The translations under genes were made by a program, and so were the position numbers. Below, piece by piece: positions 1-64,000 of a stretch of 64,000 nt of DNA. The stretch is from Actinomycetes bacterium (GTDB lineage: Bacteria; Actinomycetota; Acidimicrobiia; Acidimicrobiales; Acidimicrobiaceae), in contig JAKAQL010000002.1 in NCBI GenBank assembly GCA_021822605.1, positions 1 through 64,000 on the forward strand, read 5' to 3'. Position 1 is the first letter of the stretch. The number at the start of each line of letters is the position of its first letter. Under the pieces are notes generated by a model. That model saw nothing but the letters and a program-made list of their open reading frames with translations. It was not told where the DNA came from and ran no database searches.

Positions 1-118
1 GCTCCATGACGATCTCCTGGCGAACCTTGTCTCCGTAGCGGACCGAGCGCACGAGCTGATACTTGATATAGGTAGTACCAGTAACCCGGTTCTTCGTATC
101 CTTCGCCCTGATGAACAT
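1..118 (-). mobile_element. IS1634-family-like transposase, N-terminal fragment (gene runs off the left edge)
   Basis: Reverse complement from CAT at 116-118 reads MFIRAKDTKNRVTGTTYIKYQLVRSVRYGDKVRQEIVME, resembling IS1634-type transposase N-termini. Confidence 0.7.
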
Positions 119-346
119 TGCTGCTAAACATAGCTGCTCTCATACCCTGTCACAGCCATGACAGCACACCCAATAATCGTTAGGGCACTACATTCACCAT
201 CCCCGCCGACCACTGAGCAGGGAATCCCTCCCAAAAACCCTCCCAGGAGGGCCCAAACCGGGCAAAATAATCCCCAATCTGGGCCATCCGGGGCCTGGTT
301 TAGCCCTGTTTTGGGGGGGGTAATCGAAAGTTGGGCCAGGCCGCCC

Positions 347-2599
347 CTACGAATTCTGCGCCGCGATGGCGGTGTAGACATGCTGTGGACTCATGGGTAG
401 GTCGATATGGCGGATGCCGAGGTGAGCCAGGGCGTCGATCACCGCGTTCCAGACGGCCGGCGTTGCGCCGATCGTTCCCGACTCGCCGATTCCCTTAGCA
501 CCAAGCGGATTCATGAAGGTTGGCGTCTCTTGATGGAAGAGGTTGAAGGAGGGAAGTTCGGCGGCGGAGATCATCGAGTAGTCCGCAAAGTTGGGTGTGA
601 GCGGAGTGCCATCGGCTCCGTACTGGAACTCCTCCAGGAGTGCCTGAGCTGCTCCTTGGGCGATGCCACCGTGGAGTTGTCCCTCCGCCAGCAGTGGGTT
701 AAGGATCTTGCCAGCATCGTCGACGGCGGTGAGACTGACCAGTTTCACCTTGCCGGTCTCAACATCGACTTCGACGACGGCGAGGTGTGCCCCAAAGGGG
801 TAGGTCGCGTCGGCTGGCGCAAAGTCCAGGGTCACGTCCAGTGGCTGGTCCATCTCGCGTGCTCGTTTGGCAAGTGTTGTCCAATCAAGGCTTGTCGAGG
901 GGCTCCCCTGGACGAATGCGCCAATGGAACTGAGTTGGATATCGGCCTCGCTGGCTTCGAGGGTGGCGGCTGCAACACGCTTGGCCCGGAGAGCAAGTTC
1001 ATGGGCAGCACCAGAGACGGCAGCTCCACCCGTTTGGAGTGATCGAGAACCGAAGGTGCCAACGCCACGTGGAACCAGATCGGTGTCACCGGTGATGACC
1101 CGCACCTGATCAAGGTCGACTCCTATCTCGTTGGCTACGAGCATTGACCAGGCGGTGGCGTGTCCTTGTCCATGGGGCGAAGTGCCAGAGTAGGCGACGA
1201 TGGCACCGTCATCTTGCACCTCGACCCTGCCGTACTCGCTCGATCCACCTCCATTCGTGACCTCGACGTAGACCGCGATCCCGATACCGAGTTGGAGGGG
1301 GGCGGCTGCGGATCGCCGCCGCCGTTGTTCGTCACGGAGCGGTACGTAACCCGCAACTTCGCAGAGGTTAGTCAAGGCTTTGGCGTAGTCGCCGACATCG
1401 TAGTTGGCCCCGGTCGGGGTGGTGAGGGGGAAGGCGTCTTTGGGAATAAGGTTTCGTAAGCGCAGTGCGACAGGGTCCATCTCGAGTTGGGCGGCGAGGC
1501 GGTCCATCATACGTTCGATAGCCGCGGCGGCCTCTGGTCGCCCAGCTCCGCGATAGGCGGAGATCGGGGTGGTGTTAGTGGCCACTGAGACGTAGGAGGT
1601 CTCGACGTTTGGAATCATGTAGGTGCCAGGGGCCATCAGGCAGGTGAGGGTGGGGAGGAGGGCGCCAAAGGCCGGATAGGCACCGCTATCTTGCACGATG
1701 TGCATGCGGTAGCCAACGAGTTTGCCGTCGTTGGTCGCGCCGAGCTCAAGATACTGGACTTGGGCACGTCCATGGACGAGTCCAACCATCGAGCGAGAAC
1801 GGTCTTCGTGCCAGGTCACTGGTCGGTTGAGTTTCAGCGCAGCCGCAGCGATCGCGACATCCTCGGGGTACACCGTCACCTTTGCGCCAAAGCCACCGCC
1901 AACATCCTGTGCGCGCACGACAATACGCGACTCGTCGGTATTGAGGCACTTCACCAGGGTTCGCTTTAGCCCATGAGCCGACTGCGTTGAGGAGTACACC
2001 ACGAGGCGACCATCTGGTGTGGGAACGGCAGCCATCGCTCGCGTCTCTAGTGAGCAGGGCGCCAGGCGTTGGTTGATGAGGCGCTCGGTAACGATCACAT
2101 CTGCCCCTGCAAAGAGGTCCGGATCCTTGGTGGCGGCGCTGCTTGCAAAGACGTTTGTGCTTCCGGGGAAGAGGGTGACGAGATCCTTCATTGACTCCTC
2201 TGGGTCGATGAGGGCCTCGAGAGGGGTGAAATCTGCAAAGACCAGCTCAGCTCCATCAAAGGCCGCCTGTGGGGTCGTGGCAAGGACGAGTGCGTATGGC
2301 TCGCCGACATAGCGTACACGATCGGTGGCGAGCACTGGACGAGCACACTCCGGTCGGTCGCGTATGGCCGGTGCGATTGGACTGACGTCAAGGTCGGCGG
2401 CGCACAGAACGTGGACTACATCGGGAAGGTCAAGAGCGTCCTCTGTCGTGACGCGTGTGAAGGTGGCATGGGCGAAGGGTGAGGTGACAAAGCAGGCATA
2501 CAGTGGGCGATCGAGGCTCAGGTTGGCGACGTATCGACCCTCCCCTCGCAAAAGTGATGGGTCCTCTTTCCGAACGACGCGGCTACCGAGAATGCTCAT
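347..2599 (-). CDS. Xanthine dehydrogenase / aerobic CO dehydrogenase family molybdopterin-binding large subunit, form II (CoxL-like)
   Basis: 750 aa; DVGGGFGAK, AYRGAGRPEAAA and GIGESGTIGATPAVWNAV motifs of the molybdenum hydroxylase large subunit. Confidence 0.9.
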   Translation of the reverse strand: MSILGSRVVRKEDPSLLRGEGRYVANLSLDRPLYACFVTSPFAHATFTRVTTEDALDLPDVVHVLCAADLDVSPIAPAIRDRPECARPVLATDRVRYVGEPYALVLATTPQAAFDGAELVFADFTPLEALIDPEESMKDLVTLFPGSTNVFASSAATKDPDLFAGADVIVTERLINQRLAPCSLETRAMAAVPTPDGRLVVYSSTQSAHGLKRTLVKCLNTDESRIVVRAQDVGGGFGAKVTVYPEDVAIAAAALKLNRPVTWHEDRSRSMVGLVHGRAQVQYLELGATNDGKLVGYRMHIVQDSGAYPAFGALLPTLTCLMAPGTYMIPNVETSYVSVATNTTPISAYRGAGRPEAAAAIERMMDRLAAQLEMDPVALRLRNLIPKDAFPLTTPTGANYDVGDYAKALTNLCEVAGYVPLRDEQRRRRSAAAPLQLGIGIAVYVEVTNGGGSSEYGRVEVQDDGAIVAYSGTSPHGQGHATAWSMLVANEIGVDLDQVRVITGDTDLVPRGVGTFGSRSLQTGGAAVSGAAHELALRAKRVAAATLEASEADIQLSSIGAFVQGSPSTSLDWTTLAKRAREMDQPLDVTLDFAPADATYPFGAHLAVVEVDVETGKVKLVSLTAVDDAGKILNPLLAEGQLHGGIAQGAAQALLEEFQYGADGTPLTPNFADYSMISAAELPSFNLFHQETPTFMNPLGAKGIGESGTIGATPAVWNAVIDALAHLGIRHIDLPMSPQHVYTAIAAQNS

Positions 2600-2767
2600 G
2601 GGATGGACTTCCTTTCTGTATATCGGTGCGGCAAATGCATACGAGATTGCGCCTCCAGGACGCGGGAGGAGTTCTGCGTCCGGGGCGCGGGAGCGGCGTG
2701 CATACGGCGCGGAGTAGGCGGCAACGACGAGAGGAGCACTGAAGTACCGGCGGTGTCCTGGTCGTTG

Positions 2768-5771
<3,004 letters not shown>

Positions 5772-6231
5772 GTCAACAGGCTACCGCCTCGCGGCGTTGG
5801 GGGTATGACCGTGTCTTTCTTGATGTGGATCCATCGTCGTTACGGCCGGTGTTTCCTTGGCGTCGGGTATCTCGCCGAATAGAACTGAGCAGTTCACAAG
5901 CGTCATCCTACGAGACGGGCCCATGGCGCTTGAGCGACCGTCGAAGGAGAGCCGATGCCCCTCGCCACGGAGGCTTTCTCTCGGCATCACCGATGGATGC
6001 GTTCACTCACACCTCCCAAAATCGCTACAGCCAATATGGGCACCACCTGTATCAGTGAACGTCACGAGATGGTGTGGATACCTGCTCGACATTTGTCTCT
6101 TGGCCCAAGGCGCCGACAAGCCCCGTCCTTCAGGGCCGAGAGGATGTCACCCGCTTACCATCTCCATGGTTCGCGGTTCAAGAGGTAGCGCGATACAGCC
6201 ATGAGTTCGGAGTGCATGGTTTGTGCATGGT

Positions 6232-7485
6232 TTAGACGTGGGTCGGGAGCGGAAAGATCTGGGTCCAGTGGGCGCCGGCATCTATAGTGGCCCAGACAAC
6301 AGGGCGCAGTTGGCGGTGGCTGAACTTCGAGACCGTTAAGAAGCCGTGCGTCAGCGAGCGAAACGCGATAGTGGTTCCACCGACAGCGAATTGAGGTGCG
6401 AGAACAGGGGCGACGTTCACAAAGGAGGCCCCACCGTTCGTGGTCAGCTGCAGAGTGGCCCCGGTCTCTTGTGGATTGACAACGAGCCGATAGGCGTCCT
6501 GGGCGTTGACGGGTGCAAAGGCATCCCCGCTCGTTCCTGATGGCCACCAAAACCTTTTGAAGTGGCTGGTGAGTGTCTTGGCGCGAAGTTGGCTCACGAG
6601 CATCCCGGTAGGACAGCTCGCCCAGATGGCTGGCGTACGAAGACGGAGGGTGCAGGCTGTGACAGAACCAAGCGATGGCCGCGCGAGATCCACGATGGGT
6701 GCGTTGTTCGACGCGCTCTCCAATAGCTGCGGGGTGGCGGTTCGAGGCCCTGTTGGGTTTGCCAGCACGATCACCGTGGATCCCTGTGCGCTGAGCGATG
6801 GTTGCTCCAGGAATGGATAGGGAAGCGTCGGCAGGGGCAGCTGGGTCCTCGTGACCCGATCAGAGCTGAGTGATCGGCGTTCCAGGGCATAGCTGGTACA
6901 GGCGTTTGCCCCATCAAGATCCCTGCAGATGCCGATGAGGTCGACAAGTGAATGGGTGGTGAATGCCCCAGCAAGCACTTGATCATGTGGTGTCTTGATC
7001 AACTCCCACCGGGCGCCGCCATCGGTGGTGAGGTACAGGGCGGCCCTGATCGATTTGGTGCGGTACTGGGTGAAGAGTGCAAATCCATCTTGGCGATTCG
7101 CAAATCGATAGCTCGTGACGACGGTACCGTATTTCTGATTGAACCCAAAGTGACTGAGCGTGATCGTCTGCCAGCCCTCTGGTCGAAGATTGGAGCTGAG
7201 CACGCTTGTTGCCATCGCCGGACAGGATGTGCTGGCACAGGCGACGGCACCGATCACGACGATACGGTTACCGGTCTGTGAGATGACACTCTGTGTGGGT
7301 GTGAAGGTGTGCGAGATGCCCGGATTGACTACACCAATAATCTGGGTGGGCAGTGTCTCGTCGTGGGGCGTTGGGGAGACTCCTTGTGCTTTTGTCGACC
7401 CACCGCATGCCGCAAGCAGCAACGCGCTCACCACGGAGGTGATGACCCACGCTCGCCAGCGGACGAGACCCGGTTGATGTGACAT
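6232..7485 (-). CDS. Putative secreted lipoprotein, sialidase/BNR-like photosystem-stability-factor fold
   Basis: Lipobox VVSALLLAACGG; repeated TTDGGARWE, TTNGGASF and TIDAGAHWTQIF motifs; start at MSHQPGLVRW. Confidence 0.65.
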   Translation of the reverse strand: MSHQPGLVRWRAWVITSVVSALLLAACGGSTKAQGVSPTPHDETLPTQIIGVVNPGISHTFTPTQSVISQTGNRIVVIGAVACASTSCPAMATSVLSSNLRPEGWQTITLSHFGFNQKYGTVVTSYRFANRQDGFALFTQYRTKSIRAALYLTTDGGARWELIKTPHDQVLAGAFTTHSLVDLIGICRDLDGANACTSYALERRSLSSDRVTRTQLPLPTLPYPFLEQPSLSAQGSTVIVLANPTGPRTATPQLLESASNNAPIVDLARPSLGSVTACTLRLRTPAIWASCPTGMLVSQLRAKTLTSHFKRFWWPSGTSGDAFAPVNAQDAYRLVVNPQETGATLQLTTNGGASFVNVAPVLAPQFAVGGTTIAFRSLTHGFLTVSKFSHRQLRPVVWATIDAGAHWTQIFPLPTHV

Positions 7486-8157
7486 GAGAGCATTGTAATC
7501 CGAACAGTTTGCGCCATCTCGAAGAGAGGGCCTGTGCCGTCGCAGTGACGGTTCGCCCACCGCACCGACAGGTTAAGCCGACGTTGGCTCCTACCCATTT
7601 ACCTGAGGACCGTACGTGCCACCCGGTACTGGGCTTGCGAGGTACGGGATCGGTCGACGTGCGCACCGCCATTGCTCGTAACAATCTGGCAGCGTCGTTG
7701 TGATAGGTAGGGATTGGCGACCCGGTACTCATCGATGACGGGAGTGGTTTCGATTGATCTGATAGATCACCCTCCTGGTCCGTGACCGAGGTCGAGTCTG
7801 TCACTAGGAGGAGCGGTCACAGCGGGGCTTGTCATAGAAAAGGAAGCCGATCAGGATCGTTCTTGGTGGGCCGGGATGGTCTGAGGTCTGGTGCTACAGG
7901 GCATTGATGGGCTGCCCCGGTCCTGGGCGCGGCGGCGAACCAGACGATGTCGACAAGTCCGGTTGCGACCTCTCCAGCACTACTGGGCTCCCCGGGACGG
8001 CTTGATGCAGGCTGATTGCTCGAGACGACGCGCCGGAAAGTACCGTTTCACCAGGGCAAAAGTCTTTCATCAAATGTTTAAGTTTTGGAACAAATGATCC
8101 GAGAACTTAGCTCTGAGACCCGATACGGTCTTAGAGCATGGGTGGAGGAGGAGTCGG

Positions 8158-8382
8158 GTGGATGCGTTATGCCCTGTATGTCGCGAGAAGGAGCTCGTCA
8201 TCATCGAGCTCGGTGTCGGCGATCACGAGGTGGTGTTGGTGAGCTGTGCTGCCTGTGGTAGCCGATGGTGGCGTCGCGATGGGTTTGCAACACAGGTTGG
8301 CGAGGTCGTAGAGTTGGCTGCTTCGACTGCGCGCTCGGGCAGTAGAAGAAAGAGCGGAAGACCAGCAAAGACCGCTTCATAG
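8158..8382 (+). CDS. Small zinc-ribbon protein
   Basis: GTG start; CPVC...CAAC motif, 74 aa; upstream of manB. Confidence 0.6.
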   Translation: MDALCPVCREKELVIIELGVGDHEVVLVSCAACGSRWWRRDGFATQVGEVVELAASTARSGSRRKSGRPAKTAS

Positions 8383-8620
8383 CGTCATCGGTGCTGACAG
8401 TCAGGTCGCCGTAGCCGCGAGGTGAGTGCCATGATGCGTCGCGGATCTCGATCATTGGCCGCTGTTCATCGTCAGCGGTTCCCATTCTCTGCTAGGATCG
8501 CCAGTGTTTAGTAGGTCAGTGAGTTGGCTAGACTGCACTAGTTTGGTCCCGCTGCACGGCCGTGATGGCGGGTTCATGCGTTTGAACGGTCGTCGTAGCG
8601 AAAGAGGGTAAATCCGGCTG

Positions 8621-9982
8621 ATGAGCGATATTTTCAAGGCCTATGATGTTCGGGGGATTGTACCAGACGAACTGAATGTGGACTGGGCACGTGCAATTGG
8701 TGCGGCCTTCGCTCAGGTTGTTGGCGCTCACCGAGTGCTTGTGGGTTACGACATGCGACTCTCCTCTGATTCCTTGAAGTCAGCCTTGATAGAGGGCCTG
8801 AACACTGTTGGTGTTGACGTCATCGATCTTGGACTCGTCTCCACTGATCTTCTCTATTTCGCGAGTGGCAAACTCGATCTTCCTGGGGTAATGATCACCG
8901 CCTCACACAACCCGGGTAACTATAACGGCATCAAGTTCTGCCGCGCAGGTGCGAGCCCGGTCGGTGCAGAAAGTGGCCTTGTCGAGGTACAGGAGCTTGC
9001 CTCCAAGTTCATGACCACCTCTATCCCTACCCGGGCTGTCCCGGGAACTTCCGAGATTCGTTCGATGCTTGATGAGTACGTCGCCCATGTGCGATCTTTT
9101 GTGGATGTCACCAAGCTTCGTGGCCTCAGGGTCGTTGCTGACACCGCCAATGGCATGGGTGGTTTGATCGTTGGACCGGTCTTTGACGATCTTGGTATCA
9201 GTCTTGAGGTGATGTACGGGGAGTTGGATGGGTCGTTCCCCAATCATCCGGCCGATCCAATCCAACCAGAGAACCTCGTCGATCTCAGGGCGAAGGTACT
9301 CTCGATGGGGGCTGATGTTGGGTTAGCCTTTGATGGTGATGCCGACCGTGTCTTCCTCGTCGACGATAAGGCTGCCCCGGTCTCTGGATCGACCACGACG
9401 GCGCTGATCGCACGCAGGATCCTCAGCCGTTTCCCGGGTGAGACGATCCTCTATAACTTGATCTGCTCAAAGGCGGTACCAGAGGTGATCACAGAGGCTG
9501 GTGGAGTTGCGATTCGTACTCGTGTTGGCCATTCGTTCATCAAGGCCGAGATGGCCCGCACCGGAGCAATTTTTGGTGGAGAACACTCTGGCCACTACTA
9601 CTTCCGCGATAATTTTCGGGCTGATTCCGGGATGATTGCGGCACTGACGGTCCTCGAGGAGATCGCCATCCAGGGATCGTCTCTCTCAGAGATGCGGACA
9701 TCTCTAGAGCGTTACCCGGACTCTGGAGAGGTGAACACCAAAGTCCAGGATACCGCCGCAGTCCTTGCGTTTGTCGAGAACGCCTATCAGGGACGCGCCG
9801 TGGCCGACCACCTTGATGGATTAACGCTCGACTTCGGCGACTGGTGGTTCAATCTTCGACCCTCCAATACTGAGCCTCTTTTGCGCTTGAATCTTGAGGC
9901 TCCTACCGATGATGAAGTGTCGCGGCGATCCCATGAGGTTCTTGCTGTCGTGGCAAAGGCCGATTCGGAGGTGGTTCGATGA
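8621..9982 (+). CDS. manB: Phosphomannomutase/phosphoglucomutase
   Basis: TASHNPGNYNG, DGDADRVFLVD, GGEHSGHYYFRD and RPSNTEPLLRLN motifs. Confidence 0.95.
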   Translation: MSDIFKAYDVRGIVPDELNVDWARAIGAAFAQVVGAHRVLVGYDMRLSSDSLKSALIEGLNTVGVDVIDLGLVSTDLLYFASGKLDLPGVMITASHNPGNYNGIKFCRAGASPVGAESGLVEVQELASKFMTTSIPTRAVPGTSEIRSMLDEYVAHVRSFVDVTKLRGLRVVADTANGMGGLIVGPVFDDLGISLEVMYGELDGSFPNHPADPIQPENLVDLRAKVLSMGADVGLAFDGDADRVFLVDDKAAPVSGSTTTALIARRILSRFPGETILYNLICSKAVPEVITEAGGVAIRTRVGHSFIKAEMARTGAIFGGEHSGHYYFRDNFRADSGMIAALTVLEEIAIQGSSLSEMRTSLERYPDSGEVNTKVQDTAAVLAFVENAYQGRAVADHLDGLTLDFGDWWFNLRPSNTEPLLRLNLEAPTDDEVSRRSHEVLAVVAKADSEVVR

Positions 9983-10218
9983 CACTTGCCCCAGACTTTG
10001 TGGCGATCCTGGCCTGCCCGGTCGATCACGAGCCGCTGCTCTATCTCGAGGCTGAGAACGTGCTGTATAACCCACGCCTGAAGCGCAAGTATCGTATCGA
10101 AGATGATATCCCTATCCTCCTGATTGAGGAGGCTGAACTCGTCGATGACAAGGAGCACGTCCGGCTCTTGGAACTGGCTTCCGATAGGTCACCGCAGATA
10201 GAAGGAGAAGATTCCTAG
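9979..10218 (+). CDS. Trm112 family protein
   Basis: 79 aa, LACPVDHEPLLY...YRIEDDIPILLIEEA; overlaps the manB stop by 4 bp. Confidence 0.9.
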   Translation: MTLAPDFVAILACPVDHEPLLYLEAENVLYNPRLKRKYRIEDDIPILLIEEAELVDDKEHVRLLELASDRSPQIEGEDS

Positions 10219-11256
10219 GTGTACGTGGATTCACAGGGCATGTGGGAGGCTACCCGAATGCTTCCCGAACAGATGGAGGCGGCACTTTCTCAGGTTGCCT
10301 CGGTGTGCGATCTCCCTAACAAGGACCATATTGAACATGTCGTTGTCGTAGGGATGGGAGGAAGCGGGATTGCCGGTGATGTCGCGCTCGCAGCTGCTGC
10401 TCCGTATATGTCAATCCCAGTCACAATCGTCAAGGGATACGAACTCCCTAGCTATGTGGGGCCGCACTCATTGGTGATCGCCGTATCATTCTCCGGAAAT
10501 ACCGAGGAGACTCTTGAAGTAGTTGCTCATGCGATCGATCACGGGGCTAAATGCGTCGCGGTGACTTCGGGCGGTGAGCTTGCCCGATTGGTGGGGGAGC
10601 GAGGACGCTGTGTCGTCGGCGTCGATGGGCGCATACCGCAACCAAGGGCTGCCTTTGGGGCACTGTCGGTATCGGTCCTCGGCATTCTGGACCAGGTGGG
10701 ACTCTTTAAGGGCGCAACGGGGTGGATCAATCTCGCTATCGCGCGCCTGAAGGAGCGACGAGATGAACTCGATACTCCTGATTCGATGGCCAACGCTATC
10801 GCCGCTGAGCTAACGGGTACGCTTCCTATCATCGTCTCCTCTGCTCCGCTCGGCCAGGTCGCGGCGATGCGCTGGAAGGCACAGATCAATGAGAACGCGA
10901 AGGCTCCGGCGTTCTCCTCGGTCTATCCCGAGGCTTGCCATAACGAGCTGGCGGGATTCGAAGCGTATCCTGACCTGTTCTCGCGAGATCTCTCTCTGGT
11001 GATTCTTCGCCATGACTATGAACACCCTCAGATTGCCCGTCGCTACGAGTTCACGATGAAGACGATTGGTCCTCGACTCGCACACTGCATCGAGATTGAG
11101 GGTCACGGTGTTGGCGAGCTAGCAAACCTTTTTGACCTGACCTTTGTCGGCGACTATGTCGCCCTTTCGCTCGCTGGTCAGCTTGGAGTTGATCCTGGAC
11201 CGATCGTGGTGCTAGACGGCGTCAAACGGTTCTTGGCAGGCACCGCCACCGAGTAG
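10219..11256 (+). CDS. SIS-domain bifunctional phosphoglucose/phosphomannose isomerase
   Basis: GTG start; VVGMGGSGIAGDV, AVSFSGNTEETLEV and NENAKAPAFSSVYPEACHNELAGFE motifs. Confidence 0.9.
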   Translation: MYVDSQGMWEATRMLPEQMEAALSQVASVCDLPNKDHIEHVVVVGMGGSGIAGDVALAAAAPYMSIPVTIVKGYELPSYVGPHSLVIAVSFSGNTEETLEVVAHAIDHGAKCVAVTSGGELARLVGERGRCVVGVDGRIPQPRAAFGALSVSVLGILDQVGLFKGATGWINLAIARLKERRDELDTPDSMANAIAAELTGTLPIIVSSAPLGQVAAMRWKAQINENAKAPAFSSVYPEACHNELAGFEAYPDLFSRDLSLVILRHDYEHPQIARRYEFTMKTIGPRLAHCIEIEGHGVGELANLFDLTFVGDYVALSLAGQLGVDPGPIVVLDGVKRFLAGTATE

Positions 11257-11361
11257 GTCGCTAGCTGGGATCGTCATCGCCACCATAGCCGTGCTTCTCA
11301 CGGTTCTTACCACACCATCGGGTAGAGTGGATGACACCATCAAAAGTTGTACAAGTAGTAG

Positions 11362-12690
<1,329 letters not shown>

Positions 12691-12722
12691 GACTGTTTGG
12701 TGTGAGTCTTGGTGTGGCTAGG

Positions 12723-12941
12723 ATGAGCGTTCCCGACATTCCTTTTGTCGATCATCGAGCTCCAGCAGAAATCAAAGAGTGGGCAATTCTCCCTGCGCAA
12801 GATAGTGTTGGCCCTGTCAATGTTGGCTCTGTCAACACCGATGCAGTTCATAGCGGAGTTGCTAGCACAGATCTTGCAGGCACAGATCTTGTAGGCACAG
12901 ATATCGTCAAGACAGATGCTTTTAGTCGAACGAGTAGGTAG
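12723..12941 (+). CDS. Hypothetical small protein with period-5 (pentapeptide-like) repeats
   Basis: ATG at 12723; C-terminal half VGPVN-VGSVN-TDAVH-SGVAS-TDLAG-TDLVG-TDIVK-TDAFS; coding status uncertain. Confidence 0.35.
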   Translation: MSVPDIPFVDHRAPAEIKEWAILPAQDSVGPVNVGSVNTDAVHSGVASTDLAGTDLVGTDIVKTDAFSRTSR

Positions 12942-12955
12942 AAGGAGAGGGTGAG

Positions 12956-13507
12956 ATGCAGATTGAGTATCGTTGTAAGGGCTGTGCGATCAGCGATGAT
13001 TCGAGATCTCTGATCGAGGATAGGGTTCGTCGTCTCAGCAAGTACCTCGGAGAGGTCGACCGGGCAGAGGTATTCTTCGAACGCTCTCAAAATCCTGCGC
13101 AGAGTGACAAGGTTCACGCAGAAATCACGCTACGGTTGGCGAGTACGGTTGCTCGTGCAAAGGGCGCCGCTGACGATGAGTTAGCCGCCTTCGATCGAGC
13201 AGAGCACAAGCTGGCACACCAGCTCGAGAAGCTCAAGGGTCGCCTCTTGGCCCGCAGCCACCCACACCATCGATCGGACAAGGTCGCGGACCCCTCGCAA
13301 CTCGACGAGGTCCCCCAGATCGCCCGCTCCAAGGCTTTCGAGCTCGAGGTGTTGGACCCCGAGACGGCCGCGGTTCGTATGGAGTTGTTATCGCATTCGT
13401 TCTATTTGTTCATCAATGCACTCACTGATCGTTCAGCAGTCGTCTATCGCCGAGGAGATGGCTCCGTTGGATTAATAGATCAGGCAGAGGCTGCCGATCT
13501 TTCGTGA
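12956..13507 (+). CDS. hpf: Ribosome hibernation-promoting factor, long form
   Basis: N-terminal RaiA fold plus C-terminal domain AVRMELLSHSFYLFINALTDRSAVVYRRGDGSVGLI. Confidence 0.93.
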   Translation: MQIEYRCKGCAISDDSRSLIEDRVRRLSKYLGEVDRAEVFFERSQNPAQSDKVHAEITLRLASTVARAKGAADDELAAFDRAEHKLAHQLEKLKGRLLARSHPHHRSDKVADPSQLDEVPQIARSKAFELEVLDPETAAVRMELLSHSFYLFINALTDRSAVVYRRGDGSVGLIDQAEAADLS

Positions 13508-13555
13508 GGGACCAAGGCTAGACTGCTGTAGTGCTTGGAGCCACCGGGAGTTGAT

Positions 13556-16285
13556 ATGGGTATAATCGATCGAGTTTTAAAAACTGGTGAAGGCAAGAAG
13601 GTAAAGCGGCTTGCTGACGTCGTTCCTCTGATCAATGAACTCGAGCCTGAGTTTGAGGTGTTGAGCGACGACGAGCTCAGGGCGAAGACGGACGAGTTTC
13701 GAGATCGTCTCGATGCTGGGGAGACGTTAGAGGATCTCCTGGTCGAGGCCTTTGCCACCGTCCGTGAGGCGGCGAAGCGTGCCATCGGTCAACGTCACTA
13801 CGATGTCCAACTCATGGGAGGTATGGCTCTTCATTTTGGATGGATCGCTGAGATGAAGACCGGTGAAGGAAAGACGCTCGTCTCGACGCTGCCGGTGTAT
13901 CTGAACGCGCTTACCGGTCGGGGCGTTCACGTGGTCACGGTGAACGAGTATCTCGCCGCTCGCGACTCGGTATGGATGACCCAGATCTATGATCGGCTCG
14001 GAATCAGCGTAGGGCGGGTAACCGCAGACATCAGTGATCCCAAGCTCAAAGCAGAGGCGTATGCGCGAGATGTGACCTATGGAACCAACACCGAACTCGG
14101 TTTTGATTACCTCCGCGATAATATGGCTACCACCCTCGAAGATATGGTGCAGCGCGGGCACGCCTATGCCATCGTCGATGAGGTCGACTCTATTTTGGTC
14201 GACGAGGCTCGTACGCCGTTGATCATCTCTGGCCCGTCGGCTCAGTCGCCAGAGCTGTACTACAAGTTTGCAGGCGTGGCGCGTACCCTGAAGGCGGGAG
14301 TCGACTACGAGGTCGATGAGGAGAAAAAGATCGTCATGACCACCGAGGAAGGGATTGCCAAGGTGGAGAAGGCGCTCGGTATTGAGAACCTCTACGACAT
14401 CTCCGCGATGACCTATCTACATCAGTTGAATCAGGCGCTGCGCGCGAAGGACCTCTATAAGCGTGACAAGGATTACATTGTCGACAAAGGTGAGGTCAAG
14501 ATCGTCGACGAGTTCACTGGAAGAATTCTTGAGGGACGTCGTTGGTCGGATGGCCTCCATCAGGCGGTGGAGGCAAAGGAGCGGGTCCGGATCCAGGAGG
14601 AGAACCATACCTGGGCGACGGTCACCCTCCAAAACTACTTCCGTCTCTATGAGAAACTCGCAGGCATGACGGGTACCGCGGAGACGGAGGCGGCTGAGTT
14701 CGCTTCGACCTACCATTTGACCGTTGTACCTATTCCCACCAACAAGCCGGTGGTTCGCACCGACCATGGTGATCTCATCTTTAAGACTGAGGAGGCGAAG
14801 TTCAACGCCGTCGTCGACGATATCGAGGCCCGATTCGAACGAGGACAGCCCGTGCTAGTAGGCACCATCTCGGTGGCCAAGTCCGAGCTCCTCTCCAAAC
14901 TGCTCGGTGCTCGATCCATCCCGCACGCTGTACTCAACGCGAAACAGCATGCGCTCGAGGCCGAGGTGGTATCACAGGCGGGTCGGCTGCATGGTGTGAC
15001 CGTGGCGACCAACATGGCTGGTCGTGGTGTCGACATCCTTCTTGGAGGGAATCCGGATCGGCTTGCTCTCTCTGAACTCCTCAACAATGGGGTTGATCCA
15101 GAGAGTGAAGAGGGTCAGCAGCACTTTGCCGAGGCGCGTGAGAAGTATCTTCAGGTGTGCGCTGAGGAGGCCGAGCAGGTCCGGCAACTTGGCGGGCTTT
15201 ACGTGATCGCATCGGAGCGACACGAGTCACGACGTATCGACAATCAGCTTCGAGGTCGTGCTGGTCGTCAGGGAGATCCTGGGGAGAGTCGGTTCTATCT
15301 CTCCCTTGAGGATGAGCTGATGCGGCTTTTCGCCGGAGGTGGTGTCGTTAACTGGGTGATGAGCAAGGCCTTCCCGGAGGATCAGCCGATCGAGGCCAAG
15401 ACGGTCTCACGTGCTATCGAACGCGCTCAGGCAGCGGTCGAGGCGAAGAACGCTGACATTCGCAAGGATGTGCTCAAGTACGACAAGGTCCTTGACGAGC
15501 AGCGCAAGGTTATCTACGAACGCCGTCGAGAGATCATCGCTGGTGAAGATCTCGCTGAATTCACCGTCGCATCCCTTGCGAGAGTGATCGACCGGCTCGT
15601 GGAGACCTATCTCCCAACCGACTACGAGGATAACTGGAATCTCGATGAGCTGCTTGAACAGGTAGCGCTGTACTGGCCGACCGCCTTTGTCGCGGAAGAC
15701 CTCCATCAGGCGACGACAAAATCGCAAGTATCTGCCTCACTCCACGCTGAGGCACTCGAGTACTACCAGACGAAATCCGCAAGCCTCCCGGTGGGCCCGG
15801 AGGAGGAACCGGGGGCGCCAGCCCGCGAGATCGAACGACAAGTACTCCTATCGGTGGTCGATCAGCATTGGCGTGAGCACCTCATCGATATGGATTATCT
15901 GCGAGACGGGATCAACCTTCGTGCGATGGGGCAGCAGGACCCTCTAGTTGCATGGCAACAGGAGGGTTATGACATGTTCCAAGAGTTGATGAAGCGGATC
16001 GAGGACGATTACATTCGTTACGTGCTCCAGGTCCAAGTCGTTGGCCCGGAGACACGAGGTGTTGACCTTGCTCAGGCGTCCTATTATGGGGCGACTGATC
16101 CCGGTGACGTGAACCTCTTGGAGTCGTTCCAGGCCGCACAGAGCGCGGTGGCGGTGGCGGAGCGACCCATCGAAGAGGTAGAGGTGAACGCAACGCTCGT
16201 CAAGTCTGACGAGGAGCGAATTGGTCGCAATGATCCCTGTTACTGCGGCAGTGGACTTAAATACAAGCACTGCCACGGCAAGTGA
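13556..16285 (+). CDS. secA: Preprotein translocase subunit SecA
   Basis: MKTGEGKTLVSTLPVYLNAL, VDEVDSILVDEARTPLIISGP, GRAGRQGDPGESRFYLSLED and C-terminal SEC-C motif RNDPCYCGSGLKYKHCHGK. Confidence 0.98.
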   Translation: MGIIDRVLKTGEGKKVKRLADVVPLINELEPEFEVLSDDELRAKTDEFRDRLDAGETLEDLLVEAFATVREAAKRAIGQRHYDVQLMGGMALHFGWIAEMKTGEGKTLVSTLPVYLNALTGRGVHVVTVNEYLAARDSVWMTQIYDRLGISVGRVTADISDPKLKAEAYARDVTYGTNTELGFDYLRDNMATTLEDMVQRGHAYAIVDEVDSILVDEARTPLIISGPSAQSPELYYKFAGVARTLKAGVDYEVDEEKKIVMTTEEGIAKVEKALGIENLYDISAMTYLHQLNQALRAKDLYKRDKDYIVDKGEVKIVDEFTGRILEGRRWSDGLHQAVEAKERVRIQEENHTWATVTLQNYFRLYEKLAGMTGTAETEAAEFASTYHLTVVPIPTNKPVVRTDHGDLIFKTEEAKFNAVVDDIEARFERGQPVLVGTISVAKSELLSKLLGARSIPHAVLNAKQHALEAEVVSQAGRLHGVTVATNMAGRGVDILLGGNPDRLALSELLNNGVDPESEEGQQHFAEAREKYLQVCAEEAEQVRQLGGLYVIASERHESRRIDNQLRGRAGRQGDPGESRFYLSLEDELMRLFAGGGVVNWVMSKAFPEDQPIEAKTVSRAIERAQAAVEAKNADIRKDVLKYDKVLDEQRKVIYERRREIIAGEDLAEFTVASLARVIDRLVETYLPTDYEDNWNLDELLEQVALYWPTAFVAEDLHQATTKSQVSASLHAEALEYYQTKSASLPVGPEEEPGAPAREIERQVLLSVVDQHWREHLIDMDYLRDGINLRAMGQQDPLVAWQQEGYDMFQELMKRIEDDYIRYVLQVQVVGPETRGVDLAQASYYGATDPGDVNLLESFQAAQSAVAVAERPIEEVEVNATLVKSDEERIGRNDPCYCGSGLKYKHCHGK

Positions 16286-17385
16286 GTGACCTCAGTGACC
16301 GACTGGTGGCGCTTGAGGCTCGGCTTGAGGCTGCCCGTAGGTACCTAAAGATCGACGACGCTGAGGTCCAGCTCCAAGAACTCGAAGCTGAGATGGCTGC
16401 ACCCGAGTTCTGGTCCTCACCAGAGCAGGCCCAGGAGGTTTCGAGACGCTACACGCAGCTGCGCGAAGACGTTGCTCTTCTTGAGGCGATCGAGAGCCGT
16501 CTTTCTGATGCACGGATCCAGGTCGAGTTTCTGGACCAGGGTGATCTCGACTTCGCGGGTGAACTCGAGGAGAATCTCTCCTGGGTGAGCGCACGTCTCG
16601 CCAGCTTGGATATCCGAGCGCTTCTGTCGGGAGAGTTCGACGAGGGCGACGCGATTGCAGAGATTCATGCAGGTGCGGGAGGGACCGATTCCCAGGACTG
16701 GGCGGAGATGATGTTGCGTATGTACGAGCGCTATACAGGTGAGGCCGGGTTTAGCTTTGAGCTCGATGAGGTCACACCCGGCGGTGAAGCCGGCATTCTC
16801 TCTGCTACCTTTATCGTCAAGGGTAGATACGCCTATGGGCTTCTGCAGGCGGAGCGCGGGGTGCATCGCTTGGTTCGCATGTCACCTTTTGACTCACAAC
16901 ACCGACGACATACCAGCTTTGCCTCCTTCGAGGTGACACCGCTCATGGATGAATCCTTTGAGGTAGCGATCGATGACAAGGATTTACGCATCGATACCTA
17001 CCGTTCCTCAGGGGCGGGTGGACAGCATGTGAACGTCACCGACTCGGCGGTGCGCATCACCCATTTGCCGACCGGTATCGTCGTTTCGTGTCAGAACGAA
17101 CGATCGCAGTTGCAGAATAAGGCAAGGGCGATGCAGATTCTTGTCTCAAAGCTTGAACAACGACACCGGGAGGAGTTCCGCGCACAGATGAGTGCCATTG
17201 GTGGTCCTCAATCCGAGGTGAGTTGGTCGAACCAGATTCGTTCCTATGTCCTTGCGCCGTACCAATTAGTCAAGGATCACCGATCTGGTTACGAAGATCA
17301 TAATGTGGCCGAGGTTCTCGATGGACGGATTGGCCCATTTATACAGGCGTTTCTCGAATGGCGCCGATCGAATGACGGTGATTGA
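16282..17385 (+). CDS. prfB: Peptide chain release factor 2
   Basis: GTG start overlapping the secA stop; GGQ motif (SSGAGGQHVNVTDSAVR) and SPF tripeptide (RMSPFDSQHRRHTSF). Confidence 0.97.
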   Translation: MSDLSDRLVALEARLEAARRYLKIDDAEVQLQELEAEMAAPEFWSSPEQAQEVSRRYTQLREDVALLEAIESRLSDARIQVEFLDQGDLDFAGELEENLSWVSARLASLDIRALLSGEFDEGDAIAEIHAGAGGTDSQDWAEMMLRMYERYTGEAGFSFELDEVTPGGEAGILSATFIVKGRYAYGLLQAERGVHRLVRMSPFDSQHRRHTSFASFEVTPLMDESFEVAIDDKDLRIDTYRSSGAGGQHVNVTDSAVRITHLPTGIVVSCQNERSQLQNKARAMQILVSKLEQRHREEFRAQMSAIGGPQSEVSWSNQIRSYVLAPYQLVKDHRSGYEDHNVAEVLDGRIGPFIQAFLEWRRSNDGD

Positions 17386-17481
17386 GACTCAGATCAGTCA
17401 TTCGGGTGTTAGGATATGTCCAGACGGTCGAGCCCTCTGCGCTTCGGTGTGTGGATCTGTTCGATGCAAAGGAGTTCTTGA

Positions 17482-18168
17482 GTGATCAAGTTTGAAAATG
17501 TCTCCAAATCTTATTCCAAGGGTAGCCCCGCCGTGCGGGATATCTCCTTCGAAATCGATCGTGGAGAGTTCGTCTTCCTCATCGGGTCATCTGGCTCAGG
17601 TAAAACGACGCTGATCAGGTTGATGATCCGCGAGGAGAAGCCAGATGATGGCACGATTTGGGTAGCTGGGAAGAATCTGGTGACCATGCCAAACTGGAAG
17701 GTGCCTCACTTCCGCCGCAACGTTGGCGTGATTTTCCAGGATTTTCGCCTGCTTCCCAACAAGACGGTAGCGCAAAATGTGGCCTTTGCCCTACAGGTCA
17801 TTGGTAAGCCAAACCGATTTATCGCGACGCAGGTGCCGCAAATCCTTCGCCTCGTAGGCCTAGAGGATAAGATGGAGCGGTTCCCACACCAGCTCTCCGG
17901 CGGCGAACAGCAACGGGTGGCAATCGCTCGAGCCTTCGTCAATCGGCCACTGATTCTCCTCGCTGACGAGCCGACTGGCAATTTGGACCCCGATACCAGT
18001 TGGGGTGTGATGAACCTCCTTGAGCGGATCAACCGTACCGGCACTGCCGTGGTGATGGCCACCCACGATGTTGGTATCGTCGACTCTATGCGGCGGCGTG
18101 TGATCGAGATCGACTACGGTCATCTCAGCCGAGATCAGGTTCGTGGCGTCTATGGGTTGGGTGTGTAG
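17482..18168 (+). CDS. ftsE: Cell division ATP-binding protein FtsE
   Basis: Walker A GSSGSGKTTLIRL, signature LSGGEQQRVAIARA, Walker B LLADEPTGNLDP; followed by ftsX. Confidence 0.96.
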   Translation: MIKFENVSKSYSKGSPAVRDISFEIDRGEFVFLIGSSGSGKTTLIRLMIREEKPDDGTIWVAGKNLVTMPNWKVPHFRRNVGVIFQDFRLLPNKTVAQNVAFALQVIGKPNRFIATQVPQILRLVGLEDKMERFPHQLSGGEQQRVAIARAFVNRPLILLADEPTGNLDPDTSWGVMNLLERINRTGTAVVMATHDVGIVDSMRRRVIEIDYGHLSRDQVRGVYGLGV

Positions 18169-18174
18169 CAGGCG

Positions 18175-19056
18175 ATGTCGATCAAGTACTTCGCCGCTGA
18201 GACCGGCACAAACCTGTGGCGTAATCGGCTTATGTCGCTTGCGGCCATTTTTACCGTGGCTATCTCACTTTCGCTGGTGGGTTCTGCTCTGTTGATCAAA
18301 CAGGGAGTATCGACGGCGACGGCCGAATGGAAGGGCAACGTGCAGCTGCTGGTCTTCCTACAGCCGAAAATCTCGCCAACCGAGTTCACCGCGGTGGAGG
18401 ATCAACTCCATCAACTCCCCGCAGTAAAGAGCTTCTCCTATGTTCCGCGGGCGCAGGCATATGCTGATTTTCGTCGACTTTTGGCCAATCAGCCCGACTT
18501 AGTCAACGCGGTACCGGAGTCTGCCGTTCCCACCTTCCTACGTGTCTCATTGGTAAATCCAGCCGAGACAAGAGCGGTGGCGGCCATCTTTCAGGGGCAA
18601 CCAGGTGTTGATACCGTCAACGACAATTTCTCGGCCATCAACACTATCACGACGGTCTCGAATGTGGCGCAGACGGTGATCCTCGCTGTTGCGATCATCC
18701 TGCTCGTGTCGGCTGCGGTACTGATTTTGAATGTTATCAGGGTGGCGATCTTCTCACGGCGAAGAGAGGTGGCGGTCATGCGATTGGTGGGCGCGACGAA
18801 CTCCTTCATACAGATTCCCTTCATGCTCGAGGGGCTCGTACAGGGCTTGATCGGGGCGCTCGTCGCAACTGGCGTGGTGATCCTTGTGAAATCGCTCATC
18901 GGCTACGCGATATCCCATTTTCACATGCATCTCCTTGAGGGGTTCGTGCTGACGAGTCACAACTTGATTGAGACGATCGCTGTGATCGTCGTAGCCGGGG
19001 TCGTGGTGGGAACACTTGGTTCCACCATCGCGGTGCGTCGTTTCCTGGCTGCCTGA
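18175..19056 (+). CDS. ftsX: Cell division permease FtsX
   Basis: Adjacent to ftsE; four predicted TMs; EVAVMRLVGATNSFIQIPFMLEGLVQGLIGA. Confidence 0.95.
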   Translation: MSIKYFAAETGTNLWRNRLMSLAAIFTVAISLSLVGSALLIKQGVSTATAEWKGNVQLLVFLQPKISPTEFTAVEDQLHQLPAVKSFSYVPRAQAYADFRRLLANQPDLVNAVPESAVPTFLRVSLVNPAETRAVAAIFQGQPGVDTVNDNFSAINTITTVSNVAQTVILAVAIILLVSAAVLILNVIRVAIFSRRREVAVMRLVGATNSFIQIPFMLEGLVQGLIGALVATGVVILVKSLIGYAISHFHMHLLEGFVLTSHNLIETIAVIVVAGVVVGTLGSTIAVRRFLAA

Positions 19057-19542
19057 TAGCACGCCGTTCTTGGGAGGCCGTCGTGGCACCGCAACCCCTT
19101 GTGATGGCGCCCAAACCTGTGTCGGACCGTGATCTTGATCGCTCTCTGTTGTGGGCGTGTTCTGTTTCGCTCTACGTGTGTTGTCGCCGCGCCACCAGGA
19201 CCCAGGGGATCGTGACCTGGTAGCCGCCGGTCGCGGTAGATCGACCTCTGTGGGCTCTCCTGCGGAAAATGGGAGGTTGGTGCCCTTGCCCGCCGTGTTG
19301 AGCCCTCCAGGTGCCGGCACTGGTACCCTCTTGGCCGATGGGTGTTGTGTGGGGGAGCTGGTGAAGTGCACCCAAGCCCCAAGCACCCTCGCGATCGGTC
19401 CGAGGATGATACTCCATCTTCCTGTGGTCGCTTCACCTTCCTGTGCCCGCTTCAGGTACTCAGGCTTCTCGGATCACGGTGAGGCATAGTTGGCCGCCAC
19501 TGACGTGAGTATCTTGACTTGAGTACGCCGAGGTGAATACAG

Positions 19543-19574
19543 GAATGGGACCACCTTGTCAGGTAGTCCCATTC
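19543..19574 (-). terminator. Hairpin just downstream of tmRNA (14-bp stem, 4-nt loop, no U-tract)
   Basis: GAATGGGACCACCT-TGTC-AGGTAGTCCCATTC; arms complementary except one position that could form G-U. Confidence 0.6.
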
Positions 19575-19607
19575 GATCCGCTCCGATATTGCTATCGGAC
19601 TTGTGCC

Positions 19608-19954
<347 letters not shown>

Positions 19955-20004
19955 TTTCGGTTACCCATCTTAGTCGGTTAGACGGGGAGAGGCGAATACG
20001 GCAA

Positions 20005-20505
20005 TTATCGATACTCTGCGTGGAGTCGCCTCATCTCCATAGCTGCATCACGCTCCTGGAGGACATGGCGTTTGTCATAGGTGGTTCGTCCACGGGCGAG
20101 GGCGAGTTCAACCTTGGCGAGTCCATTTTTGAAGTAGACCGATAACGGAATCAGTGCCAGGCGATCCTGTTCGAGTTTGCCGGTGAGGCGGTCGATCTCA
20201 AAGCGATGGAGCAGGAGGCGGCGGGTGCGCTCTGGACTGAAGGCGCCAAAACCAGTTGCTTGGGCATAGCTGGCGATGTTCATCTTAAGGAGAAGCACCT
20301 CGCCACCCTCAATGCGAGCGTAGGAGTCGCGTAGCTGCACACGGCCTGCACGAAGGGACTTGACCTCTCCGCCAACCAGTTCGATTCCTGCCTCAAAAGA
20401 CTCCAGAATCTCGTAGTCATGACGGGCACGACGGTTTTGGGCCACGACTCGGTTGCCAAAGCTGGCAGCATCCGGTGTCTTCTTTTTTTTGGTACTTCGA
20501 GGCAT
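20005..20505 (-). CDS. smpB: SsrA-binding protein SmpB
   Basis: ESFEAGIELVGGEVKSLRAGRVQLRDSYARIEGGEVLLLKMNIASY and ARGRTTYDKRHVLQERDAAMEMRR. Confidence 0.98.
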   Translation of the reverse strand: MPRSTKKKKTPDAASFGNRVVAQNRRARHDYEILESFEAGIELVGGEVKSLRAGRVQLRDSYARIEGGEVLLLKMNIASYAQATGFGAFSPERTRRLLLHRFEIDRLTGKLEQDRLALIPLSVYFKNGLAKVELALARGRTTYDKRHVLQERDAAMEMRRLHAEYR

Positions 20506-20556
20506 TATCAGTCACAATCTAAGGGCGGGCGGGTTTCGGTGGGTACGCTGGTCACG

Positions 20557-20979
20557 ATGGTGGAGATGCAGACCCTAACCCGAGACATCATCCTAGCGCA
20601 TTGCACCCAGGAGTACCCGCTCGAGGCGTGCGGACTGCTGATTGGCGATGAACGTGGAGTGCAACAGGTGTTTCCAGCGCGCAATGAAGCACGCTCTGCT
20701 CGAGTCTTTGTGGCAGATCCCCATGATGTTCTCCTCGCCCGCGAGTCGGCTACTGCCCAGGGGTTAAAGGTTGTCGGCGTCTATCACTCGCACACCAACT
20801 CTGAGGCCTACCCGTCCCCAACGGACGTGGCACAAGCTCCTGACCCATCGTGGTACTACGTGGTGGTCTCCTTGGCGCGCCCACTGGCAGAGTTACGGTG
20901 CTTCGCGATCAAAGAGGGGCAGGTCAAGGAACTTCGAATTGGAGAGCCAGTCACGTCGCCGTCTGGTCCCGAATCGTGA
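20557..20979 (+). CDS. Mov34/MPN/PAD-1 (JAMM) family metalloprotease
   Basis: EYPLEACGLLIGD and JAMM motif GVYHSHTNSEAYPSPTD. Confidence 0.88.
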   Translation: MVEMQTLTRDIILAHCTQEYPLEACGLLIGDERGVQQVFPARNEARSARVFVADPHDVLLARESATAQGLKVVGVYHSHTNSEAYPSPTDVAQAPDPSWYYVVVSLARPLAELRCFAIKEGQVKELRIGEPVTSPSGPES

Positions 20980-22151
20980 CGGTGCCATGGCTCGCCCGTG
21001 AGCTAGTCATTGAGGCAGCTGATAGCCTTGATGAGCCGACTGCCGACTACTTTTTTGGCGCTGCCGATCGGCAACATCTGATGAGGCAGAACTATCGAGC
21101 CTGGCAGCGGTTTGCACTTGCGCCGACCTACCTGGAGCGGCCCGTTGCAGTCGATGACGCCATTAGTTTCCGAGGTCGCACACTTATGTCGCCGCTGGTG
21201 GTGGCACCAGTCGCCTTTCAATCGTTGCTCAATCCAGCTGGTGAGCCTGGACTAGCCTTTGCGGCCGGGGTGGCGGGCTTTGGCTATACCATCTCCACTC
21301 GCTCAAGCCGGAAGCTTGAGGCGATTGCGGAGGCCTTCAACCTTGGCCAGCGTATCGAGGGCCATGAGATCGAGGGACTTCGGCCCGAGTATCAGGAGCT
21401 GTTGCGTGGCTTGGAGGACCATCGGCGCGGTGAACTCTGGCTTCAGGTCTATCAGACACAGAATCCCGCTTTTGTCCGTCAACTCCTCGCGACCGGTGCG
21501 CGGGTGGGGGTGAGGGCGGCTGCCTTAACCATCGACACTCCCTATTTAGGGGCGCGTTACCGCGACCAGGTGCATGAGTTCTCACCCATGCGACGATTGC
21601 AAGAGCTACTCGCCTCCGAGGACCGAGATGGCCCTGCCTTCGGGGCTGGCTTTGGCCCTGATGCGATCGATCAAGTCCACGATCTCGATCTCCCTGCTTT
21701 TTTCAAAGGATGTCTTGAGCATGGATTTGATCCCATGTTAAAGGGGGTCCTCTCACTTGGCGACCTCGACTCGATCGAGGGATTCCATCATGTGCCAGTG
21801 GTGACCCCTTGGGTATCCAATCACGGCGGGCGACAGAGCGATCTTCTCCCAACGACCGCCGAGGCGCTCGCCTTGTTCGCCGAGGAACGTCCTGAGGAAG
21901 AGTTTGTGGTCGACGGCGGCATCGCTCACCCGACGGATGCCCTCTGCGCGCTGGCGTTGGGGGCGCGAGTGGTTGCGCTCGGCCGTGTCGTGATGGCCGC
22001 CTACGCAGTTGGAGGCGTACTCGGAGCAATCGAGTACTTGCTTGAATTTCGGAGCCAACTTCGCCAGCAATTGGGCATTCTGGGCTATAGGGGGCTCGGA
22101 TCGATTCCTCGGGCTTTTGTGCTGCCCAGACGCTTGGATGGGTGTGACTGA
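20976..22151 (+). CDS. FMN-dependent alpha-hydroxy-acid oxidizing protein (lactate/glycolate oxidase family)
   Basis: SPLVVAPVAFQSLLNPAGEPGLAFAAG, ALTIDTPYLGARYRD, VSNHGGRQSD and VDGGIAHPTDALCALALGARVVALGR; GTG start overlapping the upstream stop. Confidence 0.9.
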   Translation: MTVPWLARELVIEAADSLDEPTADYFFGAADRQHLMRQNYRAWQRFALAPTYLERPVAVDDAISFRGRTLMSPLVVAPVAFQSLLNPAGEPGLAFAAGVAGFGYTISTRSSRKLEAIAEAFNLGQRIEGHEIEGLRPEYQELLRGLEDHRRGELWLQVYQTQNPAFVRQLLATGARVGVRAAALTIDTPYLGARYRDQVHEFSPMRRLQELLASEDRDGPAFGAGFGPDAIDQVHDLDLPAFFKGCLEHGFDPMLKGVLSLGDLDSIEGFHHVPVVTPWVSNHGGRQSDLLPTTAEALALFAEERPEEEFVVDGGIAHPTDALCALALGARVVALGRVVMAAYAVGGVLGAIEYLLEFRSQLRQQLGILGYRGLGSIPRAFVLPRRLDGCD

Positions 22152-23130
22152 CGTGCGTGACCGACCCGAGGTGAGCCAAGCCCAAACTGAGAACCAAGAC
22201 GAGCTGCTCCTTGAGACAAGGGAGGTCATCGCTGTTTTTGACTCAGGTTTTGGTGGACTGAATATTCTCGGGGCACTCCGTGATCTGCTGCCTGGTGAGC
22301 ATTTTGTCTATCTAGGGGATTCGCAACGCTCTCCGTACGGAGATCGTGAACCCACTGAAGTTCTTCGGTTTTCGCTGGAGATTTTTTCCTACCTCCGGAG
22401 TCACTATCGAGTCAAGTTGGTGGTCGTCGCGTGCAACACTGCGTCGGCGATTGCGCTTGAGACCCTCAAAGCCATGAGCGATGTGCCAGTCGTGGGCGTC
22501 ATCGACGCTGCGGTTCGAGCTATCGGGCAAGCGACACAAAACTCTCGCGTCGGAGTCGTTGGGACCACAGCGACCATCGCCTCTGGGGTCTATCAGCGAC
22601 GTTTAGCGCATGAGTCGGTCACGGCGATCGCCTGCCCTGGACTTGTCGACTACGTCGAGGCAGGTGCCATCGACGATCCCGCTCTCGTTGACCTTATGGG
22701 AACACTGCTAAGGCCGCTCAAGAGAGCCGGGGTAGATACGTTGCTGCTGGCCTGTACGCACTACCCGTATCTTGGCGCTCAATTTCGGGCGGTGCTTGGT
22801 GATGGGGTCATGCTGATCTCGAGCGGCGAAGAGATGGCCTTTGAGGTTCGGGAGTTGCTGACACAGAGCGGTCAGGCTGCGAGTCGGCGAGCGGTGGCGG
22901 AGCCGGTGACGTTTTTATGTACGGGATCGGTCATCGATTTCCAGGAGGTTGGGCGACGGCTCTTTGACGGCGCTCTCGACTCGGTAACCCATGTCAAGGT
23001 GGATTCGATGCGGGAGCACGCCGAGATCGCATCGACACGGGTGCTCGATAGCAATGGGCAAGAGTATGCAGACCGGGGTCGTCGACGATCTGAGGATGAA
23101 AGGAAGTGCACAAGTGGCCAAGCGTCATGA
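22138..23130 (+). CDS. murI: Glutamate racemase
   Basis: IAVFDSGFGGLNILGALRDLLP, VVACNTASAIAL and LLACTHYPYLGAQF. Confidence 0.95.
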   Translation: MGVTDVRDRPEVSQAQTENQDELLLETREVIAVFDSGFGGLNILGALRDLLPGEHFVYLGDSQRSPYGDREPTEVLRFSLEIFSYLRSHYRVKLVVVACNTASAIALETLKAMSDVPVVGVIDAAVRAIGQATQNSRVGVVGTTATIASGVYQRRLAHESVTAIACPGLVDYVEAGAIDDPALVDLMGTLLRPLKRAGVDTLLLACTHYPYLGAQFRAVLGDGVMLISSGEEMAFEVRELLTQSGQAASRRAVAEPVTFLCTGSVIDFQEVGRRLFDGALDSVTHVKVDSMREHAEIASTRVLDSNGQEYADRGRRRSEDERKCTSGQAS

Positions 23131-23848
23131 TCAACGAGATCCATCTGAGCTTCGCGAGGTAGCTATCACGTTGGACTACACGGAGATGGCGCTTGCGTCG
23201 TGTCTCATCGAGGTGGGCAAAACCAAGGTGATCTGTAGTGTCTCTGCAGAGGATCGGGTGCCTCCCTGGCTCCGTGGCAAGGGCTCCGGATGGCTCACGG
23301 CGGAGTATGCGATGTTGCCTTCAGCGACGCGTGAGCGCACGGCGCGGGAGGCCGTACGTGGGAAGCAGGGCGGGAGGACCGTTGAGATCCAGCGGCTCAT
23401 CGGGCGTTCGTTGCGGTCCTCAATCGACCTGCGTCGGTTGGGTGAGATCGAGCTCATCGTCGACTGTGATGTGATCCAAGCCGATGGCGGTACCCGCACC
23501 GCATCGATCACCGGTGCATCCTTAGCCCTTCGGCTGGCGCTCAAGCGCCTGGAGAGAGCGGAACGGGTGCGGGCAGGAGTTCTCATGAGTGCACTTGGTG
23601 CGATCTCTGTTGGCATCGTGGACGGTCAACCCGTGTTGGATCTCGATTACCGAGAGGACTCCTCCGCGGAGGTCGACATGAATGTGGTGATGAACCGTGA
23701 GGGTGAGTATGTCGAGATTCAAGGAACCGCGGAGGGCGCGCCGTTTACGAAATCACACCTGGTTGATCTGCTCAAGCTCGCCGAGTTCGGCATCAAGGAG
23801 CTGATCACGCGTGGTGATGAGGCACTCGCTGCCCATGGTGAGCTCTGA
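23096..23848 (+). CDS. rph: Ribonuclease PH
   Basis: GWLTAEYAMLPSATRERTAREAVRGKQGGRTVEIQRLIGRSLR and DCDVIQADGGTRTASITGA. Confidence 0.96.
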   Translation: MKGSAQVAKRHDQRDPSELREVAITLDYTEMALASCLIEVGKTKVICSVSAEDRVPPWLRGKGSGWLTAEYAMLPSATRERTAREAVRGKQGGRTVEIQRLIGRSLRSSIDLRRLGEIELIVDCDVIQADGGTRTASITGASLALRLALKRLERAERVRAGVLMSALGAISVGIVDGQPVLDLDYREDSSAEVDMNVVMNREGEYVEIQGTAEGAPFTKSHLVDLLKLAEFGIKELITRGDEALAAHGEL

Positions 23849-23857
23849 GGAGGAGCC

Positions 23858-24448
23858 ATGAGCGTCATCGAGCTTGGATTGGTGACCAGCAACTCCGACA
23901 AGTTGGCTGAGATCGCCAGCCTGTTGCCAAAAGGGTATGAGATCGTGCGCCTCGATGTCGGCGAGGTCGAGGAGACGGGTTCGACCTTTGAGGAGAATGC
24001 CGCACTCAAGGCGATCGCTGGGCTGAGAGACTGTGCCATTGCGCTCGGCGAAGACTCTGGGCTAGAGGTCGAGGCGTTGGGCGGTGCTCCTGGTGTCTAT
24101 TCGAAGCGCTATGGGAACTCTGACCCTGCGCGGATTGAGCGACTCCTCGGCCAATTGCAGGGGGTCGAGCCCCGACAGGCACGATTTGTGACGGTGATTG
24201 CGTTAGCGCGTCGAGGAGGGGTGACGGAGCTGTTTCGTGGAGAGGTCCAGGGAACGATCTCATCGGCACCATGCGGCCGGAATGGCTTTGGATACGATCC
24301 CGTCTTTGTCCCCGACGAGGGTGATGGTCGGTCCTTTGCACAGATGACACGACAGGAGAAAGGGCACATCTCCCACCGAGGCCGTGCTCTGGCCGCCCTG
24401 GTGCAACGACTACGAAGCGCCTCTGACCTCGGTAGTGAGAATGGCTAG
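23858..24448 (+). CDS. rdgB: RdgB/HAM1 non-canonical purine NTP pyrophosphatase
   Basis: LGLVTSNSDKLAEIASLL, EDSGLEVEALGGAPGVYSKRY, GRNGFGYDPVFVP and KGHISHRGRAL. Confidence 0.95.
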   Translation: MSVIELGLVTSNSDKLAEIASLLPKGYEIVRLDVGEVEETGSTFEENAALKAIAGLRDCAIALGEDSGLEVEALGGAPGVYSKRYGNSDPARIERLLGQLQGVEPRQARFVTVIALARRGGVTELFRGEVQGTISSAPCGRNGFGYDPVFVPDEGDGRSFAQMTRQEKGHISHRGRALAALVQRLRSASDLGSENG

Positions 24449-24502
24449 TCGAGGTACGGGCCGGTCTCGATGTCGCGATCAGAGACGGAGTGCCAGCTGT
24501 CT

Positions 24503-24587
24503 TGGTGCGGGCGGGGAGACTCGAACTCCCACGTCTCTCGACACAAGGACCTAAACCTTGCGCGTCTGCCAATTTCGCCACGCCCGC
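24503..24587 (-). tRNA. tRNA-Leu (anticodon UAG), 3' CCA encoded
   Basis: Reverse complement GCGGGCGTGGCGAAATTGGCAGACGCGCAAGGTTTAGGTCCTTGTGTC...GTTCGAGTCTCCCCGCCCGCACCA; anticodon stem CAAGG/CCTTG, loop TTTAGGT; long variable arm. Confidence 0.95.
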
Positions 24588-24709
24588 TTCGGTGGTGATC
24601 CTAGCGGATGAGATGCGCGATCGGTTCCATCCATCGTGAGGACAAGATGAGGTGCGTTACCTTGAGCGAGTGAACTTTGCCGGTCGCTCGTCCGATTAAC
24701 CTAGATCCT

Positions 24710-25342
24710 ATGGATCATACTGACCTCACTGCCGGTTCTATCGCTGACCTGAAGGATGCTGCGAGCGTCGATCGGGGTGGCGACGTCTATCAGCAACTGC
24801 TGAAGGAGCGAATTGTCTTCTTGGGATCGGAGGTCAATCAGGTCACTGCGAACGCGATCTGTGCCCAGCTCCTTCTCCTTGCCGCAGAGGATGCTGAGAG
24901 GGATATCTCCTTTATCATCAACTCTCCTGGTGGCTCCATCTATGACGGCCTAGCCATCTACGACACGATGCAATACGTGAGCTGCGATGTTTCGACGATC
25001 ACGATCGGAATGGCTGCATCGATGGGGCAGTTCTTGCTCTGCGCCGGTGCTCATGGCAAGCGGTTTGCGCTGCCGCATGCGCGTATTTTGATGCATCAAC
25101 CGCTTGCACAGATGCAGGGTCAGGCGGCGGATATCGCTATCCAAGCTGAGCAGATCATGTATCTCAAGCGTCAACTCGCTGAGCGCATCTCCTTCCACAC
25201 CGGTCAGCCGGTGGAGAAGATCCAGGCTGACTCAGAGCGAGACCGTTGGTTCACCGCCGATGAAGCTCAGGAGTATGGTTTCATCGATCAAGTGATCCGG
25301 ACGAACTCCTACGGTGCCCCAGCTAGCGGGTCCAACTCCTAG
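24710..25342 (+). CDS. clpP: ATP-dependent Clp protease proteolytic subunit
   Basis: [52 protein letters not shown]. Confidence 0.96.
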
Positions 25343-26283
25343 TGAAGACCGACCACTCCGGGCCGGTGCCTGAACCCTCGGGTTATCAGCGCGATCGGGA
25401 GCTGCCGATCCATCTTGTTCGACCGTCGATGACGGTACCGCAGCGGATTGCGAATATCTGGAGGTACCGCGATCTGCTGAAGGACCTTGTCGCTAAGGAG
25501 ATCAAGGTCAAGTACAAGGACTCAGCGCTTGGATTTATCTGGAGTCTCCTGAATCCGGCGATGTTCATCCTTATCTATTACATCGTCTTCCAAAAGATCC
25601 TGAAAAACGGTATTCCGCTGTTCGCGATCTACTTGGCTACGGGACTCTTGGCGTGGAACCTGTTCCAGTCGGGTGTCCTGGGCGCAACAGGTTCCGTGGT
25701 CAACAACAGCGGGCTCGTGAAGAAGGTCTCGTTTCCGCGAGAGATCTTGGCACTCGCGTCGGTCGGTTCTGCCTTCATCTTCTTTCTCTTCCAGACGGTG
25801 GTGTTGGCGATCTTTCTCATCATCTTTCGGGTTGCTCCGAGTCCGCACTTTGTCTGGCTCGTCCCCATCGCGCTGCTCGCGCTCTTGATGTTCGCCTCGG
25901 CCTTGGCGGTGCTGCTCTCAGGGATCAACGTCTATCTCCGCGATATGCAACACCTCATGGAGATCCTGCTACAGGCTTGGTTCTGGGCGACACCGGTGGT
26001 GTACCCGTTTATGGAACTTTCCAAGCAGCTCAAAGCACACGGTTTGACCTGGCTTTATCTTGCCAATCCGACGACGCCGGTGGCGCTTACGTTTCAACGC
26101 GCCTTCTATGTCAAGGCGAATCCGCTAGGTACGAATGGATCGATTGTCCATATACTTCCAAGCTATGGTCCTATGTGGTATTTGGCGGTCCTCGGGACCA
26201 TCGTCGTCCTGAGTTTTATATTCTTCCTGGTCTCTGTCTATATTTTCGGTCGCCTGGAAGGAAACTTTGCAGAGGAGTTGTAG
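25342..26283 (+). CDS. ABC-2 type polysaccharide/O-antigen export permease (Wzm-like)
   Basis: YKDSALGFIWSLLNPAMFILIYYIVFQ and INVYLRDMQHLMEILLQAWFWATPVVYP; multiple TMs; followed by Wzt-like ATPase. Confidence 0.92.
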   Translation: MKTDHSGPVPEPSGYQRDRELPIHLVRPSMTVPQRIANIWRYRDLLKDLVAKEIKVKYKDSALGFIWSLLNPAMFILIYYIVFQKILKNGIPLFAIYLATGLLAWNLFQSGVLGATGSVVNNSGLVKKVSFPREILALASVGSAFIFFLFQTVVLAIFLIIFRVAPSPHFVWLVPIALLALLMFASALAVLLSGINVYLRDMQHLMEILLQAWFWATPVVYPFMELSKQLKAHGLTWLYLANPTTPVALTFQRAFYVKANPLGTNGSIVHILPSYGPMWYLAVLGTIVVLSFIFFLVSVYIFGRLEGNFAEEL

Positions 26284-27512
26284 TGTCGACTGCAGTCGAA
26301 GTAGTGTCGGTCTCGAAGACCTTCCGGCTTTTTCAGGAGAAGTACACCTCCTTGAAGGAGAAGGCTATCCACTTGGGCAAGGTACCTCACGAGGTCTTCC
26401 CGGCACTCTCTGACATCAGCTTTGAGGTCGAGCAAGGGGTAACCCTTGGTCTACTCGGTCACAATGGTTCGGGTAAGTCGACGCTCCTCAAATGTATCGC
26501 TGGTATCTTGACGCCCTCTGCGGGTGAGATCCGGATCAGGGGCCGCATCGCAGCGATGTTGGAGCTCGGTGCTGGCTTTCACCCCGACCTCTCGGGGCGG
26601 GCGAACATCTATCTCAATGCAGCTCTGATGGGTCTATCCCGTAAAGAGGTCGATGCACGCTTTGATGCGATCGTGGAGTTCTCTGAGCTGGGTGGTTTCA
26701 TCGACAATCAGGTCAAGTTCTACTCCTCGGGAATGTATGCACGCCTTGGCTTCGCCGTAGCCGTCAACATGGATCCCGATATCCTTCTCGTCGATGAGGT
26801 GCTCGCGGTCGGAGACGCCAACTTCCAGCTCAAGTGTCTGGCCAAGATTCGCGAGTTCCAGGAGGAGGGTCGGACGATCATCTTCGTGTCGCACTCGCCG
26901 GATCTCGTCCGGGCGGTCTGTTCGACTGCGTTCGTTCTTGACCATGGTCGACTGGTCGGTCAAGGTCCTACGGCTGAGGCGGTAGCACTGCTCCAGAAGT
27001 TCCAACTCTCCGGTTCTGGCCTGAACCACGATCCAAGCACCGAAGATCATCGACTTGAGGCCGCTATCAGCCGCGATATTCATATCAGCTCCATGATGAT
27101 CAACGGTGTCGATGCGGACCGGGGGGTTGAACTCGCAGCGATGAGCCAGGTGGAGTTGGCGGTGGTGATCGAAGACGTCGCGTCGGCTGCGGGTGCTTGT
27201 CATGTCGAGGTACTCTTCTATAGCCCCGCAGGGGTCGCCTTGATCCGTGCTCACACTCGAGAGATGGAGATGGAACCGATCATCGTTCGTGGAACCGTCG
27301 AGGCCGTCGTGCAGTTCAGCTCTCTTCCGCTCGCGGTGGGGTCCTATTCGATCCAGGTGAACCTCTATCATCCTCAGAGTGGCATGATGATCGAGAGTCG
27401 CCGCTGGGATAACGGTATTATGATCGTCGGTGGTCAAAAAGGCGTTGGAGGTCTCATCGCGGCGGAGGCGAACGTCTTTGTCAATGAGGTCTCGAGCCGA
27501 CACTTCCTCTAG
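26283..27512 (+). CDS. Polysaccharide ABC exporter ATP-binding protein (Wzt-like) with C-terminal extension
   Basis: Walker A GHNGSGKSTLLKCIAG, YSSGMYARLGFAVAV, DILLVDEVLAVGD; extra ~150 aa C-terminal domain; GTG start at 26283 overlaps the permease stop. Confidence 0.93.
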   Translation: MSTAVEVVSVSKTFRLFQEKYTSLKEKAIHLGKVPHEVFPALSDISFEVEQGVTLGLLGHNGSGKSTLLKCIAGILTPSAGEIRIRGRIAAMLELGAGFHPDLSGRANIYLNAALMGLSRKEVDARFDAIVEFSELGGFIDNQVKFYSSGMYARLGFAVAVNMDPDILLVDEVLAVGDANFQLKCLAKIREFQEEGRTIIFVSHSPDLVRAVCSTAFVLDHGRLVGQGPTAEAVALLQKFQLSGSGLNHDPSTEDHRLEAAISRDIHISSMMINGVDADRGVELAAMSQVELAVVIEDVASAAGACHVEVLFYSPAGVALIRAHTREMEMEPIIVRGTVEAVVQFSSLPLAVGSYSIQVNLYHPQSGMMIESRRWDNGIMIVGGQKGVGGLIAAEANVFVNEVSSRHFL

Positions 27513-27668
27513 CGGGTCGATGCCGCCAAGCTGCGCACACCTTGGCGAGCATGGGCTGACCTGGTGGGCTATTTTCGGAGGGTTTACCTTGAGTACGCCA
27601 GCTCAAGTGGGCCTGCTGGCCGGAGCTCACTCAGGTGGGTCCAGTGTGAGGGCTCAACCAGCGCGCAG

Positions 27669-28802
27669 TTATTGGAGGAAGGCGAGGTAGCGGTCGATGA
27701 TCTGCTCCCAAGAAAAGTGGGCCATCGCATAGGCTTTGCCACGCTGGCCGAGCGTCGTGGCAAGTGTGGCATCGGTCGCCATGAGTTCGATCGCGCTGAG
27801 CAACTCCGACGCGGTGTGAAAGGCGATGCCTCCGCCGGAGCACTCGATCTGTTCGACCAGGACTGGGTTGAAGCCGTTGACGATGAGCGCAATACCGGCC
27901 CCCATCGCCTCGATGGCGACGAGAGAGAAGGACTCATAGCGTGAGGCGATGACGACGGCCCGTGCATGTCTAAGTAACGCGTTGCGCTGTGCGTCGGAGA
28001 CGATGCCCGGGGTCTCGACGCCAGGTGGAAGCCTGACGGGCTCGACAAGAGGGCCAGCCATAATGAGTCGTAAGGTGGGTTGGGTGTTGCGGTAGAGCTC
28101 GGTGAGAAGGCGACTACCCTTGTCGGCCTGTAGACGCCCGAGCGCAAGCAGGTAGGGTGCTGAATCGGGTGTGGAGCCAGCGTGGTCATCGGGCACCGGT
28201 TGATCGAGCCCCAAGGGCAATACCAGCTGGCGTGAGGCACCAATCAGAAAGAGCTGATTGAAGAGCTCTGCCTCAGCGTGGGTCTGGAAGACAATCCTGC
28301 GGGCGAGCGGAACGAGATCAGCATAGATTGCGCTAGCCAATATCGGCTCTGGGTGAGCAGCTGGATGGAGCACGGATCGTGCTGGCTTCCAGCGGAGGGC
28401 ATGCAGGTTGGGCCAGTACAGGAGAGGGTAGCTGATCACCCGATCAGGGTCGAGCCGATCGAGGAGCGCCTCGAACCCATCCAGGAGAGGGCCCTGGTCG
28501 GCTAGGAACTGATCAGCCGTCATGCCGGCAGGGAGTCGCCCGGTGGCCAACACCTTTGCATGGACGGCTGAGAAGTTCTCGAGACGGGGTCGGTGTACCC
28601 GCAGGCGGTGAACGATGACTCCATCCTCGGAGACGGTTTCGGCGGGTAGAGAGTTCTCCCACTCCATCGTCGTTGCGGTCGAGGTGATCACCTCGACGCG
28701 GTGACCACGGCTAGCAATCCGGGTCGCATAGGAGCGTACTGCAGTCTCAGCACCACCGACGATAGCTTGACCGTAGCGCGGCGTGACAAAGACGAGATGC
28801 AT
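27669..28802 (-). CDS. Glycosyltransferase, GT4-like
   Basis: VTPRYGQAIVGGAETAVRSYATRIASRGHRVEVITS; VVIASRYESFSLVAIEAMGAGIALIV. Confidence 0.88.
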   Translation of the reverse strand: MHLVFVTPRYGQAIVGGAETAVRSYATRIASRGHRVEVITSTATTMEWENSLPAETVSEDGVIVHRLRVHRPRLENFSAVHAKVLATGRLPAGMTADQFLADQGPLLDGFEALLDRLDPDRVISYPLLYWPNLHALRWKPARSVLHPAAHPEPILASAIYADLVPLARRIVFQTHAEAELFNQLFLIGASRQLVLPLGLDQPVPDDHAGSTPDSAPYLLALGRLQADKGSRLLTELYRNTQPTLRLIMAGPLVEPVRLPPGVETPGIVSDAQRNALLRHARAVVIASRYESFSLVAIEAMGAGIALIVNGFNPVLVEQIECSGGGIAFHTASELLSAIELMATDATLATTLGQRGKAYAMAHFSWEQIIDRYLAFLQ

Positions 28803-29887
28803 CACACCACCTCGGTGTCGGTCAGCCTGCGTATCGCCTCTACCATACGACCCCACACGGCGTTGTTGTCGAATAGTTTGATCCGCTCCGCACCGCGATC
28901 AAGGAGCTGACTACGAAGAGGCTCTTGGCTGGCGAGTTTGGCAGCGGTGGCGGTGGCAAGCGGATCATGGGGAGGCACGATGAAGCCGGCATCGCCAACG
29001 GTCTCTGGAATGGCTGAGGAGCCAACGGCGACTACGGGAAGCCCGAGTGACATCGCCTCGAGTAACGGAGCGCCAAAACCCTCGTGGAGTGAGGCGGAGA
29101 CGAAGATACGAGCCACACGATACTGGTCTCCGAGGTAGCGGGCACGTAGGCCGCCGGTGAGAAAGTGAACCCGATGTCCGATCCGAAGGTCGATAGCACG
29201 TTGACGGAGACCGAGGAGGTAGTCCGGATGAAAGGGACGCCCAACGAGTGTAAGGGAGCTATCCTCGCCGGTGAGCTCTCGATACAGGGCGAAGGAGGCG
29301 AGGAGGTCCTCCTGGGCTTTGTTGGGAACCAACCGACCCACAAAGAGCCAATCTGTCGGGGATCCACGATGCTCCCAGCTCCGCTGGAGCCGGGTGAGCC
29401 GACCGGTGGTCTCTCCGTTCTTGAGGTCGTCGTAGTGGGCGAAGAGGCCGACGGTTGCTACGTCATTCGCGCCGTAGCTGACAAGCTCCTCGGCGTTGAA
29501 TGCTGACACCGATAGACAACCCATCGCCTGGTGAACGAGGCGCGCTAGCTGTTGTCTGGCGCGTCGTTGCGCAATGGCGGTATCGGGGTCCCAAGCAGTG
29601 AAATACCTCTCGGGGGTGATGTTGTGATAGTACAACAACGTCCGCCCCTGAGCGAGCATTGAGGGCGCAAGCGCGGAGAAGTTCGCGTAGTGGTAGATCA
29701 GCACATCCTGGGGTCCAAGGTTCATCTCCTCGACCGGTGTTGCGTGCATTGGATCCGATCGCTTCCGATCCTCAACATAGATACGGCTGTTCGAGTCCGT
29801 GAAGTGAAGTCGATGCTGGAGTTCACGGGCGCAGTTGCCGACGGCGTCGTGGGGCAGGAGGACGGGTACGAACTGGTGGATAGTCAT
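28802..29887 (-). CDS. Glycosyltransferase, GT4-like
   Basis: WLFVGRLVPNKAQEDLL and IFVSASLHEGFGAPLLEAMSLGLPVVAVGSSAIPETVGDAG. Confidence 0.9.
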   Translation of the reverse strand: MTIHQFVPVLLPHDAVGNCARELQHRLHFTDSNSRIYVEDRKRSDPMHATPVEEMNLGPQDVLIYHYANFSALAPSMLAQGRTLLYYHNITPERYFTAWDPDTAIAQRRARQQLARLVHQAMGCLSVSAFNAEELVSYGANDVATVGLFAHYDDLKNGETTGRLTRLQRSWEHRGSPTDWLFVGRLVPNKAQEDLLASFALYRELTGEDSSLTLVGRPFHPDYLLGLRQRAIDLRIGHRVHFLTGGLRARYLGDQYRVARIFVSASLHEGFGAPLLEAMSLGLPVVAVGSSAIPETVGDAGFIVPPHDPLATATAAKLASQEPLRSQLLDRGAERIKLFDNNAVWGRMVEAIRRLTDTEVV

Positions 29888-30942
29888 GGCGTGCCTACTA
29901 GTTGCTCGATGAGGCGCTGGTAACGGTGTTGTTGCGGCTCTGGATCAAAGGCACGGAGCCGGGTGAGCCCTCGCTCGATGAGTCGTGCTCGGACCATGGC
30001 ATCGTTGTGGAGGGTGTGAGCTGCTAGTGCAAAGGAGAGTGGGTCCTCCTGTTGGAGGAGCCAGCCAGCGCTGCCTACAGTCTCGCTCACCGCTGAGGTT
30101 GCGAGTGCGAGCACCGGAGTCTGGTGGGCAAAGGCCTCGATAAAAGGGAAGCCAAAACCCTCGTGGAGCGAGGCGCTAGTAAAGAGGCTCGCTCGCCGGT
30201 ACTCCTCGGTCAATGCCGATGGATCCAGGCCTGAGAGCAGCCGGACGGAGTCGCAGAGTCGGTGGAGAGCGATGCTCTCCTTGATGGCCGCGAGATAGCT
30301 TCGTGAGGCGGTCGATCCGACGAGGGTGAGCGTCGCGTCGCGGTCAAAGAGCTGGTGATAGAGGGCAAAGGCCTCGATCAGGAAGAGTTGATGTTTGTTG
30401 GGAAAGATGCGGCCGACAAAAAGCCAGTGCGAGTGGGTGGAGTCGATCTCGGGTGCTGGTTTGCGCCCTTGTTGGGGTAGCTCGAGGAGCGGAGGCGCGA
30501 TCAAGGGGTGAAGAAAGCCGAGTTCGAAGAGGTCAACGGCGTTGTAGTGGGAAACAGTGAAGGCTCGTTGGGTCGTTTGGGCGAGCCCACCGATCTCGCG
30601 CCGCGCCTGCCAGAGTACCCGTGCGATCTCAGGCTCGAAGGGTTTGGCCAGTGCGTGAGGCGTGACGTTGTGATAGTTGATCAGCACCCGTGGTCGATCC
30701 CGCAACCAGTCGGCGATGCGGGAGTTGGTGCTGGCCTGATAGAGGTACCACACCCCCTTTGGTGGCCGATGGCGCAGCTCGGCAAAGGGGGTGGCGCACC
30801 CGGAGACGGCTTCATCAAAGTCATCGGCGTAGATGGCGGTCTCGTAACCCAACTCGCGCAGCAACGTATCGAGGCGACGGGTGTGGGTGCCGATCGCATC
30901 GTAGGTCGCAAAGGACGGGATGAGTTGAAAGATTGCGCTCAC
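29884..30942 (-). CDS. Glycosyltransferase, GT4-like
   Basis: WLFVGRIFPNKHQLFLIEAF and LFTSASLHEGFGFPFIEAFAHQTPVLALATSAVSETVGSAG. Confidence 0.9.
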   Translation of the reverse strand: MSAIFQLIPSFATYDAIGTHTRRLDTLLRELGYETAIYADDFDEAVSGCATPFAELRHRPPKGVWYLYQASTNSRIADWLRDRPRVLINYHNVTPHALAKPFEPEIARVLWQARREIGGLAQTTQRAFTVSHYNAVDLFELGFLHPLIAPPLLELPQQGRKPAPEIDSTHSHWLFVGRIFPNKHQLFLIEAFALYHQLFDRDATLTLVGSTASRSYLAAIKESIALHRLCDSVRLLSGLDPSALTEEYRRASLFTSASLHEGFGFPFIEAFAHQTPVLALATSAVSETVGSAGWLLQQEDPLSFALAAHTLHNDAMVRARLIERGLTRLRAFDPEPQQHRYQRLIEQLVGTP

Positions 30943-31871
30943 CGATCGAGCCTCGTGAGGGCGGTATCGACGTCGATCATCTGCGTGGCGGTCGTCAAGC
31001 CAGCCTCACGACACAGGAGAGTCCATGCCATTGCGGTGATTGGTCCCCCCCGGAGCGCGGCGATCGCATTGAGTTCCCTTGCGGTGGCAAGGATAGAGGG
31101 TTCGTGGTGGATGAGCAATATCGGGCCACCATCGATCACGATGCGGCGAGCCTCAGCGAGTGCGGCACGCTTGAACCAGATGGGTGAACACTCAAGCTCC
31201 ACGCCGCGCAGGACTATTCCTCCTAGCGAAGCGTCCGCGCAGTGTTCGAGGTGCCAGAGGAGAGAGCTATTCCTGATGTCGAGCCCCTCGGTCGCCGCCC
31301 GATCAGCGAGCACTGGGTCTTCAATCTGACCATAGGCGAGGTCTGGGACACCTATGGTGAGCCGCTTGAGGAGCTGGTCCTGTTCGGCGGCGGCCACCAA
31401 GATGGGTTGGTCGATTGGGGATCGTGTCAGCGCTTCAAGAGCCGCCTCCTCTGTGAGCGCATTCGCGGGGAACCGGCCAAAGGCCTGGCCGAGCGCGAGG
31501 TGGGGTGCGATCCGGTCAAGACGTTGTTCCTGTTCTACGAGACGAAGCTCAAGGGCGTTCAAGAGCCCTACCGTCTCGAAGGTGAAGTTGTTGATCTGCT
31601 GGGTGATGTAGGTAAGGTACCAGCCAATCCCGGCCTTGATCGTGCGCTTGAGGTAGCTCACGCCGGGTTTTTGGGAGGCGGTCGGAACCGCGGTATCGAT
31701 ATAGGAGGTCGCCTCGAGGTTGAAGAGGCGATCCTTGATCGAATCAAACCGAAGGCGAGGCTTGAGCTCGTTCATGACCTCACCCATTCGTGCCTCTAGG
31801 GATGGAGGGATGACGCCGCTGCGGCGTAGCTTGACCATCTCGCGCTCCAGGCGCTCCCTCAGATCCTCCAC
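30939..31871 (-). CDS. Hypothetical glycan-locus protein with N-terminal helical segments; possible degenerate methyltransferase-like C-terminus
   Basis: Overlaps the first glycosyltransferase start; NNFTFETVGLLNALELRLVEQEQRLDRI coiled segment; no clear SAM-binding motif. Confidence 0.55.
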   Translation of the reverse strand: MEDLRERLEREMVKLRRSGVIPPSLEARMGEVMNELKPRLRFDSIKDRLFNLEATSYIDTAVPTASQKPGVSYLKRTIKAGIGWYLTYITQQINNFTFETVGLLNALELRLVEQEQRLDRIAPHLALGQAFGRFPANALTEEAALEALTRSPIDQPILVAAAEQDQLLKRLTIGVPDLAYGQIEDPVLADRAATEGLDIRNSSLLWHLEHCADASLGGIVLRGVELECSPIWFKRAALAEARRIVIDGGPILLIHHEPSILATARELNAIAALRGGPITAMAWTLLCREAGLTTATQMIDVDTALTRLDR

Positions 31872-32142
31872 GTGAGACCTCCCATTATCCTTGTTCGGTC
31901 GATCTTAGTTGTGCTCGCGCCAAGTGGCCATGGACCTCATCTACGATCCCTTGGTCTGGAGGTGAACTCGCTCTCGGTGACGGTTCACTCACCGCTTGTG
32001 CTAGCGTGAAGGGGGTTGGTGTTCTCTGGGTCGACATCGCGTCTAGGCGTGAGTCGCCAGAGTCAAGTTGAGGGACGGGTGTTCCGATGACTGAGGGCAT
32101 GAGAACGGTAGCTGCGATGAGCAGATCGCGGTGGTGTGACTG

Positions 32143-35100
32143 ATGCGGCGTGGGATTCACTCCAAGAGATCATCATTTGTCCTTCCATCAGGACGGACGA
32201 GTGCCATGCTTGCCGCAGGAACGCTGGTTGGTCTCGTGCCGGCAGTTGTACTCCTTCCTGCCACGAGCTATGCCAGCAGTGCTTCTCTGACCTTCACTGG
32301 CTACGGGGTTGGATCAGGCGACGGTGCCAGCCAATTTGGCGAGGCCGGCTATGCAAGTCAAGGCCAGCTCACCTATCAACAGATTCTCGCCCACTTCTAC
32401 GGTGGCACCACGTTGACCACCACCAATGACCGACTGATCACGGTGTGGCTTACCCAAGGAACGGGTCGGGCGGCGACGGTGGTGGACGCCGGGGGCCTCG
32501 TGGTCAACAACGTCACGGTAGCACCGAATACGCCGATACAGGTATCCGATGCCGGGGGTACGATCTCGATCAGTCAGGGAGCGAGTGCGAGTGGTTGTTC
32601 GGCTCCCTCCGCGTGGACTCCGCTCACCACCACGACAGGCTCCCTCACCATCAGCCCGGTCAACCTGGAGCCGCTGGGCTCCATGATCGACGAGACACAG
32701 AATCAAGCCCTCGCGTGGTGTCAGCCCGGCGGTACTGTCGAGTACGTGCGAGGTAGTCTTGGAGTGACCGATAATGGGCAGGGACAGCAAGTCCTGACGA
32801 ACACGCTTGGTCTCGAATCGTACGTCCGGGGTGTCATCGGGAACGAGATGCCAGTGGTCTGGGGGACACTCGGGAGTCCCGGTCCGCAGGGCCAGGCCTG
32901 GGGCTTCCAGGCACTCGAAGCACAGGCGGTTGAGGCGCGAACCTACGCTCTGGCCGTCGGGAACTCCTACCCTTTTGCACAGATCTGTGACTCTGACTAT
33001 TGCCAGGTCTATGGCGGTTTCAATACTGGTCAGACGAGTCAAGCTCGCGCACTCATCGACGCAGCCCAGACAGACACCGCCGGCCAAATCCTCGAACAAG
33101 CCTCAGGTGCCCCCGCTTTCACGCAGTACTCCGCCTCCGACGGGGGTTATACGGCAGGTGGCGATTTTCCGGCTGTTCCAGACCCCTATGATGCGGGCTG
33201 CTATGCCTCGATCTGTGACCCCTGGGATCCATGGAGTCAGACGGTTGGACTCTCCTCGCTCCAACAGGCCTTCTCGCAGGTGGGTACTGTGCAGGGGTTG
33301 AATGTCCTGCAGCGTTCAGGTAATGGGACCGATGGTGGACGCGTGCTGTCGATTCAGGTGGTGGGATCGAGTGGTTCCTCCACCGTCACGGGTGCACAGT
33401 TCGCCTCGATGCTCGGTCTCGACTCCGACTGGTTTAGTGTGAGTGGTCCGATAGCGATCAACAACGATGGCAATGGCTCGCCACCTGCACAGCCCTCCGG
33501 GTCAACCGCCAGCTCCGGTATCGTGGTCGCCTCGGCGGATGGTGGTACAGCGGCCGAGGATGGAGCGACCGACCTCGGCAGCACCTACACCTACGGCATC
33601 ACCGGTCTGACTGGTTCGCGTCCCCTCAACGCCCCAGTCGTCGGGGTGGCTTCGACTCCCGATGGGAAGGGCTACTGGTTGGTCGCCGCCGATGGTGGTG
33701 TCTTTGACTTCGGGGACGCCCACTTCTACGGCAGCACCTACACCTACGGCATCACCGGTCTGACTGGTTCGCGTCCCCTCAACGCCCCTATCGTCGGCAT
33801 CGCCTCGACGACCAACGGCGATGGCTACTGGTTGGTCGCCGCCGATGGTGGTGTCTTTGACTTTGGAAACGCAACCTACCAGGGGTCGGCCTATTCGAAG
33901 GGCTTCACCGGCCTCACGGGAGCCCATCCACTCGCAGCGCCGGTCGTCGGCATCGCCTCGACCCCGAACGGCAACGGCTATTGGCTTCTCGAGGCCAACG
34001 GCACCGTTCTCTCTTTTGGTGATGCGGGAAGCTATGGTCAACTCAGCGCATCAGCCAACATCGTCGGCATCGCCTCGACCGCTGATGGTCAGGGGTATTG
34101 GCTTCTCGGTGCGAACGGAGCAGTCTACGGTTTTGGAGACGCCGCATCCTATGGATCGTTGAATCTGAGTGGTCAGACGGCGAGGGCGGTATCGATCGTC
34201 ACTGCGCCGAACGGCACCGGCTATAGCATCATCCTCTCCAATGGTCAGGTGGTAGGTTTTAATGGCGGGCCGAGCTCTCCCGCACTGGGTCCAACAACGA
34301 CCGGTCATGGGGCTCCGGTGGTCGCTGCCGCAATCCTGGGCGATCCAGCTCCAGGAACGCCACCGGTCATCAACGAGGGCAACACCGCCAGCTCCGGTAT
34401 CGTGGTCGCCTCGGCGGATGGTGGTACAGCGGCCGAGGATGGAGCGACCGACCTCGGCAGCACCTACACCTACGGCATCACCGGTCTGACTGGTTCGCGT
34501 CCCCTCAACGCCCCAGTCGTCGGGGTGGCTTCGACTCCCGATGGGAAGGGCTACTGGTTGGTCGCCGCCGATGGTGGTGTCTTTGACTTCGGGGACGCCC
34601 ACTTCTACGGCAGCACCTACACCTACGGCATCACCGGTCTGACTGGTTCGCGTCCCCTCAACGCCCCTATCGTCGGCATCGCCTCGACGACCAACGGCGA
34701 TGGCTACTGGTTGGTCGCCGCCGATGGTGGTGTCTTTGACTTTGGAAACGCAACCTACCAGGGGTCGGCCTATTCGAAGGGCTTCACCGGCCTCACGGGA
34801 GCCCATCCACTCGCAGCGCCGGTCGTCGGCATCGCCTCGACCCCGAACGGCAACGGCTATTGGCTTCTCGAGGCCAACGGCACCGTTCTCTCCTTTGGAG
34901 CGGCCCAGAACTATGGGGATATGAGTCAGACAACGACGGTACGATCCAAATTCGTTGGGATCGTCGCCTCCGCTACTGGCGACGGTTACACTCTCCTGAC
35001 TACAGATGGGGCTACCTATGGCTTTGGCGATGCTCCATCGACAGGCTCCATCGAGGCCAACCCGTTAGCGGTGGCCATCATCCGTGGCCCCGGCGGCACC

Positions 35101-35226
35101 GGCTATAGCATCATCCTCTCCAATGGTCAGGTGGTAGGTTTTGATGGCGGTCCGAGCGCTCCCGCACTCGGTCCCACAACGACCGGCCATGGAGCGCCGA
35201 TTATCGGTGGTACGGCCATCAGCTAG
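32143..35226 (+). CDS. Secreted SpoIID/LytB-domain protein with C-terminal GYWLVAADGGVFDFG-type repeats
   Basis: 1027 aa; signal-like N-terminus; SpoIID-like LGLESYVRGVIGNEMP...GFQALEAQAVEARTYALAVG; then multiple GI(A/V)STxxGxGYWLxxAxGxVxxFGxA units. Confidence 0.85.
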   Translation: MRRGIHSKRSSFVLPSGRTSAMLAAGTLVGLVPAVVLLPATSYASSASLTFTGYGVGSGDGASQFGEAGYASQGQLTYQQILAHFYGGTTLTTTNDRLITVWLTQGTGRAATVVDAGGLVVNNVTVAPNTPIQVSDAGGTISISQGASASGCSAPSAWTPLTTTTGSLTISPVNLEPLGSMIDETQNQALAWCQPGGTVEYVRGSLGVTDNGQGQQVLTNTLGLESYVRGVIGNEMPVVWGTLGSPGPQGQAWGFQALEAQAVEARTYALAVGNSYPFAQICDSDYCQVYGGFNTGQTSQARALIDAAQTDTAGQILEQASGAPAFTQYSASDGGYTAGGDFPAVPDPYDAGCYASICDPWDPWSQTVGLSSLQQAFSQVGTVQGLNVLQRSGNGTDGGRVLSIQVVGSSGSSTVTGAQFASMLGLDSDWFSVSGPIAINNDGNGSPPAQPSGSTASSGIVVASADGGTAAEDGATDLGSTYTYGITGLTGSRPLNAPVVGVASTPDGKGYWLVAADGGVFDFGDAHFYGSTYTYGITGLTGSRPLNAPIVGIASTTNGDGYWLVAADGGVFDFGNATYQGSAYSKGFTGLTGAHPLAAPVVGIASTPNGNGYWLLEANGTVLSFGDAGSYGQLSASANIVGIASTADGQGYWLLGANGAVYGFGDAASYGSLNLSGQTARAVSIVTAPNGTGYSIILSNGQVVGFNGGPSSPALGPTTTGHGAPVVAAAILGDPAPGTPPVINEGNTASSGIVVASADGGTAAEDGATDLGSTYTYGITGLTGSRPLNAPVVGVASTPDGKGYWLVAADGGVFDFGDAHFYGSTYTYGITGLTGSRPLNAPIVGIASTTNGDGYWLVAADGGVFDFGNATYQGSAYSKGFTGLTGAHPLAAPVVGIASTPNGNGYWLLEANGTVLSFGAAQNYGDMSQTTTVRSKFVGIVASATGDGYTLLTTDGATYGFGDAPSTGSIEANPLAVAIIRGPGGTGYSIILSNGQVVGFDGGPSAPALGPTTTGHGAPIIGGTAIS
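33505..34013 (+). repeat. Intragenic long direct repeat, copy 1 (about 509 bp)
   Basis: Reads the same as 34384-34892 (offset 879 bp); encodes SGIVVASADGG...NGNGYWLLEANGTVL. Confidence 0.9.
34384..34892 (+). repeat. Intragenic long direct repeat, copy 2 (about 509 bp)
   Basis: Same sequence as copy 1; antisense ORFs of the two copies also translate identically over the repeat, consistent with DNA-level identity. Confidence 0.9.
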
Positions 35227-35306
35227 CCCTGCTGTCGTCGTTGTTAGACCACCATTGTGAGATCCCCGAGGGGTGCTACCGTTCTGGGGCGGCCCTGCAG
35301 GCCGTC

Positions 35307-35371
35307 TGCCTCTCAGCAGGGTTGCCTCTCAGCAGAGGTGCCCATCAGTAGAGGTGCCTTCTCAGCAGGGG
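35307..35371. repeat. Four degenerate 16-17 bp tandem repeats between convergent genes
   Basis: TGCCTCTCAGCAGGGT / TGCCTCTCAGCAGAGG / TGCCCATCAGTAGAGG / TGCCTTCTCAGCAGGGG. Confidence 0.85.
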
Positions 35372-35377
35372 TGGCGT

Positions 35378-36139
35378 TCAATACGGTAGCCGTCTGGCAA
35401 GAGAGCGCGGGAGGTGTCGATAGATCACCATGATCGGCTGCAGTATCCGAGGACTCCACACGATGCTGGCCCTTCGGGTGATGCCACGGACGATGTCGCG
35501 GGCGACACGATCCGACTCGGTGCTGAGGGGAGGCCGTGGTCGTCCCCTCGTCATCGCGGTGGTGACAAATCCTGGTCGGACGACCAGGACCTGTACCCGC
35601 GGGTAGAGGCGATCCGCGAGACCGAGGCTAAACCCGTCGATTCCGGCTTTGGCAGCCCCGTAGAGGTAGTTTGTTTGTCGCACTCGTTCGCCCGCCACCG
35701 ATGAGAGGACGACGATGAGCCCGTGCCCTTGTTGTTGGAACCGATCTGCGCAGCGTGTCAGCGCCATCGCAGGACCGGTAAAGTTGACGGAGATCGAGAG
35801 CGCCACCTGGCTAGGGTCCTGTTCGTCCGCTGGCTGGGTGCCGAGCCAGCCAGCCGCCATGATGACTGCATCGAGGGGCCGGAATCCCTCGAGCGCCTCT
35901 TGGATTGCAGGGTCGACCATCGCTATATCCGCGAGGTCAAGGGATTGTATCTCGACGGCAAGCTCTGGATAGGCCTTGAGGAGTTCTGTGCGGGTTTGTG
36001 TCAGTGAGGGCGCGTGTGGGCCAAGAAGAAGGACGGATCGAAGCGAGGAGGCACCAAGTCGTAGCAGCAGCGCGCGGGCGATCTCTGATCCACCTCCGAT
36101 GACGAGCACGTGTTCAGGTAGGCCGCGGCTATCGAGCAT
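35378..36139 (-). CDS. SDR family oxidoreductase, DprE2-like (decaprenylphosphoryl-2-keto-ribose reductase-like)
   Basis: VLVIGGGSEIARALLLRL, LSSVAGERVRQTNYLYGAAKAGIDGFSLGLADRL, VVRPGFVTTAMT. Confidence 0.78.
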   Translation of the reverse strand: MLDSRGLPEHVLVIGGGSEIARALLLRLGASSLRSVLLLGPHAPSLTQTRTELLKAYPELAVEIQSLDLADIAMVDPAIQEALEGFRPLDAVIMAAGWLGTQPADEQDPSQVALSISVNFTGPAMALTRCADRFQQQGHGLIVVLSSVAGERVRQTNYLYGAAKAGIDGFSLGLADRLYPRVQVLVVRPGFVTTAMTRGRPRPPLSTESDRVARDIVRGITRRASIVWSPRILQPIMVIYRHLPRSLARRLPY

Positions 36140-36222
36140 GAGCGTTCTTAGTGGGGTGTCGATCGAGCGGGATAGGGGTTGTGGCCCCGATGGTGGGGTT
36201 GGGGAGGCCAGTCGCTGGCGCG

Positions 36223-37212
36223 CTAGGCACGGTTGTCCAAGTCAAAGTCGGCCTCGATCCGGTCGTAGTCGGTGGCGCTTGATCGATCTGAGCCCAAGAG
36301 CGCGATCGCTGCGTCTGTCGCGCTGGCCACCAACGGGGGTGCGATCTGCGACAGGGCGATGCCGATCAAAATCAGGTAGCTGATGTGCACATCATTGGCG
36401 TGGTTAAAGACGATCGGGATGATCGCGAGCGCGAGGATGGGGGGGCTCTCGATGGCAAATCTCGTGACGAGCACGAGGGTGAGGAGTATCGTCACCAGCA
36501 CCACAAAGTTGGAGTTGAGGGTGAGAAAGAGAAGGATGGTGAGCTCGATTGCCCCAAGGATGGCCAACGCGGTCCAGCTGAGCTGGCGGACACCACGAGC
36601 CTTGGGTGCGTTTGCGTTCTCGACGGCCGCAACAAAGAGTGGGGGTAGCACGGCGAGTGGCGAATGGACGAGCCACACGGCGAGCACCATAGTCCCGAGG
36701 GAGCCGACAATGATGATTGTCGATCGGAGGGTGACCGGTATCGGAGAGGCGGGTCCGAGACCTGGACGTTCGGTGATGACGACGAAAAGGATTGGTAGCC
36801 CCATGAAAACGATGACTGCTACGACATAGAGTGGCGAGACGAGGTGGAGGTAGACGGGCAGGAGGCCTGCAGAGAGGGCCGGGAAGGCAGGGACCCGGAA
36901 GAAGAGTATCGCCCCGAGGATGGCGGCCAACGTGATGACGATCTGGGCAATCAGGTCCACCGGCAGGTAGCGTGCAACCTCAACGCCGAGAAAGGCCGCC
37001 CCGCAGATCACGAGGTAGAAGGGGATAGGCCCCTTTCGCCACTCGTCAATCTGAAAAAAGATCAGACCCGTCGTGACGGCTCCGACCTCGGGGACCACCA
37101 TGGTCTGCTCATGGAAAACGGTGACGACGATCGCCATCATCGCCACCGTGATGAGGACGACGAGACCCCGTAGCCAATGACCCTCGCTCCAGTCGGCGGA
37201 GAGCCGAGTCAT
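36223..37212 (-). CDS. Polytopic membrane protein of unknown function
   Basis: About 330 aa, highly hydrophobic, many predicted TMs; start moved to MTRLSADWSEGH. Confidence 0.6.
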   Translation of the reverse strand: MTRLSADWSEGHWLRGLVVLITVAMMAIVVTVFHEQTMVVPEVGAVTTGLIFFQIDEWRKGPIPFYLVICGAAFLGVEVARYLPVDLIAQIVITLAAILGAILFFRVPAFPALSAGLLPVYLHLVSPLYVVAVIVFMGLPILFVVITERPGLGPASPIPVTLRSTIIIVGSLGTMVLAVWLVHSPLAVLPPLFVAAVENANAPKARGVRQLSWTALAILGAIELTILLFLTLNSNFVVLVTILLTLVLVTRFAIESPPILALAIIPIVFNHANDVHISYLILIGIALSQIAPPLVASATDAAIALLGSDRSSATDYDRIEADFDLDNRA

Positions 37213-37916
37213 AATCGCGTGGTATCGATTGGCCATCCCTTTGGGATGGTGATGGGTTCACCGTTGTGCTCACGGCGGTAGTCGTTCAGGTTGCGGAGCC
37301 ACTTGAGATGCTCGCGTTCTTGGAGTTGCATGAGAGTTGGGCCATCCATCTCGACAAGACGAGGATAGGCCTCGAGTTGACGGCGCGCAACCTCGATGGT
37401 GGCGCGAGCGTCGCCGAGTGCATTGTGCGCATTGTTAAGCTCTACCCCGTAGAACTCACAGAGGGCGTCGAGCTGTCTCGAGCCGCGCCGAGGAGCACTA
37501 AAAACACGGTCGATGACGTAGATGTCGAGGACTGGACCCCGCCATCCGACGTTGTAGAGGCCCTTCCCGAAGTGTCGTCGGAGCTGAGCGTCGACGATGC
37601 CAAGGTCGAAGGAGATATTCATTCCGATGAGTAACCAGCCTCGGCGACCAGCCTTCACCAGGTCATTGCCGATGTGCTTGAGGGCCTCTGGTAGGGGTTG
37701 GCCTTCGCGAGCGGCTTGTTCATCAGAGATCCCGTGTTTTGCGGTCGCCTCCGGTGAGATTGGTCGTGTCGGCGCGACAAGGCTGTAATCGTCGTGGATA
37801 CCATCCTGGCTCCACCAGGTCAGAGCATAGGATACCGGCTCATCGTCGATGAGAGAGAGGCCAGTGGTTTCGAGGTCAAAGCCGAGGAGGTTGGTGGTGG
37901 CTAGCATCATGTCCAT
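37209..37916 (-). CDS. DnaQ-like 3'-5' exonuclease family protein
   Basis: GFDLETTGLSLIDDEPVSYAL (ExoI DxE) and HNALGDARATIEV (ExoIII HxxxxxD). Confidence 0.88.
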   Translation of the reverse strand: MDMMLATTNLLGFDLETTGLSLIDDEPVSYALTWWSQDGIHDDYSLVAPTRPISPEATAKHGISDEQAAREGQPLPEALKHIGNDLVKAGRRGWLLIGMNISFDLGIVDAQLRRHFGKGLYNVGWRGPVLDIYVIDRVFSAPRRGSRQLDALCEFYGVELNNAHNALGDARATIEVARRQLEAYPRLVEMDGPTLMQLQEREHLKWLRNLNDYRREHNGEPITIPKGWPIDTTRL

Positions 37917-37947
37917 TCATACCGAGATGGCCGGGTCTTCATGTCGA

Positions 37948-39330
37948 TCAATCGGTCGATTCTTTGGGCACAAAATGGGCGCTAAAGTGCCTGAGCGCTG
38001 GCGGTTCCTTGGTGATGCGATAGCCGCGGAGCGAAGGGGCAATACTCAGGACCTCCGCACAGACCTCAACGACGTAGTCGATATGGCTCTGGGTGTAGGT
38101 GCGTCTGGGGATGGCGAGGCGCACCAGTTCAAGGGTGCTCGGATGTTCGCTACCGTCGGGAGCGCGTCCGAACATGACCGAGCCGATCTCGCAGCCGCGA
38201 ACCCCGCCGAGCTCATAGAGCGCGATCGCCAGTGCCTGGCCCGGGTACTCTAGTGCTGGGATGTGAGGGAGCAGGCGTCGAGCGTCGAGGTAGATCGCAT
38301 GGCCACCGCTCGGTCTCACGACTGGGAAGTCCATCTCCTCAAGCGCATCGCCCAGATAGGCAGTTGATGAGATGCGGTAGTGGAGATAATCATGAGATAC
38401 CGCTTCGCGGAGTCCCTGAGCGATGGCCTCTAGGTCTCTGCCAGCGAGACCGCCATAGGTTGGGAAGCCTTCGGTGAGAATCAGCATTGTTCGAGCCTGG
38501 TCGGCGATGGCGGTATCGTTGGTGGCGAGCCAGCCCCCGATGTTTGCCATTGGATCCTTCTTGGCGCTCATGGTCATACCATCGGCCCAGGAGTACATCT
38601 CATGTACGATCTCAGTGACCGACTTGGTGTGGTAACCCGGTTCGCGTAACCGAATGAACCAGGCGTTCTCGGCGAAACGACAGGAATCTAGATACAGCGG
38701 CACTCCAAATCGATGACAGAGCATACTGGTGGCACGGATGTTCTCCATCGAGACTGGTTGCCCACCACCAGAGTTGTTGGTCACGGTCAAGATCACGGCT
38801 GGGATGTCGCCCGCCCGCTTGGTGAGGAGCTGCTCGAGCGCCGCGATATTGATGTTGCCCTTGAAGGGCGCGCTCAGCTCAGGGTCGAGCCCCTCAGGGC
38901 AGGGGAGGTCGACCGCCTGGGCGCCGGTGTACTCGACGTTGGCTCGCGTGGTATCGAAGTGAGTATTAGCGGGAACGATCTTGCCCGGTCCGCCGAGTAC
39001 AGAGAAGAGGATGCGCTCGGCGGCACGCCCCTGGTGGGTCGGGATGATGTGCGCGAAGCCAAAGAGCTCATGGACGGCAGTCTCGAAGATCTCCCATGAC
39101 GGTGAGCCGGCATAGGACTCATCCCCGTGTTGGATAGCTGCCCATTGGTCGCGACTCATCGCACCGGTGCCCGAGTCGGTGAGCAGGTCAATCATCACGT
39201 TGCGCGCGGGTAGTTGGAAGAGGTTGTAGTGTGCGGCACGGATTGCCTCTTGGCGCTGTTCCCTCGTTGTCATCGGAATCGGCTCGACGGAGTGGATGCG
39301 AAATGGTTCGATGATCGTCTGATAAGCCAT
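37948..39330 (-). CDS. tnaA: Tryptophanase / beta-eliminating lyase (tryptophan indole-lyase type)
   Basis: NVMIDLLTDSGTGAMS, HQGRAAERILFSVL, SWADGMTMSAKKDPMANIGGW, SGGHAIYLDARRLLPH. Confidence 0.9.
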   Translation of the reverse strand: MAYQTIIEPFRIHSVEPIPMTTREQRQEAIRAAHYNLFQLPARNVMIDLLTDSGTGAMSRDQWAAIQHGDESYAGSPSWEIFETAVHELFGFAHIIPTHQGRAAERILFSVLGGPGKIVPANTHFDTTRANVEYTGAQAVDLPCPEGLDPELSAPFKGNINIAALEQLLTKRAGDIPAVILTVTNNSGGGQPVSMENIRATSMLCHRFGVPLYLDSCRFAENAWFIRLREPGYHTKSVTEIVHEMYSWADGMTMSAKKDPMANIGGWLATNDTAIADQARTMLILTEGFPTYGGLAGRDLEAIAQGLREAVSHDYLHYRISSTAYLGDALEEMDFPVVRPSGGHAIYLDARRLLPHIPALEYPGQALAIALYELGGVRGCEIGSVMFGRAPDGSEHPSTLELVRLAIPRRTYTQSHIDYVVEVCAEVLSIAPSLRGYRITKEPPALRHFSAHFVPKESTD

Positions 39331-39415
39331 GAGAGGATTCTAGGTCACCGCTGTCGCTTCTCCAAGCCTGTGGGTCGCGGTTTTGCCCCTCTCGATCTGG
39401 CGTAGGCTCGATGGT

Positions 39416-40765
39416 ATGGGTCTCAATGTACGTCGCCTCTATCGTTCGTCCTCAATGGTTCTTGGACTCACAGTTCGCAACTCTTTACGTCGGTTGCGGG
39501 TGAGGTTCACACCTGCGGCGGCTCGAGAGGCTGCATTGCGCAATGCCCGTATCGCCACCGCAGCGGATGTGCGGGCGCAGTTTGCGAACACTCGAGGGGT
39601 GATGACCAAGCTTGCTCAGATGGCAGGGTATCTGGATGCGGAGGTAGAGCCTGATCTTCGCGCCGCACTGGCGAGTTTTCAGCGTGACGCGCCGACGATG
39701 GATTTTGCCTTGGCTGAGGCCACCATACTCGCAGAGATCCCTGATTTCTATCGATTTGTCAAAGAGATCGACCCGATTCCGGTGGCGAGCGCATCCATCG
39801 GGCAGGTTCACCACGGTCGACTGCGCACCGGCGAGGAGGTCGCGGTCAAGGTCCAGTTTCCCGATGCGGCCACGTTGATGGGAGCGGATCTCGCCAATGC
39901 TGGGTTGGTCACTGGGGCGTTGAAGCTGCTCTTCCCCTCGATGGCGACGGGAGAGATGGCGGACGAGCTCGTCCTACGACTAGCGGAGGAGCTGGACTAC
40001 ACCAAGGAGGCGCGGCGGACGCAGACCTTTGCTGACTACTATCAGGATCATCCCCTGATCGTGGTTCCCCGCGTCTACTTTACTCTCTCCTCGCCTCACG
40101 TACTGGTAACCCAGTTCCTGCATGGGAGACGATTTGAGGAGGTTCTCGATGAGTCTCAACACGCTCGCGATGCCTATGGGGAGGTTCTCTTTCGCTTCGT
40201 CTTTCGCAGTCTGTATCGACTGTCGCTGTTCAACGGCGATCCTCATCCAGGCAACTACCTATTCTTCGATGATGGCCGGATCGGCTTTCTCGATTTTGGA
40301 TTTACGAAGGAGTTCACTCAGACCGAGATCCACCTCTTTGAGTCGATGATCCAGGCGATGGTGCTCGACCGGGATAAGCCGCGCTTTGCCAAGATCGTCT
40401 ATGCGGCTGGGCTCGTCACGAGGGACGATCTCGATCCGGATGCGATCGCTGACTTCTTTCGTGATTTCTACGACATCGTCGTCGAGGATCGTGAGTTCAC
40501 CGTGACCAGTGCCTATGCCAGTGCACTCCTGCGACACACTTTTGATCATTCCCATCCTGTCGCCAAATACCTGAATGTTCCGCGCGCATTCGTGGTGCTT
40601 CAACGGATCAACCTCGGTCTGTATGCACTGCTCGGCTACCTTCAAGCCACGGCAAACTGGCGTGCAATCGCCAGTGAGATCTGGCCATTTGTGGCCGCGC
40701 CCCCAAGCACTCCCATCGGGGAAGCGGAGGAACGTTGGCTACGACGGCACCCAGGGCAGCGGTGA
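39416..40765 (+). CDS. AarF/ABC1/UbiB kinase-like family protein
   Basis: RGVMTKLAQMAGYL, PIPVASASIGQVHHGRLRTGEEVAVKVQFP, FNGDPHPGNYLFFDDGRIGFLDFG. Confidence 0.94.
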   Translation: MGLNVRRLYRSSSMVLGLTVRNSLRRLRVRFTPAAAREAALRNARIATAADVRAQFANTRGVMTKLAQMAGYLDAEVEPDLRAALASFQRDAPTMDFALAEATILAEIPDFYRFVKEIDPIPVASASIGQVHHGRLRTGEEVAVKVQFPDAATLMGADLANAGLVTGALKLLFPSMATGEMADELVLRLAEELDYTKEARRTQTFADYYQDHPLIVVPRVYFTLSSPHVLVTQFLHGRRFEEVLDESQHARDAYGEVLFRFVFRSLYRLSLFNGDPHPGNYLFFDDGRIGFLDFGFTKEFTQTEIHLFESMIQAMVLDRDKPRFAKIVYAAGLVTRDDLDPDAIADFFRDFYDIVVEDREFTVTSAYASALLRHTFDHSHPVAKYLNVPRAFVVLQRINLGLYALLGYLQATANWRAIASEIWPFVAAPPSTPIGEAEERWLRRHPGQR

Positions 40766-40817
40766 GGTCGACGGATGCAGTTGGGCTAAGGAAAGCTAAC
40801 TAGAGAACGTTCGAAAA

Positions 40818-40838
40818 CTTGAGTGTGTAAGACTCAAG
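40818..40838. promoter_or_regulatory. HAIR element (HspR-associated inverted repeat) upstream of hsp20
   Basis: CTTGAGT-GTGTAAG-ACTCAAG, exact match to CTTGAGT-N7-ACTCAAG. Confidence 0.92.
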
Positions 40839-40846
40839 AAACCTTG

Positions 40847-40852
40847 TATACT
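40847..40852 (+). promoter_or_regulatory. Putative -10 box of hsp20
   Basis: TATACT 8 nt downstream of the HAIR element. Confidence 0.5.
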
Positions 40853-40925
40853 TTGGAATAGATGCTGTGGTATTGGCATTGATAGGAGTGGGCAGCGGTG
40901 CTGCTCGTGAAGAAGGAGGTTCATA

Positions 40926-41345
40926 ATGGTTATGCGTGTTGATCCCTATCGGGAGTTCGATCGGATGTTCCAGTCACTGGTTCAGCGAGACGCACGAGCG
41001 GCGATGCCGGTCGATGCATTTCGGGTGAACGATACCTATGTGGTCCAGTTCGATCTTCCTGGTATCGATCCACAGAGGCTCGAGGTCACCGTGGAGCGCA
41101 ATGTCTTGACGGTGCGTGCAAATCGAGAGATCAAACACGAGGAACACGAGCAGATGGTCGTAGCGGAGCGGTTCAGCGGTTCACTGGAGCGTTCGATCTA
41201 TCTCGGTTCCGACCTCGATCCCCAAGGAGTGGTTGCCGACTACGCCGATGGCGTGCTGACGGTGTCGATCCCCGTCCACGAGGCGGCTAAACCTCGCCGA
41301 ATCGCTGTCAATCACCAACAGTCGACGACTGCGATCGGTGGTTGA
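40926..41345 (+). CDS. Hsp20/alpha-crystallin family small heat-shock protein
   Basis: DTYVVQFDLPGIDPQRLEVTVERNVLTVRANRE and VVADYADGVLTVSIPVHEAAKPRRI. Confidence 0.96.
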   Translation: MVMRVDPYREFDRMFQSLVQRDARAAMPVDAFRVNDTYVVQFDLPGIDPQRLEVTVERNVLTVRANREIKHEEHEQMVVAERFSGSLERSIYLGSDLDPQGVVADYADGVLTVSIPVHEAAKPRRIAVNHQQSTTAIGG

Positions 41346-41362
41346 GAGGAACCTATGGAAGG

Positions 41363-41392
41363 CCCCGGCTCATCCGTATCGGTGGGCCGGGG
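41363..41392 (+). terminator. GC-rich hairpin after hsp20
   Basis: CCCCGGCTCATCCG...CGGTGGGCCGGGG, stem allowing G-U pairs. Confidence 0.6.
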
Positions 41393-41459
41393 AATGTTTC
41401 GCGCGTCAGGGCTGCTGTAGAGGTGGCAGATATGAAAACAATAGCGAAGGGTGCACAGG

Positions 41460-42398
41460 ATGCGGATTGGACTGACTGGGAGCCATGGATTGATTGGATC
41501 GGCCCTCCGGGCAGCGCTTGTTGAGGGCGGTCACGAAGTAACGGTGATCGCAAGGTCGAGCGGCTCCTCACAACGTATCCGCCCCGTGGGAAGCGCGCCG
41601 AGTTCTTCCGAGCCTTTCTTTGATCCCGATGGTGGAGAGGGAGATCTTCGCGCACTTGAGGGCTATCAGGCCATCATTCACTTAGCAGGTGAGCCAATCG
41701 GTGATCATCGATGGGATGCACGGGTGCGCTCTCGAATCTACTCCTCCAGGGTCTATGGGACGCGATCACTCGTTGGGGCGTTGAAAGCCCTCGAGCAACC
41801 CCCAAGTACTTTATTGTTCGCCTCAGCTGCGGGCATCTACGGAGACCGAGGAGGTGAGGTGTTGACGGAGGAGTCAGCGTCTGGGACTGGTTTTTTGGCG
41901 AAAGTGGTCGGTGATTGGGAGGCTGAGGCGATGGCTGGTGAGTCCATCGCCAAGCGGGTGGTCTTGTTGCGCACCGGACTAGTCCTCGACCCAAAGGGTG
42001 GACTACTCGGACGGCTTCTGCCTCTCTTTAAGCTCGGTCTCGGTGGCCGTCTTGCCACTGGCGAGCAGTATATGAGCTGGATCACGCTCGAGGATGAGGT
42101 CCGGGCGATCCAGCACTGTCTTACAGAGGAGAAGGTCAGGGGTCCGGTGAACCTTGCAGCCCCTAACCCGGTTACCAACCGGGAGTTCACCAGCATACTC
42201 GCGGGAGCTCTCAGCCGTCCTGCGATCTTCACCGTGCCTGCAGGTGTGCTAGAACTGGTGCTCGGCAAGGAGATGGCGCGTGAACTGGCTCTCGTCTCCC
42301 AGCGTATCACTCCTCAAGTTCTCGAAGCCTCTGGGTTTTCTTTCTCCTCAACCAGGCTCGATGAGGCGATCGCGCCGCTTATCGCTACGACTCGTTAG
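41460..42398 (+). CDS. TIGR01777-type NAD-dependent epimerase
   Basis: MRIGLTGSHGLIGSALRAAL, IIHLAGEPIGDHRWDARVRSRIYSSRVYGTRSL, SAAGIYGDRG. Confidence 0.92.
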   Translation: MRIGLTGSHGLIGSALRAALVEGGHEVTVIARSSGSSQRIRPVGSAPSSSEPFFDPDGGEGDLRALEGYQAIIHLAGEPIGDHRWDARVRSRIYSSRVYGTRSLVGALKALEQPPSTLLFASAAGIYGDRGGEVLTEESASGTGFLAKVVGDWEAEAMAGESIAKRVVLLRTGLVLDPKGGLLGRLLPLFKLGLGGRLATGEQYMSWITLEDEVRAIQHCLTEEKVRGPVNLAAPNPVTNREFTSILAGALSRPAIFTVPAGVLELVLGKEMARELALVSQRITPQVLEASGFSFSSTRLDEAIAPLIATTR

Positions 42399-43030
42399 TA
42401 GTCCTGTTCTTCGAGAAGTTCCTGCATTCTTGTGGCGAGGGTGGTTTGGCCGAGCTGATTGAATGAGGCGATGACGGCTTTGCGATCTTCGGTAGGCTTG
42501 TTTTGGGAGAGCTTGCGGATGCCGTGCAGCTCTCTCACGTGGATCGTGAATCCGACGATGGCTTTGAGTTGGTTCTGTATGAAGTCGTTGGGGCTTTGAT
42601 CGGGGCTCCAACCGGCCGGCATGGGTGGTTCAAAGTGCGCGGTCAGCGTCGTGACCAGTGCCAGGAGTTCCTGGGGGTCGTCAAAGAACGCTATGGAGCC
42701 AGTCGCTTCGACCCGTGAGTAGTTCCACGTCGGTACGTGCTGCTGGTTGGTGGCGGTGCTCCGATACCATCGGGGTGAGACATATCCATGTTCGGCGCGG
42801 AAGACGGCGACCGCGTCCAGGTCGAGGCGCGATTGGTGCCACTGGGGGTTCGTGCGGGTGAGATGACCCTTGATCTGCAACTTCTCCCCGTCGTGCATCA
42901 CGAGCAAGGGTATCGCGGTGGTCAACGGTCCAGTGGGACCGACGGTAATCAGGTCTCCAAAGGGGTGCTGTTCGGCCATTGCGACTAGTGTTGGCGCATC
43001 ATCGGTGTAGAAGATCTTTGCAGGCGACAT
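42395..43030 (-). CDS. FMN-binding negative transcriptional regulator (PaiB family)
   Basis: HPFGDLITVGPTGPLTTAIPLLV, GHLTRTNPQW, HGYVSPRWY, VPTWNYSRVEATG. Confidence 0.92.
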   Translation of the reverse strand: MSPAKIFYTDDAPTLVAMAEQHPFGDLITVGPTGPLTTAIPLLVMHDGEKLQIKGHLTRTNPQWHQSRLDLDAVAVFRAEHGYVSPRWYRSTATNQQHVPTWNYSRVEATGSIAFFDDPQELLALVTTLTAHFEPPMPAGWSPDQSPNDFIQNQLKAIVGFTIHVRELHGIRKLSQNKPTEDRKAVIASFNQLGQTTLATRMQELLEEQDY

Positions 43031-43122
43031 GCCATCACTCTAGCCACCCTCCAATGATCTGAGTGCAAGGCCGCCCGCGACCCGTGCCCCCTCTTTGGGT
43101 AAGTCCAGGGGCTCCCAGTAGG

Positions 43123-43944
43123 ATGGATGCCATGCCCCTCAGACGGTCGATCCATAGAGAGATCCTCAACGAGAACCCTTCAGCCCTAAGGTTGGTTACC
43201 ATTCATGGCGCAATGGATCGAGGCAACTCTTTTCGTCAGCTTGCCAGCTTGCTCCCCTCCGTTGAGGTTGTCATCTGGGATCGAGCAGGTTACGCTCGCT
43301 CGATTGAGGTTGCTCCGGCTGGGGTAGATGATCATCTGGCTGATCTTGCTGGGGTTCTCGACGAAAAGCCAGCGCTCGTGTTCGGACACTCACTTGGAGG
43401 TACGTATGCACTGTGGCTGGCGTCGCTTGGGCATCCTCACTTGCTCGGGGTATCGACCTTTGAGTCCCCGCTTCCCGGCGGCGCATGGTGGGGAGATGAC
43501 TGGGATATCGACCCGCACGAGGCAGCGTTGGGCCGAGTTCCTAAGGAGCGTTCGCAGGCTCTGGCGGAAGCCTTTCTGCGACGAATGATCTCTGACGCGA
43601 CATGGGAGCGCCTTCCGGAGCGTACGAAGGCCCTGCGACGGGCCGAGGGGTCGGCCTTCATTCTTGAGCTGGGTCAGCTCGTCGATGGGGGAGTGACCTT
43701 TGACCTCGATTCGATCAAGGTCGATGTCGTCGCTGGGATCTCTTCGCGTCCATCACGCCACCATCGCGTAGGGTTAGCCAAACTCGTAGACTCCGTTCAG
43801 GCCACCACCTACTGCGTGATGAACTCACGCCATGGTGTGCACCTGACTAATCCAGCTGCCATTGCAGAGATCGTCTCCCAGCAGCTCCTCGTCGACGAGG
43901 GCGAAGAAGCTAGGAAGACAACGCTACAGAAGACAACGCTCTAG
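43123..43944 (+). CDS. Alpha/beta hydrolase
   Basis: VTIHGAMDRGNSFRQLA; nucleophile elbow VFGHSLGGTYAL; SRHGVHLTNP. Confidence 0.85.
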   Translation: MDAMPLRRSIHREILNENPSALRLVTIHGAMDRGNSFRQLASLLPSVEVVIWDRAGYARSIEVAPAGVDDHLADLAGVLDEKPALVFGHSLGGTYALWLASLGHPHLLGVSTFESPLPGGAWWGDDWDIDPHEAALGRVPKERSQALAEAFLRRMISDATWERLPERTKALRRAEGSAFILELGQLVDGGVTFDLDSIKVDVVAGISSRPSRHHRVGLAKLVDSVQATTYCVMNSRHGVHLTNPAAIAEIVSQQLLVDEGEEARKTTLQKTTL

Positions 43945-43955
43945 AAGACAATTCA
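43913..43955. repeat. About three 15-bp tandem repeats spanning the hydrolase stop codon
   Basis: GGAAGACAACGCTAC / AGAAGACAACGCTCT / AGAAGACAATTCA. Confidence 0.85.
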
Positions 43956-43960
43956 GAGTA

Positions 43961-46900
43961 CTAGTTCAGTGGCTTGGAGACGGCGCGCTCGAGGATGTCG
44001 CTCTGTTCGAGGGCGTGCATCGCTGCTGACCCGGTTGCTGGCGATCCAGTGGCGACACGGGAGACGTGGACCAGTTGCAGGCGGTGTGCTCCAGACCGAT
44101 GGAGGCGCGCATGAGCGAAAGGCCAAGCGCCCATATTCTCCGGCTCCTCCTGCAACCAGACGAGCTCGGTCGCTGATGGATAGCTCTCGATCAGCTCGGT
44201 GATCTCACGCTCGGGCCATGGATAGAGCTGCTCAACTCGGACGACTGCGGTAGGAACAGAGGTGGTGCGGTCGCGTTGAGCAAGGGCTTCGTAGCCGATC
44301 TTGCCCGAACACAAAACGACACGCCGAACGTTAAAGCGTCCTGCCTGATCGTGTGCCCACTGCGGATCGTCCAGCAATGGCTGGAAGGACCCATTGGTGA
44401 AGGCCTCAACCGGGCTCCGTGATTGCTTGGCGCGCAGCAAGGACTTCGGGGTGAGGATGATCAACGGTCGTTGGCTGGTTCGCTCGACCTGAGCACGGAG
44501 GAGGTGGAACAGCTGCGCGGCATTGGTCGGGTTCGCAATCGTCATATTCGGTCCTGCTGCCAAGGAGAGGAAGCGCTCGAGTCTGGCTGAGGAATGCTCG
44601 GGACCCTGACCTTCGTACCCATGGGGTAACATCAAGGTCAGTCCCGACTCTTGTCTCCACTTGTCATGGGCGGCAGCGATGAACTGGTCGATCACGACCT
44701 GCGCACCATTGGCGAAGTCACCGAACTGTGCCTCCCAGATGGTGAGAGCCTTTTTCTGGATCAAGGAGTAACCGTACTCGAACGCCATGGCTGCGTACTC
44801 AGAGAGAGAGGAGTCATAGATCATAAACCGGCCTGGTACGACACCATCGGTTGGTGCCCCAGCGTCGTCGCGTATCGCAGCCAGCGGCTGGTAGGTCGCA
44901 CCGGTCTCATAATCATAGAGGGCGGCATGACGATGTGAGAAGGTTCCACGTCGCGAGTCTTGGCCGGAGAGGCGCACGTCATGACCATCGAGCATGACGG
45001 TGGCGAAGGCAAAGGCTTCACCGAGGGCCCAGTCCACCTCGCCCTCCGCGTAGAGCTCCGCACGTGTCTGGAACTGCTTGGCAAGCTTGGGGTGTAGCGT
45101 GAAGCCCGCTGGCGTTCGGTTGAGGACGTCCACGACATAATCGAGGCGCTCCTTGGCGATCCCAGTCTGGACGGTCTGCACCGCGACGTTTTGAGGTGGT
45201 GGCGCTGGCAGGTCAGTTGGCTTCGGAGGTGCGGCCTCCCGGGTCTCCACCAACGCCTGTTGGAGACGTGCAAGGTAGGCATCGAGTGCCTGCTCCCCCT
45301 CCTCCACGGTAATAGCTTTGGATCGGACCAGGCGCTCAAGGTAGAGCTTGCGCACCGAGGGTTGGGAGTCGATCACCCTGTACATCACTGGTTGGGTATA
45401 GCTTGGCTCATCACCCTCATTGTGTCCGTGGCGTCGGTAGCAGACCATATCGACGACGATGTCCTTATGGAAGGCCTCGCGATAGTCCATGGCAATCTGG
45501 GCAGCCCTCAACACCGCCTCGGGATCATCGCCGTTGACATGAATGATCGGGGCCTGAATCATCTTGGCGATATCACTCGCATAGACCGAGGATCGCGATT
45601 CATTCGGATTAGTTGTGAAGCCCACCTGGTTGTTGATCACGAGGTGAACCGTACCACCAGTTCGGTAACCGGGTAGTTGTGAGAGGTTGAGCGTCTCTGC
45701 TACCACTCCTTGTCCGGCAAAGGAGGCATCTCCGTGGACGAGAATACCCAGGACGGCAAACTCGAAGAGGTTGCCTCGAAGATCTTGACTGGCCCGCACC
45801 ATCCCCTCTACCACGCCGTCGACTGCCTCCAGGTGTGAGGGGTTTGAGGCGAGAGTGATGGGTACAGCGGTGCCATCGGGTGTGTAGTAGGTTCCCTCGA
45901 AACCCTTGTGGTACTTGACGTCTCCCGATCCCTGGACTGATGTGGGGTCTAGGTTGCCCTCGAACTCCTCAAAGATCATGCGATAGGACTTGCCGACGAT
46001 GTTGGCAAGCACGTTGAGTCGACCGCGGTGGGCCATGCCGAGTATTGCGGAGGTAATCGACGCGCGTACCCCTTGATTGAGGACCTCCGTCAGGAAAACG
46101 ATCGCGCTTTCCGCACCCTCGAGACCGAAGCGCTTCTGTCCGATGTAACGGGTTGAGAGAAACTTTTCGAACGCTTCAGCATCGTTGAGGGTGGTGAGGA
46201 TGCGGAGCTGATCCTCTTTGGTCAGGTTCGGGCGGACCCCCTCGACTCGGTTTTGAATCCAATGCTTCTCTTCGGGGTTCTGAATATGCATGTACTCGTA
46301 GCCGATAGAGCCACAGTAGCTATCGCGTAGCAGCTGCAAAATCTCTGCAAGACTCGCCTCGGTCGTCCCCGCGAGGCCATCGGTTAAAAAGACACGGCTG
46401 AGATCCCAAACGGTGAGTCCGTAGGTCTCTGGGTCTAACTCTGGACTCATCGTTGGCTTAACGAGGTTGAGTGGATCCAGATGAGCAAGCAGGTGACCGC
46501 GCACGCGGTAGTTGTTAATCAGAGTTTGGACGTGAATCTGCTTTTCGGCCCGCTCAGATGCGTCGCCGGTCAGGGATCCATGGTCGGGAGACCAGATAGC
46601 GGGCGGATATGCAATGTCAAGAGAGGAGAAGATCTCGTGGTAGAACCCGTCCTTACCTTCGAGGAGAGTGGCGGCATCAGCGAGGAACTGACCGGACTCC
46701 GCCCCTTGGATGATGCGATGATCATAGGTCGAGGTGAGGGTGACGGTCTTCGATATTCCCAGTTCACCAAGGGTGCGAGGATCAGCGGCACCGAACTCAA
46801 CTGGATAGCCAATCGCACCGACACCGATGATGGCACCTTGTCCATTCATCAGTCGTGGGATTGAATGTTCAGTGCCAATGGTCCCGGGATTGGTGACGCT

Positions 46901-47806
46901 GACCGAGGCACCCTGAAAGTCGTCAACGGTAGCCCGGTTCTCACGAACCTTCGCGATCAACTGATCGTAGGCGACGAGGAATTCATTGAAGGTTTTGGAT
47001 TCGATGTTCTTCAGGACTGGGACCATCAGCGTTCGCTGTCCGTCCCGACGGACGATGTCCACCGCGACGCCGAGGTTGATGTGGGTAAAGGTGCGAACTG
47101 AGGCCTCAACCCCATCGCTGGCAGGTACGAAGCTCGCGTTCATCCTGGGGTGTTTGGCGAGTGATTTGATGATGGCCCAGGTGATTAAGTGACCAAAGCT
47201 CACTTTCGGTCGGCCTTCACGACCCAGTTGGTTGTTGATGATGGATCGGTTGATCTCAAGTGCCTTTGCGGGTATCACTCGGACACTTGTCGCGGTCGGT
47301 AAGGTGAGGGATTGGTCCATATTGCGGGCGAGGGCGAGCGCGGCACCACGGAGCGGATTGAGGGTGGTGTCGTCAGATCCCGTGGGGGTGACTGGATTTA
47401 CCACCTGCGGTGGTGATGCGCTTGTCCGAGAGGTCGACCCATCGGCCAGTGTTCCAGTTGGCGTAGCGAACGGCGGCGTGGGTCGGTGGTTGCCGTTTGT
47501 TGCAGGAGGCGTCGTGTCGACTGTGGGTGCAGGGGTAATGTCGGAGGCAGAGTTGACGATGGGTTCGGGGCTGGCTGCAGTCTGTGTGGAGTTGTTGTGA
47601 TGAGTAGCGACAGCCTGTTCTGTGGAACCCTCGGTAGCGACGGCGTCAGTCACCGTCGAGTTAGCGAATCTCGGGCCGATATTGCGACTCTTGAAGTACT
47701 GCTGCCAGCTCGCTGGGACCGATTCTGGATTATCTCGGTAATGGTCGAGCATCTCCTCGACGAGCCAGTCATTGGGTCCAAAGTCAGTTTCAAAGGTATC
47801 TACCAC
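43961..47806 (-). CDS. kgd: Multifunctional 2-oxoglutarate dehydrogenase (E1 fused to E2-like succinyltransferase domain; mycobacterial Kgd type)
   Basis: 1281 aa: N-terminal FGPNDWLVEEMLDHYRDNPESVPASW; E2-like TYDHRIIQGAESGQFL; E1 GMAHRGRLNVLANI, GDASFAGQGVVAETLNL, HNEGDEPSYTQPVMY. Confidence 0.97.
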   Translation of the reverse strand: MVDTFETDFGPNDWLVEEMLDHYRDNPESVPASWQQYFKSRNIGPRFANSTVTDAVATEGSTEQAVATHHNNSTQTAASPEPIVNSASDITPAPTVDTTPPATNGNHRPTPPFATPTGTLADGSTSRTSASPPQVVNPVTPTGSDDTTLNPLRGAALALARNMDQSLTLPTATSVRVIPAKALEINRSIINNQLGREGRPKVSFGHLITWAIIKSLAKHPRMNASFVPASDGVEASVRTFTHINLGVAVDIVRRDGQRTLMVPVLKNIESKTFNEFLVAYDQLIAKVRENRATVDDFQGASVSVTNPGTIGTEHSIPRLMNGQGAIIGVGAIGYPVEFGAADPRTLGELGISKTVTLTSTYDHRIIQGAESGQFLADAATLLEGKDGFYHEIFSSLDIAYPPAIWSPDHGSLTGDASERAEKQIHVQTLINNYRVRGHLLAHLDPLNLVKPTMSPELDPETYGLTVWDLSRVFLTDGLAGTTEASLAEILQLLRDSYCGSIGYEYMHIQNPEEKHWIQNRVEGVRPNLTKEDQLRILTTLNDAEAFEKFLSTRYIGQKRFGLEGAESAIVFLTEVLNQGVRASITSAILGMAHRGRLNVLANIVGKSYRMIFEEFEGNLDPTSVQGSGDVKYHKGFEGTYYTPDGTAVPITLASNPSHLEAVDGVVEGMVRASQDLRGNLFEFAVLGILVHGDASFAGQGVVAETLNLSQLPGYRTGGTVHLVINNQVGFTTNPNESRSSVYASDIAKMIQAPIIHVNGDDPEAVLRAAQIAMDYREAFHKDIVVDMVCYRRHGHNEGDEPSYTQPVMYRVIDSQPSVRKLYLERLVRSKAITVEEGEQALDAYLARLQQALVETREAAPPKPTDLPAPPPQNVAVQTVQTGIAKERLDYVVDVLNRTPAGFTLHPKLAKQFQTRAELYAEGEVDWALGEAFAFATVMLDGHDVRLSGQDSRRGTFSHRHAALYDYETGATYQPLAAIRDDAGAPTDGVVPGRFMIYDSSLSEYAAMAFEYGYSLIQKKALTIWEAQFGDFANGAQVVIDQFIAAAHDKWRQESGLTLMLPHGYEGQGPEHSSARLERFLSLAAGPNMTIANPTNAAQLFHLLRAQVERTSQRPLIILTPKSLLRAKQSRSPVEAFTNGSFQPLLDDPQWAHDQAGRFNVRRVVLCSGKIGYEALAQRDRTTSVPTAVVRVEQLYPWPEREITELIESYPSATELVWLQEEPENMGAWPFAHARLHRSGAHRLQLVHVSRVATGSPATGSAAMHALEQSDILERAVSKPLN

Positions 47807-47993
47807 GCCTATTAAGTCTAGTCATCTTTCTTGGTCGATGAAAACTCCATACCGATCCACACTATTCTCACGATACTTCGGGGTATCCCGAAGGTTTCGA
47901 TGATCGGAACCGTCATGGGATCTGCGCCCTGGTTTCCGGTGCTGGCAACTGGTCCTGGTCAAGTATTGAACGCTGTGCGTCGAAGTTCTAAGA

Positions 47994-49241
47994 ATGGGTA
48001 ATGGAAGACCACGATTTGGTGTGATCGAGGGAATGGACACCGCACGTAACATCGAAACCAGGCGACAGGATGTCCTGCAATTGCGTGAATACGTCCGTAC
48101 TATTCTGACCGGCGAGCGCTCCTTTGCGATGCGTTTTCAATCGATCGCAAATGTTTTTGGACCTCGGGTGGTGGGCTACGAGATGCTCACGCGTTTTGAT
48201 GTACCGGCACCGGTTACACCGGATCAGATCTTTCTTGAGGCAGATGCGATCGGACTCGGTGCCGAGTTGGAGGCTCTCATCCTTGCGCGGGCCTTCAAGG
48301 AACGCCGCCGCGTACCTCGCGATTGCTTTGTCACCGTGAACGTGAGTCCGCATCTACTCGACCAACCGATCTTGCGAACGGTGTTCGATCGGGATCTCAG
48401 TGGCGTGGTGGTTGAGCTGACTGAACATGTGCGCGTAGTCGATGTGGAGGCGCTCCGTGATTCGTTGACCTGGCTGCGAGCGCGGGGTGCCCTCATTGCG
48501 ATGGATGATGCCGGATCTGGATACGCCGGGCTGCAGATGATTACCCAGGTTCGTCCAGATATCGTCAAACTCGATCGGGAACTAGTGAGCGATATCGACA
48601 CTGACGAAGTCAAGGCACTCATGTGTGCTTCGTTCGGGGACTTTGTGGGACGTCTGAATGGCTGGTTGCTCGCCGAGGGGGTCGAGACCCAGGCAGAGTT
48701 GGCTCGGGTGGTGCAGATCGGTGTGCCGCTGGTCCAGGGATGGGTCATTGGTCGGCCAGCTCTGCAGCCAGAGCCGTTGCGGGCCGACCTCGCTGAATGG
48801 CTGCATTCTTACAATGATTCCCGTCAGGTTCGAGTTGATTCTCTGTCAACCTTGATGGACCCCGTGGCGATCCAGTCAGAGACACCCGATGCAGCGCCGG
48901 GGGCGACATCGCTTGAGGATATCTCGGCGGGTGCATTGGGGGAAGCGGGCGCAAGATGTGCAATCTGTGTCCTTGGAAGAAATCAGGAACTGACGCGAGT
49001 ACTCGTCCCCGACCAAAGTGGATGGCGTGTTCTTGTCGGGTGCATGGTTGCGCACCCGGAGGAGGGAATCCGAGAGGTGGCGATTCGGGCGATCAATCGC
49101 CCGGTCGAGAGCCGGTTCGATCCGATTGTCTGTGTTGACGAGCAACGCAACCCCGTGGGGATCATCCGGATGGAGAGGATTGTCAGTTTTCTCGCTGACG
49201 TCTTCACTCAGGGCGGTCCGACGGTCGGGGGTGTCTGTTAG
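47994..49241 (+). CDS. EAL-domain protein (probable c-di-GMP phosphodiesterase) with C-terminal accessory domain
   Basis: YEMLTRF (EAL variant EML), VNVSPHLL, ELTEH, AMDDAGSGYA, VKLDREL, AEGVET, VQGWVIGRP; about 120-aa C-terminal extension. Confidence 0.88.
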   Translation: MGNGRPRFGVIEGMDTARNIETRRQDVLQLREYVRTILTGERSFAMRFQSIANVFGPRVVGYEMLTRFDVPAPVTPDQIFLEADAIGLGAELEALILARAFKERRRVPRDCFVTVNVSPHLLDQPILRTVFDRDLSGVVVELTEHVRVVDVEALRDSLTWLRARGALIAMDDAGSGYAGLQMITQVRPDIVKLDRELVSDIDTDEVKALMCASFGDFVGRLNGWLLAEGVETQAELARVVQIGVPLVQGWVIGRPALQPEPLRADLAEWLHSYNDSRQVRVDSLSTLMDPVAIQSETPDAAPGATSLEDISAGALGEAGARCAICVLGRNQELTRVLVPDQSGWRVLVGCMVAHPEEGIREVAIRAINRPVESRFDPIVCVDEQRNPVGIIRMERIVSFLADVFTQGGPTVGGVC

Positions 49242-49259
49242 GTCTGTTCTTGAGCCTTT

Positions 49260-49340
49260 GACTCGATTGAGCTCTATTGGGTCGGTGACTCGATTGAGTC
49301 CTCTTAGGTTGGTGACTTGATTGAGTCAAGATGGTGCCGA
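49260..49340. repeat. Three 27-bp degenerate tandem repeats with inverted-repeat core, extending into the 3' end of aroK
   Basis: GACTCGATTGAG at 49260, GACTCGATTGAG at 49287, GACTTGATTGAG at 49314, period exactly 27. Confidence 0.88.
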
Positions 49341-49873
49341 TAGGGCTCTGGCAGGAGAGCGACCAACCGTGCTAGGGTGTGGGCCGGCGTCTCGTCATCA
49401 TGTTCCTCAAGCGTGAGCGAGGCCATCGACTGGTAGGTCGAGATCCGGCTTTCGAGCAACGCTTCGAGATGTCCGCTCCGAGCGAGAGGCCGGTCGGCCC
49501 CGCCTTCAATCCGCTGTTTGGCGGTCGTTGGGCTGATCTTTAGGTAGACGACGTAGGTTGATTTCAGGAGTTCCTGTGTGGCCTGGTGTAAAATCGCGCC
49601 ACCACCGAGTGCGAGGACACTGCACTCACGCGCGGCGACGGTGGCGACCACTCGATGCTCGAGTTCGCGAAACTGAGGCTCTCCCAGCGTAGTGAAGAGG
49701 GTAGCGATGCGCTGACCGGTGGTCTCCTCCATGAGGACATCGCTGTCAAGAAAGGTTGCGTCGAGCTGCTGCGCTAGAAGTGCGCCAAGGGTACTCTTAC
49801 CGGCGCCCATGAAGCCAATGAGCACAACTTGGGGCCATCGAGGTGTTTTTTTGATGCTCGCTATTGCTCTCAT
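49304..49873 (-). CDS. aroK: Shikimate kinase
   Basis: VVLIGFMGAGKSTLGALLAQQLDATFLDSD, EPQFRELEHRVV, LALGGGAI, DRPLAR. Confidence 0.93.
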   Translation of the reverse strand: MRAIASIKKTPRWPQVVLIGFMGAGKSTLGALLAQQLDATFLDSDVLMEETTGQRIATLFTTLGEPQFRELEHRVVATVAARECSVLALGGGAILHQATQELLKSTYVVYLKISPTTAKQRIEGGADRPLARSGHLEALLESRISTYQSMASLTLEEHDDETPAHTLARLVALLPEPYRHHLDSIKSPT

Positions 49874-50026
49874 TCTCCGGTGTCAGTGGGTAGCTCTGTA
49901 GGATCATAACAGCTCATGCCCCACACGCACTCGTGAGCACCACGAGACACCAAACCTTTGTCGAAGGGCGACACGCGGTGATCCTCTCATATCGATGCGG
50001 CGGGTTGGTGGCGGAGATCGCACCGT

Positions 50027-50062
50027 TTTACGTGATGATGAGTCTTTACGTGATGATGAGTC
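50027..50062. repeat. Perfect 18-bp tandem duplication
   Basis: TTTACGTGATGATGAGTC twice in tandem. Confidence 0.95.
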
Positions 50063-50377
50063 GGCCTTTTTCGCTGCGTATCTTCCTACCTCTGCTGGGG
50101 CTGGGTCTATCCCTTTGCGCCTAGTTGGATCCCAAACTGGCCCATTAGCCCGACCGCGGCGGCAGGCAGGGCCTGACGACTTGCCTTTGGCGCTGAGGCG
50201 ACGTCGAGGATTTGGCGGGCGAGACTCCCTACGGCATGGCGCTGGTGCCCTGAAGGTCGCGCTCACCCCACCCCATGTACTCGAAAACCAATGTTTAAGG
50301 AAACCGGCAAGTGTGCCGAGGTTTTGGTGTGTCGTAACCAAGGTGCCTGCGCGGACAGGCTGGAGGAGCTAACAACG

Positions 50378-50554
50378 ATGAAACGGTTCGCTTGCGGAGA
50401 TGTGATTGCCGGATGTAGCTGGACAGCACAGGTTGGCGATGAAACCGAATTGATGTCCATGATCGCTGATCACGTGGCCAAGGCACATGGTATAACGACT
50501 ATCGATGACGAAATCCTCGCCGTGGTGCGAGAGCATATCCAGCTCGTAAGCTGA
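50378..50554 (+). CDS. DUF1059 small protein
   Basis: MKRFACGDVIAGCSWTAQVGDETELMSMIADHVAKAHGITTIDDEILAVVREHIQ. Confidence 0.8.
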   Translation: MKRFACGDVIAGCSWTAQVGDETELMSMIADHVAKAHGITTIDDEILAVVREHIQLVS

Positions 50555-50855
50555 GCGCGGGTGTAGTCTGTGTCGGCCCGGCAGCCTCGGTGCTGTGGTG
50601 AGGTGGGCGCAGCTGGCTTGGTGACAGCGGTGCTTCCTCAGGGTGATCAACGCAACCTTCGGAGCCACACTCAATCAGCGGCGCCCCCCGTGTTCCGGCT
50701 TCGCTACTGACGTGGGGGATGGAGACTGTTGCTGCTAGGGTGTCTGGTCGATAGTGGTAACCCTGGTGCTGGCAAATCCCTGTCAGGCAGGCTGTTCTGC
50801 CGAATGAGCCTGATCGGCTAGGGCTCCGGCTGGATAGGAGAGGAAGAGATCGACC

Positions 50856-51287
50856 ATGACGTCCTATGATCCTCGGGAGTTCATCCCGCACCGTCCACCG
50901 TTTCTGTTGGTCGACCTGATCACCGAACTAAGTCCGGGTCTGTCGGGTCGTGGCAGTTATCGAGTGCCTGACGACCTTGCCATCCTCGCCGGCCACTTTC
51001 CGGGTAACCCTGTCCTGCCGGGGGTATACCAGGTCGAGGCCATTGCTCAACTCGGGGCCGCGGTGGTGTTGAGTGACGAGCGCTATGCAGGGTCCCTACC
51101 TCTTTTCGGAGGTATCGATCGGGCTCGTTTTCGACGCGTGGTTCGACCGGGTGAACTGCTTGAACTCACGATCGAGATGACGAGTGTGTCGGCACGCGCC
51201 GGCAAGGGACAGGGTCGTGCCACCGTGGATGGAGAGCTCTGCGCTGAGGTCAGCCTGTTCTTTATCATCGCACCTGCTGGGTCCTAA
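50856..51287 (+). CDS. 3-hydroxyacyl-ACP dehydratase, FabZ-like
   Basis: FIPHRPPFLLVDLITEL, AGHFPGNPVLPGVYQVEAIAQLGA. Confidence 0.92.
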   Translation: MTSYDPREFIPHRPPFLLVDLITELSPGLSGRGSYRVPDDLAILAGHFPGNPVLPGVYQVEAIAQLGAAVVLSDERYAGSLPLFGGIDRARFRRVVRPGELLELTIEMTSVSARAGKGQGRATVDGELCAEVSLFFIIAPAGS

Positions 51288-51288
51288 G

Positions 51289-52062
51289 GTGCGATTTGCA
51301 ACCTGGAACGTCAACTCGCTTCGCGCGAGGCGTGAGTTGGTCGCCCAGTGGCTCCGCGAGCATCAACCAGACGTCCTTTGTCTGCAGGAGACAAAGGTGA
51401 AGGATGCTGAGTTTCCGGAGGATCTCTTCGAGGACGCCGGCTACCACGTTGTCCACTGGGGCGTATCTGCCTGGAACGGAGTCGCATTGGTGACCCGTGA
51501 GCCGGTCGAGCAGTTCGGGCGTGGGATCGTTGACGAAGATGAAGAGGCGCGCTGTATCGTAGGGGTTGTCGAGGGTATTCATATCTTCTCGGTGTATGTC
51601 CCCAACGGTCGGGCCCTGGACGATCCTCACTATGTCTATAAACTGGAGTGGCTCGACTCGCTTCGTGAACGTGCGATCGCAGAGATGGAACTTGGCCCAG
51701 TGATCATCGCGGGGGATTTCAATATCGCACCTACTGATGCAGATGTCTACGACCGAGCTGCTCTCGAGGGTGCCACCCATGTCAGTGAACCCGAACGGTT
51801 GGCGCTGCGGAGAATACTCGATCTCGGCTTGTTTGATTGTGGGGCGACTCTCTCGGACCCGGCCGAAGGGCCTCACTTCACTTGGTGGGACTATCGTCAA
51901 GGAGCTTTTCGACGTGGTATGGGTATGCGTATTGACTTAGTCCTGGCCTCGGAGTCACTTCGTGCGAGTGTGCGCTCGGTAGCGGTCGATCGACTAGCTC
52001 GCGCCGCTCCCAAACCATCGGATCATGCGCCGGTCGTGGTGGAGTTCGAGCACAGGAGCTAG
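51289..52062 (+). CDS. xth: Exodeoxyribonuclease III
   Basis: VRFATWNVNSLRARRELVAQWL, LCLQETKV, VIIAGDFNIAPTDADVYD, GMRIDLVLAS, PSDHAPVVVEF. Confidence 0.95.
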   Translation: MRFATWNVNSLRARRELVAQWLREHQPDVLCLQETKVKDAEFPEDLFEDAGYHVVHWGVSAWNGVALVTREPVEQFGRGIVDEDEEARCIVGVVEGIHIFSVYVPNGRALDDPHYVYKLEWLDSLRERAIAEMELGPVIIAGDFNIAPTDADVYDRAALEGATHVSEPERLALRRILDLGLFDCGATLSDPAEGPHFTWWDYRQGAFRRGMGMRIDLVLASESLRASVRSVAVDRLARAAPKPSDHAPVVVEFEHRS

Positions 52063-53912
52063 CGAACTCGACTGAGCTCGCCCCAGAGGCGATCGATAAG
52101 TTCTGTTGACTCTCTCAAAAGTGGAGTAGTCACCGCCGCGGCGACCGATTCTCGATCGGAGGGATGGGAGCGAGAGAGCTTACGCAGATCGGAATCTGAG
52201 AGGACAAGATAGGAGGCGAGCTGACGCTCCTTGCCGACGGTGACGCGCCAACGATCGAGCCGTGTCGCAACGGAGGGGTTGTCAAGTGAGTGCAGAATGC
52301 GCGCCCGTGGCTCTGCCCCCTTGATATCGAGGTGAGCGAGCATCGACGATGGTCCGCGACTCGGTCTTGACCAGCTGATGGCGAGAGAGTCCGTCGCTCT
52401 TGTCATCGCAACGTATAGAAGCCGTTGCTCTTCGGCGAGTGCCTCCGCCGAGAGCCCGTGGCGTGACGGATAGCTTTTATCGCCAATACCCACAAGGTGT
52501 ACGTGGTGCCATTGGAGACCCTTTGCGCGATGGAAGGTGGTAATGCTCACCGCGTCTACCCCCTTCACCTGCAGTCCTCGCAGTAGCTCTTCGAGAGCAA
52601 AGTGATCGGAACGGGGATCCTGCCTGCGTAGTTCATTAGCAACCTCAAGCAGTATCCGTAGGTTGGTGGTCCGCTGTGGGGTTGATGAGATCAGTGTCTC
52701 CTCAACTATGTCGCAGATCTCCGTGATCTGGAGTCGTTCCATTCGCGCCCTTCGCATCAGCTCGATCACCTCCGGTGCTGAGGCGAGCGGAGTAAGGCCA
52801 AGGACGCTGTGGGGGATATCGAAACGACGAAAGGCGTCCTCGACAGGGGACAGTTGACGAATCGTTCGCGCAAGAATCGCCATTGAGGAGTAAGGGATGC
52901 CGCGATGATGCAGTTCTACTACCTTTCTGGCTACCTGCTGAGCCTCCGCCGTGACCGAGTCCGCCCCGACGAGGTCCGGAGCCTGACCCCCTTGACGATG
53001 GGCTCGGGCGTTCACCCCCAGGTCATCGGTGGTGATAGGACCGGCAGCTGCGACGAGGGCAGCGGTGCTGCGGTAGTTGGTCGAGAGTGTGACACGGGTG
53101 AGAGTCGGGATACGGCTTGGAAGTCGGGTCATCAGCGCCGGATCCGAACCGTTCCAGCCGTAGATCGATTGGTTTGGATCGCCGACGACGGTGAGTCCAG
53201 AGAGGTCCTCACCCATCCACCGCTCGATGAAGCGGAGTTGAAGAGGGTTGACATCCTGAAACTCGTCGATGTAGACCCATCGTGCCTGGAGTCGGAGTGC
53301 CTCGCCGACGCCGTCACTGCGTCCAACGACATCCGCCGCCAGGCGCACTACGTCGGTGAGGTCCATCAGGCGTTGGCGCGCTTTGGCGCGCTCGAGCGTT
53401 GCCAAAACGGTGATGAGTTCGGTGGGGTTGGGAAGGGCGATGAGCTCGGGACTAGCTTTGAGGCTTTCAGCATCGTGGCCAAGAGAGCGGAGACGTTCGA
53501 TCTCACCCATCACGCTACGGCGGCGCGCCTCAGTGAGGTGTAACCCTAGGTCGCTAAGGAGGACGTTTGCGTCGCTGATGAGATGGGGGAGCGGCCTGTT
53601 GAGCATGGCATAACCCTCGCGGACCAACCCAAGGGCGAGCGAGTGAAAGGTGCCGCATGCTGGTGCTGGTCCGTCCAGGAGGCCGTAGAGACGCCGTGAG
53701 ACCTCCCATGCGGCTGCTCGCGTGAAACTGATCGCTACCGTCTGCGTGCTGCGGTTGGCCTGAGTGGTGATCTGGTAGGCGATCCTGTGGGTGATGACGC
53801 GGGTTTTGCCTGAGCCAGCCCCAGCGACGATGAGCAATGGCGCTGGTGCTGTGACCGCAGCTCGCTGTTCGGCGCTCAAACCCTCCAGGAGTTGTTCCGG
53901 AGCTGTCATCAT
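52059..53912 (-). CDS. UvrD/Rep-type (SF1) ATP-dependent DNA helicase
   Basis: LSAEQRAAVTAPAPLLIVAGAGSGKTRVITHRI, VYIDEFQDVNPLQLRFIERW, VGDPNQSIYGWNGSDP, AEEQRLLYVAMTRATDSLAISW. Confidence 0.94.
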   Translation of the reverse strand: MMTAPEQLLEGLSAEQRAAVTAPAPLLIVAGAGSGKTRVITHRIAYQITTQANRSTQTVAISFTRAAAWEVSRRLYGLLDGPAPACGTFHSLALGLVREGYAMLNRPLPHLISDANVLLSDLGLHLTEARRRSVMGEIERLRSLGHDAESLKASPELIALPNPTELITVLATLERAKARQRLMDLTDVVRLAADVVGRSDGVGEALRLQARWVYIDEFQDVNPLQLRFIERWMGEDLSGLTVVGDPNQSIYGWNGSDPALMTRLPSRIPTLTRVTLSTNYRSTAALVAAAGPITTDDLGVNARAHRQGGQAPDLVGADSVTAEAQQVARKVVELHHRGIPYSSMAILARTIRQLSPVEDAFRRFDIPHSVLGLTPLASAPEVIELMRRARMERLQITEICDIVEETLISSTPQRTTNLRILLEVANELRRQDPRSDHFALEELLRGLQVKGVDAVSITTFHRAKGLQWHHVHLVGIGDKSYPSRHGLSAEALAEEQRLLYVAMTRATDSLAISWSRPSRGPSSMLAHLDIKGAEPRARILHSLDNPSVATRLDRWRVTVGKERQLASYLVLSDSDLRKLSRSHPSDRESVAAAVTTPLLRESTELIDRLWGELSRVR

Positions 53913-55262
53913 CTAGTGAGGTGCTGCTGGAGCCGCACAGCAGAACCAGGGTTCGCTCATAACGGCGGTGCTCGGCGCGCTCACCTTGGGAGTGCGGACA
54001 CACTGAGCAGAGAGGCCGTTTGCCTCATAGACCGCCGTGACGATCTGGGCGAAGGTGGTCTCGAAGCTGTCCTCACCGGCCTGGGCGGCTAGCTGATAGA
54101 GCCGATCGCGGAGACGAGGTAGACGTTCATCCTGGTAACGAACGGTATAGCCCATGACGCTGGCGTCGTAGGGGCCAAAGTCGGTCTCGTTGACCGGCAA
54201 CAGTGAGTTGGTGGGGGTGAGCAGTTCGATCGAGTACTGGATAGGTTCTACCACCTGAACGAGGTCTGATTCGACGATGAAGTCAACGATGTCTACCAGG
54301 TCGCCCATCGTGGTCCACGGGGTAAACGGCACGAAGGTCGGATGCATGGCGACGCCGTTGGCGTAGAGCAAATCTCTGGCGACTGACACGTCGGCTGCGG
54401 TGTGACCCTTGTCGAGGTGAGCGAGAACGTCGTCATTGAGACTCTCGACGGCGGAGATCACGAAGTTGACGTGACTCGCCGCCAACGTTGAGAGGAGGTC
54501 TCGATGGCGAAGAATCTCAGAGATTTTGGTGGTGATGTCGAAGGTGACCCACGGTGCCTTCTGAGCCAAGGTGGTGAGGACCTTCAGCGAGTGCTTCGGA
54601 GCGTTGAGGAAGTCAGGATCTCCAAAACTGAGATGCTGGGCACCAGCTTCGATCTGCGCGAGACCGTCCGCGATGACCGCCTCGGCATCGTTGATGGCAA
54701 TTCTCCCGTTCCAAATGGCAGCCACCGGACAATGGAGGCACCGATGTCGGCAGCCTACCGAGGTTTCAAGGTAGCCAGTGACAAGGTCTTGGTTGGCAAT
54801 CCTGACGCTGCGATAGCTATCGAGCCCCATGAGCGGTGTCCGATTGACACGGTACGCTCGTCGACCCGTCGCCTTTGGAATGCCAGGCTGGGCAGAGACG
54901 GAAGGGTGCTGTACCAGTGTCGCAAGTTCAGCAGCGGTAGCTCGGTTCAGCCAGAGTGCCGCCGGTGGATCCTGCAGTGATTCCTTCAACACGGTGGCAT
55001 AGAGCCCCACCACGATCAGCTGTCGTTCTGGTTGATCGTGATCAAGGGAGGCGAGCAGGTCCCTGGCGACGAGAGCGCCGGTCAACATCGGTGCGGTGAG
55101 GATGACCCGTGAAGCACGATTGATCGCTTCGATGGCGACTGAGAGTGGAGTCTTTGCCATGTCCAAAACCTCAAGGGAGCCCTCAGGTAGTTCAGCGGCG
55201 ACCTCGGCGGCAAGCTGGGGTTGGTGGCCGAGTTCGTAGGTGGAGATGAAGAGCACAGACAT
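53913..55262 (-). CDS. Radical SAM protein with Cys-Cys C-terminal tail (CUAEP/CCAEP-tail type, variant CCAAP)
   Basis: CxxxCxxC in TSVGCRHRCLHCPVAAIWNG; FGDPDFLNAP; C-terminus SEPWFCCAAPAAPH. Confidence 0.88.
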   Translation of the reverse strand: MSVLFISTYELGHQPQLAAEVAAELPEGSLEVLDMAKTPLSVAIEAINRASRVILTAPMLTGALVARDLLASLDHDQPERQLIVVGLYATVLKESLQDPPAALWLNRATAAELATLVQHPSVSAQPGIPKATGRRAYRVNRTPLMGLDSYRSVRIANQDLVTGYLETSVGCRHRCLHCPVAAIWNGRIAINDAEAVIADGLAQIEAGAQHLSFGDPDFLNAPKHSLKVLTTLAQKAPWVTFDITTKISEILRHRDLLSTLAASHVNFVISAVESLNDDVLAHLDKGHTAADVSVARDLLYANGVAMHPTFVPFTPWTTMGDLVDIVDFIVESDLVQVVEPIQYSIELLTPTNSLLPVNETDFGPYDASVMGYTVRYQDERLPRLRDRLYQLAAQAGEDSFETTFAQIVTAVYEANGLSAQCVRTPKVSAPSTAVMSEPWFCCAAPAAPH

Positions 55263-55271
55263 AAGACCAGT

Positions 55272-56504
55272 CTACTGGTCAGAGTCCTCAGCGACAGGGT
55301 CGATGACGATGGTGAGGTGGGCGCTCGCCACAGCGAGGGAATGGCTCACGCTGGTGTGCGTCAACCCTTCTGCGAAAATGAAGCCAAGATAGCGATCGGT
55401 GAGAGGTGGCGGATAGACCAAGGTTCCTGGATTGACGGTGATCTCGACGCCTGTGATACCGCTGGTCGCCAGAGCCATATCGATACCCCTGACCTCGCGA
55501 AAAGTTCCCATCCTTGGCGTGGGGATCATATAGATGCCGACTGACCTATTGTGGCGTCGAATGGCGCTCCGATCTCCAAGAGCCCGTTGCAAAATGATAT
55601 CCTCAAGGCGCTGTCCATCACCGAACTGAATCGCTGCGGAGCAGCGACCGCCAATCGATCGTGGAGCGAGCTCCAGGATGGTCGCGCGCCCATTGGTAAG
55701 CCGTAGTTCCGCATGAACGGGCGTGTCTGCCAATCCAAGCGCACGAGCACCACGTTCTACCGCGTTCGTGAGTTCTCGTTGCTGTCCGGGTGCGAGCTTG
55801 GCTGGCCCGAGATAGGTCGACTCCCAAAAGTAAGGACCCTCGCCGATATCGGGTTTGGCAAAGATCATCAGGACTTCGAGATCCTCGCCGTTGAGAATGC
55901 CCTCGACGGCGAACTCGGGCCCCTCGACGTAGCTCTCGAGCAGTAGCGGTGCTGTCGGGTCGATGGCATCCTTGAGGATCTTCAGATCCTGCGCGAGGGT
56001 GGTGTTGGTAACCCGGATGACACCGCGAGAGGCCGTTTCATGCGGTGGCTTCACTATGAAGCTCTCCCCAAGGCCAGCAACGATCGCATCGATTTCGTAT
56101 TTGCTGACGAGCGAAAGGGACCCAAGCGTGGTGACCATGTACTTGGGCTGGCTGAGTTCGGCCTGGCCAAGTACCTCTCGAAGTGAGAGCTTGTCGACGG
56201 CACGCTCGACGGCTTGGGCTTTGCCGATCGTGAGACCGAGTTGGTCGCTAAGGGTTGCCGCGAGGCGCGTAGAGGTTTCGTCGATGCCGATCACGAGCGT
56301 TGGTGCGAGGTCGAAGAGGGTGTTGACGAGGAACGCCAACTCTTCCGGGGGTGGCGACATGCTGCTGACATGGAGACCGACGTCCCCGATGGGAACACTA
56401 GCGTCGGTGAGCAGGGTGAGTCGCATGCCTGTCCGCGCCGCCGCCTGTAGAAAGGCGTCGGCGCGGTAGCTCTCAGCCGGTACGACGAGGACGATGTGTT
56501 GCAT
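55272..56504 (-). CDS. ATP-grasp domain protein (carboxylate-amine ligase superfamily)
   Basis: ESFIVKPPHETASRGVIRV, LLLESYVEGPEFAVEGIL, VHAELRLTNGRATILELAPRSIGG. Confidence 0.9.
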   Translation of the reverse strand: MQHIVLVVPAESYRADAFLQAAARTGMRLTLLTDASVPIGDVGLHVSSMSPPPEELAFLVNTLFDLAPTLVIGIDETSTRLAATLSDQLGLTIGKAQAVERAVDKLSLREVLGQAELSQPKYMVTTLGSLSLVSKYEIDAIVAGLGESFIVKPPHETASRGVIRVTNTTLAQDLKILKDAIDPTAPLLLESYVEGPEFAVEGILNGEDLEVLMIFAKPDIGEGPYFWESTYLGPAKLAPGQQRELTNAVERGARALGLADTPVHAELRLTNGRATILELAPRSIGGRCSAAIQFGDGQRLEDIILQRALGDRSAIRRHNRSVGIYMIPTPRMGTFREVRGIDMALATSGITGVEITVNPGTLVYPPPLTDRYLGFIFAEGLTHTSVSHSLAVASAHLTIVIDPVAEDSDQ

Positions 56505-56612
56505 GTGTCTAGAATGGTACTACGAGTAAAGGTAATTGAGTTCGGTTCGACGGGTCGGCAGGCTGTCTGTTCGTCGGTTCGCCGCAAGAAGGCCACTTCA
56601 ACGAAGTGAGGA

Positions 56613-57239
56613 ATGGGAGCGATGAGCGATTTTAGAGTTACTGATGCAGCGGTGGGAGTCGTGCTGGATGCGCTGGCTGATGAGGGTACGACTGACGCAC
56701 TGGGGCTTTGGGTAGAGGTCGCTGGCAACGATGGGACTTCATTCATGTATGACGTCTATTTCCAAGAGTTGGCCCAGGTCGATTCCGAGGACTTACGACT
56801 GCGTTTTGGCGAACTGAGTGTGGTCATCCCTCGGGATTCCATCTCTCGGCTCGCCGGGGCAACTCTTGAGGTCGGTGCTGACGGGGAGCTCGCCATCACC
56901 AACCCGAACACTCCAACCCCTGAGGCAACGGACCTGCCTGATCTGGGACCGGAGGCACTCGCCAACGATCTCGCCCTCCGCGTCAACGCTATTCTCGAGG
57001 AGCAGGTCAACCCGGCGATCGCCGCTCATGGAGGTTACGCCGAGCTAGTAGGAGTCGTTGAGGAGCGTGCCTACGTTCTCATGGGTGGGGGCTGTCAGGG
57101 TTGTGGCTTGGCCGCCATGACGCTGTCACAAGGCATCGCGACAGCGATTCAGGATGCGGTCCCAGAGATTATCGACGTGGTTGATGTGACGAACCATGCC
57201 GCTGGCAATAATCCTTACTATCAGCCTGCCAAGAAGTAG
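56613..57239 (+). CDS. NfuA-like Fe-S biogenesis protein (A-type-like domain plus NifU C-terminal domain)
   Basis: C-terminal VNPAIAAHGGYAELVGVVEERAYVLMGGGCQGCGLAAMTLSQGIATAIQDAVPEI with CxxC. Confidence 0.92.
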   Translation: MGAMSDFRVTDAAVGVVLDALADEGTTDALGLWVEVAGNDGTSFMYDVYFQELAQVDSEDLRLRFGELSVVIPRDSISRLAGATLEVGADGELAITNPNTPTPEATDLPDLGPEALANDLALRVNAILEEQVNPAIAAHGGYAELVGVVEERAYVLMGGGCQGCGLAAMTLSQGIATAIQDAVPEIIDVVDVTNHAAGNNPYYQPAKK

Positions 57240-57271
57240 GCTGGTGTCACCCAAAGCGCACCCGTGAGAGT

Positions 57272-57303
57272 TCGCACTCGTTACGCGTCGCACTCGATAC
57301 GGT
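57272..57303. repeat. 16-bp imperfect tandem duplication
   Basis: TCGCACTCGTTACGCG / TCGCACTCGATACGGT. Confidence 0.7.
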
Positions 57304-57893
57304 TGCGCGCGTTGGTGACCTTGGGGTATGAGTGGTCGTGATTAGACGAAAGGGCCGTCCGAAGTTGTTGGATGGGTCGTCTTCGGTGGTCCAAAGATGA
57401 GCGCCTGCGCCCCATCTTGGAGCCGTTACCCTGAAAGCCTCTGTTTGAGAGTCGGTAGGGGTTGGCTTGCGAATGACACCACACCTCTGTCGAAGTGTTA
57501 GTTAACTGCTGGTAGGGAATGTCGGCAGGCTCTGATGCGGGGGAGAAGCGGTTGACGAGGGTGGGCGTCGATCAATTCGGCCCGCGGGTGATCAAGGGAT
57601 CCGGGTGGGTCAGGGGGTTCATTCCCACTAGACCGCATAGAGAGACTGTCGGAGGCGTCATGTGTGCCCTGCGTTACGCGGACCGAGCAAGCCTGCCAGG
57701 CTGAGCTTTGGGCAGAACAGTGTTTGGTTGAGGCCATCCTGGGGTCGGCAGAGGTTTCCGTGACCGCACCTCCGTTGAGCACTGATGATCCTTCGGCGTT
57801 GTCGATACGTCACCCAAGCCGAGGATGTCGGTCACCCGGCCGACACAGCTTGTAGTAGTCCTAGTGGGCAACTGAACCAAGCTCCTATCGCGG

Positions 57894-57925
57894 GAAGGAC
57901 CCCGCCTGCAGAGGCGGGGTCCTTC
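57894..57925 (-). terminator. Strong intrinsic-type hairpin downstream of the YceI gene
   Basis: Perfect 14-bp stem GAAGGACCCCGCCT-GCAG-AGGCGGGGTCCTTC. Confidence 0.8.
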
Positions 57926-57966
57926 GCCCTCATTGATCGTGTACCGTTCGCGAGAATACACAGCTA

Positions 57967-58524
57967 CTATTGTGCCTTGGCGAGTTCAATCTCAAGAGTG
58001 ATGGTCACCTTGTCACCGACGACAACACCGCCGCCATCCACGGCTGCGTTCCATTCGATACCAAAGTCCTTGCGTGACAGCTCTCCGGTAGCGCTGAAGC
58101 CGGTGCGCACGCCACCATAAGGGTCGGCTTGCGTCCCATTAAACTCCAGATCGAGCTCGATTGGCTTGGTAATCCCTCGGATTGTCAGATTTCCAATCAG
58201 TTTCCAGTCGTCGCCGTTGGGGCGGATAGCAGTCGATGCAAAGTCGATCGTTGGGTACTTGTCGGATTCAAAGAAGTCAGCACTTTTCAAGTGGTTGTCA
58301 CGAGCCTCGTCCCTGGTCGTGATCGAGTTGGCCTCGATCGAGGCGGTGACTGAACTCTTGGTCACATCCTCGTCGATGGTGATGTTCGCGGTGAACTTTT
58401 CAAAGTGACCACGAACCTTCGAGACCATGAGGTGGCGAACGGTGAACTCCACACTCGAATGTGCGGGATCCAAGTTCCATGCCCCTGGCTCGATTCCTAG
58501 ATCCTTCGCCGACGTGCTTGCCAT
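57967..58524 (-). CDS. YceI family protein
   Basis: WNLDPAHSSVEFTVRHLMVSKVRGHFEKF, FDSATS-like FESDKYPTIDFAST, LTIRGITKPIELDLEF. Confidence 0.95.
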   Translation of the reverse strand: MASTSAKDLGIEPGAWNLDPAHSSVEFTVRHLMVSKVRGHFEKFTANITIDEDVTKSSVTASIEANSITTRDEARDNHLKSADFFESDKYPTIDFASTAIRPNGDDWKLIGNLTIRGITKPIELDLEFNGTQADPYGGVRTGFSATGELSRKDFGIEWNAAVDGGGVVVGDKVTITLEIELAKAQ

Positions 58525-58560
58525 GTCTTCTTCCTTTCCGTTGTCTGTTAGACTGATGAG

Positions 58561-58579
58561 TTAATTGTAGACGAATTAA
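58561..58579. promoter_or_regulatory. Candidate MarR-type operator between divergent yceI and marR genes
   Basis: Perfect inverted repeat TTAATT-GTAGACG-AATTAA. Confidence 0.55.
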
Positions 58580-58598
58580 TTGCGGGTGCAACCATAAT

Positions 58599-59066
58599 AT
58601 GCAAGAGTGTGCGAATTCCAGAGTCCAGACAACTACCCTTGGGGCCTTCAGGTCCTTGTTGGGGGCCCACGCGCGGCTCTTATGGCAGCTTGACCTCCAA
58701 CTCAATGCGCGCCACGGGCTGAGTTTTGCCGACTTGGAGGTCATGTTGCATCTGGAGGCTGCCGAGGGGGGAGAGCTGCGCCTCTCTGAACTTGCGCAGC
58801 TCGCCTTATTGTCGCGGAGCGCACTTTCTCGAAGGGTAGATTCTCTGGTCGGACAGGGGTGGGTGCTGCGACGCAGCTGTCCTACCGACCGACGAGGGAC
58901 CTTTGCGGTGCTTACTGAGTCTGGTAGAGAGAAGCTGAAAGAGTCGGTGTCCACCCATGATGAGGTGCTGACAGAGATGTTGACTAGACAGCTTGCTGAT
59001 GGGGAGTTGAGTTCTCTGCGGGGAATGCTCGACCGAGTTCGCGAGGATCAGAGACAGCTCAGCTGA
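58599..59066 (+). CDS. MarR family transcriptional regulator
   Basis: wHTH: LRLSELAQLALLSRSALSRRVDSLVGQGWVLRRSCPTDRRGTFAVLTESGREKL. Confidence 0.93.
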   Translation: MQECANSRVQTTTLGAFRSLLGAHARLLWQLDLQLNARHGLSFADLEVMLHLEAAEGGELRLSELAQLALLSRSALSRRVDSLVGQGWVLRRSCPTDRRGTFAVLTESGREKLKESVSTHDEVLTEMLTRQLADGELSSLRGMLDRVREDQRQLS

Positions 59067-59274
59067 GTGGTGAAGGCCAAGAGACGTCGTGTCGGGTGGG
59101 TCGAAGCCCGGCCGCCGCGCACAGCTGGTCGATCTGCTGATTGGAGGAGGCGAGGCGACGTCCGATAGTAGACGCAGCGCCACACCCACTTTCTCTCCAG
59201 AAGGAAGCGTTCTTGCCTTGTGCTGCTGACGAGGCTTCCGGGGGAGAGGTTGGCCTGTCCTATTGCGGTCGAGA

Positions 59275-60024
59275 TTAGTCCATTGGCGTGGTGAAGGTCT
59301 CCCCAAACTTGGCAAGCTGGGCAGGTTCGAGGCCCAGTGCGACAAGATAATCGGCAACCGAGCCGTAGGTGTGTTGAAGGAAACTGAGCGTTTGGAGCGC
59401 GGTCTCGGGTGTAGACGCTACGACCGATGGTGGGAGGTCTTTCCAGCTCGCCTTGTCGATTTCAGGGTCGTTTGCTGCTAGCACACGGCGCAGCGCGTAT
59501 TGAGTGAGAGCATAGTCGGTGGCGACCTGAGCATCTGAGACTTGCGCTATCGCGAGTGTCAACATCGCCACGATTCCTGTTCGGTCCTTTCCGGCGGCGC
59601 AGTGAAAGAGAAGCGGCCAGTTATCAGGGTTGACTATAGCTGACATCGCCCCTCTGAGCGAGTCTGACTGGCTGGTAAGAATCGCACGGTACACCTTGGC
59701 GAGGTAATCGCGGTCCGTCCGATCGAGCTCGGATGCGACTGAAACATCGATGAGAGGCAGGTGGAGAAGTCGCTGGCCCTGGGTTGTCTCTACGTAGCCC
59801 TGCTGTTGTCGTTCCTCATCTGATCTGAGATCGATCACGGTCCGTAGGTGGAGTTTTGCAAAGAGTTGGCTCCTCGACCTATTGGAGAGGCGAAAGAATG
59901 CCTCCGATCTGAAGAGCAGACCTCTGCGAGTGGCGCGACCATCTATCGTTGTATAACCACCGAGGTCTCGGAGGTTATACAGGCCTTCCCAGGGAAGAAA
60001 TTGGCTGGGCAAATCAGTTGTCAT
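59275..60024 (-). CDS. Tyrosine-protein phosphatase (PtpB-like)
   Basis: NLRDLGGYTTIDGRATRRGLLFRSEA; P-loop FHCAAGKDRTGIVAM. Confidence 0.92.
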   Translation of the reverse strand: MTTDLPSQFLPWEGLYNLRDLGGYTTIDGRATRRGLLFRSEAFFRLSNRSRSQLFAKLHLRTVIDLRSDEERQQQGYVETTQGQRLLHLPLIDVSVASELDRTDRDYLAKVYRAILTSQSDSLRGAMSAIVNPDNWPLLFHCAAGKDRTGIVAMLTLAIAQVSDAQVATDYALTQYALRRVLAANDPEIDKASWKDLPPSVVASTPETALQTLSFLQHTYGSVADYLVALGLEPAQLAKFGETFTTPMD

Positions 60025-60116
60025 CGTTCTATGCTAGAGGCCGACCCCCCCCGGAGAGAGGAGGCCGGCCTGATGGTTAGTTCAGAAGAGTTGAGCGATC
60101 CTTCTTAGGTAGGGGC

Positions 60117-60659
60117 CTACCAGCCAGCTCCAGCCGCCGTGCTGTGCCAGCCGCTGCCAGCGGTGGTGCTAAGACTAGGCGCGGCTGCACACGTTGGTGC
60201 TGCGGTTGAAGATGGCATGCTGTAGTAGTAGGTCCCTGCTCCAGTTCCCTGCGCGACATCTTCGATTCCAAACATTGTTCCAGATGCCGCTGCTTCGCTG
60301 AGACAGACGTAGACTGGAGGGGTTGTGGCTGACCCACCTGTGGTGACGGTGATCGCTGCAGGCGTGGTCGTGCTACCGCTCGTACTAGCAGTGAGTGCTT
60401 TCGTGTAGGCGGGATCGAGCTGAATCAGTGCGGCGCTGTCGGCGTACTGTTGGTTGTTGGTATAGGCTACCGATTCTGAGGTCAAGAGGTTCCGTAGGTC
60501 GGTCTCTGCGGCCTTGTTCTGGGCCGAGGTGCGGGCTCCGAGGAAGGTTGGGATCGCGATCGCGGCGAGGATGCCCATGATCAGGATGACCACCATCAAC
60601 TCGATGAGTGTGAACCCGGACTCATCACTTTTTGTCAATTTCCGATAAATCTGAGACAT
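60117..60659 (-). CDS. Type IV prepilin (major pilin-like)
   Basis: ESGFTLIELMVVILIMGILAAIAIPTFLGARTSAQNKAAETDLRNLLT prepilin motif; start at MSQIYRKL. Confidence 0.93.
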   Translation of the reverse strand: MSQIYRKLTKSDESGFTLIELMVVILIMGILAAIAIPTFLGARTSAQNKAAETDLRNLLTSESVAYTNNQQYADSAALIQLDPAYTKALTASTSGSTTTPAAITVTTGGSATTPPVYVCLSEAAASGTMFGIEDVAQGTGAGTYYYSMPSSTAAPTCAAAPSLSTTAGSGWHSTAAGAGW

Positions 60660-60845
60660 CCTTTTCTCCTTGCTGGCTTTCACGTCTCCGTGCACCGGTG
60701 TTCCGGTACCCCCTCTGCTTCGGCGCGCTGGGAGTGAAAACTTGAATGAAATTAACGCTAGGAGTGAGAATTATGTGTTGTGGGGGCCGACTGCTTGCTT
60801 GGGCACCATTCAACTCGACAGCGATTCCGTCCGAAGGCTCTAACC

Positions 60846-61592
60846 ATGGGTGTGGTAATCGGTCTTGTCTTTGGCCTGATCGGCGGATCGGCGCTGACGG
60901 CGCTGACCTTCCGGGTCCCTGCAGGTCTCCCGCTGGTGATGGATCGGTCAAAGTGCCCATCCTGTGCGCACCCGATTCGGGCTCGCGACAACGTGCCCGT
61001 GTTTGCCTATCTTTGGCTGCGAGGAAGATGTCGTGATTGTTCCGTGTCCATCCCCCTGCGTTACCCCCTGACCGAGCTTGCCGGTGGCGCGATCGGAGTG
61101 ATCGCCGCAATGTACCCGGTGGATTCGGTCGACAAGGTTAGCTGCGGTCTCGCACTCCTCGTTGGTCTTGGGGCGGCCTTGATCGATCAGAAGACCTACC
61201 GAATCCCGAATTCGCTCACCTACCCAACAGCAGTGCTTCTCGTGCTGCTCGGATTTGTGAATGCCTTGTTCTCTGGGCATTGGAGGGCCTTCACCGTCAC
61301 CGTAGTCCTGGCGATAGCGGTGCTCGCCTTCTTCGTTCTTCTGCGCTTGGTTTCGCGTGGTGGCATGGGCCTCGGCGATGCGAAGCTGGCGGCAGTGTTA
61401 GTTCTTGGGGTCGCTCCGTTCGGTGCCTGGAGTGTTGCGGTAGCCATTCTGGTGAGCTTCTTTGTTGGATCGGTGGTTGGGATCGCCTTGATCCTTGCGA
61501 AGCGGGCTAGCCTCCGGGCTCAACTGCCGTTTGGCCCGTTTCTCACCTTTGGGTTTGTTATTACTACTCTTGGTGTGGGTATTTTTCACTAG
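60846..61592 (+). CDS. pilD: Prepilin peptidase (A24 family)
   Basis: CPSCAHPIRARDNVPVFAYLWLRGRCRDC; Asp motifs ALIDQKTYRIPN and GGMGLGDAKL. Confidence 0.93.
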   Translation: MGVVIGLVFGLIGGSALTALTFRVPAGLPLVMDRSKCPSCAHPIRARDNVPVFAYLWLRGRCRDCSVSIPLRYPLTELAGGAIGVIAAMYPVDSVDKVSCGLALLVGLGAALIDQKTYRIPNSLTYPTAVLLVLLGFVNALFSGHWRAFTVTVVLAIAVLAFFVLLRLVSRGGMGLGDAKLAAVLVLGVAPFGAWSVAVAILVSFFVGSVVGIALILAKRASLRAQLPFGPFLTFGFVITTLGVGIFH

Positions 61593-61664
61593 CAGCGCAT
61601 TTACGGGTCAACTTTCTCGGCGTTCTGGTCGATAGGCTCTTGGGAGTTTAGCGAGGATTCAAGG

Positions 61665-63371
61665 ATGGAAAAACTCATACTCTTAGAGATCGGAGCATTC
61701 TCCATCAAGGCGTGCGAGATCGAGGTAGGTCGGCGGGCACGCCCACCGCTTTGGCTCGCACATCGCGTCTTACCCGATGGTGCCGGAGAGCATCCGGAGA
61801 GGGTAGTCGAGACCCTTCGTGGCCTCCTCCATGATGCAGGAACCCGAACGAAGGCGACTCGCCTGATCGTGACCGACCCGGATCTCGTCGTTAGAAGTCT
61901 CAATGTGCCGAGTTCAGACAGGAACGAACTCGAGATGACTTTTGGCTTCGCCATGACAGAGGTACTGCCACTTCCACTCGACGAGCTCGTAGTCGACTAC
62001 GAGACTGCTACCAAAGGGCGGTCCGCAAACCCAAATGTCATAATGGCTGGAGCTCCGAAGGCCATGATCGCTAAGGCTATCGATGTGGCGGAACGCAGCG
62101 GCCTACGTGTCGATTGGGTCGATGTCGGCCCGTTAGCAGCAGCTCGTGCTGTGAGTGCACTTTCACGGACTGAGGGCGATGGTTACTACCTAGTAGTGGT
62201 GGGTGCAACCACCACTACCATCGAGGTGGTCGTTGGCGATCAGCCGCAGCTCGTTCGCTCCATCAGGATGGGCGGCGAACTGATTACGCAGGAGATCGCG
62301 CGACGTCTGGAGGTCGCCTACGAGGCGGCAGAGGGTCTCAAGCGAGTGGTCGCCCTCCGAGTACCTGAGGAGAGCGACCAGCTGGATGGCTTCGTGACGG
62401 CGGATGGCATCGTCGCCGATGGCGTGCGTTCCATCGTTCAAGAGGTTGCCTCCTCGATCGATTACTTTGCTATTCAACGGGGCTACACCGATATCGACCG
62501 ACTGGTCCTCGTTGGTGGATCGTCGGCAGTCGAACAACTTGGCGTGGAGTTGGGTGACAAGCTCCAGCTCAAAGTAGAGCGACCGGGACCGCGTCAGGTG
62601 TTGCGACTCATCGAGGCTGACTCCTTTGTCGAGGACTCAACCAGTAACTGGGTCGAGATGACCGGCGCTGTGATGCGTGCACGCACCCACGAGAAGGGTG
62701 CCAAGCTCGTCAATCTTTTGCCTGCGCGGGTGCGGGCACGCCGTCAACGGCGACGTCAGTTCGCATTCCTGGGCGCGCTGGGTGCGGTGTTAGTGGGTGC
62801 GGGCGCACTGCTCACACTGCAGCGTTACCAACAGCTCCACCAGGCGCAGGAGGCACAAGCGTCGCTTGGGACCCAGCTCGGGGTGTTGACGGGGCAGATG
62901 TCTCGCTACGCACCGTATGGGACCCTTGCTGAGGGGGTTGCCACAGCGAGAGCGACACTCGCTCAACAGCTCAAGTCGTCGATTGATTTTCCACAACTGC
63001 TGGCGCAGATCGCTGGAGCTACTCCATCCGACTCGTGGCTGACGAGTCTGAGCATTCAGGCTCCGACAACCTCGACGGGGGGTACTTCGGGGCTAGCTGT
63101 CAGCTTTAGTCTTGAGGGCTGCTCGCAGCTCGCTCCTGCTCACTGGCTCAGCTCGATGAGTAGGCTCGATTTCTTAGCGAATCTCTGGGTCTCGTCATCA
63201 ACCCTTACTCCCTCGGGAAGCGGCGGGTCTTCGTCCTGTGGGGTCGGTGTACCCTCAGCCGAGATGGTTGAAGCTGGGATGACAACCTACCAGGGATCGG
63301 CCGTCATTTCGAATGACTTCGCCCAGTACCGTAGCACGTCCTACCTGCGGCAGCTGGGGGTGTCCTCGTGA
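61665..63371 (+). CDS. Type IV pilus assembly PilM fused to PilN-like domain
   Basis: N-terminal actin-like PilM (TFGFAMTEVLPLPLDELVVDYE, ...VVVGATTTTIEVVVGDQPQLVRSIRMGGELITQEIARRL, RLVLVGGSSAVEQL); then KLVNLLPARVRARRQRRRQ-TM-coiled coil typical of PilN. Confidence 0.88.
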   Translation: MEKLILLEIGAFSIKACEIEVGRRARPPLWLAHRVLPDGAGEHPERVVETLRGLLHDAGTRTKATRLIVTDPDLVVRSLNVPSSDRNELEMTFGFAMTEVLPLPLDELVVDYETATKGRSANPNVIMAGAPKAMIAKAIDVAERSGLRVDWVDVGPLAAARAVSALSRTEGDGYYLVVVGATTTTIEVVVGDQPQLVRSIRMGGELITQEIARRLEVAYEAAEGLKRVVALRVPEESDQLDGFVTADGIVADGVRSIVQEVASSIDYFAIQRGYTDIDRLVLVGGSSAVEQLGVELGDKLQLKVERPGPRQVLRLIEADSFVEDSTSNWVEMTGAVMRARTHEKGAKLVNLLPARVRARRQRRRQFAFLGALGAVLVGAGALLTLQRYQQLHQAQEAQASLGTQLGVLTGQMSRYAPYGTLAEGVATARATLAQQLKSSIDFPQLLAQIAGATPSDSWLTSLSIQAPTTSTGGTSGLAVSFSLEGCSQLAPAHWLSSMSRLDFLANLWVSSSTLTPSGSGGSSSCGVGVPSAEMVEAGMTTYQGSAVISNDFAQYRSTSYLRQLGVSS

Positions 63372-63943
63372 AGTTCACTCGGTCAACGATCACGACGGTC
63401 CTAGCCAGTGTGCTGGTCATCGTCGTTGGCGCAGGGTGGTACTTTGGTCTCTACTCGCCACTGACAGCTCATATTGCCAGCACTCAGGCCCAGGTGGGCG
63501 TGGATCAGACGCAACTCGCCAATGATCGCGTGCAGCTGGCGCAGCTTGTCGATGACAAACGCAGTGCGGCCCTCTTGCGCGCACAGCTTGAAGCCCTCAC
63601 CTCTGCCTTGCCGACGACATTCTCACTCGCGAGTTTCATCAGTCAGGCGGACGCAACCGCGAGTAAGGCCGGTGTCCCGTTGCTCCAAATCACCCCATCG
63701 CAGCCAGGTGCTGCGCCTAGTACCGTGACTAGCTCCGCAAACGTGCCAGGGGTCAGCTCGGTCGCTTTTACTGCGGAGGCGACGGGTACGTTTGTCGAGC
63801 TGATGCATTTTCTCCACGATCTCGATCATCTTGGGGAGTTGCTCAATATCTCGACCATCCAGCTCTCCGCGATCTCTGGTGGTGCGAGTGCGAACCCGAA
63901 GATCGATCTTTCCTTTACCGGCGCCGTTTACTACCGCAGTTAG
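63368..63943 (+). CDS. PilO-like type IV pilus assembly protein
   Basis: N-terminal TM, coiled coil, then LEALTSALPTTFSLASFISQADATASKAGVPLLQITPS...GTFVELMHFLHDLDHLGELLNISTIQLS; overlaps the PilM-N stop. Confidence 0.82.
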   Translation: MKFTRSTITTVLASVLVIVVGAGWYFGLYSPLTAHIASTQAQVGVDQTQLANDRVQLAQLVDDKRSAALLRAQLEALTSALPTTFSLASFISQADATASKAGVPLLQITPSQPGAAPSTVTSSANVPGVSSVAFTAEATGTFVELMHFLHDLDHLGELLNISTIQLSAISGGASANPKIDLSFTGAVYYRS

Positions 63944-63954
63944 GAGATGTGAAG

Positions 63955-64000
63955 ATGACCAGCATGGAGATTGCATCACTCCTGGAAGAGCCGGAGATCC
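63955..64000 (+). CDS. Start of the next pilus-cluster ORF, truncated by the window edge
   Basis: ATG at 63955 with upstream AGGAGATGTGAAG; reads MTSMEIASLLEEPEI. Confidence 0.4.
   Translation, partial: MTSMEIASLLEEPEI

What the first reader, a model, noticed from the sequence alone, without database searches (positions are those of the whole stretch)
53913..53951. Variant redox tail WFCCAAPAAPH on the radical SAM protein: a Cys counterpart of a Sec-containing tail
Seen: codons TGG TTC TGC TGT GCG GCT CCA GCA GCA CCT CAC TAG. The vicinal Cys pair lies nine residues from the C-terminus; the second Cys codon (TGT) is one substitution from TGA. Known (from memory): relatives carry CUAEP or CCAEP tails. 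Here the Glu is replaced by Ala (CCAAP). Inference: a mobile redox-active or metal-binding tail.
Basis: partly seen in the sequence, partly recalled or inferred. Interest (0 to 1): 0.66.

Follow-up and report, generated by a model that had tools for sequence, protein, structure and literature searches.

The report
Cysteine version of a selenocysteine tail
A radical SAM enzyme of an acid-loving actinobacterium ends in a cysteine pair where many relatives carry selenocysteine, and across bacteria its gene repeatedly sits beside an ATP-grasp ligase gene and iron-sulfur-cluster assembly genes, a link that points to an unstudied pathway and that I did not find in the papers searched.

Summary
The tail WFCCAAPAAPH is real (residues 439-449 of a 449-aa radical SAM protein, window 53913-55262, minus strand). 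In homologues W, both C/Sec positions and P are invariant. At the second Cys, 55 of 142 distinct homologues have in-frame UGA; 23 of 24 such genomes tested carry selA, and a covarying SECIS hairpin follows the UGA. The tree needs about 20 Sec/Cys changes. The window genome has no selA match and no selB, selD or tRNA-Sec match above cut-off: a settled all-Cys form. Glu-to-Ala arose once, in a five-member clade that also lost the downstream T..Q motif and shortened the tail. The protein scores below the curated cut-off of NCBIfam NF040546 (360 vs 500 bits): a divergent variant. New here: in the window and across about nine phyla the gene lies near an ATP-grasp ligase and/or Nfu, SUF or YggX genes, not arsenic genes. 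The sister family is ArsL (RCCLKC tail), which makes arsinothricin. Most likely the tail holds a thiophilic substrate or metal at the radical SAM site, the ligase finishes the product, and the pathway serves iron-sulfur or iron handling. The chemistry is inferred, not shown.

The parts
53913..55262 (-). divergent CUAEP/CCAEP-type radical SAM protein, 449 aa
   Evidence: NF040546 359.8 bits (cut-off 500), Pfam Radical_SAM 33.0 bits
54729..54752 (-). radical SAM [4Fe-4S] motif CRHRCLHC (Cys171, Cys175, Cys178)
   Evidence: invariant Cys in 40 and 80 homologues
53913..53951 (-). C-terminal tail PWFCCAAPAAPH and stop
53937..53939 (-). TGT codon of Cys442, the position that is UGA/Sec in relatives
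55272..56504 (-). ATP-grasp ligase (ATP-grasp_4 plus LAL_C2), 410 aa, 9 nt upstream of the radical SAM gene; conserved partner
   Evidence: Pfam; adjacency
56613..57239 (+). Nfu/NifU-domain Fe-S carrier protein, divergent neighbour
   Evidence: Pfam NifU 71 bits, NCBIfam NfuA below cut-off; conserved adjacency
52059..53912 (-). UvrD-type helicase whose ATG directly follows the radical SAM stop; likely co-transcribed, no evident functional tie

Best explanation
Shown: this is a divergent, all-cysteine member of the wider tail-bearing radical SAM group to which the selenocysteine-tailed CUAEP proteins belong. It forms a two-gene unit with an ATP-grasp ligase, next to an Nfu gene, and the group as a whole neighbours Fe-S cluster assembly or iron-trafficking genes in many phyla. 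Inferred: the C-terminal Cys-Cys (or Cys-Sec) pair reaches the radical SAM site and holds a thiophilic substrate or metal, as the RCCLKC tail of the sister enzyme ArsL is reported to hold arsenite. [quoted passage not shown] The ATP-grasp enzyme then ligates an amino acid to the product. The product, or a modified carrier protein, serves Fe-S assembly or iron handling.
For: Tail position and identity invariant in 40 and 80 homologues; all 80 cross-phylum loci have C-[C/U]-[A/S]-[E/A]-P. UGA at Cys442 with SECIS covariation: 86% of stem cells paired versus 31-53% when slid; Cys forms 43%. selA in 23/24 Sec-form genomes. ATP-grasp partner within 2.5 kb in 62/81 and 41/81 loci. Nfu within 2.5 kb in 61/81 and 33/81; YggX 10/81 and DUF169 12/81 in the cross-phylum set. 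Runs of suf genes lead directly into the radical SAM gene in L160 and L174. Control: 37 other window genes as decoys hit on average 0.30 of 52 non-actinobacterial loci, versus 19 for ATP-grasp, 11 Nfu, 11 YggX and 22 for any Fe-S/iron gene. Full-length homology to the RCCLKC/ArsL group: hhalign probability 100, E 2e-87, 401 columns. Of five RCCLKC/ArsL plasmid clusters read, four hold an ATP-grasp gene, four arsM and four an ArsR-type regulator.
Against: I found no biochemistry for any CUAEP/CCAEP protein. ACP chemistry is carried over from a sister family with 25% identity and a different tail. The ATP-grasp of RCCLKC clusters is only distantly like the window's (22-26% identity over 220-255 aa), so the shared partner may be coincidence. 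About half of the non-actinobacterial loci show neither ATP-grasp nor an Fe-S gene within the flanks read (27 of 52 show one; some contigs are short). Synteny inside Actinomycetota is partly inherited, so those counts are not independent. The distance from tail to cluster could not be measured (no coordinates given).
Confidence: 0.42

Rival explanations
1. Redox tail: the Cys-Cys or Cys-Sec pair cycles between dithiol/selenolthiol and disulfide/selenenylsulfide and passes electrons to the enzyme or its substrate, as the C-terminal Gly-Cys-Sec-Gly of mammalian thioredoxin reductase does.
For: Vicinal Cys-Sec near the C-terminus; repeated Sec/Cys swaps, common in redox enzymes (general knowledge).
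Against: No thioredoxin or flavin partner among the conserved neighbours; the sister family's tail is reported to bind arsenite (recalled); the canonical tail is modelled as docked.
Confidence: 0.22
2. Metal or cluster arm: the pair binds Fe, Zn or an Fe-S cluster and hands it to or takes it from Nfu, SufA or YggX; the radical SAM step serves that transfer or repair.
For: Neighbour genes are Fe-S carriers and an iron-trafficking protein.
Against: Does not explain the ATP-grasp ligase partner; a two-ligand site is weak for a cluster.
Confidence: 0.17
3. Arsenic enzyme: the protein is an ArsL-like arsenite-modifying enzyme.
For: Full-length homology to ArsL; vicinal thiols bind As(III) well; the window's close relatives include acidophilic iron oxidisers and mine-site MAGs.
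Against: ars genes almost absent from 160 neighbourhoods (one ArsM-like and two ArsB-like); no RCCLKC tail; 187 bits on NF040542 against 450.
Confidence: 0.09
4. Decaying tail: after the loss of Sec decoding the window clade relaxed the tail, which no longer has its ancestral role.
For: Glu, Thr and Gln lost and tail shortened in five species; low pLDDT of the last residues.
Against: Glu437 (SE-x-W), Trp439, both Cys and Pro445 are kept in all five; the operon with ATP-grasp and the Nfu neighbour are kept.
Confidence: 0.1

Closest known systems
CUAEP/CCAEP-tail radical SAM (seleno)protein, NCBIfam NF040546
   Same: Whole length (profile 1-463 of 468), invariant core motifs, tail position, E-x-W-F-C-[C/U]; same ATP-grasp and Nfu neighbours; falls with this group (100% branch) against RCCLKC in the tree.
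   Different: 359.8 bits against a cut-off of 500; CCAAP instead of C[C/U]AEP; lost T and Q at +4 and +7; shorter tail; no Sec machinery in the genome.
ArsL / RCCLKC-tail radical SAM protein, NCBIfam NF040542 (arsinothricin biosynthesis)
   Same: Full-length homologue (hhalign 100%, 401 columns); C-terminal vicinal Cys pair; ATP-grasp gene in four of five clusters read.
   Different: RCCLKC tail with three Cys and no long linker; lies with arsM, arsR, arsN or arsQ; 187 bits for the window protein against a cut-off of 450.
B12-type radical SAM fold: AprD4, OxsB, TsrM, MgmA, CysS
   Same: Overall fold of the predicted model (Foldseek E 2e-14 to 1e-9).
   Different: 12-17% identity; no comparable Cys tail known to me; cobalamin binding not tested.

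Membership tests
NCBIfam NF040546 rSAM_CUAEP (equivalog) | curated score of at least 500 bits | tested here: not met
   359.8 bits. Same-clade relatives L061, L063 and L147 score 359, 306 and 307, neighbouring Sec-tailed L085 387 and L093 374. ArsL-type proteins score 336-373 on this model, so score alone does not place the protein.
NCBIfam NF040546 rSAM_CUAEP (equivalog) | C-terminal C-[U/C]-A-E-P tail | tested here: not met
   C-C-A-A-P; C, C, A and P kept, Glu replaced by Ala
wider CUAEP/CCAEP-tail group | closer to CUAEP/CCAEP proteins than to RCCLKC proteins in a tree built without the tail | tested here: met
   100% branch separates RCCLKC from all 142 others; the window sits with eight others including a Sec-tailed protein (93%); FastTree only
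Radical SAM superfamily | CX3CX2C motif and Pfam Radical_SAM over cut-off | tested here: met
   Cys171, 175, 178; 33.0 bits against 29.5
ArsL / RCCLKC (NF040542) | RCCLKC tail, score over 450, ars gene context | tested here: not met
   no such tail, 187 bits, no ars genes next to it
ArsL-type chemistry | cleavage of SAM to a 3-amino-3-carboxypropyl radical | not testable with these tools
   needs an enzyme assay
Selenoprotein | in-frame UGA plus SECIS plus selABCD in the genome | tested here: not met
   TGT codon; no selA match, selB, selD and tRNA-Sec only below cut-off; no hairpin like that of the Sec forms

The most novel reading that the evidence does not exclude
CUAEP/CCAEP radical SAM proteins and their ATP-grasp partners form an unrecognised, widespread (seleno)enzyme pathway of Fe-S cluster biogenesis or iron handling, making a small molecule or a carrier modification with noncanonical SAM chemistry akin to ArsL.
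Probability: 0.4. Interest if true: 0.82.

Novelty: new variant of a known kind. Interest (0 to 1): 0.56.

Why it matters
The protein family carries an NCBI name that only describes its tail, and I found no paper that mentions it. The neighbourhood evidence gives a testable functional assignment (Fe-S assembly or iron handling) and a partner enzyme (ATP-grasp). The link to ArsL suggests that Cys or Sec tails may be a general way for radical SAM enzymes to hold soft inorganic substrates. The natural Sec/Cys swaps are a ready experiment on what selenium adds. Sec-tailed members are also easily mis-annotated: the Thermomicrobium roseum record ends the protein at the UGA.

Tried and rejected
Chance or frameshift origin of the tail: rejected by two congeneric genomes and invariance. 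A hidden selenoprotein in this genome: rejected. The TGA that the genome search flagged as 'inside' in G081 is the true stop after CCAAPPR. Arsenic context: nearly absent. PDB sequence search with the single protein gave only chance-level hits. Literature: 'CUAEP', 'RCCLKC', and radical SAM with ATP-grasp plus selenoprotein or suf operon gave no papers; a 2026 selenoproteome review does not contain the word CUAEP; one broad search was useless; the ArsL JACS 2024 paper is not held. Many neighbour 'families' in the first clustering were antisense shadow ORFs of GC-rich genes and were dropped. No promoter or terminator match in the intergenic region. The tail-to-cluster distance could not be computed, since the models come without coordinates.

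Full report
Observation. On the minus strand, 53913-53951 reads CCC TGG TTC TGC TGT GCG GCT CCA GCA GCA CCT CAC TAG, the last 13 codons of a 449-aa ORF (55262-53913). The protein has six Cys: three in the radical SAM motif CRHRCLHC (171, 175, 178), one at 421, and the pair 441-442. Two genomes of the same genus end the same way (SEPWFCCAAPAQPR, SEPWFCCAAPAKPR), so there is no frameshift.

What the protein is. Pfam gives Radical_SAM (33.0 bits, cut-off 29.5). NCBIfam gives NF040546 'CUAEP/CCAEP-tail radical SAM (seleno)protein' with E 2e-107 and 359.8 bits, but the curated cut-off is 500; NF040542 (ArsL) follows with 187 bits. Its nearest relatives also score low on NF040546 (359, 306, 307; a Sec-tailed protein near it on the tree 387), and ArsL-type proteins themselves score 336-373. 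So score alone does not place it, but the tree does. In a tree built without the tail (146 rows, FastTree) a 100% branch separates four RCCLKC/ArsL proteins from all 142 others. The window lies in a nine-row group (93%) that includes a Sec-tailed protein of the same bacterial family. I therefore call it a divergent variant of the wider CUAEP/CCAEP group and not a strict NF040546 member.

G465 of the same family has a contig of the same length (109,939) as Ferrithrix thermotolerans L193, and G081 is a single contig of 2,158,157 bases, which from memory matches Acidimicrobium ferrooxidans; so the window is probably from an acidophilic member of Acidimicrobiaceae (inference).

The Sec connection. 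UGA replaces the second Cys codon in 55 of the 142 homologues on the tree. Three lines say that this UGA is read as selenocysteine. First, 23 of 24 Sec-form genomes have selA (one of them, G171, only as a partial match below cut-off in an 83% complete genome; the one without, G394, is 78% complete), against 15 of 54 Cys-form genomes (Fisher p = 9e-9). Second, a 7-bp hairpin with loop AGUU[C/G/U] lies 15 nt after the first base of the UGA in the Sec forms: 86% of pair cells are standard pairs, with two to four pair types at six of the seven pairs, against 31-53% when one arm is slid by 1-3 nt; Cys forms give 43%. Folding z-scores of Sec and Cys forms differ with p = 6e-13 (related sequences, so this is a guide only). 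Third, the frame continues in register through AEPTxxQ. The window genome (95% complete) has no selA match, selB only below cut-off (best 203 bits against 242, a region like EF-Tu), tRNA-Sec only below the gathering score, and selD only as a 56-bit match against a cut-off of 125. Parsimony needs about 20 Sec/Cys changes, at least nine of them forced by well-supported branches.

The CCAAP variant. Glu to Ala happened once on this tree, in a clade of five (window, two congeners, the complete genome G081 and MAG L147; 99%). A separate clade has CCAVP. Canonical tails keep Thr at +4 and Gln at +7 even in Cys forms (80 of 97 and 87 of 97 loci), although the RNA hairpin is gone there, so these residues are probably kept for the protein's sake. 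The window clade has lost Glu, Thr and Gln and ends two to four residues after CCAAP. AlphaFold2 models the window protein well (mean pLDDT 92.6), but the last nine residues average about 53. In a canonical member (L156) the same region has block means of 86 and 83, with a short helix after the pair, so the canonical tail looks docked. Its position relative to the cluster could not be measured.

Surroundings. The radical SAM gene starts 9 nt after an ATP-grasp gene (55272-56504, ATP-grasp_4 plus LAL_C2), and an Nfu/NifU-domain gene (56613-57239) diverges from it. The pairing is conserved. In 81 loci from the same order and phylum (window included), ATP-grasp lies within 2.5 kb in 62 and Nfu in 61; in 81 loci of a cross-phylum sample (80 from genome contigs, one plasmid), ATP-grasp in 41, Nfu in 33, YggX in 10 and DUF169 in 12. 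The arrangements differ between phyla: sufC-sufD-sufS-sufU-sufT-sufA then radical SAM then Nfu in an Ignavibacteriales MAG (L160), the same order with sufC cut by the contig end in a Bacteroidetes MAG (L174), Nfu then radical SAM then ATP-grasp in Rhodospirillaceae/Rhodospirillales MAGs (L175, L194), radical SAM then Nfu then ATP-grasp in Rokubacteria (L177, L208), YggX then radical SAM in Thermogemmatispora, Dictyobacter, Chloroflexi and Anaerolineae (L162, L166, L168, L189, L201, L210), radical SAM then ATP-grasp then YggX in Acidobacteria (L187, L214), and a SufA-like gene then ATP-grasp then radical SAM in a gammaproteobacterium (L199) (Pfam and NCBIfam identities for representatives). As a control, 37 other genes of the window were searched in the 52 non-actinobacterial loci and hit on average 0.30 loci each; ATP-grasp 19, Nfu 11, YggX 11, DUF169 10, any Fe-S/iron gene 22 (the Fe-S and ATP-grasp counts come from several queries each, but the single window ATP-grasp and Nfu proteins as queries still hit 19 and 10). 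In 18 genomes checked there are only one to three NifU-domain genes each, so adjacency by chance is unlikely. Counts inside Actinomycetota are not independent of each other.

The ArsL connection. A plasmid search found RCCLKC-tail proteins, one annotated as ArsL; of five clusters read, four hold arsM, four an ArsR-type regulator and four an ATP-grasp gene. Profile comparison with the CUAEP/CCAEP alignment gives probability 100, E 2e-87 over 401 columns. ArsL joins the 3-amino-3-carboxypropyl group of SAM to As(III) (PMC8552651; PMC12159101 cites Yao et al. 2024, J Am Chem Soc 146:21214). From memory of that 2024 abstract, truncation and mutagenesis showed that the RCCLKC tail binds arsenite; the paper is not held here, so this is a recalled lead and not a test. 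CUAEP/CCAEP neighbourhoods almost never hold ars genes (one ArsM-like and two ArsB-like matches in 160 loci).

Most likely mechanism. Shown: conserved Cys-[Cys/Sec] tail, Sec decoding signals in relatives, ATP-grasp partner, Fe-S/iron neighbours, homology to ArsL. Inferred: the tail pair holds a thiophilic substrate or metal at the SAM site; the enzyme attaches a SAM-derived fragment; the ligase adds an amino acid; the product helps Fe-S assembly or iron handling. I put the tail's identity as the Cys counterpart of a Sec tail at about 0.95, a functional tie of the family to Fe-S or iron handling at about 0.7, and the ArsL-like tail and SAM chemistry at about 0.35. Redox-tail, metal-arm, arsenic and decaying-tail rivals are scored in their field.

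Novelty and value. The tail type is already named by NCBI, so the Sec/Cys relation is not new in kind. I found no paper on the family or on its link to Fe-S genes. The window protein is a below-threshold variant with a shortened tail. The family-wide link to Fe-S assembly and the common ATP-grasp logic with the ArsL group are the parts worth following.

Noticed in passing
L104:9438-10286; 19 genomes of the window's order: A Cys-rich protein of about 280 aa lies directly downstream of the CCAEP radical SAM gene on the same strand; no Pfam or NCBIfam match.
   Followed up: partly
L146:4938-6383 (Thermomicrobium roseum megaplasmid): RefSeq ends the protein WP_012643191.1 at ...LTESWFC, i.e. at the UGA; reading on gives WFCUAEP.
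   Followed up: yes
G611 (same bacterial family): Cys-tailed, no selA, yet a tRNA-Sec match of 66 bits remains: perhaps a recent loss of Sec decoding or an incomplete assembly.
   Followed up: no
window 52059-53912: A UvrD-type helicase gene starts at the base after the radical SAM stop; homologues follow the radical SAM gene in other genomes of the same bacterial family.
   Followed up: partly
L144 (plasmid NZ_CP028479.1) and L145 (plasmid NZ_CP134727.1): RCCLKC radical SAM, ATP-grasp, MFS transporter, putative arsM and a GTP-binding protein form a cluster that may make an arsinothricin-like compound.
   Followed up: no
L173:4180-4917 and 12 other cross-phylum loci: DUF169 protein (PF02596) beside the CUAEP/CCAEP gene in 13 of 81 cross-phylum loci; function unknown.
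   Followed up: partly
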